In this document: positions 1 through 64,000 of the stretch, in pieces | Numbering within the stretch: the first letter of the stretch is position 1 | Layout of the letters: every line of letters starts with the position of its first letter | NCBI GenBank assembly: GCA_035235625.1 | Contig: CP141144.1 | Location: forward strand, 46,002,014-46,066,013 | From: Saururus chinensis | Lineage: Eukaryota; Streptophyta; Magnoliopsida; Piperales; Saururaceae | Length of the DNA stretch: 64,000 nucleotides | Reading direction: 5' to 3' | The notes under the pieces: model-generated | What the model was told of the DNA's origin: nothing | Database searches by the model: none | The model's input: the letters and a program-made list of their open reading frames with translations, nothing else | Program-made: the position numbers and the translations under genes

Positions 1-182
1 AACACTCATTATATATCGGAGTCAAGCGGAAGATAATAAATTAACGGAATCGTACATCTCGCTCTACCATAGAGCGGGATCGAAATCTCATACACGTATC
101 TCGCTCTATCACTGAGCCGAGACCGAGAACACAAATTACACGTCTCGCTCTACCCTAGAGCGAGATCACACACGTCATATAA

Positions 183-843
183 GTATACATCATGGCATCT
201 AGGTACATAACATGGCATATAGGTACATAGCATGGCATATAGGTACATAGCATGGCATATAGGTACATATCATAGTATATAGGCACATAGCATGGCATAT
301 AGGCACATAGCACGACATATAGGTACATAACACGACATATAGGTACATAGCATAATATATAGGCACATAGCATGGCATATAGGTACATAGCATAGTATAT
401 CGGCACATAGCATGGCATATAGGCACATAGCATGGCATATAGGTACATAGCATAGTATATAGGCACATAGCATGACATATAGGCACATAGCATAGTATAT
501 CGGCACATAGCATGACATATAGGCACATAGCATAGTATATAGGCACATAGCATGGCATACAGGCACATAGCATAGTATATAGGTACATAGCATAGTATAT
601 AGGCACATAGCATAGCATATAGGTACATAGCATAGTATATAGGCATATAGCATGGCATATAGGCACATAGCATAGTATATAGGCACATAGTATGGCATAT
701 AGGCACATAGCATAGTATATAGGCACATAGTATGGCATATAGGCACATAGCATGGCATATAGGTATATAACATAGTATATAGGCACATAGCATGGCATAT
801 AGGTATATAGCATAGTATATAGGCACATAGCATGACATATATA
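183..843. repeat. 20-bp minisatellite, about 33 copies
   Basis: Units of the form CACATAGCATGGCATATAGG repeat head to tail, with variants at a few fixed positions (GGC/GTA/GAC and C/T after AGG). Because 20 is not a multiple of 3 and the unit lacks stop codons on the minus strand, all three minus frames stay open for about 200 codons. Those frames have a 20-residue period and are a by-product of the repeat, not genes. Confidence 0.97.
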
Positions 844-967
844 AATCGTAGCATAACTTAGCACATGCTGTACTGAAGATCAGAAATGCTTACTTCCATC
901 ATAACCCATACAGTAATGGCATCTACGGATAGAACCCCGTCTTACTTCGGGTGTCTTTTTCTTGTTT

Positions 968-1485
968 CAGTGTTCGGGCAGAGCCTTGCTTAATCTCGGG
1001 GCATTTCCTCCTTATAAGATTGTCAGCTCAGAAAATGGAACCCACCATCGCGTAGAACACCTTCGATTTAGTCAAGAACGGCTCTTGAATCGACTAAATC
1101 GGAGTTGGGATGGCCAGAAACAGAGAAAACAAAGTTCGTCGGTACGGGTAGAACCTCTCCTTGTCTTGGGGCGTTTCCTCTTCATACGATTGCTAACTCA
1201 GAAAATGGAACCCTCCATCGCATAGAACATACTCGATTTAGTCAAGAACGCCTCCTGAATTGACTAAATCGGAGTTGGGATGGCCAGAAACAGAGAAAAC
1301 GAAGTTCGTCGGTGCATGAAGATAACGGGCAGGACCTCCTCTTGTCTTGGGATGTTTCCTCATCATACGGTCTCCAACTCGAAGAACGGATAGCTCCATT
1401 GCATAGAGCATACTTGATTTAGTAGGAAACGAGTCTTGAACAGCCTTAATCGGCCTCAGAACGGTCAAAAACGGGGGTAGAGAAG
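968..1485. repeat. Three imperfect ~170-bp tandem repeats in the LTR
   Basis: Three successive units share an AGAAAATGGAACCC block, a GATTTAGTCAAGAACG block and, in the first two, AAATCGGAGTTGGGATGGCC. The third is more diverged. They lie upstream of the TATA-like box in LTR orientation (minus strand), the place where LTR enhancer repeats are usually found. Confidence 0.85.
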
Positions 1486-1512
1486 TTCTGCCTGAAAATC
1501 GGAATAGAATGG

Positions 1513-1523
1513 GGTATATATAG
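1513..1523 (-). promoter_or_regulatory. TATA-like box of the minus-strand LTR
   Basis: Minus strand reads CTATATATACC, between the 170-bp repeats and a GC-rich stretch. Position and sequence fit a core promoter of the LTR; there is no transcript evidence. Confidence 0.45.
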
Positions 1524-1992
1524 CCCCCAAGCCGCGCCGAAACCGCGGCTGCGCCACTGGTTTCGGGCGGCGGCGCCCGCGGTACGCGCGGCTCGCGCCG
1601 AAAATGCGCCGCGCGCCATTTCCCTTTTTTTATTTTTATTTTTAAATCCAAAACTTCAAACGCGCGTATCTTCCTACCCCGGAATTGGATTCTCGCGTTC
1701 TAGGTACCGTTGGACTCGTATCATTGAGCCCTTCGATACAAACCTACTTAAAGCAGCAAAACACACTATTTCCAAGTGGGTCCCACCTATATTGCACGTT
1801 TCTCAAATATCGTAATTTCCGGTCCCGACCTCTGTTTCGCTCATTCTTCAAATCGTTACGCTCGTTATGTCAAGCTTTACCTGGCTACGAGTATTTTATC
1901 TGATAAAAACCCTTAATATTAATCTCAAATTACTGAATTACCCTTAACCCTCTCGGGTTAAGCGTAATCGAAAAACGGGTCGTTACATTCAT

Positions 1993-3590
1993 CGTGCTGC
2001 ATCCCATCTCTTAGACCAAGTTCTGATCACCAGGTGAGGGGTATGGCAGGGCATGACACGAGGTTTGTGCACTACCGAAGAAAGATCAAAATTAAGAAAA
2101 AATAATATTCATTATATATTTCAAGTAGTTTAACATGTTTGTATATTCCTTTTTAGAGATTGGAGCTTCTAAAGAAAAAAAATCAAGTTTTTAAAAGGCT
2201 CTATGGCTAGTTGGCAATCAGTCTGCTAGATTCTAAGAAAGAGGAGGAAGAGGAGAAAAAGAATGAGAATAAGGAGGGAGGATGAGGAGGTAGAGAAGAA
2301 GGTGTAGGCAGAGGAGGAGCTGGTGACAGTAGATTGGAGAAGGAGGCGGGGTAGGGTTGGTTGTGGAGGAAGGCCATGGTTCAGTGGGTTTGTGGAGATA
2401 AAGTGTAAGGAGGGGCAGGGCATTTGGGTAATTTTATACTATATGTGTGGATGTTTTCATTTGCGTAGCCCCATTTTTATAAATTGCCAAAACCTTCTTA
2501 CATTTGTAGGAATACATATAAGTCTAGGGAAACTTCTAGGAAATACTTTATCTCTAGGCAAATCACATTTTATCATAGCCTTTGGTTCCAGTTAATGTGT
2601 AGTTTGATAATAAAGGATTTGAGGTTAACTTTGATGAGGCTTTGAGCACTTAATTTCAAAACCTAAGTGGGGAACTGTCCTCTTTACTATTGACAATTAA
2701 CTATGAGGATGGTGACATCTTGACTTGATTGATATGGTTGGTACTTGTTTTTCAGTTATGTCATGAAGCAAGCGTGGTCAGAGAGATTGTGAGAGGGGTA
2801 TGAATCCGGCCAGCTTTTAATTTTATTCAAAAAGTTAAACACTTCTAGCTTTAAGTAGATGCAACTTTGCTACTAAGTGGCGAAACATGTGCTAACTTCG
2901 TTCTTGACTAATAGAACTCCAATTTGTGTGTTCGCCATTCCAAATGATGTACTAAAGAACGCGAAAATTAGATTTCTGTAGCTAAAATTATGACTATAAC
3001 AATTAATGAAACTAATATCTAGTGAGGTTAGCACTTATTTTTGCCAAATTTAGTGAAACTAGTACCTTCTTTGTCACTAAGTAACAAATTTACCACTTTA
3101 TTTGTCACTTAGTGAACTTTTGTTGTTAAGCAACAGAGTAGATGCTACCTTTTCTACTTAGTGCATGCGCTAATTTATGAGCTTATACCTTGAGCTACGG
3201 AAGTATGAACAACTTATAAATGTTTTTTTTTGTGCATCAAATTCATCTTTTTGAGCTCTACAATAAATTAAGTTTAAAACTCAAATTTAGTTCCTATAGG
3301 TTGTTGCCATAACAAAGACATCCACGTCAAAAGACCCACTTCTTGCTATATAATAAGCGGAGACCCTACTGAAGCTGGCGGTACAGGAGAGATCGAGGAT
3401 GGGCTATTGCAATAGGGGCCTCATTCATTCGGGGAGCACCTTAAAATTTCCTCAAATTGTTCCCATGGTGCTAAAGGAGGTGATAGTTCATCATGGGTGG
3501 TGGCAGAGTTAGTATCAAATTAATTGGAAAAATATTGGGGCATTTTCCTCTAAAGTGCCTAATAAGTTCTTCAATTATATAGGTACTTGC
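1993..3590. other. Intergenic DNA without a recognisable gene
   Basis: AT-rich intergenic sequence. A purine-rich stretch of GAGGA/AAGGAGG lies at about 2240-2350. Short open frames here have no family resemblance and no splice context. Nothing else is recognised. Confidence 0.6.
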
Positions 3591-3595
3591 CTTCC

Positions 3596-3813
3596 ATGTA
3601 ATTGATGAAAAGGGTAATTGCCCCTAATTACTTTGTCAAGAGAATCAGAAAAGGAAAGTTGGAAACAAGGATACTTCTCATATTCCATGGAATGTAATTG
3701 ATGAAAAGGGCCAGTTAACTGTGTAATGTTATAGTTCTCCCCACAATTACTTCATCAATAGATTCGGAATAGGCAAGTTGGTAACCAGTGCTACTTCTGA
3801 TATTCCATTGAAT
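3596..3813. repeat. Diverged tandem duplication, two units of ~100-120 bp
   Basis: Both units start ATGTAATTGATGAAAAGGG and end in a CTTCT(C/G)ATATTCCAT block. Unit 1 is about 3596-3691 and unit 2 about 3692-3813. It lies downstream of the inositol kinase gene. Confidence 0.8.
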
Positions 3814-4200
3814 CATGAATCTTGCAAGTCAATTGCAATTGGCCTTTGTTCAATTAGCATTGCTTGACAGATTCACGTACACTGGCAAAAATGATCAGAC
3901 TGCAGGCAAATATATCTTCACGATAGCAATCATTTCGAGTATCTTTGGCAATAAAACAAGATTGCCACAGGAGAGGACAGATCATTACAGCTTTGCACGT
4001 TTTCTAAATCCCACAATATGTAGGCCACAGTTACCGGATGCAGTACCAAAACCATTTATTTTCAGATTACTAGAATATAATTAACCCACATTTCCCATTA
4101 GTAGAACTTTAAAAGGATTGTATAACTTAATCCCCCTTTATATGTGCAATACACCGGAATTTGAACTGCTTATGAAAGCCTACCAATGAAGAGACGAACC
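3814..4200. other. 3' flank of the ITPK4-like gene
   Basis: Sequence directly downstream of the minus-strand stop codon at 4201-4203. It probably holds the 3'UTR and polyadenylation region. No coding signal is recognised; the plus-strand open frame here has no known family features. Confidence 0.4.
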
Positions 4201-10343
<6,143 letters not shown>

Positions 10344-10943
10344 TACACTCCTCCTCCTCCTCCGGCGATACGCAAGACTGCAACCGGAGTCTCTGTTCTT
10401 GGGACTGAAATCGCCGGAGAGACCGAAGTCCAACAGCCTTCAGGTGGCACGGAGACCCTGCGCGAGGAGGGAGGACGCGACACCTGCGAGTCGCCGGTAG
10501 AGAACCGTCTTTTCCTCCCCGCCCCGGTTCGCCCAAATCCAACCCGGCCCATCCGTCCCCCCGGTCCGGTTCGATTTCCTGACTACTTAAAAACCCAAAT
10601 CCTTTCCTCCTCCCCTCTTCCCGCGCCTCTCCCCCCGGCAGAGGCCATTCGTCGCACTTCCCATCCGCCGTCCGGCTCCGACCATCCTCGGTGCAACGTC
10701 CAACCTGTCGGCCGAGGTTTTTCGGTTTTGCAGATTGTTTCGAAAATGATGAGGTGTCTTTGTTCCGGCAGTCATTTCCTGTTCTTCACTGATTGGGCTC
10801 TCTCTGCTCTTATTAGTTGCAAACGAGAGATTTTGTTTCCTCTTCTTCATCATCGGTGTCCTCTTCTTTTTGGTACGTTTCTGTTGCACAAGTCCTTTAC
10901 AAGCGTCAATGTATTGCGTGTCTGGCCTGCAGAACTACCCTAA
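10344..10943. promoter_or_regulatory. GC-rich 5' region, possible bidirectional promoter
   Basis: This is the most GC- and CpG-rich part of the left 15 kb. It must contain the 5'UTR and promoter of the minus-strand kinase gene. From about 10590 the plus strand reads CT-rich like a plant leader and reaches a GGTACGTTT donor-like site at about 10872, but no plus-strand coding exon follows. A non-coding or truncated divergent transcript is inference. Confidence 0.4.
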
Positions 10944-12059
10944 TGCAGGATTTGAGGACGAAATGCTGTAATACAAATTTATAATCTCTTGTTTCATTTG
11001 CTACATCCCCAGTGGGAGGATTTATGAAATGGGCTAGAGGCAGCCGCTTCTAATACTTCTCTTCGTAACCCTTTTTCGCAAGAACAGAATCTTTTTTTTT
11101 TTTTGGCAATAACACAGTAATTTCTGTAAAAAAAAAAGGAACCTTTTTCTTCAGGATAATGCTATTTTGATGTGAAGTTTCGGACGTCACAACTCTATTT
11201 CATCATTCTTAATATTGATAAGTAAGGGCTCATTTGAAGCTCATTTCATCGATTGTATGAAAATAATGAAAAAAAGTTTTGACGTGTGAAAATTTCATGT
11301 CACTCAATTATTTTGTATCTTTACTATAAATAAGTTAGGTGTTAGCTTTGTTAATTGAAATTGTGTGACCCATATGTATCCCTCTTGAAAACATATAAGC
11401 GAGACTGTAAATTAATTATAAAGAGTAATTGGAATGTGAATAAAGATTGTCTGGCTTTTTTTGCTTGCATGACCTCCCATGAAAACAGAAAGTAAGATTG
11501 CCATATAATAAGCAAAACCCTATACTTTCGGTTAAACAAATCCTTATATCAAGTTTTAATTAGACTAAAATAATAGGGGACCTACTTTTCTCTTTCAACT
11601 AGAATTTATATTAAATTTCATTGGACAGATAGTAGTATAAGAAAATTATTATCCTAACAAAAATATGTTATACACTCTAATGCAGGGTTGGATTAATGTG
11701 ATGAACACCATTTGATAAATCCAGCTATAAGCTTACACAATATTACTCTTTTAATGATAAATTTATAAAAAAAATAGAAGAAAAATAGTAAAAAAAATAG
11801 TATTTTCTTCTTTAATATATTAAAAAATTATAGAACTATGGATTTTATGATAGAGTCAAATTTTTATAATAATTGTAAATAAAAAAAGTAATTTCTAATT
11901 ACCTTATGACTAACTAATTAAAATTAAGAAAAATAACTAGTAAAATCCTTAAATAATTAAAAGAATATGGAATAAAGACTCCTAGAAAAGCAAAGACTTT
12001 GAAAAAAATCTATTTAGAATCAAATCCTTATCCAAAACAAAGTTAAGAACCGTATTGCC
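10944..12059. other. AT-rich intergenic DNA
   Basis: Long A and T runs (for example 11762-11960) without open frames of recognisable family. No repeat ends were identified. Confidence 0.5.
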
Positions 12060-12060
12060 G

Positions 12061-12345
12061 TTGGGGCGATCGATCGCTAGCATGGTTGATCAATTATCAA
12101 TGTTCTTGGCTTCGTTTTACATGAAGTCGCCCAGAGTACCAATTGATCGCTTATATGATCGATCGATCACTGCCTGATTAATCACTGAATAGAGCTAATT
12201 GGTCGATCACTGCCTGATTAATCACCGAATAGAGCTAATTGGTCGATCACTGCCCAATCAATCACCAAATAGAGTTGTCAATCACCCAATAGAGCTGATA
12301 GATTGCTAGAGAGAAAACTGTGATTGATCTACATCATCCTCCCCT
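12061..12345. repeat. Probable LTR remnant with ~44-bp tandem repeats
   Basis: The 12150-12300 part repeats GATCGATCACTGCCTGATTA followed by ATCACCGAATAGAGCTAATT about three times. The end of the block (ATTGCTAGAGAGAAAACTGTGATTGATCTACATCAT) is echoed at 14485-14556 (ATTAATCGCTAAAAAGAAAATTGTGATT and CTGATCTACATCAC). It thus brackets the gypsy pol remnant on both sides and is best read as the remains of its LTRs. Confidence 0.6.
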
Positions 12346-14450
12346 GCCTCGAAAGAATTCGCTATCAAATTTACATAATTATCATATGAAGAGTCACCAA
12401 GATAAAGAAGGAGATATTTAACATTGAAAACATCACAAGTATAAATTTGGCTAGGAAGCATAAGATGATAAGCATTAGAATTAATCTTTTAAACAATCTC
12501 CAAATTCTCATTCCTTACTAATAGTTTATTGTACTCTCCAATTGGAAATATGTCTTTGGTTAAAACAATCTATACAAAATCACCAACATTAAAGTCCACA
12601 TATCTTATTTTTAAATCTCCGGCTACTTTATACTTATCATTAAACATCTACAATTTTTTAAGAATATTAGAATGAATATCTTTTAAGTGTAATATAAAGT
12701 CTTCAGCCCGGCTATTTAGTTCACATATGGAATAAGAGCTAGATCCAATGGAGAGTAAGGATTAAAGCCACACACAATAGTGAAAGGGCTAAAACATGTG
12801 TTTCAATTCACACTCATATAGTAAGTAAATTTAGCCTTATATAAGTATTGATCTCAAGATTTACGATTAACACCAACCAAACTTCTCAATAAGTTTCTTA
12901 GAGATCGTTGACTACCTCCGTCTATCTATCTATTTGTAGACGATAAACACTATTAACATCAAGAGAAGTATCTGTTAGTTTCCACATAGAATGCCAAAGA
13001 AGAGTTAAAAATGAGTATTTATGTATATGTCAATGATATACCTTTCAAAAGAATAGTAATACAACATGAAATGCATTATTGGTCTTCTTACAAATAATAA
13101 AATAGGTTATCTTCGAGAATTTGTCAACAACTACATAGATGACATCCATTCCTCTCTGAGTATGGGGTAATCTAAGAATAAAGTCCATATTAATGTTGGA
13201 CCATGGCTGAGGTAGGGTAGGCATGTATAACCCAGCATTAATAGATGTCCCTTTAGCAACATGACATATACGATACCTCATAATAAATCTATACACCCGC
13301 CTATGCATAGATGGCTAGGAATAAGAAGAAAAAGAAATAAGTTGAAAAGTTTTATCTCTTCCCATATGACCTTCATCATGCAACCCCTTAATAATCTTAA
13401 AACGTAGGCTACAAGTATGAACATATAATAGGTTACCTTTGAAAATAAAACCATCATGCAACAAATAATCCGACTTTTGTTTTGCTTCAAGCTCAAATAA
13501 AATCTTAGCAAAGAAAGGACCAACAAATAATAACTCCTGAAATGAAGCAAACCCTACACCTAAGTATGTATACTAGCAAGTAAGCATGGTCGACGACTTA
13601 AGGCATCTGCAACTATGTTCTAAACTCTAGACTAAAGATTAAGCATAAAAATAAACTCCTACAAATAAGATGTTTAATGTGCATGTCTAGCAAATAATTT
13701 CTTTTGGCTATTAATATGATTAAGAGCAAAATAATTAAAATAACGAATAAACACTATATGAATCAAATAATGCCTCCAATGTCAAAGAACTTAGACAATA
13801 GCATAAAACTCCACTTCATAGGACTATATCTTCCTTGTGCTCCTATTAATTTTTTACTAAAATAAGTAATTGGACGACCTTATTGACTTAGGATTGTCAC
13901 AATTTTAACCTTTGAAGCATCACAATGTAATTCAAAAAGCTTAATAAAGTTAAAAATGGCTAACACAGGCATTGAAATAAATTTTTCTATTTAATAAGAA
14001 CAAATGCACTTTCAGCTTTCTCACTCTGAACAAAAGATCTTAACTTTATACAATCAATAACAGAAGCTATAATGGTGCTGAAATAGAGAATAAACCTTGG
14101 ATAGAAAGAAGCTAACCTATGGAAACTCCGTACCTCATGCATATTAGCAGGTCTTAGTCATTGCTTCACCGCATTAACTTTACTCTCATTTATCACTATT
14201 TCATCATTTGAGATAATATACCGAAGGAAAAGTACAGAATCTCACATTAAGAAATACTTTTTGATAGATATAAGTGAAAAATAATTAAAACATCTCATAA
14301 ATGTTGTAAGTGATAATCAATATCAGATATATAAATAAGTATATTATCAAAATAAACCACCACAAATCTGTCAATAAATTATCGAAGAGTTTAGTTCATC
14401 ACCCTCATGAATATGCTAAGGGCATTTAACATCCCAAAAAAATTACCAAC
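12346..14450 (-). pseudogene. Decayed Ty3/gypsy pol: RT-RNase H-integrase
   Basis: Read on the minus strand with many stops and frame changes, the order is reverse transcriptase end (EVRSFHRLASFYPRF, ~14130), RNase H end (NIVADALSRR, ~13600), and integrase. The integrase core is open at 13045-13308 with PWSNINMDFILRLPHTQRG and VVVDKFSK, including the first catalytic Asp region (MDF). Integrase C-terminal and downstream sequence continues to about 12350 with stops. The order is that of gypsy elements. Gag and the N-terminal part of pol are missing. It cannot code for an active element. Confidence 0.9.
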
Positions 14451-14569
14451 CACTCATCCCAAAAATCAACTCATAAAATTGATTAATCGCTAAAAAGAAA
14501 ATTGTGATTTCAATGCTTCATAGATTTCAATGCTAACTGATCTACATCACACTCTCTCCGTTTCTCCAT

Positions 14570-15230
14570 TTCATATTAATAACTACATTTAAAAAAAATT
14601 ATTATTTTTATTAAATATTAAAACTCATATCTAAGAAAAAGAAAAACGAAGCCCATGATACTTATTTACAAGTACCTAACCACTTAAATAAAATAAAATG
14701 AAGCTAATAATATAAAGCAAAACTTTTTTGTCAAATGCAGCTCTTAATTTATGATAGAAGATGTACATTATTGTGAAAAGAAAATGATAATGCTACCCTA
14801 AATTTATACAACAAACTTATACATACTTGATGTGGCACCTTTTTGTTGGATAATAAGAAGGTGCACTGTGTGAGGTCCACCTCACAAGTATATGGATTTG
14901 GTATTGTCACCTTCCTTGTGAAAAGTACCCTATGCGCTAAAGTAAACACACCATGAAATGCAGTCATGCCTAAAGACACCGGACACCCGTATTATATAAT
15001 GATTCTCATATTAGCTAATCATTATAAACAAAGAAAACAAACAAGAAGAAACCTATCAATATCTCCAAACTGATTCCTGATTCAAAGGAAGGCACAAAAC
15101 AAAACATTTAACCTTAATCCAAACACTTTACACCTTAATTGTCACCTTAATTGTCATTATCATTTGCTCACCCAGATTTGTATTGATCATCTCGTGGATT
15201 AGAATTTAGATACCTGTTATCGACCTCGGC
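14570..15230. other. Intergenic DNA upstream of the SWIM protein gene
   Basis: AT-rich sequence with no recognised family; short open frames only. The distal promoter of the downstream gene may lie in its right part. Confidence 0.4.
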
Positions 15231-16239
15231 CAAGTGAGCTGTCAGAAACCCTTCGCATTCGAGCCGATGCTTTGGCTCGGTTTACTTGAGCACTGAGCCA
15301 CCGGCTAGATCTTGAGGCGAGACTCAGCTGGCTCGGCTCAGCCAAAGAGAAGGTCATAAGATCGCAGCAGAGAGACGGGGTTGAGCAAGAAACTCAAGAA
15401 CAAAAAGGCTGCTGCGCTCCCTTCCCACCTGCTATCACCTCGCTTCAAAGCTCGCACCTTTCTCCCCCTTCCCCCCTTCTCGGCTCTCTCTCGGCCTCCC
15501 CCGGCATCAAGGTAATCGTTTTATGTTTTCACCTTTCAGAAAATTCACTGACTCTGTTCTGTTTCTTCTGCGTTTTGTGCTTGATGTTGAGTTTTTCCAC
15601 ACTCTTTTGGTGGGAAATCATTTCTGGCTTCTGGATTCTTTCATAAGCGGTTGGTTTGCTCGTGCTTTCTGCCTGGTGTCCTTTTTTGGGTTTTTCTGAG
15701 GTTTTGGCATACGGGTCTTATCCTATTGGAAAGGTTCCTTTTTTATTCCTTTCTCCCTGTAATTTGGTCGTCCAGTCCATGTGTTTGAATATGGTTGTAA
15801 TGAAGTGGCTCATTTGTCATTGGACTTGCAACGCTCTTTTTGGTGTGTTTTGCTGATTAAGTACAGAGAGCTGCAGAAGGTTCTCTGTTCGGAAGTTTTT
15901 CTTGTATGTGCACTCTGCCGTTTACAAGTCCTGTTGTCTTATCTTTGCTTAAAATAATCTAATTTTGTATCTCATTTCGTGCGCGTCAACAATCCCGAGC
16001 CAATTGATAAACTTCCTGGAATTTTTACGCCACAGAATCTAATGCTGCGACTAGGCTCTTTGGCAATAGGCTCTATCCTGTTAGAAGATTTATTGAAGTT
16101 TGAAACACACGCTTTTGCGTGCCATATGTCATTCACATCCTAAGGAGACTAGTCTTGTATTTTTACGGAAATAGGAATTAGAAGATAATAGGAATATATT
16201 TGTCATTAATATATTCAGGTTGATCTTCGTCTTTTCTAG
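15231..16239 (+). promoter_or_regulatory. Promoter, leader exon and leader intron of the SWIM protein gene
   Basis: A GC-richer stretch (15230-15510) ends in a CT-rich leader and a donor-like site, CATCAAG|GTAATCG, at 15511/15512. Acceptors fit at ATTCAG (ending 16218) or TTCTAG (ending 16239), directly before the start codon. A leader intron of about 0.7 kb is therefore likely. The small open frame at 15656-15856 falls inside it and is not a gene. Confidence 0.6.
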
Positions 16240-19200
16240 ATGGCTAGATGGGATGAGATATTGTCACTCCCAGTTCAGAGTCCACCAACTTTGGAATTCT
16301 CTGCTGCCGACATACTTTGGTCTAAAGTCGAAGGCTGGCGTGATGCAATCGACAGAGTTGCTCTTATTCCCTTCTCTAGAGTGGATGACTTTGTAAGGGG
16401 TGAGTCTGCGAATAAGGAATGTCCCACTAGATTTCATGTCGAAGCAAGGAGAAGGCGACCTCCTGAGATGCCATACAAACAAAAGGTGGACGGAATTATT
16501 GAATATATTTTGTAAGTAATTTCTCCTTTAGATTTTTTATGCCCTTTTGGTCCTTCCTTTGTTCTGTAAATACAAGTGGTTCCTCTGCAATTGCTTTTAC
16601 TGTCTTGACATGATTCTATATGAAAATTAATTACATTTCTTGTTGTTTCTTTGCATGCTCTCTAGTTCAACTTATCTAATTACTGAACTCTTCTGCCAAT
16701 GACTTTGTGGAATGTCCAGGTATTGGTGCTCATTTGGACCAGATGATCACAGGAAAGGTGGAATCATTCGGCCAAGTCGGGTTTATAATGCAAAGAGGAA
16801 AACTCCTGCTGGTAGACCAAACACAAAGAGAGGTTGTGTTTGTCATTTCATTGTAAAACGTCTAATCGCAGAACCAACAGTTGCACTTATTATATATAAT
16901 CAGGATAAACATGTTGACAAGAAAGGCCAGCCATGTCATGGCCCTTTAGACAAGAAGGCTGTGGGAACACGAGCCATGTATGCTCCATACATTTCGGAAG
17001 AGCTTCGTCTGCGGGTTCTGTCTTTGCTATATGTGGGAGTCCCTGTGGAAACCATAATGCAGAGGCACACGGAATCAGTGGAAAAGCAGGGTGGTCCTGC
17101 TAATCGGGATGATCTTCTGACCCACAGGTATGTTCGGAGGCTGGAGAGAAGTATCCGCCGATTTTCTTATGAGGTAGATCCGGATGATGCAGTTAGTGCT
17201 GGCATGTGGGTTGATAGCCACAGGAATCACATATTCTATTACGAGGATTTTACTGATTCTGATCCAATTGTTTTGGGGATTCAAACGGACTGGCAGCTGC
17301 AACAGATGATTCGATTTGGTAATCGCAGCCTCATAGCATCAGATTCCTCATTTGGGACAAACAAACTGAAGGTTTGTTTATCTTTTCTTATAAATCTATA
17401 TTGTTTCAAATTCATTTAATAAATATTACTCATTTGTATTATACTATGTCTAGTATTCAGTTCAGAGCCTTGTTGTCTTCAATGAGAACAACAAAGCTGT
17501 CCCTGTAGCTTGGATTGTCACTTCTCTGTTTGCAAATGGGGAGGCACACAAGTGGATGAGGGCTCTGTATGACAGAGTTCATTCGAAAGATCCAACATGG
17601 AAATTGGCTGGATTTATAGTTGATCTTCCTTCAGCAGATATTCTCACTATAAGGTTTCACGTTTGTCCTTATTCTGTTAATATTGATATATGTAGGGTTT
17701 GGGAGCTGAAACTTTTTCTGTCCTTTCTGGCTTGCTCAGGGAAGTGTTCCAGTGCTCTGTACTGATCAGTTTTTGGCGGGTTCGACATTCCTGGCATAAG
17801 AATCTAGTGGAAAAATGTCAAGATTCTGAGATGTGTATTGAAATATTAAGCCGTCTTGGGCAAGCAGTCGACTGCATCTGCAGAGAAAATGGTGATTTTG
17901 ACTTATTTGAGAATTTTATAGAAGATTTTGTTGATTGTGCAGAGTTTTTGGATTACTTCGTCGCAGTATGGCTCCCTAAATTAGGTTGGTTTGACTTGAA
18001 ATGCTTAGTATTTTTAAGCAATGTTTTGTTTTATTTATTTGGGACACTTACTTTCCTTTCCTTGTTCAAACAGGGATGTGGACCAGGGCATTGAAGGTGC
18101 TTCCTATTGCTAGCCAGGAAACTTGTGCAGCCATGGAATTTTATCATCATCAACTGAAGCTTAGGCTGCTAAATGAGAAAGACCATAATGCCTATCAACG
18201 CCTAGATTGGCTTGTTCATAGGTTAGGTACGAAAGTGCATTCTTATTACTGGTTGGATGAATACCCGAGGAAAGATGACTTTGCTCGGTATCAGAAGGAT
18301 GAATGGATTAGTGGTTCAACATTTTGGCAGCAGGGCTCCCAGATTCCAGATTCTGATGTTTTTCTGGAACAGAGATGTGCAAAAGTTATAAGCCAACAAG
18401 ATCGTCAAAAGACCTACATTGTTTGGAACCCAGGTTCTGATTTTGCATTATGTGAATGTGATTGGTCAAGAGTTGGTTATTTATGTAAACATGTAATTAA
18501 GGTTTCCCAAGTTTGTCGCAGAAAAGGATTGGCCCCATTGTCTATCAGCCTCCTCAAATATAACCAGATGTTGGTCAATATGCTTCATTGTCCACCTAAT
18601 GATTCCTTGATTCGTGATCATGCAGTTTCCCTTGCTGTCTCTGTGCAGATGCAGTTGAATATGATCTTGAATGCAGCAAACTGCCACCATTCACAAACTG
18701 CTGTGGCACCTGTGGAACAACCATCAGCTCGTCAAAATGGCAATTCATCTGGCATAGATGAAGTTGTGATAAATGAAAACCAATCTATGGCTGAAAACAG
18801 CAGCTGTTTTGGAATGACAGATGAAGTGCAAGCTGATCATGCTAAAGAGACCTTTCCTGACATCCAAATGGACATCGATAGCACTCCCTTGAATGAATGC
18901 AGGCCCATTGTTGAAGAGCAGATTCCTGCTGGTAATTTACTCGAAAATGGGCGGACAACTAACACAAGCTTAAACTTTGATACCTGTGTGCATGCCTCTT
19001 TGAACATGGAAACTCAAGAAAAAACTAACAATACGGCTACTATTGATACTGTGGCTGAGCTTGATGAGTGCGGAGGGGGTGTCAATGTGAAGAAAATGAT
19101 GGAATATACTACCTCTGTGAACAGTGTGTTAGAAAATAGTGAGGGCGATGATGTGCTTGACAGCTTAGATGCAAGTTCTTTTGTCTTCCCAAATATGGAA

Positions 19201-19689
19201 GTTCACGATGATACCAGGATTGCTGGAGAAAATATAATGGATGTGTTGCAAAGTGATGATGGCATTGCAGCTGTTGCAGAAGAAGTCGCATTAAGTATTA
19301 GTAACTTATATGAGAAGGGAGAGAAAGACATTATGGGCAGCCCAGATGTAAACGTGTTTGTTTGTTCTAATCAGGATAATCCAGATGATGCCAGGGTTCG
19401 AGTTATTGGCCGCACTGACCTTCATGTTAATAATATAAATGGTGATGACATTGTTGGAGACGGAACTGTTTCCAGTCTCCCTGAGAATCATGTATTGATA
19501 AATGAACAGAGTGATAATACAGACAAAAAATTACTTGTGGACACCTTCACATCCCCTATGGTTGAAACACAAGATGATTCTGAGCTTGTAGGCTTTATAC
19601 ACGGGAAGATGGAGTGTGCAGATGGTGAGAATGGAGCTTGTTCTGTTGAATATTTGTCCCCCAAAACCATCGAAGGCATCTCTGAATAA
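16240..19689 (+). CDS. SWIM zinc-finger protein derived from a MULE transposase
   Basis: Exons 16240-16511, 16720-17371, 17454-17653, 17740-17984 and 18074-19689 join in frame to 994 residues. The middle part is a MULE transposase-like core: SDSSFGTNKLK (D299, first acidic residue), VVFNENNKAVPVAW, and GFIVDLPSADI (D365). A SWIM finger follows at 583-596 (CECDWSRVGYLCKH: C583, C585, C594, H596). Residues ~650-994 are acidic, low in hydrophobic clusters and probably disordered. It fits the plant family of single-copy SWIM proteins such as Arabidopsis At1g60560/At4g13970, domesticated from Mutator-like elements and thought nuclear; the molecular role is unknown. No terminal inverted repeats flank it, and introns and an intact frame argue for a host gene. 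The third catalytic acid was not placed. Confidence 0.93.
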
Positions 19690-20430
19690 AATTGTGGGAC
19701 TTCAGCAATGAAATCAGAATTTTCTGAGCAACAAAATATTGGCATGATGGGCATTGATCTATAACCTTTTAGTAATTTTCTGTCTGTAATTTCTCTCTGA
19801 AAAGAAATGCTAGGCGAGGCTGAAAGCTGTCAGTGTTCATTAGGAGATTGGATATGGTCTTTATCCATAATTTTGAATGGTTGTGAAGATCATATCTGGA
19901 AGACTGACGGAGCTGGCGACTGTCCTAAGTTGAGTCATAGGAGGCCTCTGGGAACGACTATGAAGTTGGCTCTTGCAAACAGCTCGATGTTACAGGACCA
20001 TCTCTTTCTTGCCACCTTTGGGTATACCTTTTCAGGAGCAATGTATGCTGTGGGGAGTACCAAAGGAAATGGTTGCTCGCACTGAAATGGATGCAGTGAC
20101 AGAAGATATCTGAAACAAATGGAGTTGCATGGTTTTACCCAAGATACCTGACGTTTTACAGGTATAGCCTGTAATGTTGCAGAACTGCAGTAGCCTGTTA
20201 CTGTCATTATTGTATGTGTTGAAGAGATGCAACCGTAAATTATCGTGACTACTCAAGAATCTCAATTTGGGAATCCTCTTTAGGATTAGGATTGTGGGTT
20301 AACGGATTTCTAACACCCTACTTGCGGAAAAATTGATTCTTTAGCAGACCTGTGATCTGTAATGGTCTTGCTTCTGTACATGTATGTATATTGCATTTCT
20401 TTGCTTTATATAATTATTAAATATGTGAAA
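19690..20430 (+). other. 3' flank, probable 3'UTR, of the SWIM protein gene
   Basis: Follows the stop codon at 19687-19689. T-rich and AT-rich runs near 20400-20450 may mark the transcript end. The short open frames here lack family resemblance. Confidence 0.45.
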
Positions 20431-22071
20431 TTATTAATTTTTTTTTTTGTGTATACATCTTCTCCATTCTCAAAAATTAGCTCAATCAAGGTTTCACTTA
20501 CTGAAACGTTCTCTTATAAGTGGTATATTATGAAGCCATAATCTATAATATTTACAGTATCAGTTGCTTTTGGTGACCATAGCTCACAGTACATTTTCAT
20601 GTTTTTGGTGTCGTTAGTGTTGAATTTCGGAAATATGTACATGGAAATCTGATTAAGGATGCTACTGTAGCAGTATTTTAAAACCGACCCGGCCAGTGAC
20701 CCAGAATTATGGCGGGGTCATGATTTATAACTAAGGTGATGTTTGGGTACGGAATCGAGAGAAAATTCCGACGATTCCATCATAATTCAGCATAGAATTA
20801 CTAGAATCTTGTTTGGATATAGAATGTAAACGGAATTAAAAATTCCGTCGGAAACACGATTCAGTCGCGTTTCCGTCCTGAATCACCGAATCTCCTCGCG
20901 AGGAGATTCGGTCGATTCCAGAAAACGCGTTAAAACGGAAACACGCGTTATCGCGTATTTCCAGCCCTTACCCCTCATAAATGATTCGCCCTCTCGTCTT
21001 CGACCCGATCTTCTCTCTCACTGTTTCCCTCGTCTGTCTCGTCTCCCTCCCCTTGCATTCCATCGGAGCCAGTGTTGCCGTCGAAGGAAGCTACTGCCGT
21101 CTGAAGAGGGCCTCCGACCTCCTCTGCCAATCTCCCTCTGGAGGTCGGCGGTCTCTGCTCCAATGGCGGACGGACGACAGCCCCATCGTAGCCATAAATA
21201 CTGAAGCCTGCCTGCGGACCACCGGTGCGCGAGCAGTTTCTGTTGCCTGAAGTCCGGCTAGCGATGGAAGAATCTGAGCAATGTCTGCAGCTTCGCTCTT
21301 CACCAGATACTTTCTTTTACAATGAGCTATTGTTTCCCCCAGAAATACAATCCATGAATGTCATTCAATCTAGTCCTCTCCGAGCTTCGAGCGAAGGTGG
21401 CGGTGGACCGGGGCGACTTCGGCGCCTGGATCTCACTCCTTTCCGAAGTCGAGAAAGTATCGCCTATAATCGTCACCACTAATCATCACATATGTTTTGG
21501 TTTCACAGTTTATGTTTGTACATAAAGGTTTCTGCTTTACGGGTTATCCCTCCCATCCTATAATTCGTTTCTATATTTGCTTTATTCTTGTTTTGCAGGA
21601 TGACATTGGCAGCACATCGGAGGTGTATGACTTGTTCTTGTTGGAGTTCCCATTAGTTTGTATCTAGTTGACTCTTGGACTGATCTGTTGTGGTATTTGT
21701 TCAAGTTTTCTTCTTTTATATAATTGTTTTATCATGGTTTTTGTACCAATACCATGTTTTCTAACATTTTGGAGCAGTTCCGAAGTACACTAAATTGGTG
21801 ATGGCCGTACAAAATATTTGGCATAAGTAACTAATGATTTTTCCCCATAAAAATGTGTTCATGATGGTCTGGAACATTTAATATGGAAGTTTACTAGCTT
21901 AGTTTTTTGCATTTGAAGTTATAAAACAAGATTACAGTTAGTATATATTGTGCTTGTTATTTATTAAATGTAGATTGACTGCCTTTTGGATTTGTCAAAG
22001 TTAGGAACAAGGTAAGCAAATTGAAAACTGGGAGCAATGTTCCTCAGGTGTATTACATCTGTGTTGTGCAG

Positions 22072-22201
22072 GTGATTTTGGGACTGTTATTGTTCACAGC
22101 TCAACAGAAAATAAAGCTGCCAATGAGGTAGAAGGGCATTTACCTGTAGATGAAAATATGAAATTTGCACCTGGACCAAAAGTTACCACAGATAACATTC
22201 G
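22072..22201 (+). pseudogene. Unidentified exon-like fragment inside the element
   Basis: A 130-bp stretch is open in one frame (GDFGTVIVHSSTENKAANEV onward, 43 codons), preceded by TTGTGCAG and followed by CG|GTAAAC, so it looks like a real internal exon. The parent gene was not identified. A possible smaller companion is DDIGSTSEVYDLFLLE at 21600-21647. It lies upstream of the iminopeptidase exons and in the same direction, but the composition does not belong to that protein. Confidence 0.4.
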
Positions 22202-22600
22202 GTAAACTTTAATCTCATTCTATGAGCGAGGAGTTCAGTCGGCTGCCTACTCTGTCCATCTCTAGGCCAGTTACTGCAGTTTTACAATGCTATCTTTTGA
22301 AGATCCAGACGATGTCCGAAGGTAAAATTTTGTTTTGTAACGAAGATGATTTCTCTGATTGGACACTGCCAAAGAAGCTGTGATATTACTTAAAATGTCA
22401 TGACTCATTATTTGTTGTTGGGTAGTTCCCCTTAAAGCTCCTCAATGTTTCCTTACCTCTACTATGAGCTTGATGATGATGTCTGGCATGTATAAGAACA
22501 ATAATGTAGTAAGCTAATTCACTCAATAAACTGAAATGTTACAGTAGCAGAAATATTTATGTGCATGGTAATTCATTTGACATATGACACATATTTTCAG

Positions 22601-23384
22601 GGAAGGTATGACATGTGCTGCCCAATGATGTCAGCTTGGGATCTTCACAAAGCATGGCCAGAAGCAAAATTTAAGGTTCTACGAATAACATTAGTTGCTA
22701 GTATGTCATTAGGAGTGGGATGGTACAAGCAACCCTTAGCCAATTCCTGTAATTGGACCTTGCGTAAAATAGGAATTGCAGGGATGTAAGACCAGGAAGA
22801 ATTTATTTTGACCATCCAAAGCTCGTGATACTGCTGCTTGGTTAGGCTTGTACTAGATGGCAGAGCCCATTCAGAATGGTAGGATAAAGTCTACAATGAT
22901 AACAATCATGCTGAGAATGACAATGGGTTGGCCATCAGATGCAAACATCAGTAATCATTCCCCATCAAAGGTTTTGCATTTCGCATGCTGGTGCTCATTC
23001 AAGTTGATAAACATGCTTTCTAACCTTGGCTGCTATTATATGTAATATTAGCCTCGCATTACCGTGAATAGAGGCAGTGATTGAATAAAATATGCTAGAA
23101 ATCGTGTGCAGTTTATCAAAGACGTTGCCATAAACTATTAACAGTCTACTAGGATTGCATCGGAGAAAGTATTAGCTGTTACTAATTTTTAACTGAAATT
23201 GCTGCTAATTTGCCTTCTATTGGATGACCTAATGCATTCTTTGTGTGCGGTAGTGCCAGACGCAGTTCACTCTGCAAGTGAACGAGGGATAACTGCTGCT
23301 CTTGCAGCGGGGACTGAGAAGCTGATGAACATCTTAAAGGAGAAAGGGGCCCAAATGTACCCATTTACCATAGCCCTCATGTAG
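22601..23384 (+). pseudogene. PIP: Proline iminopeptidase 3' exons, captured and broken
   Basis: Exon 22601-22675 (acceptor TTTTCAG, donor AAG|GTTCTA) reads GRYDMCCPMMSAWDLHKAWP and then EAKFK, the conserved stretch before the catalytic His of plant prolyl aminopeptidases. The final exon 23250-23384 reads VVPDAVHSASERGITAALAA and ends with TAG after a short extra tail. The catalytic His is kept, but the usual DAGHSANE is DAVHSASE. The acceptor of this exon reads CG where AG is expected. The N-terminal two thirds, with the nucleophile Ser and Asp, are absent. Introns are kept, so the capture was from DNA and not by retroposition. Confidence 0.85.
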
Positions 23385-23465
23385 TATGACTGGAACCTCA
23401 CAAGTTTATTTAAAAAATAGATTTCATTTCATGCATTTACAATCAATTTACGTGGGGCGTATCAC

Positions 23466-23700
23466 CTTGAATTGTACCATATCGGTCTCAACCGATATAG
23501 GTACGTACAATACTTAGTATCGGCCGGTATGAACTTTCATGGGCCCATCAAGCCACAAAAGAATTTTTGAGGAGCATAACACCTCTTGACCAATACAAGT
23601 ACGTACGACACTCAATATCGGCTAGTACGAACTTCCATTGGCCCGTCAAGCCATAAAAGAATGTTTGAGGAAAAATATGAGGCCTTTGTACTTCTATAAT
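23466..23700. repeat. Dimer of a ~110-bp GTACG/TATCGG-rich repeat
   Basis: Two units share AGTACGTACGACACT/GGTACGTACAATACT, (A/G)TATCGGC(C/T)(G/A)GTA, TGG(G)CCC(A/G)TCAAGCCA and AAAAGAAT.TTTGAGGA. The unit also contains the short palindrome-like TATCGGTCTCAACCGATA. It lies inside the TAA-flanked element, right of the iminopeptidase exons. The origin is unknown. Confidence 0.75.
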
Positions 23701-24194
23701 TAATTTTTAAAATAAAATAACTTTTTTAGCGTGATCATAAACTGTTCTATATGGCCCAAAGCCAAATACATTAGGTCAGGCATATTGTTAGTGATGCACA
23801 CTAACCACGTACAATGCTTAAATGAAGGTTATTTTTTTAATTTTTTTCATAAATTTAACAATTCTAAATAAATACACAAATTTCTTACCCAAAAATGATT
23901 CTATTAAAACAATTCCATTTAAAGGGTATATTTGTCAATTTATCTAAAATTTTAAAGAATTAACCTTAAACACAATTCGCTATCCAAACACGATTCCATA
24001 TTAAAAATTCCATACCCAAACAAAATTCCGATTTTATATTAAATCGGCGGAATCAATTCTAAAAAATTTCAATTCACTACCGAATTGATTCCGTACCCAA
24101 ACGACCTAAATGACCCAATTCAAAAAACCTACCGGGTCTAGTTGGACAGGGTTTAAATGGCCAGGTCGGGTTGGGTTTTAACACTGCATCCTTA

Positions 24195-25700
24195 TAATTA
24201 TGCAAAGAGATAAGTTTAAGAAATTCCATGTCTGTTTTAGGAAAGGACTTGGATTAGCGTGAGTTGGAGTTAAGATTTCGTTTATTTAGAAATTCTAATA
24301 AAGTTATGATGTTTCTTGTTGAATTTTTAAGGAAGCCAAGGTTATCTTTGTATAGACCTTTTTGTATTTCCTATATTTGTTACACCAAATATGAAATTTA
24401 GAGGAAGCTTGTACACATTTTCTTATTCTTTTAAATCAGAAGTTCGTCTTGTTAATCAAAACGCCTGGAAGTTTGGTGATGATTATTCTTAGTATGGGTT
24501 ATTAGCTATTGGCAATTAGGTAAGTTATGCAAAGTGGTATGAGGCAGCCAAGTATTTATGTTACAATAAGGCGTCAGCCATACGGTAAATGCAAGTTTTG
24601 ATGTTTCTGCTGTGTGATGGACAAAGTTCAACAATTTGGTCTCTATGTTTCTGCTGTATTTAATTTTTTTTTCCATCTTCCTACTTCTAGCCCTTATTTT
24701 TTTAATCGAATTACAGCCTTTCATTTTTGTTTTTTTTTAATCCACCAATTATTGTCTAATCGACATAGTAACAATGGCAGGGATGTTCTACCCTGACGCT
24801 TTCCCCCTGCATCTAAGCCATTCAACTTGTTCTCAACAGCAAATAAAACTCATATTCCAACAACGCCGGAAATGATTTGAACGCAAAGACAGTTTCATTA
24901 GATTGCGTGGATGAGGTAGGCCACGAACTAGTTCTGAACATAATATACCTTTTTCTGTGGATAAACAGATGCTTTCTAATTGCTTGCTACACAGTCCATT
25001 TAAAAGTTCCAACATGGTTTAGGGATCTTCCTTCAAACAGAAAAAAGGTATCTAGGGGAACCATTCTACCACGTAATATATCCATTAATATTTTAATATG
25101 TAAACTCATGTCTTCATTTACTTATTTTTAAATACGTATAATTTATCTAAACGTATCAAATATTTAAAATTTAAAAGACATTTACCACATGGCCCGTAGA
25201 ACAGTTCCACCGAATAATTTTTCCTTCAATAGACACTCACTCAAAAGGTCTCGCATTTGCCCTTGTTTATTGGCTTCTGTTCATAATATCTGGAACTAAG
25301 TACTTTTTCTATTCTTTCTGGTTTACTCAGGTAAGTGTTCCATTGCTTACTCTCAAGGTCTTTTAGGTCTGGCTATTCATACGAGTTGAAACTAAATTAT
25401 TTCGAAGCTTCGCACATCTTCCATATTCGTATCACAACCCTCCGTCCATAACAATTAAAAGTTTTCCACTTGAGCTGCCAACTCGAAAAATAAGCACACT
25501 TCTCATTGAAAGTTTTACTCTCGAATAAATAAATATATGACATTCAACGTATATGACCAATTGTTCAGTTTCTCTCACAAAATCGAAATAACACCATTAA
25601 ATTAAAAGAAAAATGGATGAATCTTATTTCTCACTACAGATAATTTCACCAGTTCTGAGATATCTAACATTACATCATTGATCACTACAACGTCATAAAT
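24195..25700. other. Intergenic DNA between the element and the p24 gene
   Basis: AT-rich; no gene recognised. A 50-bp stretch at 25297-25345 resembles the intron 3/exon 4 junction of the SWIM protein gene (17709-17757). The part directly left of 25708 will include the p24 3'UTR. Confidence 0.45.
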
Positions 25701-25707
25701 TAGCTGT

Positions 25708-28700
25708 TTAAATTAACTTCTTTTTCTGGAAGTAGCGTTTTAAATGCCACAATTGCCAGGTAGAGACTCCGATGCAAACCCCCAAGGACAGGATGCTTAA
25801 CCAGGCCACCCTTGCATTTGTGGTTTCACTTACTGCCCTCATCTCCGCTTCCCTGTAGACACCCATTTAAGCTATTAGACATTCCAAAAAATAGCTTTAG
25901 ATATATTTTACGTGCTTGAAGACTATGTCCACCTGTCTTTGAGATATCGTAAATTCTCATGGATGGCTTCCACGGCACCTTCTAGCTTCCTTAACTCGAG
26001 TTCAACACCCTGTGCTCACAAAACCATACATGTTTGACCCGAGAAAATTTGAAGTCAAAGTTGTCTACATATAGCTCAAATAACCAAATATATACCTCGA
26101 TCTTCTCTTTCCTTGCAACAGAATCCCAGTCTCTAGCCGCAATTCCAGTTTTCCAGTCAATAGATACACTACCACCTCTTCCCTCCCTTTGATGGGCACC
26201 ATCCAGCCAAAAGCAAGCTAGGTAGTTTCCGGCTTCTGTAGTAGTAAATGCAAACTGACCCGAGGTAACATTTTGAGTATGATGAAGATTATTTCCATAA
26301 GGCGATGTCACCTGAAAAAGAGCAAATGATATGAGAATTCAGCGCATTGCTTAAAATATCACTTGTAATAAACTGTCTACATCTGCAGCAGAAATACTGA
26401 ACCTAATTTATTTTATTTTTTTAAAGAAATAAATAGTGAATTTTAATGATATCACAGAAAGACTATAAAGTTTAGATGAAATGCAATTCGTTTGCTGTCC
26501 TGAAAATAGCAATAATGTTTTTAAAGTGAAAAAATTCTCTCCTACTTCACTAATGTTCCATGTAAAAACTTTCCACTCATGGTAAAAGTTAGGACAGATT
26601 CAATGGTTTGTGTTTTAAACCGAAAACTTTCAGTCCTTAATGATTGTAATTTTAACCTATAATGGCTTGCAATTTCTATTATACATTATTATTTGTTTCT
26701 TACCATACATAGATGCTAGAGAGATAGATGAAGAAAAAGAGAATCTATGCAAAACAAGAAAACGACATAAGAAGCATCTAAACCAACTGCAAGGTCATTA
26801 TCGATTTCAATTTGACCAAAAAAAGGCACAATAGACCAGTGTAGCTCAAGAAAAAGATGAGCAATCAATTGACCAAATAGGATGAAACAAAAACCTACGA
26901 GAGTGGAAACTCATATATTGACTGATACGTCTGAGCTGACATCTTCACCATAGTAATCATAATCGAAATAAAACATCCTTTCACAACTTAAAATAGAAAA
27001 CCAAAGCAAAATAAACATTTAGCAGAGTCACGCTGCCTCAAATTTTATATTTTTTAAAACATTTATTTAGAAAACAAAAAAGAAATATTTGGCAGTAGAA
27101 TCATTTTGCAAAAAATATATAGTTTCTAAAAGGCAGTTATATTTATGACATAATTTAAGGTAAACTTATTTGAATATTATTATGGATCCAGAAATTTATT
27201 AAAAATACCAGAAAAAAATCTAAATAAAGATATTACAAAGTTATAGCCGCTTAGACACAAGACAGGGCCAAGTAAAAAAAAATCAGAGACAAGTTGAGCT
27301 CAAACTGAGCTCAATAAGCCTCAATTTCAAGGTCCAAGTCAAGCCAAAAGAAGGTGGAAAATGTTGCTGGCTGGTTCAGCTCATCAGAGATCTATGGCAT
27401 AAAACCATTTAAAAATATAAACTACCTCCTAGTAGTGGTGTTAACGAGCCAAGTCGAGTCGAGTATTGGGCTTGCTTGGCTTGAACTCAAACTATTCAAG
27501 CTTCGCTCGAGGCTCGAGGCTCGAGCAAGCTCAAATCTTCCAACTCGAGCTTGAGCTAGAAATTAGGAGCTCGAGCTTGAAATTCAATAAGTGAATCATA
27601 AGCCCAAGCTCAAACTGGGCTCAATCCCCCCCAAAAAAGTAAAATATATCTAAATTTAAAGCATATGAAGTATCCTACACAGTAACATGCTTTCAGTATT
27701 AAATAGTAATTCAATAAGTATTACGACTACACCTTGAACAACTAACTATAGTCACTTGGAAAGAAGAAAAATATGACAAATGAGCTTTATTACACATCCA
27801 CCAAAAGGGCAACATTACCGTATTCTTTTCTTTACATGCATATAATCACTCAAAAAGATGCAAAAAATAGAAACCCACATAGGCAGCATTACCATTTGCT
27901 TCCCCCGTATCTTCCTCTCTATACATGTACATCACTCAAAAAGATAAAGAAAATAGAAATTCACATAAAAGAACTGTTTCTGACCCTTGGTATGCCTCCA
28001 AAAAAAAATTCAAAGTATGTGCACTAAGAGAAACAATTCGTAAACCAATTGTATCTTTTTGCTACAAATCTTGTTTTTGGGTTTGGAGTTAGGACATCAG
28101 GCCATCTCCTCAGTTATTATTTCAAACTTTGGAAGTATTCAGTTAAAATTAATATATTTAGATATGTTTATATATTTTATTTAATTCTATTTTATTATAT
28201 ATGTAAAGTTCAATACAAATCACATGGGTGGTGTATGCATGTATATATTAGTATGTCCAAATATTTCACTTTTAAAACATAAATCATACATGATATATGT
28301 CAATACATGGAAATTATACATCAATTACAATTTAATAAGGACATATATCATATATTATACAAACATGAAACATGTGCATATATGTTATAAATACATGTGT
28401 ATACATGTTTTATACATATGTTATATATACATATAGGATATATGTATTATCTATTTTATATATACATTAATTTCATAATTACATTCAAGTTCAAGATTGA
28501 GCCAAACTCAAGCCCAGTACGAGTTGAGTTCTAGCTTACTTCGAATAGCGTTGAGTTGAGCAGGCTTATGTTCAAATTCGATTCAAGCCTGTTTGCTTTC
28601 AAGTTGAGCCTCATTTAAATTGAGCCCGATTTGAGTTAGCATGTTCTGCTCGACAAGCAAGCTTGGCTCGTTAACAACCATACCTCCTAGCTTCCCTTAA

Positions 28701-31700
28701 ATAGTCAATAAAAGCTAGCAGGTTCTTGTATGTGTCCAATCAGTTCATGAAAAAGATGCATGCCTTCCCTATTTAGAACATATATGAATCTGCCTGCGTG
28801 AGAATGTTTAACTCAATACTTCAAATTTTACTCTCAAGGAATTCCAACACAAGATACAAAGAAAACAAAGTCTCATAAAATGTTCCAATATCTCCCTTAC
28901 AATCAAACAATGCTTCTCTGAACTCCTAGTAGGCATATCAGCACATGTATAGAATTAATTCACTAATGTCCCATGTAAAAACTTTCCACTCATGGTAGAA
29001 GTTAGGACAAATTAAATGGTTTGTGATTTAAACCAAAAACTTTCAGTCCTTTATGATTGCAATTTTAACCTATAATGGATTGCAATTTCTTTTATACATT
29101 ATTATTTGTTTCTTACCATACATAATTGCTAGAGAAATAGATGAAGGAAAAAAGGATCTAGGCAATACAAGAAAATGACATAAGAAGAATCTAAACCAAC
29201 TGTAATGTCATTATTGATTTTAATTTGACAAAAAAAAACACAATAGACCAGAGTAGCTCAAGAAAGAGATGAGCACTCAATTGACCATAATAATCATAAT
29301 CGAAATAAAACATCATTTCAAAACTTAGAATAGAAAGCCAAAGCAAAATAAACATTTAGCAGAGTCGAGCCGCCTCAAATTTTATATTTTTTAAAACATT
29401 TATTTAGAAAACAAAAAACAAATATTTGGCAGTAGAATCATTTTGCAAAAAAAAAAAAAAAATTTCTAAAAGGAAGATATGTTTATGACATAATTTAAGA
29501 TAAACTTATTTCAATATTATTATGGATCTAGAAATTTATAAAAAAATACCTAGAAAAAAATCTAAATAAAGATACTACAAAGTTATAGACGCTTAGACAC
29601 AAGACAGAGTCAAGTCTGATACCCCCAAAAAAAAAAGTCAGAGCCAAGTCAAGCTGTGTGAGCTCAAACTGAGCTCAACAAGCCAGAATTTCAAGCTCTT
29701 CTGGCTGGTTCAGCTCATTAGAGATCTACGGCATAAAACCATTTAAATTGGTAAACTATCTCCTAACTTTCCTCAAATAGTCAACAAAGGCTAGCAGGTT
29801 CTCATATGAGTCCAATCAATTCATGAAATAGATGCATGCCTTCCCTGTTTCAGCACATATATGGCAGCTTCCTGTGTGAGAATGTTTAACTCCGTACTTC
29901 AAATTTTACTCTCAAGGAATTCCAGAACTTCTTACAGTCCCACACTCCCACTTAAACATCTAAAAGGCACCTTGCTGAATAGAAAACTCTACATAGAACT
30001 TTGAATTTTAATCAGAAGAAGTCCAAGTCTAGCTAGATCTGGAAGAGTTTGCGAAAATTTCAATTGCATATAAGGCAGTTCTCTTTACATACATTAGCCT
30101 CAACACTGTAATTCAACTGCCAAGAATATCGCAGCACTATCAGGTGGCAGTCATATGTGAACCCCATACCGGGTCCCATGAGTAAAGGAATGAAGGATTG
30201 CAAGAGGAGAATTTAAACTGAAACTAATTCAATATATGTGTCCCATTCATCTACATTATGGAATTCATCCATGGAGATAGATTGAAATGAAGCTGAAAAT
30301 TTAGAGGATTAAAACAAAAGGGGACATACATCGGAATGATTACAAGTTTTGTGGGTCCCCTACTCCACAAAATCTAGCCCCATGGTGAGGAAGACTTATA
30401 TGACTGGGGTCCAAAATAGCATCTACTTGTGTATCTCTCCATGTCTTATTGTCACACACTGAAAAGAAAAAAGACCACAAATGAGTGGAAGATTGTTCAG
30501 CCAAAGGAGCATCTACTACCTTACTCCATATCCAATTAAACTCTCTGTGCGACCTTATATCTGTTTCCCTTACATCAGTCCTTTTTATTCAGGCATATAA
30601 ACTGTCTATGCTCTCTCCGTGCACTTTTTCTTTCTTTGACCCAATGAAATATACTTTTTGCTTTCCAGAAAATAAATAAATAGAATCTGGAAAAAGCAGA
30701 AAGAACAGCTAGCTCATTATTTGCCAATATCTGCCTCATCTAAACCGCACTTATTCAAATTGGTTACATTTGCCATGTCTTTGAGGAGACACACTGAAAA
30801 TTTCCCTAGTTTTATTTAAAGCAAGCACTGATGTGCTAAACATTTTGCGTACTCTTAGTTCTCCTCCTAGGTCATTCTTACAAGATTGAGCTAGTTAATA
30901 TATATTATTGATATTGGCCTACCAATGTTACTGTCCACATAAAAAGCTGATCTATAATCATAACAACATTAATTAATTACGTAAGAAATTGAATAATAAA
31001 TTTTGTGAAAAATAGAGAGCCAATTAACTAAAGGAAAATGCCCTTAAAATAATTTATAATCTAATAGGGGTCTCTAAATTTACTTCCCGTTAAAAAATAA
31101 AACAATTATCTAACTTGCATATCAAACATTACCACCTTATTAGATTATGAAGATCATATTGTTTTCCTAATAAAATTAAGTTCAATACCTAAGCGAAGGT
31201 TGATCCCAATCATGATATACTTGTTGTGGTTGATGCCATTAATTTTCAGGGGATGGAACTATACATATAATCATCAGTCCACAAATTCTCTCAACAATTT
31301 TATCTCCAAGGAGGAATCATTTTTTTATAAAATTGGAAAATTTTTAGTTTAGGAAATAGATAGGCGAGAAGAAAAGCGTGCAAAGCAACCATGTCAAACC
31401 AATATGATTACCACCCCAAAGTTACATACTGGACACCATCATTATATCAAAATTTAGAACCCAGATCCATGAACCTCAACATATGCTTCCTCATCGTTAA
31501 TCATACAGGGCACAATTCGAAGAAAATTCTCCTAAAAAACATAGTTTAACTTCCACAAGTCTGCTTTTTCATCTCAACCACGAATCAAACACCAGGATTA
31601 CGTCAGGCACAAACTACCTATCTTGAATCTGCTTCGCTTGGAACACCGATATTTAGTTACTTAAAGCATAGCTGTTTGACGTTGTACATTGATAGTTACA

Positions 31701-32197
31701 ATCAAACAGCATTCTGTCTTATGGTTCAGCAAGTTGTATCCTTTATCTGCCTTAAGTTTTCTTCGGTAAATTAGAGAAACAAATAAGGGTATATAATACC
31801 AAAATCTAAATCCTTAAAGCTATGTCCGATTGTATCGACTCAATTTAGCAGGTTCAAGCACAACACTACCAAACATCAAGAGGCAAACATGCAAAAGGTC
31901 TAAAACAACAGCATATGCAATGAAACCGAAAAGAACCGGGATCAAACAAATCCATACACAGCATGTCCAGCAGATCGTATCTACCTTAACAGAGATGGTG
32001 GGGGGTTCAAGATGATCCTCGCTGATAACGGCGTAATCGGCCAGGACGACGACATTGGCCTGGATGTCCTCGGATACGCACTTGGTTCCCGTCGCCGGAA
32101 TGTTCAGCCAGATGGCCTGGGACAGAGGAAGAAGCGAGCCGAGACAGAAGCAGAGCAAGCAAACCAGGGCCGCTTTCAGCTTCGCATCCTTCGCCAT
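25708..32197 (-). CDS. Transmembrane emp24 domain protein, p24-delta subfamily
   Basis: Exons, minus strand: 31985-32197, 26096-26311, 25933-26009, 25708-25852, joined in frame to 216 residues, the usual p24 length. Signal peptide about 1-28 (hydrophobic [19 protein letters not shown]). The GOLD domain carries the two disulfide cysteines in GTKCVSED and [11 protein letters not shown] coiled-coil stretch ([20 protein letters not shown]) follows, then one membrane span ([14 protein letters not shown]) and a short cytosolic tail RYFQKKKLI with a KKxx COPI-retrieval signal and an aromatic residue pair. Type I membrane protein cycling between ER and Golgi as a cargo receptor and coat-recruiting subunit with p24-beta. 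The first intron is 5.7 kb, swollen by a duplication and a transposon; the frame is unaffected. The subtype (delta-1 or delta-2 clade) was not decided. Confidence 0.95.
26546..28845. repeat. Left copy of a ~1-kb intronic tandem duplication, split by an insertion
   Basis: Matches 28969-29933 in the same direction: TTCACTAATGT.CCATGTAAAAACTTTCC at the start, CTGGTTCAGCTCAT.AGAGATCTA near the middle, and GATGCATGCCTTCCCT and ACTCTCAAGGAATTCCA at the end. In this copy the match is broken exactly at 27433-28680 by a Mutator-type element. Confidence 0.9.
27433..28680. mobile_element. Non-autonomous Mutator-like element in p24 intron 1
   Basis: Ends are inverted: left TAGTGGTGTTAACGAGCCAA, right read on the minus strand TGGTTGTTAACGAGCCAAGC. 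The direct repeat TACCTCCTAG (27423-27432 and 28681-28690) flanks it, at least 9 bp, as Mutator elements make. About 1.25 kb, with CTCGAG/GAGCTC-rich ends and an extremely AT-rich core (28130-28480). No transposase. The uninterrupted duplicate at about 29755 serves as the empty-site control. Confidence 0.88.
28969..29933. repeat. Right copy of the intronic tandem duplication
   Basis: Same direction as 26546-28845, with about 120 bp between the copies. This copy lacks the 1.25-kb insertion; the text runs straight through ACTATCTCCTAACTTTCCTC. A poly-A run at 29447-29462 replaces AAAATATATAG of the left copy. Confidence 0.9.
29934..31984 (-). other. Rest of p24 intron 1, no gene inside
   Basis: AT-rich intron sequence. 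No coding frame of recognisable family, and no inverted-repeat ends, were found between the duplication and exon 1. Confidence 0.5.
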
Positions 32198-32510
32198 CGT
32201 CGCGCAAGTGCACCACCAAACCGATCGAAATTGGACAGGAACTGAACGGGGAACTAAACCCAGATCCCCGATTCTCGAATTGACGCGGTTGATCGCCGGA
32301 TGGGCTTAGGGCTCTGAAACAGAGAGTCGCAGAATTGGGGAAGGACTCCACCCGGGCCCGGCGTAGAATTTTCCAACAGCTCCGCTCCCCTACGCAATCC
32401 CCGCTGGGTTGGGTAAAGGGTCGGGTCAAATTGTCGGGAAAACTTTACTTTGGGTCGGATTGGTGGGTAATTTTATTTTGTTCTCAATTAAGGGTTTGAT
32501 GTTCATCTGA
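32198..32510 (-). promoter_or_regulatory. 5'UTR and proximal promoter of the p24 gene
   Basis: GC-rich stretch directly upstream of the start codon, giving way to AT-rich DNA at about 32440, just before the left end of the large Mutator-like element at 32511. The element therefore sits about 310 bp upstream of the start codon. No sharp TATA box was picked. Confidence 0.5.
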
Positions 32511-32626
32511 GTATTTTATAGAGAAAATTATATAATTAAAAAAATATTTATTAAAATAATGGAGAGAGAAAGATAATTATCAAAATAATATTTATTTTTG
32601 TATTATTGGCGCTAGCTGTGATTTTT
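32511..32626. repeat. Left terminal inverted repeat of the Mutator-like element
   Basis: Inverted match to 38999-39106, imperfect, with small indels. Very AT-rich and ending inward at GGCGCTAGCTGTG. Confidence 0.75.
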
Positions 32627-33129
32627 TTTTAAATTCTTTTAAGATTTTGTAATTAAGAAAGATAAAATTATTTTTAAGTTGACTTCACCTTACGAAGGAC
32701 GAAATCCTTTTTAGAACGATTTTGTCCTTTACATATACAAAATCACCTAACTTGTATTATTTTTAAGTGGGTTGTGTGGATTTCGTCCTTTGCAAGGATG
32801 AAATCTGTATTTTTTCCAAAGTGGGTTGTGTTCCTAAGTGGGCTGAGTGAATTTCGTCTTTTCTAAGAACAAAATCACTTCCCTTGCCCTTTTTAAGCTA
32901 AAATTAGATTTTACACTAATTTTGTCCTTATAAATAATAAAATTAATTTTTTTTTAATATTTACTGAACCAGGAAGTAACCCATATATAACCATCATATG
33001 TAACACATTAGTATCCTTACAACCAACATATAGATCACATGAATATCCACACATCGAGTGATTAAAAAGTCTATAAACTATATAAATTAGATACAATGTT
33101 CTCAAATTATTTGGTTTATAAAGCAAGTA

Positions 33130-35430
33130 ATAACAACTCTGAGTAGCTCTACCTCTCCTACCCCTATGACCTTGACCTCGATCTCGACCTTAACAATGCT
33201 CTACTGGCTCCTCTTGATCCTCCTAATTCTCCTGGTCCGCATAAGTAACAAAAGGTTTATCCAAACACGCCTTTGAAGATAATGGGATAGGATCCGCACG
33301 AGTTGCCCACTGTCATCTAGTATATACTATCAGATCAATCAGTATATCAACTGGCCAGGGATGGGCTAGATCTAGAGCAATCAAAGATGATGAACATGGA
33401 CGATCATGTGAAGCTAAAGTTTGTGAAAATAAAAGAGGAGAGTCAGGTGCTACAGATAAAGATAGAATATCTGTGAATGGAGCATGCCTCGGTGGTGTTT
33501 GAGCTGCCTCATCGGTGGGATAATGTTCACGAATGTCTATAATAACCAACAAAGTAGTGGCAAGTTACGAAAGACATCCTCATGTTACCTGATGATAGAC
33601 TGACATAATGCTAATAAGACCTCGCCTGAAGTATAGGTGTTAACTGTATCAGTCAAATGTGTATATGTCCGTCATGCTAAACCAAGCTATAAAAAAATTA
33701 AGATAAAATCATATAAATAATAAACAAGAAATAAGAAAATATTATGATATAATTAAGATATACTTACCAAAGCTGTCTCGGACGTGCTATAGGCTAATAG
33801 GTTATCTCCTTTGAATCATTGCATAATATAATATATCTTTGTGCAATAGGCAAATACCACTGCATATACGAGCTACAAACATCATGCGATATAGAAGCCA
33901 CCTAGCCTCAGATAATAGTGGATCTCCTATTATCTCATCGAATGATTTATGTTGCATGATGCGCAGCCCAATCAATAATATGGCTGCCTTGTCATGTGAT
34001 CTGATACTTAAATTCTACTGTATGAGGAGGGATATCTTGCTCCAAGTTAAATTAGTGCATCACATGATTAGGCACGTGTATCTCTACAATCTCAAAACAT
34101 ATGAGCAACATTCATGATAGCCACACATCCCTTCCCCTTATACAAAAAAGAGGTAACTCAGCCAATGTATTAGGCGAGTATGGCTGCTAATTACTTGCAC
34201 AATTTATAAGCATAATTAGTTTTTAATAACCTTACATAGCTTGTATTCATTATATTAAATGTGACAATGAAATGTAATTACCTGATAAGGGTGGTCTAAC
34301 TGTCCTCTATACAAACATAGGACTCCTTGTGGATTTTTGGTTTTTCTTCTCCGAACATTCCACCTTAAGGAGTCAAATTTAACACATAAATTTAACAAAT
34401 CTACACAAAACTATGTTAACAATATAAGTCTAAAAAAATATATACCTGGCTCCTAATGGAGCACCCTCTACTACGGGCCCCATCTCAATAGTTGATCGGC
34501 CGACATGTAAATGCTCCCATGACCAAAGTTGTGTCACAGAATATCATAAAAGAATTATTAAAAATGCGAAGTAATTGTACGTGTAGAAAATATTTAACTT
34601 CAACAAATTCATTTACCTGAAGAAGGGTACAGCCTGCAATCCATAGGGTCATAGCCTGACAAGCTTTCCTTAACTCTCGATAGAAGTATGCAAGGGTAGC
34701 ATTTCCCCATGCATAGGTGCCTGCCATGTTGAAATCTGCAAGGAGGATGAGGTATGCGGCATGCACATAAATTGATGTTATCTGCAAATATAGTAGCCCA
34801 AGTAGATGAAGCAAATATGTGCATGCATACTACTCGATGACTATCTTGGTGGCATCTGCTAGGAGCTCACAAAACTCACCTAATTGTCATCTCAGGCTCA
34901 CTTGGCTACCACACATCACTGAAGGAGGAGGTACTTTGCCAAGGAGTCCAACTACTAAATCTAAATCTCCTCTTGTCATGATGTCACTTCATGTCTATCG
35001 ATGTGAAGTCCAAGAAGAATTGTCACATCCATAAGTGTGACAGACATCTCCCCATATGGTAAGTGAAATGTCTGTGTTTCCCTCAATCTCTCAATGAGAG
35101 CTGTGAGCAACGACCTATCAAGTCGAACGTACTGTAAATGGATGAAGTGTCCAAATCTAGCTCCCTTAATATATGGTAGACTATGCTCATCTATAGGCCA
35201 CTGTTGTAAGTATCTAAAATGCTCTGTGCACTCAAGGCACCCGAGGTCCTAAAATAAGTTAAAATATTATAACCCAACATAACATGCAGTCATAAAAATT
35301 AAATCAAATGCATGTACAGTTAGAATACCTCTCCTCGTCAAATAGAAGCCTACCTATGTGACTCATGCTGCACAAGTACTAACTTGTCAATGGGGCCTGG
35401 CCCGTAAAAAGGATTCATATGATCTACGAG
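33130..35430 (-). pseudogene. Decayed plant mobile domain (aminotransferase-like) frame
   Basis: Minus-strand pieces in order: YGPGPIDKLVLVQHESHR (~35400), RFGHFIHLQYVRLDRSLLTA and then LIERLRETQTFHLPYGEMSV (~35160-35050) followed by LMDVTILLGLHID, then HAYLLHLLGLLYL and AGTYAWGNATLAYFYRELRK (~34820-34660). These are the ordered blocks of PMD proteins (the MAIN/MAIL1 family and transposon-borne relatives). The tail near 33180 is basic, GRDRGQGHRGRRGR. In-frame stops and probable introns interrupt it. In Arabidopsis the stand-alone MAIN/MAIL1 proteins act in silencing of transposons; a role in this element is unknown. Confidence 0.82.
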
Positions 35431-35529
35431 GAAATAAGAATTTGAGGAACATATAGTCATATCTAAAATAGAGAGTAAATTAAAAGTCACATGGTTTAAT
35501 TGTATTTTCACTAATTAACAAGAGGGTTA

Positions 35530-37400
35530 GTGAATCTTTTACTATTATGCCCAAATTGTTTACACCCTCCACACTTATAACTTGCTCTACCATCTCTCTC
35601 CATGGTTACACGGTTCATTGTGCGGAGTACACATTTCTATAAGCAGTTGATGTGTAACATACTCTTGCCTGTATAGGTTGCTATCGCTTTCCCTACACAA
35701 CAAGAAGATGAGAGCAATGATATTGGTACACATGAGGGTAATTATACGTACGAGTTCAATGAACCGCATTCACTACAAGCTTCCTTCCATGCATGATCAT
35801 CACTTCGTAATCGGTGCAGTTGATCATGTGAATTATATACTTCTCAATTTCATTTGTTTGTTCCCTTATTATCCCTTCTGCTTTGAGAGTATGGGGTGAC
35901 CATGGCATACGAAGCGCAAGATCGTTTGACAAAGAATTTTACTACCTAATAAAAAATACCTGACACTAAGGCCTGCATGGGTAATTCTCATGCCCCCTTC
36001 AAGTCGCTATTTAAACTTTTTGCCATATTTGCAGTCGTCATGCCAAATTTTCTAAAACCATCATGAGCAAGAGACCATTGTTGAGGGTGTAATCCTTCTC
36101 TTGAGAGGAGTTGTTTTGCCTTTTGACTTTCTTGACCAATCAAGTCTATTTTAGCATCAAATTATTCAAATGTCAGTACACATGCAAGTCCCTTAAAATT
36201 TTCCTTTATGTGATAGATGTAATATTGATAGTAGAAGAATAGCGGGAGAGAAATTTCAGGCACGACCTTTTTAAGCCCCTTATGTCGATATGAGATGATT
36301 GCTATATTCCTCATATCCATAAGTACATTCTCCCTTAATTGACTTAAGAACCATTTCAAATTTTCACAATCTTCCTTTAATACTATCCCAAATACTACAG
36401 GAAATAATCTATTGCTTACGTCTGTAGCCGTTGCAGCCATATGAGCTCTGGGATACCTGTCGTACAAGTGAGTGGTATCGACACCAATAACTGGGATGCA
36501 ATGCCTAAACCCCAGTATAGATGGCCCAAATACCCAAAACATCCGCATAAATCTCTGACACACGTCACCATCCACTAGATCAACTTATATACGGTACCAG
36601 AATTTGCATCTTGTACTGAGGTACATTGACAACAATTTGTATGATTCAGCCCAATCCCTATAAATAGCTTTTATGGTCATATTCCTTACCACCCATATTT
36701 TTTTATAAGAAATGTCAACGTGGAACCTCTCCTTCATTCTTTGAATAATATTATCTAGTGTGAGAGTTAATTCAGCTTCGGTACCAGATATTATGACCTT
36801 GGAAACAAATAATGCACTACACTGCCTATGATTAGTACTAAGCTAGGCATTCCTATAAGTGTGGTCACCTTCGTATGTCTTCAATTTAAAGTACCTTACA
36901 CCTATCTTCATTGATCCATGAACTCTCTAAGGGCAAACACTATCAATACACTTAACTGTATATTCTGACATATTCGCACATAGAAGCTTTTATTGGACAT
37001 GATTCATAATTGGAAACTCCCTCAAGGCTATGATAAATGCCTCTCTATCCTCAAAGATGTGCCCAACATATAACTGTGCTTTGTTCTGTTGCTTCATATC
37101 CATGCCCCAATTAATTGTCTCATCTATTTACTCATATATGATATGTTCATAGATTGGCTCCTCCTCGTCATAGTACATCAGCTCATCATCATCCACATTC
37201 ATGTCATTTGTGACAATTACATTGTCTACCACAGAATCCCCCTCACCGTCAACCATCTGTTGAACACTTTTCCTCACCTCTGACACCTTCTTCATTCGTA
37301 CCATACTCCTCACTAGCTTCACCAATATTATTTTCACCTTCATTAGCCTCATTTATATCAACATCATCATCATGACATGGGCTCCCCTACACATAAATAG
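35530..37400 (-). pseudogene. Decayed MuDR-type transposase
   Basis: The open block at 36162-36575 reads FWVFGPSILGFRHCIPVIGV, then DTTHLYDRYPRAHM and NRLFPVVFGIV..ENLKWFLSQL, the MULE transposase core; the first catalytic Asp lies in VIGVDTTHLY. Upstream (36600-36960) is the region before the core, with YFKLKTYEGDHTYRN; further upstream (37128-37352) is an acidic linker with DDDELMYYDEEEP. Downstream, LIGQESQKAKQLLSREGL (~36110) and NEPCNHGERW (~35590) correspond to the C-terminal part. Several in-frame stops make it non-functional. Confidence 0.85.
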
Positions 37401-38998
37401 CACAACACATTCATGTCATATTACATAAACACTTATTTAATACTAAAATTGTTCAATTTGTCTATAAATATATATTTTACATTAGATTGGATGGTCCAAC
37501 ATGAGTATATCCAACACCTGTGTAGGGATAATGAATGCTCATTGAACTTTGAGTTCCAAACCATGCACCGCCTCGTGACATTCCAAGGTTAAATGTCTCA
37601 TGTGCATGCGATGCGTACCTTACATATTATACACAAAATTCATAATTCAATATACTAATTTTTATCGACAATTAAAAATTCACACAGGATTCACATCTTA
37701 AGAAACCTTACCTCCAATTAGGTCCACTTCCATCGTCAATAGGTACAGACGTCCTATGGCGTTCGTTTGACGCTACTATCATGGACAAATTTTCCTTTGC
37801 ATTATCATCCACTGACATTTGCATGTGCCTTCAACTACTCATATTTCAATGTGAGCTCTTGTATGAACTCCTACTTACACTACGCCTTTCCCTAGGTACT
37901 CGGGCCTCTTTTTTGAGAAATAGCTCGAATATAAATATGTAAGATGAATGGTGAAATATTTGTCTAAATGAACCTCATCCTCAACACATAGTAGAGTTGA
38001 TTTCAATATAAATATCGGAAGGTGATACTTTAAAATAATTTTTCATCTCCTTTGATCCCACCCAACATTGTTAGTTACTTGCATCTTACGTTCATCATAA
38101 GTAGAAGGTTTTTTGATGAATAATCCCTCTAATACCTTTTCATGGTGAAGCATAAAACTAACCATTTCTCCTACCATATCTATTTACTTAATTCATAACC
38201 AATAGATAACAAAAATAGTAGCTTAAATAATTATTCAAAATGACTACTTTACTTATATTGGTACATATAAAATTACAACCAAAATTTTCTATTATCAACA
38301 TAATATAAATTGTATACAAGAGTCACACCCAAAAGCTCATGTCAGTGTTAGTTGAGCCAATTGGCACTAAAAACTTGAACTTATATTTAAGATTATGCAG
38401 TCAAAGAATAAATTTCTCTCATTCATTATAGTAACTATTCTATACAATGTTGCAATCTGTTATTCACTACTTAACACATTTTTCATGCATGTAAAATTTA
38501 GCAAGCCAAGTGCATGACCATAAGAACTTTGTTCATCTAGTGACTAGCGAAAAAATAACTAAAAAAAAATTTAGGACACACAAAACTAACAACTTTCATA
38601 AAAAAATCTTTGTATAACTAGTACAACATCGTACTTCGATCTGCAAAAGAACAACAATTTCCATAAACTACTAAAGAACATCATCAGACCAAAAAACAGC
38701 ATGAAGCCAACTATATTACAAACCAAAGAAAAACTCGTCACACATAACATTGAGCTGCATTCGAGTAGATTACATCAGACCGATGCTGGAATATGGGTGT
38801 TCGATCATCTGACCGGCACAATCTTCCATTGGCCATCATCCTTTAGAAGGATGAAATCCACTTAAAGCCTAAAGAGGATTTCGTCCATTGGCCATCGTAC
38901 TTGTAAAAGAAGAAATCATCCTAAAGAGGAAGGACAAAATCAACTTAAAAGATAATTTTGCGTTTTTGAAGGACAAAATCTTTTTTTTTTTTAAAAAA

Positions 38999-39106
38999 AG
39001 CCACACAAGTGCCAGCCAAAATGAACGCCATTTTGGTAATTATTTCCCTCTCTCAGCTATTTTGGTAATTTTTTGATATTATTTATATAATTTTCCTATT
39101 TTATAC
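38999..39106. repeat. Right terminal inverted repeat of the Mutator-like element
   Basis: Inverted partner of 32511-32626; the outermost match is TTTTCCTATTTTATAC. Confidence 0.75.
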
Positions 39107-39408
39107 TTATCTTCATGACCAAAGATATAAAAAAAGTTATATTTAACTATTATGTATTAAAACAAATGCATGTAACTCTTGCTTATTGATACAAATAAAC
39201 TTATATACATGTGGTATAAAATGACTTAGAAAAGAATTGAGAGGGCCTGCACAAGCAAACAACTCTTACCTGATCCTTCTTTGATTTTACATTCACTAAC
39301 CTACTTATCCAGTTATGCCTAACCTCCTCCTTTTTCTCCAAGACTTGTTCCACCTCTAGCTTCGTCATTGTTGACGTTACTACCACCTCTCCTACCTCAT
39401 TCTCTAAT

Positions 39409-40370
39409 TGTAACATCCCATATTTTCTAAAGAAAATTTTACAATTTATTTTACTAATTTTATATTTTTAGGTTATCGGTAACCATTGACGTATCGATGG
39501 ACTTGCGGATGGAATTCAAGAAAAATATGTCAGCAGACTCATCAACTTATCAATGAAGCTGCTGATGGTAACTACATGCATGCAATTAATTCTGAATATG
39601 AGGTGGTTAGTCAGTTTTGGATTTCGTGGGTAGTTATGACAGTATTCAAAGTGTAGACATGATTTGGGAAGGACATATGTCCAAGAGGAAGACTTACGAT
39701 TGGAGAAGAGGGTGGTGGACGACTGAGAGTGAAGCGAACGTTGGGAGTTTGAGTGGCACTCGCATTTCAGGGTTGGATCACTTTCTAAACTTGAGATTTT
39801 ACTGAGTTCGTGTAGTTTTGGATTTTCTTCACGCTATTCATTATTTGTGTTTGATATATTGTTAATTGAAGTGAAATCCTTGAGTTCTATAGTCTTTAGT
39901 GGCAAATTCATGTTTTAAGCATACGAGAAATAAAATTATGGTTTGGGTCAATGATTTCTTCTTGGAAGAAAGATTTCAAAAGAGTTTATGCATAAATATG
40001 GTTTTCCGGAATGAATGAGAGCATTTGTCCATGATTTTGATTGTTGGTGGAGTTATCGACACGTCGGTGATTTCACTGGCATAAGGAAAAAGATGAATAG
40101 TGATCATGCATACATGTGTAGTAAGCATGTTGTTTTTGGTCATCTGCAATGTGAATGACGTGTCAATGAGGCATCGGTGAGAGTGGAAAAATTGTGTTAT
40201 TCCACTATCGATAAGGTTTAGATTTTCTCTTTAGATTGTGTACTTTAGAGAAAATTAGTAATTAAGAATTAAGAAATCAAAATCAAGTTAGTTATTTTAT
40301 TTTATCATATAGTTATTTTTAGTTATCTTTTTATCTTTAATTTCATTTATGTAGACATCGGTCTACATCA
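39409..40370 (+). mobile_element. LTR of a retrotransposon (~0.96 kb)
   Basis: Starts TGTAACATCCC and ends GTAGACATCGGTCTACA, followed within a few bases by a primer-binding-site-like TGGTATCGGAGC. It is therefore a 5' LTR in plus orientation. The last ~160 bp match the end of the LTR-like block at 49697-50033, but the first parts of the two blocks differ. No gag-pol follows. Confidence 0.72.
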
Positions 40371-40371
40371 T

Positions 40372-40383
40372 TGGTATCGGAGC
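40372..40383 (+). other. Primer binding site, initiator tRNA-Met type
   Basis: TGGTATCGGAGC differs by one base from the usual plant TGGTATCAGAGC and sits 2-5 bases after the LTR end. The following 300 bp (40384-40695) are leader-like and are cut off by the next LTR-like block. Confidence 0.7.
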
Positions 40384-41107
40384 GTTTGATGTTGGACCTC
40401 CCTCCCACACCTCTTCTACTCGTAACCCTCCCACCCTCCCATGCTTCTGCTATATGAAAGAAGACATTGCATGTCCTTTTGACGAGCAAAGAATAGCTCT
40501 CAATCAAATCTTCTCAGCATCACCCCCTTCCCCATTGGTATTCGTACATGCGCCAGGGATAATACCGACAAAACTTCAATTCTACAAGTAGAAAAACCAA
40601 CATCTACGTCAGATGACACCTTGCCATTAGCCACTCCCGTCAATCCACACTTTCCAAGGTTTCTTCTGCCTATGACCACTCAGTAAGATCAGAAGTGTAG
40701 GATCCCTAACCCTAACCCAATCTATTTTAAATTTAATTATGTTGTTATTGTGTGGTTTTGTTCTAATCAGCCGATTTATCTTGTTTTGGGGTTAAAAGTG
40801 GATAATGATGGTTTTAATGAAGTCTTCACTTGTTTTTATAAGTTTCTATATTAAACTTAATTTTTATCATTTTTTGGGAATTTTTGAGATTTTATGGGAT
40901 TTTTTTGTAAAATTAGGGCGTGGGTCCCTTGTGGGCATTAGGTTCATATTTGAGTGGTAAGGGTCCCACAAGACCATAAATTGCACTTATTTTATAATTA
41001 AAAAGTTTTAAAATTTATTTTAGACCTAAAAGGACGAAATTACCTATTTATTGTATAAAATTATATTCGTACCCTAATCTATAATATGTATACCCCATAG
41101 AACTTAC

Positions 41108-41115
41108 TATAAATA
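41108..41115 (+). promoter_or_regulatory. TATA box of LTR-like block A
   Basis: TATAAATA lies about 50 bp before a GGGAAAAGAGC leader-like stretch. A degraded counterpart, CTATGTATAGAATG, is at about 42066 in the second internal copy. Inferred only from motif and place. Confidence 0.4.
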
Positions 41116-43365
41116 GAAAATCCTAACCGCATTCTCAATTGGGAAAAGAGCTAAGATTTGGAGGCTGAAAAGCCCTAATCCCCATTCCAAAGGAGGAAAA
41201 GTTGATTTAGGTAAGTTTTAGCTTTGATTTTAATCTCTTCTATTCTCCTTAATCTTTCTTAATCCCATCTTTTGCAAGGATTATTTATGTTTTACCCTAT
41301 TAAAAGTGATGATTTTAATCTCTATTTCAAACCTTAATTTGGAGATTTTCATTTTTGAGCAAAGAAAGCCCTAGATCTACAAGTTTTCAAATGGTTTAAG
41401 CATAAATAATCAGATTTAATGAGGTATTAACAAATCTCTAACTTTGGGTAGGGATTTGAGGAGATTGAAGCTTCGATTTTGAACTAAAAGCTCATTGAAG
41501 GTAAGGGTTTTCCTTCCTAAATGGGTTTATGTTTCAGTTTTGTGGTTTAGAATGGTTTATGTGAGTTTTTGCTCAATGTTATGCTTTAATGGTAGGTCAA
41601 GTAAAACATGTTCTTATTAGTGATTTTCTTTTGATTTAGTTTATAAATGACTAGATCTATTGTTAGATCTCTAAACTCTAACCGGTTTATTTATTTTTAT
41701 CTAGTTGTTATTGTGTGGTTTAATGTTAATTTGGTCAGTTTTGACTTATTTTTGAATTTAATGTGGTTAAATGTGGTTTTAATCAAAATTTTCTTCACTT
41801 TGTTGGTTTTTATGTTAAACTAAGTGAGTTTAAATTTTCTGAAATTTTTAGGATTTTGACTATTTTCCCAAAAAGTTAAGGGTGGGATCCGTTGTGGGCC
41901 CATGTTCGTAAAGTGATCCCAAAAGACCCTAAAAACATCTTATGACAGTAATTAAGGGTTGCAAAATTTTTAGACTTCATTTTGGGCTTAAAATGAATAA
42001 TTTTTTTATTTTTAGTATTAAATTCTATTTGTACTTCACATTCTTATTAGGTCTACCACAATACCTACTATGTATAGAATGACACAACCACATTCCCAAT
42101 TGGGAAGGGCTGGAATCTAGAGTTTAAGAGGCCTTAATCTCCATTCTATTAGAAGAAGGTTTGATTAAGGATTTTGAAGGAGTTGGAACATCGATTTCAA
42201 GTCATAAAAATCACTGAAGGTAAGGGTTTCCTTCTAAAATAGGTTTATGATTTTGGATTTGATGTTGGTGAAATTTTATGTGGGTTTACATGAAGTTGAG
42301 CTTTAATGGTGGGTTATATAAAACTTAATCTTTCTTGCAATTTTTTTGTATTTTAGTTGATAAATGACTAGATTTACCTTTTACTAAACTTGGATTTCAT
42401 TATTGTGATGTTTGGGTGTGAGATTTGAATGTTCATGGTAATTTTATAAAGTTTCAGTTTTGAGTTCGCAAGGAAGAAGAGGAACCAAAACTATTGTATT
42501 AGTGTTTGAATGGCCATACAGGCTGATTGAACAGCAAGGCAATCGAATGGCCCTTTAGGCCGATCGAATGCCAAAATGGCAGTTTGCCATTCTACTATTT
42601 TTTCTCATTTTAATGTTCTATTTCTTAAATACTATTTATTGTGATTATGATAAGGATTTATACTTAGAAATGCTATTGTGAGGACATGAATATTATGTTG
42701 AGAGCTATGATGACGTTCAAGTGTGAAGTGGATTACATGTTATTCGGATTAGCATTTTACGATTTCCTATCCTAAATTCATGTTGAGTGATCCTTCATGT
42801 TTTACTTAGGATTCCACTAAGTTTACAACATGATAACGAATTTGTATACCTTCACATATTATGATTAGATTATGGGTGAACGATGGTACCATGTCTTGCT
42901 TAAAATGTAGTAATGAATATGCTTACTTAAGTCTAGTGTGAGGTTACATTTGACTCAAGTTGTATTTTTCGATGGTTTTCACCCATGATTTCAATAAGAA
43001 TACATTATTTAGTTTCAATAAGCATGTGTGTAGTATATTGATGGGTAGTTCAAAATGCATGTCCATATGCGTAGGATTGAATGCTACTCCATGTACACAC
43101 ATATGTGGGGGTAATTATGATGAATGTTAACATTTAAGACAAAAAATAATGCATGTGTGGCTAATGGGAGCACTTTTCATGAATTAGAATTCATGTAGTC
43201 ATTGCTCACAGATGTGCCATGTTGCATGCATCATGAGATGAATTTTAGGGAATTTACCCAAACTGCGTAATTCTTTTAGACTTTCCAATCGGGGATTGTC
43301 TGGAGTGAGTAGGGTATGATTAAGCTTCAGCTGATTAAGCAGGGTCGATTTATTGATATGCATGG

Positions 43366-43850
43366 TTATGATAGTGTTAGAGACACTTTGAATGCAGGAT
43401 AAATATTTATAGATATGTATGATGTGATTGTGTGTGAGAGACACTTCTCATACTGGTTGAATATTTATAGATATGCATGATGTGATTGTGTGTTAGAGAC
43501 ACTTCTCATGCAAGTTGAATGTTCATGGATATGCATGATGTGATTGTGTGTTAGAGACATTTCTCATGTTGGTTGAATGTTTATGGATATGCATGATGTG
43601 ATTGTGTATTAGAGACACTTCTCATATAAGATGGTTATTTATGGATATGTATGGACATTTATAGTGTGTTTGAGATACTTATTATGCAAGATGAATGTTT
43701 ATGAAGGAGAATGGATATGCATGAAACTTGTGTGGTGTGCTAGAGACACTCTTCATGCAGGATATATGTTTATGTTATAATGTAATTATTCATGCTATGA
43801 ATAATGTGTTTGAGATACTTTTATGCAGGACAGTTACTTATGGGTATGGC
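43366..43850. repeat. ~60-bp tandem array in block A
   Basis: About seven decaying units around ATGCATGATGTGATTGTGTG TTAGAGACACTTCTCATGCA. Block B lacks this array at the matching place and has its own array instead. Confidence 0.88.
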
Positions 43851-45599
43851 AAGGTAAGGGAAAATAATAAGAAATGAGATGTTACATGATATGTTGATGT
43901 GATAGACTATTTTGAATGTTGTGGTTGTTTTCTGATTAATCATTTTTAGCATTCAAAACCTTACTGAGTTTTATACTCACCCCTTTTTATCTGTGTTTTC
44001 TATTTTTGTGCTGCATGGTGCGACATACAGATGATCATGTCCCTCTTTATGAGGCGCATGTGGATGAAGATTAGGTGTAGGCGTGGGAGCCTAGAGATCT
44101 TACAATCTTTTCTGATTATTTCTGCTGTTTTATTAGAACTTCATGCTTAGATGACTCTGTATCGTACTCTACTAGTCGTTGTGGTTTAAACTTGTTTTCA
44201 GATGTTATGACACTAGCCATGTTGCACGGCTTAGTGATTCTATGTTTGTGGGTTGAGACTTGAGGACTGTTTTAGAGTTAATGCCCTTTTTACTCTTACT
44301 TATTTCTCTTGCAAAAAGATAAAGTGTTGCGTAACTCTGTGTGTGTGTGCTACCCGTTAAAGGGATCAAGTCTTCTACAAATTTTAAATACTTTGTCACC
44401 CCCGTGCGCTTCGACCGTCCCTTGGACCATGTCTGGCTTGAGATGGATGGGTGCTGAGGCGTTACATCTATCATGTCTTAAGCTTATATTTCAATATTAT
44501 GATGTTTAGAAGTAATATTGGGATATTTTTGATTATTTTTTATATTTTTGGTTTTGGGTTCGTAAGGTTGAAGATGAACTAGATTTGAACTGTCCAAAGC
44601 GTTTGAAAGGCCTTATAGGTGTTCGAATGGTCAAGCATTCGAACGGTTGTTTGGCCGATTGAATGGTCATCTTAAGTATTTTGTCCATTTCTATGTTCTT
44701 CTTTTTAAATCTTGATGATTATGATTATGATGAGTTATTTTTACTTGGAACTGCTACTATGAAAACATGAATATTACCTCGAAAGCTATGATGTTGTTCA
44801 AGTATGAAATTAGTTATATGTTATTGGATTTTAGCATGTTATCCTAAATTCATGTTTAGTGATTCTCTATGTTTTATTTATGATTCCAGTAAGTATAGAT
44901 TATGAAGATGGGCATGTATGCTTTCACATGTTATGCTAAATTATGGGTAAACTATATTTCTTTGTCCAGCTTAAGTGTAGTGATGATTATGCTCACCTAA
45001 GTCTAGCATGAAGTTGTAATTGACTTGGACTTGTGTTTTTTGAGGTTTTCACCATATTTCAACCATGATTTTAGTAAGGAAGAACCATGATAAAATCATG
45101 AGAACATATGTGTAGTATGACGATGGTTTATTCATGATGCATATGTTTATGCTTATATTTGAACACTATTAATATGCTACACACACTTGTAAAGGTAATT
45201 GTAGTGATTATTTAACACATATGGAATGATGCACATATGGACTGATGGGAGCACATCTCATGGATTAGGATCATGTAGTGTTTCCCAGGTATGTACCATG
45301 TTAGATGCATAATGAAAATGGCTTATGAATGAGATTTATTATAATTAGCCGTGTTTGATCAATTGGATACAATTGGGATGCTATTGCTTGCTAAATTAAT
45401 CGATTGAGGCTTATCAAATTGGTTAGGTCTAAAAGGACATGATTTTGTTTTAAGTTCTTTTAAGAATATGGTACCTCCTTGGGTTGAGATGAGTTTATTG
45501 CGGTTAAGTTTAATTGCTGAGTTACTTGGACCTTGCAAATCTAGAATGGAATGTTTGAGTACATCAGATTACCATATGCTCTAGGTTTCCATTAAGAAA

Positions 45600-45880
45600 A
45601 TTGGACTTTCCCCCACAAGAGATTGTCCTTGGCAAGCACACTACCCTAGTTTTTCTTTATAGGAAATCAGACCTTATCCTTGGCGGGCAAACTGCCCAAG
45701 TTCTTCTTTATATGAAATTGAACATTGCCCTTGGCGGGTAAACTGCTCTAGTTTCCCTTATGGGATTCGAACCTTCCTTTTTAGATTGTCCTTAGCGAGT
45801 AGAGGGGTAAATTCCCCTATACCATAGTTTTCTATTGTGGAATTCGGACCTTCCCCGCCAGGGATTGTCCTTGATGAGTG
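45600..45880. repeat. ~60-bp tandem array in block B
   Basis: About four units around TTGTCCTTGGCGGGCAAACT and CTAGTTTTTCTTTAT.GGAA. Unrelated in sequence to the array at 43366-43850, although the two host blocks are copies. Confidence 0.85.
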
Positions 45881-46612
45881 GTATGGTTGTTATTTCTCTC
45901 CATAAAGGAGACATTAACCATTGTTGTTAATGCATGTGTATGTGATATTATGCCCAGTTACACAAGTTGTGTAGGGATAATAAAGTTTATGTAACATATG
46001 TCCGAATTCCATGTGGAATAATATACATGGTGAATGTATGTAGTGATTAGGAATCATAAATGAGATGATATTATGATATGTCATGTGAAATAGTATGCAT
46101 ATAGAGATGCACAAGTTATGCAAATGTCCCATGATGAATACATGTGTGTGTTTTATATGATAAACTTTATGTGAAATATTTGTGATGATTTAAGATTTAT
46201 CATCTCAACATATAAAAACCTTGCTGAATATTTTTACTCACCCCTCTTTTTCGTATGTTTTATTTTGCAGCTACATGGTGCGATATGCAGGTGATCAAGA
46301 CTCCCTGTTTGAGGAGCACGTGGATGGTTTGGCTTAGGAGAGGATGCCTAGAGACTATGTTCCATGATTATCTATATCACATGCTATTTTGAGTTTTATG
46401 TGATGCTAATTATGTTCTACACTTTACTTGCTAGTTTAGCCATTTGACTCATGTTAATTTTGTGATAAGTTGCAAGAGGGCTTAATGATGTAAATATATG
46501 AGTATTTTGTGAGGACTAATTATTATGTATTATCTTTTATTTTTTATTATTTTTTCTCATACAAAATATATAATATATTATTTTATAATATTTTACCCGT
46601 ACAAAAGGTTAA

Positions 46613-47148
46613 GGGGTCGTTTGGGTACTGAATTAATTCAGTAACGATTCGATTTAGTAGCGATTCAATTCAGTAAATTCATCGCTGATTATGAATTACG
46701 TTTGGCTATAGAATTTGTTAAAATAAATTCAGATGTCACGTCAAACCTAGTCTTAAAACTTTATACACCTCTAACTTTCTCTTTCGAACTCGGATATGCA
46801 CGTTCTTGGTACTATTACACTCCTAAATTCAAGCTCTATCAAACAAGATCCCACAAGGGTAGGTAATTTTGAACTTTTAAAGTGGGCCCTACCTATATGA
46901 CACGTTTTTTGAAGCTCAAATCGATATGAACAATAAACATTAAAAAATAATAGAATCTGTAATTTTTAAAACGGTGAGGTGATTCAGTGATTCAGTCTTG
47001 ATTCAGGCTGAAACGGACTGAATCTTACTACAGTGCTGAATTTTTAATTCAGCGCAATTTCAGTACACAAACAAGATTCTAATAATTCAGTGCTGAATTG
47101 ATACTGAATCGGCTGAATCTTCTCACGATTCAGTACCCAAACAGCCCC
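46613..47148. mobile_element. 536-bp PIF/Harbinger-type (Tourist-like) MITE
   Basis: Left GGGGTCGTTTGGGTACTGAA and right, minus strand, GGGGCTGTTTGGGTACTGAA are near-perfect inverted ends. TAA flanks both sides (46610-46612 and 47149-47151). The sister block A has the uninterrupted form at about 44352-44376, which confirms the insertion. Confidence 0.88.
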
Positions 47149-47784
47149 TAAATCTTCTACATAAATCAATACTTTGTCACTGCTACGTGCACTAACTTTT
47201 CTTTGGACAAGTTTTGTGTTGGGTTAAGGTGGTACTTGGGCGTTATAACAAGACATCATGTCTGTTTCCCTCCTCTCTAGTGATGTTGACACGCTCGACC
47301 AGTTGCCAAGTTTTTGTTCGTCCCGTGTCACTTCCCTTGTCGGCGTTCACTATTGCATCAACTTTACAATTTCGTGGGCAAACACTCTTCCACTTCCAAA
47401 ACGGCAGGGCCTTCTTCCCCAGCCACGAAAACACTAACCGAGCTGCAAGATTCCTCCTCTTTGGCCGTGTAGCATTCATCTGCATACAACTCTTTTCCTT
47501 TACTAATTTCCTCGATGACCCTCAGGATGTGCATCGTCAATAGTAGACCTCTTTGGAGCCACAACATTGAGCTTTCATATGCTTTTTGTGCTCCAAGTTT
47601 CCTCCTTTCCGTTTGTTCCCGAGGGTAACCATCAGTTGGTGGATGATCATGCAATAAGTATTACGTGCGAGGGCAGCATCGTGGCCATGGGGCTAGGGGA
47701 TGATAGAGGCGCAGCGCATCTCTGCCTTGCAGAGCTCCAAGGCCCATGCCTTCTTATCAATACAAGGGCGAAGCAGACCTGACC

Positions 47785-47804
47785 ATATATATATATATAT
47801 ATAT
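47785..47804. repeat. (AT)10 microsatellite
   Basis: Ten uninterrupted AT dinucleotides. Confidence 0.97.
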
Positions 47805-49290
47805 GTACCAGAACATGGAAGGAGTTGCAGAGAGCAGAGAGAAAGACGACTATAACGCCAAATCCGCTGTCCAACACAAGGCCTTCCATTCCTAGCCTTG
47901 ATCCCGCAACGAATCCACCCGGTTTTCCGCAGGCTTTGTTCTTTCTCACATAACCAAGCATGGATCGGGGAAGAAAGGTATTCAAAGTGAGATTTTCGTC
48001 CAATTATGCGGAGAATACTTCCTAGCGGCAGTGCGAATCAGTGGCGAAGCAAATCCTCTATGATGAGGCCAGTGATTTCTGGCATTCTTTGCACATCCTA
48101 TTTTTTTTTGGAAGCGCTAGGGCAACAGGGAGGAAGATGATCTTGGCCAATTGTTATAGACACGAAGATCACAGCAGCCATCCCATCGCTAACACTTCGA
48201 TCCAGAACCCAGGTTCAGATGGTCCGACTCCCGTGACTTGAAGTCATTCAATCCAGACACCAAGTTTCGCCGGGTCTACCTCTTGGTGCTACTAATGTAA
48301 ATAAAGTTGCTCTCTAGGGTCATGCAAACATGCTCCACCAATCATGGTCTTTCCACATACTCCACTAAAGGCAAATATGACTCAAGTCTATTAACCCACC
48401 CAAATGTGGTGTGGCGTAATTGATCCAATACCCAACTATGTATTTCTTCTTAGAGGTTTAGGTGCTAAGTACAACAAAAATTTATTAATATGACATTAAC
48501 TATAAAATTATATTTAGATAAAAATACCTTTTAATTGCCCTCCGGCTCACCCCCAAGATCGAGCCCAAATAAGGTAAGAGTCACTCCCCTCTTTGCATTT
48601 TTGTCTCCATCCTTGACTTTCCTCTTCTCCTCTACATAATAGGACCAGGATGATTGAATAGGGTCGGCACTTATATTGTAGCTACTGTGGCTTAGCTACG
48701 TGGAAAGTTTTTAAATATAGCTGACCTATGTGAGAGGCCAAGAAAAAAATCTCCTTTGATGCGGATTAGTACTTTTCGTTAATTCTTACGAGTCTACCAT
48801 CATTTCAGCTGAAGAACTTAGTCAACACGTCTGAGCTCTCGAGGTTTCAGCATACGTTTAAGCTTGTGACAGAGTCAAAGAAAGCAGTCATGTGGTGCCT
48901 CATTCATCTTCTTGACCTTCTTTATTTCTTTCAAATGTTATGTATTTTATTGTAGTTTTAGTCATGGTTTGCTAGTTAGAAACTGTAAATATTTACTCAC
49001 TTTGTTATATACAAAGAGAGTAAATATTTGTTATCTTTATTAAGAGGGAGGCACTGGAGATGCTGTGGATGGAGAAAGAGATGGAGGAGAAGGGGACACG
49101 GAGTAAAGATCTTGACGGAGGAAGAAAGGGAGCAATGATTTGGATGGAAGAAGAAAAAGAAAGGGAGGAGGGTGCGGTGGAGGAGGCGCCAGAGCTAGTG
49201 TGGATAGAGGGGGAGATGGAGGAGAAGAAGGTATGAAGCATGGAGTAAAGATTTGGATGGAGGAAGAAGGGAGCAGCGATTTGGACAGAG

Positions 49291-49328
49291 GAAGAAGAAG
49301 AAGAAGAAGAAGAAGAAGAAGAAGAAGA
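49291..49328. repeat. (GAA)n microsatellite
   Basis: About 12 GAA triplets inside a longer purine-only tract. It opens long runs of K, E and R codons that mimic a coding frame. Confidence 0.97.
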
Positions 49329-49696
49329 GAAGGGTAAATTTATGCAAAAATATAAATTATGTGGACTTTATGGGTAATTCACAAAGTTGTCGAAACTCCC
49401 ATCAAATAAAGTCTGCTCACAAGAGCAAACATCAATTTTTTTTTCTTCTTACCACCCTTTGACATGTGCTTCCAGATCCAAATCTAGGCCCCACAAACTT
49501 GCTCCCTTTGGTATTTAACCGCTAACGCTTCAATACACATTGCAGCCTATTTAGCATTTGATGCATGACACAACAATAGAGCAGTCATGAGCCCTATTGG
49601 TGCACTTTCTTAGGAAATTTTATCATGTACTTTTACACTCTGTTTCAAGGGCAGTGATTCATCTCAAATTTGAGGTAGAGTGGAAGTAAGGTGGAA

Positions 49697-50033
49697 TGTT
49701 ATGACTCGCCTTAGGGGTCGGGTCCAACCTTCATAATCCATTAGAATTAGGATTTGATCCTAAAATAGATTAGATTACTATTTTAAATTAAATTTGAATT
49801 ATTATAATAACTATACTTCTTATTTAGTTAGAATTAGATTAAAAATTATCTACTCATTTTATTAAGATTAGTTTAAATTTTTTCTATATATTGTGTATTT
49901 CAGAGAAGATTAGTAATTTAAAATTCAAAAATTAGAATTAAGTTAATTATTTTATTTTATCATACAATTATTTTCACTTATTTTTTGATCATTTTATCTT
50001 TAATTTAACTTGTGTAGACATCGGTCTACATCA
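49697..50033 (+). mobile_element. Short LTR-like block, possible solo LTR
   Basis: Starts TGTTATGACTCGCC and ends GTGTAGACATCGGTCTACA, the same terminal as the LTR at 39409-40370. Similarity covers the last ~160 bp (AGATTAGTAATTTAAAATTC, TTATTTTATTTTATCATA). About 335 bp. No primer binding site follows. Confidence 0.6.
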
Positions 50034-50314
50034 AAACTGTTCGTTTACACGGGTGAATACAATTTATGATAATATATTGGAGGAAATTGAATATGCTCAT
50101 GTTACATTTTGAAGTTAAATCATTTGATTGACAACAAATCTTGTGTTTTTCATGTAAATAATTTAAGTTTTGATTACATTGTAATGAGAAGAAGACCGTT
50201 CAATGTGACTAAGAAGTGGTTAGGCAACTGTAAAAGTTGGACGGAAATTTCTATCAATTCATCAAATGCTCCAGTACGGATGAGGATCGCAATTTGAGTT
50301 CTAGAAGTTTGAGA

Positions 50315-50700
50315 TTAAGTAAATGAGACTGGGATAAGTGGAGTGATCTTCAAGCAAAGTCTACATATCATAAGTAGTGGAGGTTCAAGAACATGAGACT
50401 TCAAATTTGGTGACAGTGTCAATGATGTGTGCGAGAGAATGAGTATTAACAGACCATCAACAACCAACCTCCATTGATCGAACTGAGGATTAGAAACCAT
50501 TTTTCCGCCTGGAATTTCAACTGATGGCCGTGGACTTGAGCCATCGATAAGACTGAACAAACCATAAGCTGTGTGTACGTTTTGCAGATGTGCTCTGTGC
50601 TCTCCACACTACAAAATTGGTGGCATCTAGGTTCACGCTGATGAGTGAATTGAAGTTGGAAACCGGCAATTTGATGGTATACATAACGCACTCCATGATT
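50315..50700 (-). pseudogene. Ty1/copia gag N-terminal remnant
   Basis: On the minus strand with frame changes: LISVNLDATNFVVWRAQ, then FSLIDGSSPRPSVEIPGG, then VSNPQFDQWRLVVDGLLILI. These follow the order of copia-type gag N-termini (L...NF..W, DG...P, NP.F..W...D). No pol follows. Short and frameshifted. Confidence 0.7.
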
Positions 50701-50719
50701 CACAAAGAAATAATCGCAC

Positions 50720-51763
50720 CAAAATTTCAGGTAAGAATAGTGGAAGAAGACAAATCATTGTAAAAGAAAAAGAAAACCAACAGACAAACTGTTGACAGAA
50801 GAAAATCTGCATCGAACACAAGAGAGAAAGCTCTTGATCACAGCGGAAGATGCAACAGAGAGATTGGAGACGAGCACGGAAGCTTCAGTTAGAGAAAACC
50901 CTAGGCCTCCATTGTTAGACAAATCAAAGCGTGATGTATTTCGTTTTAAAATGACAAATGATACAAGCCAAACATGTGTTTAACTTTCGTGTTCAACAAT
51001 GGTCAAACCATACACTAACAAGGACAACTAGTATCCTTAGTTTTTCCTTCTCCCTTTTCTCTTAGCTTGTTACAAATATTCCCCTCCCCCACCCACCCAC
51101 ACGATGCCACAGGACCGAGTTTCATCACTAGTAGCTCTCAAACCAGTGCACCACTTCCGGGATTCACTAAAAGCTTTACGTTCCATGCACTGGCACGAAA
51201 TCAATTCTAGGGCCAATTCTAGACAAAAGCCATTCCAGATATAACTGAGATGCCTATAGATTTTTGTTTACCAGAATTACTTGTACACTACTTATTGATA
51301 AGTCTTGAACCTCATGGCAAGAATCCTAGAAAAAACAAAGCCCCATTTGAGCAGTGAACACCACACCACTATCATCATTGTCCTACAATAGCTTCTAGCA
51401 TCATGTATTCGCTTTGGAACATTTCAAATGATTCACTACTCATCACTCTCCAAGAAATTGTTGGGCAGACAGCAACAAATTGGCTTACAAGCTTCTAAGG
51501 TAAAGGATTTTAGTTGATGTCTTCCAATATAAATTCGACTACACACAATTGTTGACACTTTGATCTATGTCCAACAATTGCTACTGTAATGGCATAGGGT
51601 ACAACACGATGCCTCCAACAGTAAATGATCTTTTCTAGCTTGTAATTTGATTGCTTCCTTCACCTTCACTTGCAGTAATCACGGTTGAACTAGAACCAAA
51701 ATAATAAGAAACACTGAAAAATAAAAAATAAAGGACCACATTCCCCTAAATCTGATCTTTATG
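50720..51763. other. Intergenic DNA, including the NPF 3' flank
   Basis: No recognised gene. The right end directly precedes the stop codon of the minus-strand transporter and should contain its 3'UTR. Confidence 0.45.
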
Positions 51764-54700
51764 TCACCCATCTAGATGCCTGGGCCTTTTACCTTCACTT
51801 GAGCCTCCTCCGTTTAATTCTGCTTCAAACACAGGCCGAGTTCGATACTCATATCTCCATGCACAATACAAGAAAATACAGAAATTGATCACACTCAAAA
51901 CTGCAAGGAGCCAATATAAGTAATCAAATCTCCCAGTGTTTATGTTCTGTGATAGCCATGACGGTCGGCCTTCTTCCTTGTTCCGAGTAATAGATTCTAC
52001 AATGTTGTTGAGTATTGTAGCAGCAAAGCAGCCCAAACCACCAGCTACAGCAGCATAAGCCGACCCCACACTTCTCATTGCATCAGGGGCCTCCTCATAA
52101 AGGAATTCTAAGAGACCCACAATGCAAAATACCTCAGCAATGCCAATCAAGCAATATTGTATCAGTAGCCAAAATGCACTCAGATTAGGCATGGCAGTCA
52201 AAAACATATACTCATACCCATGTTTTACTGCATAGTTTCTTCTGTACCTCTCAAAGACGCCAGCCCAGGCCACAGAAAAGATTGACACTGCCAGACCAAT
52301 TCCTACCCTTTGAAGCTGAGAGGCACCATGAGGATGGCCAGTTATTCGACGAGAAACTGGAACAAAGGTGGAATAGTATAGAGAAAGGATGAGAAAGATG
52401 CTGAGGCCAGGAAAAACAGGCATACATGTTACTGGCAATTTAAGTCTTCCCATGTGAGTGTTTAAAGTGTATGCTTGCTGGACAGATAGAGTGAGAAACT
52501 CAGTTAATATAACGCTGAGCATTATTGTGCAGGCTGGTATTGGAAGAAGTTTCACTAGTATCTTGACCTCTTCAACTTGGGTTACAGTGCAAAGTCTCCA
52601 GGGGCTTGGATTGGTACCATCTTCTTTTAATTGCAAGGCTGCCTTGTCCAAACACCTGCAAGGATGCAGCCAATAGCATATCTGAGCTTCTTGTCTCAAA
52701 GTCCACTAATATTGAACCAGTTAAGATAATGTATCCTCAAGTGCAAGTCTTCTCAAGAAGCACACTAAACATATTATTCAAGTATGACAGTTAAATTTTC
52801 AGAAGAAATCTCGTAAAATGACAATATTCTAACTAACCAAAACATTAAGGATAATATGGCTGATACTTGTCATTTTAGTTTAGTTTGGTCTGGTTTTGCT
52901 GATATCAATGGTTGTCTTTTCCCTAACAGCTTAACCATTATGACGACTTGGTTCTAGCAAGGTACCAGATCCCTAGGTCCTGAATTTGGTTTGGTTGATA
53001 TCCTTTGTTTAACTTTCCCTAATAACAAGCTTTCAGGAGACCTGACTCTGACAGAACAATGCGCTGACCTAGATATTTGCAGACCCAAGGATATGATTTT
53101 TTCCATTTTTGCAGCATATTCAAACAGCACAAAGACTAATTGAATTTACTTAAGCAAATTCGTATTGGAGAGGGAACTTATTCCTATTCAGACAAGATTC
53201 TATAGAAATAAAAAAGGGCCACTGCCAGAAGTGTCTCATTATTTTCGTTTTAGATTATCTTCAGGTAGGATTGCTCTGCTTTAACAGCTATAATTACATT
53301 GCTGACTAAGAAGATGTAATTGACCACTATATATGAAAATCTATATCAAGAAGAATGGCTGTAGTACAAAAAAAAACTGTTTGAAATGATACAGATATGG
53401 AAATTAGGTACCTAAAATCATCTGTGTGAGTGATTTTTCCACTGCCCTTGATAGCTGATCTCTTCCCAGGAAGTTCATACAAGCCTACTAATTCACTGCT
53501 GGAGAAGGATGCATTTCTCTTCCGGAAAGCAGCAACTAGGACCTGGGCCATGCGTGTGAGGGGACTACCACCTGGTAGCCTGTGACGATATAGGGGTGTG
53601 CCTAGGAAAAAAATCACATTTGAGATAGCCATTGCTATTGCCAGTGATGCAAAAGCAGAAGCCCACCCATGTTTCATTTGGATATAAACTACCATGGTGA
53701 AGGCCACAATGGCCCCTATAGTGACAGAAAGGTAGAAAAAGTTGAAGAAACGATCCAACAGGGATTTATAGTCCCTTCTTCGCTCATCAAATTGATCAGC
53801 TCCAAATGATGAGACACAGGGTCTGATGCCTGCAGCTCCAAATCCTGTAATGTATAGGATACTATATAAGTAGAGCATTTGCCATGACTTTGCCGGCTCA
53901 CAGGTACCCAAGAGTATAGATACTTTATCGCAATTAGCTTGACTTGGCATCAGAACCTTCAAAGTGGCGCACAAGGTTATTCCAATTAAACCCTGCAAGA
54001 AAAAGATTGGTTTGACAGAAAAGGTGAGTGTACAGAGCTATGGAAGCTCAATATATTGTTTGAACATAGTGTCCTTGTACTACCAAAACAATGAACCTTG
54101 TCATTTGGTATGCTTGTCTCAATTGGATACATAATTCTTTAGTCAATTAATAAACTAATATAGAGAAATTGTGCCGGGAGGACTAGGTTGCACTGCTCAC
54201 TTGTCAAAAGTTGTTTTAGGATAAGAAGGTACAACAAATACAAAGATGCTATCTTCCATATAAAAAAGCATAGAATTCTTATTATGCCTTCCAAAAGGAA
54301 TCTTCTGTGACATGTGGATTTCTCACGAGATGCCCTTTTAAATTTTTCCAAAGGACATGCAGGCAGTTTTAGATGAAGCTTCTTCATTTTGACTAATTTT
54401 TAAATCATCATCCAGGCCTTGTCCCAGCCATCTGAGATCAATGACAAGGATTCTATTTTACAGTTTGACTCTTGTTATAATCAAAATGTTGATAAAAAAT
54501 TAGTGCAAATAATCAGTGGAATATCCATTGATGAAGAAGTGAAAGAACAGAGACAGATTTATAGCTAAATATAAGCACAGGAAAAACAAATCCAAGATAT
54601 TTTGAGGTAAACAATGTTATGGAATTGCGTAATTTTGAAAAGAGCCAACTTCAATCAATAAATTAAAGCAAGATATCATAAATGACATGATTTTGTAGCT

Positions 54701-55765
54701 TAGGTCATACCAAAAGATAGAGGGTAGTGAAGATGGCAATTGTCCAATAACGCCCAAGATATGCATCCGCTAGAAACCCACCAAGCACAGATGAAGCTTG
54801 TGATATGCCTAAGAAATTGTTGACAGCATTTGCAGAGCTACTAAAAGGTCGATGCATCACATAGAACATAAAGGCCACCATATTGACTGACAGGCCAAAA
54901 TAAGCCATTCTTTCAGCCATCTCATTCCCTGCACGACCAGAAAAAAGAGAAAAAAAATTGGTTTCATTAATCAAATAAGTTTGACAGGGAACAAATGCAT
55001 GCAGGAAACCAATTGCCTCAAAAGCTCGTACTATCAAGGAATGGCCCAAAAATGAATATCAAAGCCGGGATTGCCCAAATAGGTAGAAGCAAATAGACAA
55101 ATGATCCAATACCCCCCTTGCATAGGCAAGTATAATTTAACATATGCAAATGCTTGCATGTGCACAGAAAACAGAGCCAGGGGCAAGGATCGAAACTAAG
55201 ACCTCCCAGCTCCAATACCATATTAGAAACCAAGTTGCCTAAAAAACTCAAGCTATCAAAGAACGACCCAACAATGTATATCAAAGCCGAGATTGGCCCA
55301 AACGGATAGATGCAGACACCTGAGCATTGCATAAAACATTGAAAATGAGCACACAACCTCATTAACTCATAAAAACCAAGTCAGATATCATCCATTGCGG
55401 TAAAAACAGGTGATCTACCTCCAAAAGTTATTACGTTCAAGGAAAATATATTTTTATATATAATTTTGAAACAAATTGTTTTACCTACCAAAGATGAAGA
55501 AAGCGGCAATCCATCCCCCTGTCTTTGGCAGATTTTCTATGGGCTTGCCACGGATAGTTACAGGTGTTGCTCCCCCTATGTAGCCACCACTAATTGATGT
55601 TTGTCTCTCATCACTCTCAGCAAAGTATTTTCCAAGTTTCTTTCTATGAAATGAGTCGGAATAAGGATCTGACTTCACATTGTCCTCAAAGGAGCCATAA
55701 TTGTCCTTCGGCATTGGTGATTTTTCGGCCAAAATTTCTGGGGATTTGACTTGCTTTGTTCCCAT
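51764..55765 (-). CDS. NPF6.1: NRT1/PTR family transporter, NPF6.1 type
   Basis: Coding exons, minus strand: 55489-55765, 54711-54928, 53412-53992, 51764-52655; GT-AG introns and constant frame, 655 residues (Arabidopsis NPF6.1 about 620). It is a major-facilitator protein with about 12 membrane spans. The proton-coupling ExxER motif is E95-M-A-E98-R99 in GNEMAERMAYFGLSVN. Further subfamily blocks are the N-terminal NYGSFEDN and RRKLGKYF-like KKLGKYFAESDERQT, IRPCVSSFGADQFDE, PLYRHRLPGGSPLTRMAQVL, TLSVQQAYTLNTH, EVFCIVGLLEFLYEEAPDAM and WLSQNINTGRFDYLYWLLA. The N-terminal half (GGATP, KTGGWIAAFFIFG) matches NPF6.1 far better than NPF6.2-6.4, so the nitrate transceptor NRT1.1 is not meant. Proton-coupled uptake of nitrate, peptides or hormones is known for the family; the substrate here is not deducible. 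The start ATG directly follows a leader intron. Confidence 0.95.
55012..55312. repeat. Direct repeat pair in NPF intron 1
   Basis: About 55012-55090 and 55234-55312 share TTGCCT.AAAA.CTC and TATATCAAAGCCG(G/A)GATTG plus CCCAAA.(A/G)G(G/A)TAG. Diverged; origin unknown. Confidence 0.6.
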
Positions 55766-57025
55766 ACCTGCACTAAACAGAAAAAAAAGCCATAAATTGT
55801 TATGATCAGTCACAAAGAATCAATACTTGTAGAAAGTAACAAGCTTTCATTGCAGAAGACATGGCCATGTGTACTCCATAGGTGGGAGAAAAGCTTCCTA
55901 TAAGAAGAACAAATTAACATTTACAGTACAAGAAAATAATAACAATAATACAAACTTGAATTGTAATGTGTTAAGCATTACGGATTTCCTTCAGAAACTA
56001 CTGCAAAATATACTGCTTAATTTTCATATATTTATTCAAGTGAATTTCTTATGGCTAGAATGAGTCCACTTCTTTTCCTCACTAATCAATTTAATAATCA
56101 GTAAACTACAATTGCTTCACAGTTGGAAATCGGAATTTCACCCGTCATTCAATTAATAATCTTTTCTTGAGTAAACACGGAAGTTTGTTTCATAAGTATT
56201 TCAATACCCTTGCAGATGCATAGATTTGGAGTAAAACCATCAATCATAAAGAAACAAAAAAAGAACGAAAAAGGCTATAAAAAATGACAGAATCCTTAGC
56301 AAGCAAACTAAATTTGCTGAAAACGAAATTGCAACAAATGTATCCAGTTGAACAGAAATATTATACTCAGCAATAAGTCACCAGGATCAGAAAAAGAGAG
56401 CAAAAATTCAGCACATTAGATGTGTCAAATTAAGATTGCAGAAGACCCATTAAGCCTACTTAGTTTTGATGGTAATCCCTTCTACACTCAAAGCTCAAAT
56501 CAAACAAACAGAACCACTTCAGATAAGGAAATACAAGGTAGAAACGAGCCAACTGAAAAATTTTAACTCCCATTAAATATGCTCTACCTGCTCCTTCTAA
56601 TTCATCAAGTTCTAAGGCTCCTTTGCTGACACACACACATACACTTAGAAACCAAGGACCTCTCGGACATGCAAAATACAACTCGAACTCCTACACCAGA
56701 ACATGATCTTTTCAGAGAGGCCAACCAACAACTTCCTAGTTCCTAAATAATAGAACCCAGAAAAAGACTCACTCACTTAGTCACTCCATGACGGTGAACC
56801 CAAGAAGTCGATTATACTATTCAGTACAGAAAACCCCTGAATTTGGCCTTGATGATAATAGAAAGAGCATTTAAGCAAGAGTAGTGGTGCTCCAACCAAC
56901 ACATGGGCAGTGAGAAGCACAAGCGCAGTTAAATTAATGCGGGGAAGATGGGGCGCCAATGCGCCATGAAGGCTTTACCTGCCGAGTCGGGCATGAAAAT
57001 TGGAAGGCTGGACCAGGTGGGGTTG
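55766..57025 (-). promoter_or_regulatory. Leader intron, 5'UTR and start of the NPF promoter
   Basis: An acceptor TTAGTGCAG|GT lies two bases before the ATG. A matching donor, CTCGGCAG|GTAAAGCC, at 56979/56978 predicts a 1.2-kb leader intron (55768-56978). The open frames in between are not genes. Confidence 0.5.
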
Positions 57026-57202
57026 AGACAGCGCCGTTCCTGTCTTCATTGGCGCTTATGATAGGGACCTAATAAGCGAGGTTTTAGGTGAAGGCTTTAT
57101 GTGGTGTTGACGGCGGTTGGTGGGCAATGCAGTGATGTGACCACCTTTCATACCATCTTTTTGCCGCCAAGGAAGCTATAAATTAACGTAGTAACTAATG
57201 AA
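57026..57202. repeat. Promoter-side repeat, copy 1
   Basis: Diverged direct copy of 58583-58772. Shared: ACAGC.CC.TTCCTGTC, GGTGAAGG(C/A)TTTATGT and GG(C)GGTTGGTGGGCA/CGTTTGGTTGGCA. It lies just upstream of the NPF leader donor, so one copy may hold the NPF promoter. Confidence 0.6.
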
Positions 57203-58582
57203 TGAGATTTTCACCCAGCGTAGAGCTAGTTATATTTAAAATTAATAATATATTTACTAATATAAGTTAATATAAGTAATATTAATATTAATTTATATAT
57301 TACAGTAATATTAGCACTAATGTGTATTAACTTATGCGTTATTTATTTTATAGATAAATAATTTCTCTAGATAGTTTATAAAGGGCTCATCGTTAAAAAA
57401 AAACATGAAAATATTTTCCGTAACTAATAACATTCGAAATCAAACATAGAGTTCGTATGAAAAAAGTTGAAATGAGGTAGGCCACATGAGACGGGCAGGT
57501 GATTCAAACCTATTTACCCTTAAGTATTATGTACTATTGAATTAAAAATTTAATGGCACGCAATACATCAATTACAAATGAGCCTAGATTTATATAGACA
57601 TGACTTATTACTTATTGACTACGCGTTATTATCAGATAATTAATTTAAATTGTAATATCCACCACTGTTGCAACCATATAAATTTTTTTTATTGTAGCAA
57701 CCATATGCCACAAAAATTAAATGTTGAAGTTATTTGTAATATATGCACGTCCTATTGTAAAAAGATCCCAAGTACGGTCATTCACATCTTTATCACGTGT
57801 TACCTCATGCAAGCTAAATAGCATCTGACTTATTAGTAGAGTGGCACATCTAGGGAAGATATTTAGCTGTGTCTGTCCACATGCAACGAGCCCTCTATTG
57901 CAAGTAGGAACGTAGCAATAAATACCGGTTGCAGCCGGTCACCTGTAATAGTTGACTGGTTACAACCAATTTTCACCGCCACTTGCCCACCTCTAATAAG
58001 AGACTTAATTCAAAAAATTTCCCATTCATAATTGTTGGTTCAAGGAGGACTTAATCCAATGGTTAGGAGGTCAGTAAGTGCCTAGCCTGTGAAATTTAGA
58101 AAGCGAAAGATCCTCAACAAAATGACATTGAATAATCTGCACGGGGCAATGAAGACATTCCTTTCTTTTTCAAGGAAAGCATATACTCGGAGACCCCTGC
58201 CGGGTGCATTTAGCCGCTCAGTTTTGATTACTTAGAATTTAATACAACGGGGAAGTATGTTTTTTTTCCCCCTACTAAAATATGTGGGCCATTATATTTA
58301 AATCTAATAGCATATATTAAGTTTATCCATATAATACCATTTTGATATGAACTAAGCCACATTATTCCTCAGCATACATTCTATTACACTTCCTGATATA
58401 AACTTCTGCCCCAAAACAAGGGATAAACAAGAACTTTCTGCATGTCCCACACATAAATTAATGTGGACTTGTATGTGCCCATATAGGGTATGGGCACCCA
58501 GCTGTGCTATATCAACATATGTGTGAACACGGAAGATACTTCCCACAAGACAAAGCCTAGATTTCAGTGTACTAAAGGCCTT
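57203..58582. other. Intergenic DNA upstream of the NPF gene
   Basis: Very AT-rich (57220-57380), then unremarkable. No gene recognised. Confidence 0.45.
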
Positions 58583-58772
58583 GGCACAGCACCATTCCTG
58601 TCCTCAAGGGTGTTTTGGGTAGAGATAATACTTACCTGATGGGCCAGCCTTTTGGTGAAGGATTTATGTAGCATTCAAGGCGTTTGGTTGGCAGTGAAAT
58701 ACAATGATGGAGCCTTCTTTGGTACCAATTTTTATCCAGCGGCAAGAAAGCCACAACTCAAGGTAGTAGTAA
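58583..58772. repeat. Promoter-side repeat, copy 2
   Basis: See 57026-57202: same direction and about 1.55 kb away. About two thirds identical by eye. Confidence 0.6.
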
Positions 58773-58890
58773 CGTTAGCCTAAACCCACATATGGAGTGA
58801 ACATGTTCATGTGTAGATGTCGAGAGAGGGCAAAAACTGGCGGCTAAAATGCTGATAGACCCACTATATATAAATATCCTACCCCCATTG

Positions 58891-58946
58891 TCTCTGTCTC
58901 TGTCCCTCTCCCTCTCCCTCTCCCTCTCCCTCTCCCTCTCCCCCCT
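58891..58946. repeat. (CTCTCC)n pyrimidine microsatellite
   Basis: TCTCTG units turn into seven or more CCTCTC hexamers, ending in a C run. All pyrimidine on the plus strand. Confidence 0.95.
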
Positions 58947-59759
58947 AAAGTCAAAATTTTAAGACACTTATCTTTCCTCTTCCCTGGCCACTTGGAGCTT
59001 CACATATGTGGCAGCTGACGCTAAGCATATGTGATGATCGTCTGCCACTATTGCGGCCCCCTAAAACTAAACCCGGTAGAATGGGTGAACCTTACCGATA
59101 TTATTGTGTAAGAATATAAAAAATGTATATTTATTGGACTATTTAAAAACACTTGGAACTAATTAACAAATAATTAAGTATATATCGAAGGACCCAATGC
59201 TAATTTTTTTCGTAAACTAATTATAAAATTTTAGGTATTACCTAATTTGAATTGTAATACTCTTAGTTGTTACATTTGAAATATAGTTGCTTTTATTGAA
59301 TGTTGAAACCCACTTTTCAGAAAGCAAAATAAGTGTATGATACTTTATATCCTACTATTTAAATTAAACAAAATAAAACTATTAATATTAAAAAAAAAAT
59401 TATCCAATAGAGCTATAATTTAAAGAAGGAATATTTTAAAAGTCAATTGATATTGACCATTGAATGCTTATATGCATAAGAATTTGAAGAAGCCAATATT
59501 CCATATTACCTGGGTTTTAAACAAAAATGCCACATTGCCTATTTCAAAATAAAATTATCCTTAGGTTTTAAATAAACCCAATACTTATACATACTATAAT
59601 AAATAAATACTAGAATAGTGCGGTGCCATTCTGGTGGGGAGGATTGATTAGTGGCAGTTAAAAGTCACCGGCAGGAGGTAATCGGGGTGACTCATCGATA
59701 AGTTGCTGGAGACAGTAAAAACTCATTTTTTACATGAGAGAAGTTATTATGGGTGAAAA
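58947..59759. other. Intergenic DNA, no gene seen
   Basis: AT-rich. A short GC-richer patch at 59620-59700 precedes the MuDR-like remnant and could belong to its end, but no inverted partner was found. Confidence 0.4.
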
Positions 59760-61230
59760 ATGTTTTATTTTGGCAGGTTTGATCACCCTTTAACTCTCAT
59801 AATGAATAAGATTGTTATCTGCATATATTATAACAGAGAGGTAGGCAATGATGACATGTATATTGGTTTAAATGCATGGTTGATAAACATTGATCCGTTG
59901 GTGATGTTCGGCGAATTGCTACTTCAAGTTAAAGAACAACTTGTTGTTAATGATAATGTGACTTTGAAGTATTTAATTTCATCTTTGCAATTATCCATTA
60001 TATATGAATTAGAAGACAATAAAGACCTGCAATCAGTGTTTTCCATTCATAAGAAGGCAAATAAAGAGGTGTTATCATTGTATGCCGAGATAAAAGAACC
60101 CGACAATAGTGACATATCACCATTAGTAGATGGGAGTCAACGATACACAATTTACTTTTGAAACTGTCAGGTAGTAATGAATTTTAGATAATACTTTATT
60201 GTATACTCGAGCACACAATATATAACATATTGTGTTTAGTATAAATAATATCATGTTAAGTAACAACACAATATTTATAATACTGCACAACTAATTATGT
60301 GGAATATAAAACCGATATAACACCTTTTTAGCTTTGATGTAATAACATGACCTGTATAAATATCATGTTAGCAATAACACGATATGATTTGTAAGCGTGT
60401 AACCAAATACACAATATTGAGTTAAATCACATATTGATTAACATATTAATATCCATTACAGATTGGGAGAACCAGAAAATTTCAACTTAACAAATCTATG
60501 TCATTCTTCTTACAATAATCCAATGTCTACATAACCTGTGGAAAAAGTCAATCATACTGGATTAGAAGAAATACCGCCAATCATGGGTGCGATGAAGACT
60601 TCATTTGATAACTATGAACCCACATACAACCTTAGTACTTACGATGGTCAAGAATTGGAAGAAGTGTGGGGTGATGATAAATGGAATGAAAATGATATAA
60701 TTGACATAGAAAGTATGTCTAACCATGAAGAATACAAACATAGCGAGGTACCTAGCAATTTTAAAGTTGATGCCGAGGCAGAGTGGGAGACAATCGATAA
60801 TCTCAACTTGTTGGAACAGAATATTGGTGAGGGCAAGCTAATGATTGGAAGTTTCCAAGCAAATGACTACGAGAATCTACTCTAAATGCGGGCACGTTTC
60901 ATAGGCCTATTATATTTTAAGAGGCTTTTGATCGACCTTGCAATAAAGGTGAATTTCACATATCATGTCATGGATGAGAACAAAAAAATATATGCCGCAA
61001 AATGCTCTGATCAGCCTTGTAATTGGTACATAAGAGCTTCAAACATAAGAGATCATGTGACTATGAAGAGGTTAGTGCTCGACCATTTGTGTGGAATGCA
61101 AAGGAAGTCAACTGACCATCCTCTAGCATCACACATTTGGATTACGAGAAAATATTATGGACTGTTTAAAGATTCAATAGACAATACACCGAAAAATATG
61201 AAAGTTATATTTAGAAGCACTGGAGTATAA
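59760..61230 (+). pseudogene. N-terminal part of a MuDR-like transposase, truncated
   Basis: Three open pieces follow one another on the plus strand. The first (59760-60161) fits the N-terminal MULE stretch, with LKYLISSLQLSIIYELEDNK and DGSQRY. The second (60538-60885) is an acidic linker, EEVWGDDKWNENDIIDIESM. The third (60886-61230) carries the MuDR DNA-binding-like part: IDLAIKVNFTYHVMDENKKI, the CSDQPCNWYIRAS zinc-binding-like block and LVLDHLCGMQRKSTDHPLAS. The catalytic core is absent and the frame ends at 61228-61230. The layout (N part, acidic linker, zinc part) is that of MURA relatives. Confidence 0.75.
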
Positions 61231-61934
61231 CTGTAAATTACAATAAATGGTGGCATGCAAGGCAAACTTATGTTATTCCTTGCATAACGTTGAGAGGGTT
61301 TGTGCGACTGCTTGGTATCTGGCTTAGGTAGGGGTTGCATTTGTTCGATTAAGCTCCTTGCCACCTCGAGAGCATTTTTAACCATCTAGAGAGCAACTTG
61401 CACACTGTTGGTGCTCCAACCCCACTCACATTATAAAATGGCTTTTTCTAATATGATGTCAATGATCCCAATCATGACATCAACTGGCATGACAAAGCTC
61501 TCAATGACGTCTTTGCCGGAATGAGATTACCTTAACGTCTAGCCACGATGTGCTTGAATAGGAACCGTCTTCCTTTGTATTGTGGTATGTGTGACTATCT
61601 TATTCGCCTTCGGGGCCGGCCTTCGGCCATCGATCAAGTGGGACTCTTTGGCAATTGAAGTTATATGCATATACACTTCTTAATCTACCTTGAGCCACAT
61701 GAGTACGTATCTCCTTGTACCACTTCCTCATCTTGTGATGAGCCAACAACTTCTTCCTCATCTATTCATCAGTTGGGCCAAGTTTAGCAATCTTCTCCAC
61801 ATATGTCATCAGTTGAATAAACCGGGCCACCTCTTGCACCTTGGGCTACATGGAGGAGAACTTGGAGCCCATATAGAAGTATGCTAAGAAACCACACCTA
61901 CATGGGCAAAACAATCCAATTTATAGTTATCCTA
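61231..61934. other. No recognised gene
   Basis: Open frames on both strands lack family features. The minus frame at 61155-61385 has a coiled-coil-like ALEVARSLIEQMQPLP; its identity is unknown. It could be transposon-derived, given the remnant next to it. Confidence 0.4.
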
Positions 61935-62235
61935 CGTCATGTCAGGGATAATACATTTATTAAACTAATTGTGTCACTGATAACACGAAATACTCACATC
62001 GTGTAATTGAATATACACAATATAATATTTTATCGTCTTATTGATAACACAATATCCTATGTAGTGTGTAATCAATTACACGGAAATCAAAATAGCGTGT
62101 TATCATCTAAAACACATTACTTACACTATCGTGTGATTAATAAGATGATATACCTAAAATGTTAATATACTGTCATATTATCAATACTACGCTCATATTA
62201 GTAATTGTGTTATTGATCATACAAAATTTACCTAT
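61935..62235. repeat. AACACGAT-type short repeat cluster, first main patch
   Basis: Repeated short words such as TAACACGA, ATCGTGT and GTGTTAT in both orientations in an AT-rich background. Similar words occur at 60190-60430 and 63060-63330. The spacing is irregular, so it is not a tandem array. Confidence 0.55.
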
Positions 62236-63059
62236 AGCACAAATGAAGCCCCAACAAGAATTCTAGCGGTGGCAGAGTGCTCATCTTCTTTGCTCCTGAT
62301 GTTTTGGTAGGATGATGATATGCCTCGAAGCAAAATGTCATGCAAGGCTTCAGCCCAGTTGTATGTCCCCACAAGTGTTAGGTCACCTATGAAGTTACAC
62401 AAAGATGAGGAGACAAATCTGTTGCTCTATATGAATAAAATGAGGACCCCCATGTCCATGATGACCAATTGTGCTAAGTCCTCATCAGAGACAACACACC
62501 TGCCACTTCCTTCAATATTTCTTCAATTAGATTCTTCTCTGGCTACTTCCATGTGAATAACCTTTTGAAGAATTCCCCTTGCCTTCGGTAGCCTTCCCGT
62601 TGCCACTGTCTAACTTCAATGGGTTTCCTTTTGCATTCAAACATGTGATTAGTGAGACTTCTTCCACCATAAGGGATAACATTTTGCTCTGAATGTTGAA
62701 CACCTCTTGTGAGTTGTCCCAACACTCATTTATTAGAACGTCTTGGAGCGGCCTAGATATAATGATTTTCTTGCAATCGTATACCAGGCAGAACCTAGTC
62801 TCCTCCTAGATTGCCTTGCATCCCGGCCTTGATTCAATGAGGTCTTTTGATAGTCTATGTGTAGCATCCCAGACCTGGTCTCCTCCCATAAATTTTCTTC
62901 TTCTTCTTCTCTTCTGAGGCCTTCACTGATTCCACCATTTGATTCTATTCTTTTAGCTCTTCATTTGCAAAAAATGTTATACATATACATATTAACATTG
63001 GGTCATGACCAAAATCAAAAAGTCATGTTGATTCACATTATGTACATGAAGTAAAAATA
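62236..63059. other. No recognised gene
   Basis: GC-moderate patch with frames of up to 78 codons on both strands (for example 62543-62725 minus) that I cannot assign. A TTCTTC run lies at 62899-62916. Confidence 0.4.
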
Positions 63060-63330
63060 CATGTTAAGTTCATATATCATGTTATCGGTTACATGATATG
63101 ATTCCTTCTCATACACGATAGCACAACAATTGAATGTCATTTGCCACATATTGTGTTATTAATAACACGTTATGTATGTTACACATACATGATAAGACGC
63201 CATTTCCATATTGTGTATTGTATTATTGATAACATGATACAGTAAATATCGTATAATTGATAACATGACAACCTACTGCATGAATGAAAGTACAAACTAT
63301 TCCATAACACGATATATGAACAATCGTGTT
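63060..63330. repeat. AACACGAT-type short repeat cluster, second patch
   Basis: Words such as ATAACACG, AACACGATAT and ATCGTGTT recur in both orientations, as at 61935-62235. Function unknown. Confidence 0.55.
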
Positions 63331-64000
63331 TACAACAACTTTTACTTGTTTTTACAGTATGAGCTGGCTATTAAGTGATTTTTTTGAACTTTTTTTTTTA
63401 GTATGTCAAATTCCACTGAAGTTATTTTTGAGTGATTCAATATTACTCTATTGGACAAAGAGAAGATATGTATAATGATGTCCTACCATCATTCTACCTG
63501 AGATCTGCACAAAATGTGCAACCACTGTAAACCAGTATATGTCTGGGAATACGGAATCCTTGGCTATAATATGCAAGTTGATGGAATACGGAGTCCTTGA
63601 GCTCACACACAATACTAATAAAAGGTAATCTTTTTCAAGTGACTCGTTTGAGTAGGAAAATGTTTTCATGTCTAAGCTCCATGACAAGAGTCCATGACCA
63701 TGGTTCATTCGAATATTACCGTTGTACATCAATGTCAAACACAGTATATATCCACAAAGTGACTAGGCTAGGACCGTACAATGTAGCTATGTACCTTGTT
63801 AATCCTCTATATACCATGTTAGGATCTATGTACCATCCACATGTAGCTTGGCTTTAACACATCCTTCAAGTGAGCTCCTTCTAAATAACTTCAAGATTGT
63901 AAAGCCACGTTTGGCAATACTTTGAAAAACAAAACAAAGGCCATTTCCTTAATAACCGTTTCCCTAAGAAAATTTACTTTTAAAAGTTATTTAATTTATA
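63331..64000. other. Right edge, no recognised gene
   Basis: Frames on both strands at 63450-63860 lack family features. At about 63903 CCACGTTTGGCAATACTTTG resembles a MITE end, but the partner would be outside the window. Confidence 0.35.

Follow-up and report, generated by a model that had tools for sequence, protein, structure and literature searches.

A multi-copy Pack-PIF element of Saururus chinensis with genomic cargo from three genes

The window analysed here, i.e., 64,000 nucleotides of the Saururus chinensis contig CP141144.1, holds exons of a proline iminopeptidase (PIP) gene between inverted ends, and the question is whether this locus is a transposon with captured host DNA or a gene in its own place, and how such cargo was assembled. 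We are very confident that the interval 20735-24106 represents a Pack-PIF element present in several copies, flanked by TAA/TTA target-site duplications, lacking its own transposase and probably moved in trans, and that its cargo is genomic DNA from three genes, apparently acquired stepwise, probably by ectopic repair, and with no visible coding constraint.

The complete element, of the short type (20735..24106, plus strand, 3372 bp), is defined by its ends, its genome copies and its flanks. Its inverted repeat is perfect at 16/16 positions (20741-20756 and 24087-24102), the outermost bases are unequal (GGTGAT vs. GGTC), and TAA stands directly outside both ends as left (20732..20734) and right (24107..24109, adjoining the 3' element end) target-site duplication, neither with a strand. 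In a Markov-shuffle control, 4/200 shuffled windows yielded a TAA/TTA-flanked 16-bp inverted pair. That is, a chance origin of such ends is not negligible and the ends by themselves are weak evidence. We accept them as real because nine near-complete genome copies share them, which bears out the TAA-flanked, near-identical inverted ends and the search for further copies put forward in a sequence-only reading of this DNA.

With regard to these copies, the host genome contains at least nine, the window copy included, on seven of its eleven contigs. The same TAA or TTA is found on both sides in 8/9 of them, i.e., the duplication is 3 bp long; the exception is the copy on contig C11, in which the first five bases are unaligned and the left duplication is not seen. 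The window copy is without the final CC at its 3' end that is present in 7/8 other copies. Using the joined flanks of the window copy as query, no empty site was found in the host genome; the query matched its own two halves and, with the left flank only, two further places (88%, about 47 bp). The flanks of the element also resemble arms of an outer inverted repeat, with aligned arms that are short and weak.

The 5' terminal block of the transposon family (20735..20975, plus strand, element positions 1-241) has its border from relatives with other cargo (L035, L045, L046), whose matches to the whole element span 7-242; the genome query for the block was itself 241 bases long, so that its matches cannot show an end at 241. 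In the genome, the block has 40 scored occurrences, the nine copies included. It includes a subterminal hairpin (20866..20929, no strand) with a 28-bp perfect palindrome at 20885-20912, and opposite-strand self-matches occur in 27/40 scored blocks. At the other end, the 3' part (23446..24106, plus strand, element positions 2712-3372) is supported by genome matches of positions 2882-3372, which recur whole or nearly so at 26 other places with 84-87% identity; for 16 of these 26, one of the listed 5' blocks lies no more than 15 kb away and is correctly oriented. A related TAA-flanked MITE of 536 bp lies in the same window (46613..47148, no strand) and has 146 terminal nucleotides in common with the element (77%).

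Several elements with related ends carry transposase genes. The relative L034, whose 3' end is 86% identical to that of the window element, contains a 426-aa frame with a DDE_Tnp_4 domain (PF13359, E 3.2e-20), and its ORF1 has a Myb/SANT domain (PF12776, E 4.1e-16); L022, L032 (frame broken), L033 (split) and L036 likewise gave matches to the transposase frame. The 3' ends adjoining such genes are only 86-87% identical to that of the window copy. At E 1e-3, the window itself shows nothing that matches the L022 transposase frame. By its target duplication, its shared terminal repeat and the related DDE_Tnp_4 and Myb/SANT genes, the window element is a non-autonomous PIF/Harbinger element, the type to which it had been assigned from sequence alone; with host gene fragments, no transposase and source genes elsewhere in the genome, it is a Pack-PIF. 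Judging from the related ends, it was most likely mobilised in trans by the transposase of these PIF/Harbinger relatives.

The cargo had been described as PIP plus one unknown piece, but it comes from three genes, and the PRP39 pieces that flank the kinase segment on both sides had been overlooked. PRP39 segment a (21171..21654, plus strand) matches contig C6 (L021:4172-4665) and comprises a 5' part, exon 1 (21358-21465), an intron and the start of exon 2 (21599-21654), and segment b (22219..22465, plus strand) matches L021:4737-4967 and then 5047-5066. The source lies on C6 in one piece, with identities of 89.7% and 93.6% to the element. Joined with X spacers, the exon pieces match PF23240 in Pfam (E 6.4e-13). 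In the element, the exon-1 donor is changed from GT to AT, and segment b has an in-frame stop (TGG to TAG). The leader upstream of PRP39 (20976..21170, plus strand, element positions 242-436) shares its first ~130 bp with two phosphofructokinase-carrying relatives; the genome comparison gave no source for it, and two of its frames found no match in Pfam.

The exon-like piece left unidentified by the sequence-only reading is indeed an exon, namely of a Ste20/SIK1-like kinase gene. The kinase segment (21655..22218, plus strand, 564 bp) is 95.7% identical to a source that lies in one piece on contig C9 (L020:4141-4700), and its exon (22072-22201) has kept AG and GT borders in the window copy. Pfam gave no match for this exon, and PDB searches with the PRP39 and kinase pieces returned none, or implausible colicin immunity proteins (E >=0.05). 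The segment occupies the place of 71 bp of the captured PRP39 exon. Both junctions are blunt against both sources, and neither shows transposon sequence. The first junction is found in 9/9 copies (eight identical, the C11 copy with one nearby substitution) and the second, by exact anchor, in 8/9.

The PIP segment (22459..23445, plus strand) matches the gene on C9 (L019:3294-4295) and contains the penultimate exon (22601-22675), an intron (22676-23249) and the last exon (23250-23360). Aligned with that gene including the intron, it is 93.0% identical over 1005 positions, i.e., the two exons proposed earlier are there, in order and with their intron. Joined, they match solved PIP structures (5yhp_A, E 6.7e-14) and gave no match in Pfam. 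The last exon keeps its His codon, to which we ascribe a catalytic role. At its acceptor the source reads CAG and the element copies are one base short. The reported CG holds for the window copy and five other displayed copies (together C5, C1, C4a, C8a, C11 and C2b) but not for C8b (AG through another change), C4b (TT) and C2p (TG); copy C7 was left out of the acceptor/donor display. In all three cases genomic DNA was copied, introns included (90-96% identity), and the source genes stand elsewhere in one piece, in agreement with the proposed capture at the DNA level.

The genome holds several types of relatives, i.e., with PRP39 only, with PRP39 and PIP but no kinase, the window form, and longer forms with further segments. 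The PRP39-only relative (C4:37.06 Mb) matches PRP39 over 2140 aligned positions (90%), has the family 3' end (79%) and gave no match to the PIP part of the element; it is without element positions 680-1626 and thus uninformative on the kinase site. In C2p (C2:33.00 Mb), PRP39 is joined to PIP, the 71 bp are intact and the kinase segment is absent. C2p has the missing PIP acceptor base and the TAG stop in common with the displayed copies, but not the exon-1 donor change. It is itself broken, with the 5' block absent, the last 126 bp in inverted orientation at a distance of 0.6 kb and about 40 bp missing at the PRP39/PIP join. At 47 sites, all unpolarised, it has the state of the copies rather than that of the source, and it has 39 differences of its own. 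Since it shares changes with the copies and has retained the 71 bp, we take this broken copy to represent a pre-kinase lineage. Divergence from the source is 3.9-6.1% for PRP39 segment b and 2.3-3.6% for the kinase; since these figures are close, they date the steps only weakly. The same ends enclose no fewer than three further sets of cargo (phosphofructokinase, PC-esterase/TBL-like and KH domain), with perhaps a weakly indicated CAP-like fourth. At L018, the joined flanks of a nested phosphofructokinase element align to the window element (right 84%, left weakly 72%), with no alignment across the join, which is suggestive only.

From these relatives, we infer that the leader would have been captured before PRP39, and PIP would then have replaced downstream PRP39. 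In a later step, 564 bp of the kinase gene would have replaced 71 bp of the PRP39 exon, and in some descendants the 3' part would have been swapped for PIF element 5'-region sequence plus two more loci. The likely route would be the repair of breaks inside the element from ectopic templates, after which the altered element transposes.

That the locus is instead an old resident PIP gene or gene cluster in decay, with coincidental ends, has next to no probability. The ordered exons with their intron and the ends obtained by shuffling are what such a gene could offer, but nine same-end copies stand on seven contigs and the locus joins parts of three genes whose sources are on C6 and C9, and we reject it. 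Pack-MULEs and Helitrons are the best-known gene-capturing plant elements, but an assignment to either is hardly credible. Pack-MULE target duplications are 9-11 bp long and Helitrons have neither terminal inverted repeats nor target duplications, while here a terminal repeat with 3-bp TAA/TTA duplications is present and the partner transposase is of the DDE_Tnp_4 type with Myb/SANT; both were rejected. A functional chimeric transcript, or regulation of the source genes, e.g., via small RNA, for which the element was retained, is quite improbable. The kept PRP39 ATG, the intact kinase exon borders of the window copy, the AG acceptor of C8b and the nine copies would suit it; on the other hand, the PRP39 stop and the lost exon-1 donor are found in 8/8 displayed copies. 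Divergence among seven copies is moreover not lower in exons (3.2%) than outside (2.7%, approximate exon borders), which suggests that the cargo evolves with no visible coding constraint.

The fusion of neighbours is an unlikely alternative; in this model, a gene fragment caught between two inserted transposons is moved by their outer ends acting together and the inner ends are lost, as proposed for Pack-CACTA and Pack-PIF (PMC8903248). It could account for several features of the family: the 3' end of the long copy C2b is 94-95% like those of L022 and L025 (short type 86-87%), part of the long copies is found upstream of a PIF ORF1 in L041 and could stem from fusion with an adjacent PIF, and small remnants of a transposase C-terminus are kept in L025, L045 and L046. 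Pfam gave no match for a long-variant peptide or for three peptides of L041-L043. However, what the long copies have in addition finds matches in no fewer than three distinct places (PIF copies, C3 and C1), and the kinase patch sits within a PRP39 exon that lost 71 bp. Because its junctions are blunt and free of transposon remnants, patch repair from an ectopic template fits the kinase step better, and the fusion model as given for Pack-PIF (PMC8903248) does not fit it.

The sequence-only reading had regarded gene capture by PIF elements as less well known than that by Pack-MULEs or Helitrons, but it is already published (PMC8903248, PMC2528002), as are Pack-PIFs as such, their stepwise capture and PIF elements carrying introns. 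The Pack-PIFs of maize and rice are described as non-autonomous, mostly with TAA/TTA duplications and with host gene fragments, and maize cluster 18 as having gained gene fragments stepwise, first one of 163 bp and later one of 58 bp (PMC8903248, Gisby and Catoni 2022). The window element is of the same class; compared to that account, its cargo is ~2.3 kb from three genes with introns, one captured gene has lost a part to the kinase patch, and relatives of earlier steps as well as transposase-bearing partners are kept in one genome. Pifvine-3 of grapevine is reported with host exons and introns, some common to several copies, in the long 5' region of elements to which ORF1 and a transposase are ascribed (PMC2528002); the window element has no transposase. 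Turmoil-1 of C. elegans, a Harbinger element that contains pieces of two host genes, is in its description an animal element with transposase and with the fragments in inverted repeats (PMC2572040). For animal Pack-TIRs, capture is modelled as gap filling and FoSTeST, i.e., template switching in break repair, with later transposition in multi-copy cases; microhomology at at least one breakpoint is given for 67.6% of cases, in contrast to the two blunt kinase junctions here (PMC8277862). Capture of genomic DNA from several genes followed by amplification is common to this element and Pack-MULEs, which belong to another superfamily and have a longer duplication.

How cut-and-paste transposons gain unlinked gene fragments is, according to these accounts, still debated between neighbour fusion and repair-template switching (PMC8903248, PMC8277862, PMC13317346). 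Here, one family gives states before and after capture with known donors, such that junctions, losses and order can be read. On balance, we lean towards the view that, in this PIF/Harbinger family, cargo from several genes accumulates mainly through patch repair of breaks, also inside captured exons, from unlinked genes without homology, the altered element then spreading, and that one genome keeps the before and after states of the leader, PRP39, PIP, kinase and 3' mosaic captures. A PIF/Harbinger family with transposase-bearing relatives has repeatedly taken up exons together with introns.

The window (C5:46002014-46066013 of the 516 Mb plant genome of 11 contigs) holds a Pack-PIF element of 3372 bp at window 20735-24106 (element 1 = window 20735), whose ends contain a 16/16 inverted repeat and which has TAA borders on both sides. 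Since a shuffle control gave a comparable TAA-bordered inverted-repeat pair in 4/200 windows, the ends by themselves do not prove an element. Searching the host genome revealed eight further copies, i.e., at least nine including the one in the window; as scoring covered 40 of the 716 candidates, all copy counts are minima. Copies, named by contig, are either of a short type (C5, the window copy, as well as C1, C4a, C8a and C11; 3363-3372 bp) or of a long type (C8b, C4b and C2b with 5852-5889 bp, C7 with 4847 bp). Matching target duplications flank 8/9 copies, namely TAA for C5, C4a, C4b, C2b and C7 and TTA for C1, C8a and C8b; C11 has TAA on the right side only and its first five bases do not align. 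The window copy is 99.5% identical to C1 across element 1-2696 and 96.2% identical to C11. The four long copies form one clade (support 100) in the tree, and the placement of this clade relative to C8a and C11 has support values of only 25 and 39.

The interior is composed of host gene pieces in identical orientation, each matching its source in one stretch that includes introns. PRP39 segments a (element 437-920, 89.7%) and b (element 1485-1716, 93.6%) match a PRP39 gene on C6, and the proline iminopeptidase (PIP) segment (element 1725-2711) matches a PIP gene on C9 with 93.0%. The exon pieces of PRP39 are collinear with PF23240 (joined, E 6.4e-13; parts, 5.4e-7 and 0.0034), and phmmer relates the PIP exons to 5yhp_A (6.7e-14), 1azw_A (1.3e-11) and 1qtr_A (1.5e-10). 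The PIP exons and intron reported by the sequence-only reading are borne out; the PRP39 cargo had been overlooked. The exon-like piece for which that reading had no identity is a kinase exon: element 921-1484 matches with 95.7% a gene on C9 at 30.53 Mb, which has kinase-domain exons (two joined yield PF00069, E 6.6e-5, 22.9 bits, cut-off 31.7) and which we take, from its listed exons, to be Ste20/SIK1-like.

This 564-bp kinase segment replaces 71 bp of PRP39, and a single alignment spans it in all nine copies. Both junctions lie inside an exon and are blunt against both sources. The first is found in 9/9 copies, of which eight are identical and C11 differs by a single substitution five bases from the junction; the second is found by exact anchor in 8/9, the anchor in C7 being different. 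A broken relative at C2:33.00 Mb (C2p) matches element 242-3241 but keeps the 71 bp of PRP39 and has no kinase segment; about 40 bp are gone at its PRP39/PIP join, the 5' block is missing and the last 126 bp are inverted, 0.6 kb away. Divergence from the source is 2.3-3.6% for the kinase segment, 6.9-9.2% and 3.9-6.1% for PRP39 segments a and b, and 5.4-7.5% for PIP (C7 left out), which fits a late kinase capture, although rates may differ between genes.

Other relatives extend this ladder towards earlier states, and from such comparisons we infer the order of the capture steps as leader, PRP39, PIP, kinase and lastly the additions of the long type. Within the leader, the stretch from element 242 to about 370 recurs in two phosphofructokinase-carrying relatives (L018, minus strand, and L044) and is not found in the loci L035, L045 and L046, whose whole-element matches end at 242. 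A PRP39-only relative at C4:37.06 Mb has the same leader-PRP39 join as the window element, 2140 aligned PRP39 positions at 90% that extend beyond the window element's switch to PIP, and a 3' end matching that of the family at 79%; a search of it for the PIP part of the element gave no match. This relative has no counterpart of element 680-1626, and a phosphofructokinase element interrupts it. Flanked by TAA at either end, a phosphofructokinase-carrying family member occupies L018:2537-6026, within or next to this relative's 5' region.

The cargo was copied as DNA, and the donor genes are still present at their own loci. Capture would have begun with a break inside the element, followed by ectopic template copying and end joining, and the altered element would then have transposed. 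Under the published fusion model (PMC8903248), transposon ends would separate older from newly acquired DNA if they had not been deleted; the junctions of the kinase patch show none. Closest to the proposed mechanism is an animal gap-filling model (PMC8277862), although two thirds of those cases show microhomology whereas the kinase junctions are blunt. Pack-PIF elements have been published before (PMC8903248), as have PIF transduplications that include exons and introns (PMC2528002). Within a literature search that scarcely covered subscription journals, we recognised no report of a PIF element in which a patch from one host gene replaces part of another that had been captured before, and for which the state preceding the patch survives.

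The cargo is decayed, as seen in an alignment displaying the sources, C2p and eight copies (C7 left out). A stop replaces a PRP39 W codon in C2p and 8/8 copies, all of which also have one base fewer than the source in the region of the PIP acceptor. The CG acceptor noted earlier in place of AG holds for six of the eight copies, but C8b reads AG and C4b TT; C2p reads TG. The PRP39 exon-1 donor G is changed to A and the parental PIP stop codon is altered in 8/8 copies, both being unaltered in C2p. Mean pairwise divergence among seven copies is 3.2% in exons (borders approximate) vs 2.7% outside, thus no coding constraint is visible.

Beyond element 2696, the long copies carry about 2.7 kb of additional sequence in three pieces. 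Piece 1 occurs at nine further places (95-96%), in L041 upstream of a PIF ORF1; piece 2 matches C3:47.06 Mb (93%, two stretches) and piece 3 C1:14.48 Mb (98%). The 3' end that follows is, in its C2b version, 94-95% like L022 and L025. Given this different 3' end and the PIF 5' sequence, the long type could include a fusion step. Four elements of 5.62-5.67 kb (L035; C5:31.76, C5:14.97 and C6:32.49 Mb) have 200 bp of the C1-derived piece, which suggests cargo exchange between elements or repeated capture.

Around the element, the flanks (window 20660-20734 and 24107-24190) resemble each other weakly in inverted orientation (AAAACCGACCCGGCC-like), which gives the impression of an element nested in another small inverted-repeat element; two places on C2 match some 47 bp of the left flank (88%). 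A second TAA-flanked element (window 46613-47148) has 146 terminal nt in common with the main element at 77% identity. The window also contains a minus-strand MULE transposase domain fragment (36162-36584, PF10551, E 4.5e-9), minus-strand POT/NPF-type transporter gene pieces (51764-54037, PF00854, E 3.1e-33 and 4.5e-37), long open frames at 16703-19689 (a SWIM zinc finger matches one of them weakly, below cut-off), perhaps a transposase-derived host gene, and a repetitive stretch (155-889) with three open minus-strand frames and abundant CYVPI-like units.

The 5' block (element 1-241) occurs at no fewer than 40 places (40 scored of 511 candidates), including the nine copies, and the 3' block at 26 listed places besides them; 16/26 of the latter have a partner among the listed 5' blocks, 3.1-9.7 kb away, and L018, its 5' end outside the 40 scored, is one further pair. 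Within the 5' block, a hairpin (window 20866-20929) includes a 28-bp perfect palindrome in the window copy, and 27/40 scored blocks contain self-complementary matches; the transposase or a host factor may bind at this hairpin. A 391-aa stop-to-stop transposase frame in L022 has matches in L032, L033, L034 and L036 (84-100%), and in L034 a 426-aa frame contains DDE_Tnp_4 while ORF1 contains a Myb/SANT domain. The L022 frame has no match in the window at E 1e-3; the element is thus non-autonomous, with a partner family present whose transposase would mobilise it.

We examined 13 of the 26 3'-block places (L018, L022-L025, L032-L036, L044-L046; partly also L041, with ORF1), picked by score and size among other criteria and not randomly. 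Transposase sequence covers most of the frame in 5/13, L023 and L024 were placed in neither group, and 6/13 (one doubtful) carry named cargo: phosphofructokinase exons in L018 and L044 (PF00365, E 3.0e-11 in L018; 9.4e-8 for the peptide in both), a PC-esterase (TBL-like) gene piece in L025 and L046 (PF13839, E 2.2e-9 and 4.2e-6 for peptides of L025, a locus that matches L046 at 97%), a KH domain in L045 (PF00013, E 4.7e-12) beside a weak LRR-like piece, and a weak CAP-like piece in L035 (both E 0.03, below cut-off). Near the 3' end of L025, L045 and L046, 21-52 residues of the transposase C-terminus remain, as if cargo had taken the place of the interior of a transposase-bearing element. The PIF element of L041 shows gene-like frames in its 5' region; transposase-bearing copies may be cargo carriers, too.

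Follow-up and report, generated by a model that had tools for sequence, protein, structure and literature searches.

A likely PIF/Harbinger-type transposon of Saururus chinensis with intron-containing pieces of three host genes, probably acquired stepwise

How does a short transposon without a transposase of its own come to hold exons of ordinary host genes together with their introns? The question is raised by an element in a stretch of 64,000 nucleotides of the Saururus chinensis genome (the window; C5:46002014-46066013 in a host assembly of 516,460,831 bases and 11 contigs). The original prediction had described near-identical inverted ends flanked by TAA at window positions 20735-24106 and, between them, two exons of a proline iminopeptidase (PIP) gene and an exon-like piece left unidentified. 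Based on the analysis below, we consider it very probable that this is a non-autonomous PIF/Harbinger-type element which carries pieces of three host genes with introns, was filled stepwise by gap repair and was spread to nine places by the transposase of its relatives.

The element is 3.37 kb long and lies between TAA target-site duplications at 20732-20734 and 24107-24109. Its inverted repeat (20741-20756 against 24087-24102) agrees at 16 of 16 positions, just as the prediction of near-identical ends implied, the outermost bases being unequal (GGTGATG versus GGTCG). The left end with its subterminal region (20735-21190, forward strand) recurs in other members of the family up to about 21106, as does the right end with its own subterminal region (23477-24106, forward strand). 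Two direct repeats of 83 bp, 82% alike, are present in the right part (23491-23573 and 23589-23671), and similarly doubled matches occur in some other copies. That the arrangement goes far beyond chance is supported by the left 301 bp, which recur almost from first base to last at 8 further places in the host genome (87-99% identity), and by a 536-bp relative within the window (46613-47148, reverse strand), flanked by TTA on either side and about 76% identical to the focal element over the left 150 bp. The same 301 bp gave 67 matches in all; for both figures 40 of 514 first-look candidates were scored, and whole-genome repeat counts are lower bounds. The 536-bp relative is itself MITE-like. 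The window further contains three reading frames that we take to resemble a SWIM/transposase-type gene (16240-19689), a small membrane protein gene (31820-32305) and an NPF-type transporter gene (51764-55819). The interior of the focal element is mostly explained by its ends and its cargo, and a transposase of its own is absent. The cargo consists of pieces from PRP39, SIK1 and PIP in one common orientation, a combination (hereafter the chimera) that is present in nine copies in the host assembly.

The PIP piece (22459-23445, forward strand) comprises the last two exons, the intron and the 3' flank, and aligns with its donor, L041:5294-6295 (C9:8.44 Mb), at 93.0% identity, intron included. The presence of two PIP exons in order, with the intron between them, was thus correctly predicted. 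The penultimate exon lies at 22601-22675 and the last exon, which bears the catalytic-His motif, at 23250-23345 (both forward strand); the PIP exons match the profile TIGR01249 (E=1e-16) and PDB 5yhp (E=7.2e-14). The named proteins among the 120 matches listed for this piece are all from plants. Relative to the date palm protein (411 residues), the PIP exons in the donor locus span roughly residues 91-407, the gene start lying beyond the region examined. In a comparison with other plants, the PIP gene showed about the same degree of similarity to many angiosperms. The catalytic-His exon of the window copy lacks an AG acceptor, again as predicted: the donor reads TGTGCAG and the window copy is one base shorter there. 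The same shortening is found in 9 of the 9 copies covering the site (8 chimeras and L042); AG is absent from 8 of them and present in L013, which reads TGTGAG. The penultimate exon has an open reading frame in all nine chimeras. When the piece was searched against the host genome, 12 of 12 candidates matched. They comprise the nine copies (one partially), L042 and the donor, together with a weak further match inside the donor locus: a 78% copy of the 3' region of the last exon (L041:7200-7281, C9:8.4427 Mb), located about 0.9 kb downstream of the part that was captured.

The PRP39 exons had been missed by the original prediction. PRP39 is a splicing factor, and its donor locus, L056, lies on C6 (36.84 Mb). 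The first part of the captured piece (21171-21654, forward strand) runs from the start codon region through exon 1 and the intron to the start of exon 2 and is 89.7% identical to L056:4372-4865; the second (22219-22450, forward strand) holds the remaining exon 2 and an intron and is 93.6% identical to L056:4937-5167. The clean left joint is nearer 21190, which corresponds to the start codon of the donor. Joined, the two exon pieces match PF23240 (HAT_PRP39_N, E=2.3e-7), and the exons of L056 match both N- and C-terminal models of PRP39; a comparison of the captured pieces with the PDB gave no meaningful match. The start codon reads ATA in 9 of 10 aligned element copies, the window copy included, and ATC in L011; L060, discussed below, retains ATG. 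The donor segment yielded 24 matches from 13 candidates in the host genome: the donor, an unbroken match in L042, 19 pieces from the nine chimeras, two pieces at C4:37.06 Mb and a 71% match at C6:34.91 Mb, which is likely a paralogue. All nine chimeras break PRP39 at the same point (donor-query 494|566).

This break is occupied by a piece of SIK1, a Hippo-like kinase. The PRP39 match ends at 21654 and resumes at 22219, and the SIK1 match spans exactly 21655-22218 (forward strand), so that 564 bp of SIK1 stand precisely where 71 bp of the captured PRP39 exon are gone. The piece is a kinase fragment consisting of a 43-codon exon with flanking non-coding sequence, 95.7% identical to L055:5141-5700 (C9:30.53 Mb). 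Both joints are blunt: microhomology was found at neither, and no transposon ends remain at either. The exon (22074-22202, forward strand; DFGTVIVHSS...TTDNIR), which as a starting lead we took to belong to a plant Hippo-like kinase, encodes a protein segment identical to that of the host SIK1 donor, and all 43 residues are in an open frame in the nine chimeras. The match of L055 to plant SIK1 proteins holds exon for exon. Several SIK1 orthologues carry DFGTVIVH at a similar place among the best 120 of 7837 matches, from a query set that included the exon itself; a padded search with the exon alone gave no match. In the host genome, 12 of 12 candidates matched the piece. Ten of these are the nine copies and the donor; the remaining two, each 42 bp long, are due to the PRP39 sequence next to the piece and lie in the PRP39 gene and in L042. 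The description of the exon-like piece as unidentified in the original prediction is rejected, given a host SIK1 gene identical in the exon, and the picture of one donor plus an unknown gives way to one of three donors.

All three donor genes reside at their own loci and are about 90-96% identical to the cargo, introns included. Intron retention had been read as a sign of capture at the DNA level; this is borne out for PIP and extends to PRP39 and SIK1. Over 9.9 kb at each donor locus, the element matches its own cargo only, bar one 32-bp match (87.5%) of its right part in L056. Averaged over the nine copies, substitutions relative to the donor amount to 3.0% for SIK1, 5.7% for PIP, and 7.4% and 4.6% for the two parts of PRP39. 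Divergence from the donors would place SIK1 last and gives no order between PRP39 and PIP; it does not by itself set PRP39 before PIP, because part 2 of PRP39 is nearer to its donor than PIP is. The cargo of the window copy looks pseudogenic: it no longer has the start codon of PRP39 or the splice acceptor of PIP. The sequences compared give no sign of a coding role for the chimera cargo.

The original prediction had proposed a search for other copies with the same ends, and these are plentiful. The nine chimeras are distributed over C1, C2, C4 (two), C5, C7, C8 (two) and C11. Five end as the window copy does, and four have a longer tail. L009, L010, L011 and L014 match the window element over its full length (94-99%), while L012, L013 and L015 match it to 23430 and L016 to 23062, the longer tail following; L012 continues into L057, where a right end with TAA is reached, at a distance of about 5.9 kb from the left one. 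Of the aligned sites, 0.52% differ between the window copy and L009, and 1.2-1.4% between L010 and these two; the remaining chimera pairs differ at 2.6-5.1%, and L042 differs from each of the nine at 7.2-8.4%. Altogether, 20 family regions were compared with the element, 8 of them carrying the cargo of the window copy and 12 (L017-L028) not. The latter share the left end in 12 of 12 cases and right-end sequence in 10 of 12, and their interiors differ. Identical TAA or TTA on both sides was observed in 15 of the 17 family elements with both ends found (the window copy, L009-L012, L017-L022, L024, L025, L028 and the 536-bp relative), and the other two, L014 and L026, show a mismatch on one side. 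This count leaves aside L013, L015, L016, L023 and L027 (right end not found or beyond the region), L042 (rearranged) and L060/L061 (left end truncated). When the joined flanks of the focal element were used as an empty-site query against this single assembly, there was no uninterrupted match; apart from its own two flanks, the query retrieved just two partial matches of 47 bp.

Gene pieces are also seen elsewhere in the family. L017-L020 form a second gene-carrying subfamily with the family ends, comprising four 4.3-kb copies (C6:9.03 Mb, C2:20.54 Mb, C10:26.10 Mb and C5:2.45 Mb) that are 97.6-99.4% identical, with a phosphofructokinase exon in L017 (PF00365, E=2.2e-11); L021 is a shortened relative of these. 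L025 and L028 (about 3.5 kb, mutually 94.6% identical) constitute a third subfamily. L022 may hold another gene piece, as the frame at L022:2416-2706 (...VELIPKMVPILISYLKDDTSAVARQAI) resembles a HEAT-repeat exon, perhaps, we presume, of symplekin.

To which superfamily does the element belong? The family has 3-bp TTA/TAA target-site duplications and shared terminal inverted repeats, both features of PIF/Harbinger elements. Between the two ends of L026 lies a putative C-terminal fragment of DDE_Tnp_4 (L026:2076-2510, reverse strand; PF13359, E=3.4e-5), whose 23.9 bits are just under the Pfam cutoff of 24.8. L023 encodes a Myb/SANT-like domain above the cutoff (Myb_DNA-bind_3, PF12776, E=1.6e-15; L023:1293-1721, reverse strand) in a frame about 3.2 kb inward of its left end; with no right end found in the region, the frame may or may not lie within the element. 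Both loci have the family left end, and they are 97% identical to each other over 2.4 kb. Based on the TTA/TAA flanks, the DDE_Tnp_4 piece and the Myb/SANT-like domain, the focal element is likely a non-autonomous PIF/Harbinger-type cut-and-paste transposon. No intact autonomous element was found among the family loci examined. Within this type, the features are those of Pack-TYPE elements (Pack-PIFs): a terminal-inverted-repeat element that encodes no transposase and contains pieces of host genes resident at other loci, and movement after capture, seen in nine copies with identical joints. Two other assignments were rejected. Pack-MULEs have target-site duplications of 9-11 bp, and that of the element is 3 bp; Helitrons have neither inverted ends nor a target-site duplication, and both are present here.

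The order in which the cargo was assembled can be approached through two loci that differ from the chimeras, so that three structural stages are distinguished: PRP39 only (1 locus), PRP39+PIP (1 locus) and PRP39+SIK1+PIP (9 loci). The PRP39-only locus, L060+L061 (C4:37.06 Mb), has both family end regions, although the left one lacks its outermost 179 bp and an inverted L017-like element abuts there. It shows the same element-specific PRP39 joint as the other copies, and its PRP39 sequence (more than 2 kb, about 90%) extends past the point where they switch to PIP. There is no PIP or SIK1 match in the 7.5 kb of the locus. Since an internal PRP39 deletion spans the SIK1 site, the missing SIK1 is uninformative; the missing PIP is informative. 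In L042 (C2), PRP39 is contiguous through the 71 bp, with 3 of 71 positions differing from the donor, and PIP is present without SIK1. L042 matches the element over 20976-23975; its outermost ends are not in place, and an inverted right-end piece lies about 0.6 kb further on. A maximum-likelihood tree was built from the PRP39 and PIP parts of the cargo alone, with the SIK1 columns omitted, the two donors merged as one outgroup row and L060 left out. It unites the nine chimeras in one clade (support 99) that excludes L042 and the donor. We infer that L042 and L060/L061 are preserved ancestral stages, each represented by one damaged locus.

The long-tailed copies group together in the same tree (support 98). 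Their tail extends for about 2.75 kb after PIP (L012:3639-5701 and L057:1-1215); part of it is 96% identical to L023/L026, and its right end is about 90% identical to L026 and L017-L020 versus about 82% to the window type. As L042 has short-type sequence after PIP, the long tail likely arose later, and we interpret it as the product of an exchange in which a relative of the transposase type took part. A reverse-strand frame in the tail (L057:3-176) may be a further captured exon.

These observations are best explained if breaks or gaps inside the element were repaired by synthesis that copied ectopic gene DNA in, one step at a time. For SIK1, an internal gap of 71 bp (2.5% of the earlier length) would have been filled with DNA copied from elsewhere, in line with the prediction of a gap-filling model, and the resulting chimera would have spread to nine places by means of transposase from relatives with the same ends, which presumably moved its copies. 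The main competing explanation, to which we give a small chance, is that two family members came to flank host DNA and, once their inner ends had been lost, transposed together as a single unit. Such fusion of neighbours has been proposed for Pack-TYPE elements of all superfamilies, Pack-PIF examples included (PMC8903248). It could account for the first capture, that of PRP39, and for the longer-tailed subfamily, in keeping with the likeness of the tail to L023/L026 and of its right end to L026 and L017-L020; L060, too, adjoins an inverted family member. Yet fusion does not readily place a piece inside an earlier captured exon. SIK1 lies within the PRP39 piece, exactly replaces 71 bp of it and has blunt joints with no remnants of ends, and on these grounds gap filling is favoured and is probably how the SIK1 joint arose. 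Fusion is further at odds with donors at three separate loci on two contigs, none of which has the family end region within its 9.9 kb beyond the 32-bp match in L056. One point counts against gap filling, namely that the joints lack the microhomology it often leaves.

Slightly less probable still is that L042 and L060 are derivatives of the chimera in which SIK1 (and PIP) disappeared and gene conversion by the PRP39 gene restored the missing PRP39 sequence. Such a reading gains from each stage being a single damaged locus, but L042 differs from the donor within the very stretch that would have been converted and falls outside the SIK1-bearing clade, and L060 combines the element-specific PRP39 joint with ATG, where ten other copies have ATA or ATC. 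Finally, decayed resident genes with coincidental ends, a reading for which eroded exons speak and nothing more, are refuted by nine dispersed copies with the same joints and matching TAA/TTA flanks and by donor genes located elsewhere, the resident PIP gene among them.

Returning to stepwise gap repair, we somewhat favour a broader formulation, in which this Pack-PIF lineage overwrites itself. Each new gene piece would replace part of an earlier capture through blunt gap repair, and the genome would retain the series PRP39, PRP39+PIP and PRP39+SIK1+PIP, followed by the tail exchange with a transposase-type relative. Such a record would speak against fusion of neighbours being the general mode of gene capture in plants. 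There is as yet no agreement on how the cut-and-paste elements of plants acquire genes: fusion of neighbouring insertions is favoured for Pack-TYPE elements (PMC8903248), and work on animals supports gap filling and calls its application to plant Pack-MULEs worth exploring (PMC8277862). In the present case, donors, stages and both joints of one capture are legible base by base in one genome, so that the two models give different, checkable predictions.

With Pack-MULEs the chimera shares DNA-level capture and amplification of gene pieces, and it differs from them in its ends and in its target-site duplication (3 bp versus the longer 9-11 bp). Gene capture by PIF/Harbinger elements, which the original prediction held to be less well known, is already documented (PMC2528002, PMC8903248). 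Literature searches on staged capture or Pack-PIFs gave little beyond these two papers and PMC8277862; a search for the term Pack-PIF matched PMC8903248 alone, and the word Harbinger is absent from the main text of a 2026 review (PMC13317346). The Pifvine-3 transduplications of grapevine (2008) resemble the present case in that PIF elements hold host exons with introns, some common to several copies; there, the captured DNA makes up a long 5' region, the family members concerned being described as having ORF1 and transposase regions, and no staged series comparable to ours is described in the text available (PMC2528002). Gap-filled Pack-TIRs of animals likewise have a small internal gap filled with ectopic DNA (median 4.6% of the element versus 2.5% here), but those described are mostly single-copy, and in 67.6% of cases microhomology is present at one joint or at both (PMC8277862), whereas the SIK1 joints are blunt and the element is amplified. 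The Pack-PIFs of maize and rice (2022) resemble the chimera in their PIF ends, in flanks that are mostly TTA/TAA, in carrying pieces of host genes and in being multi-copy; a subgroup of maize cluster 18 even gained a second such piece, and the authors infer fusion of neighbouring elements (PMC8903248). The chimera departs from what that paper describes in that its three donors are identified, its pieces contain introns and are larger (0.56-1.0 kb), and a piece added later takes the place of part of one captured before. Overall, gene capture by PIF elements is known already; the value of this further case lies in a readable capture sequence with clean joints and an unusually complete fossil series.
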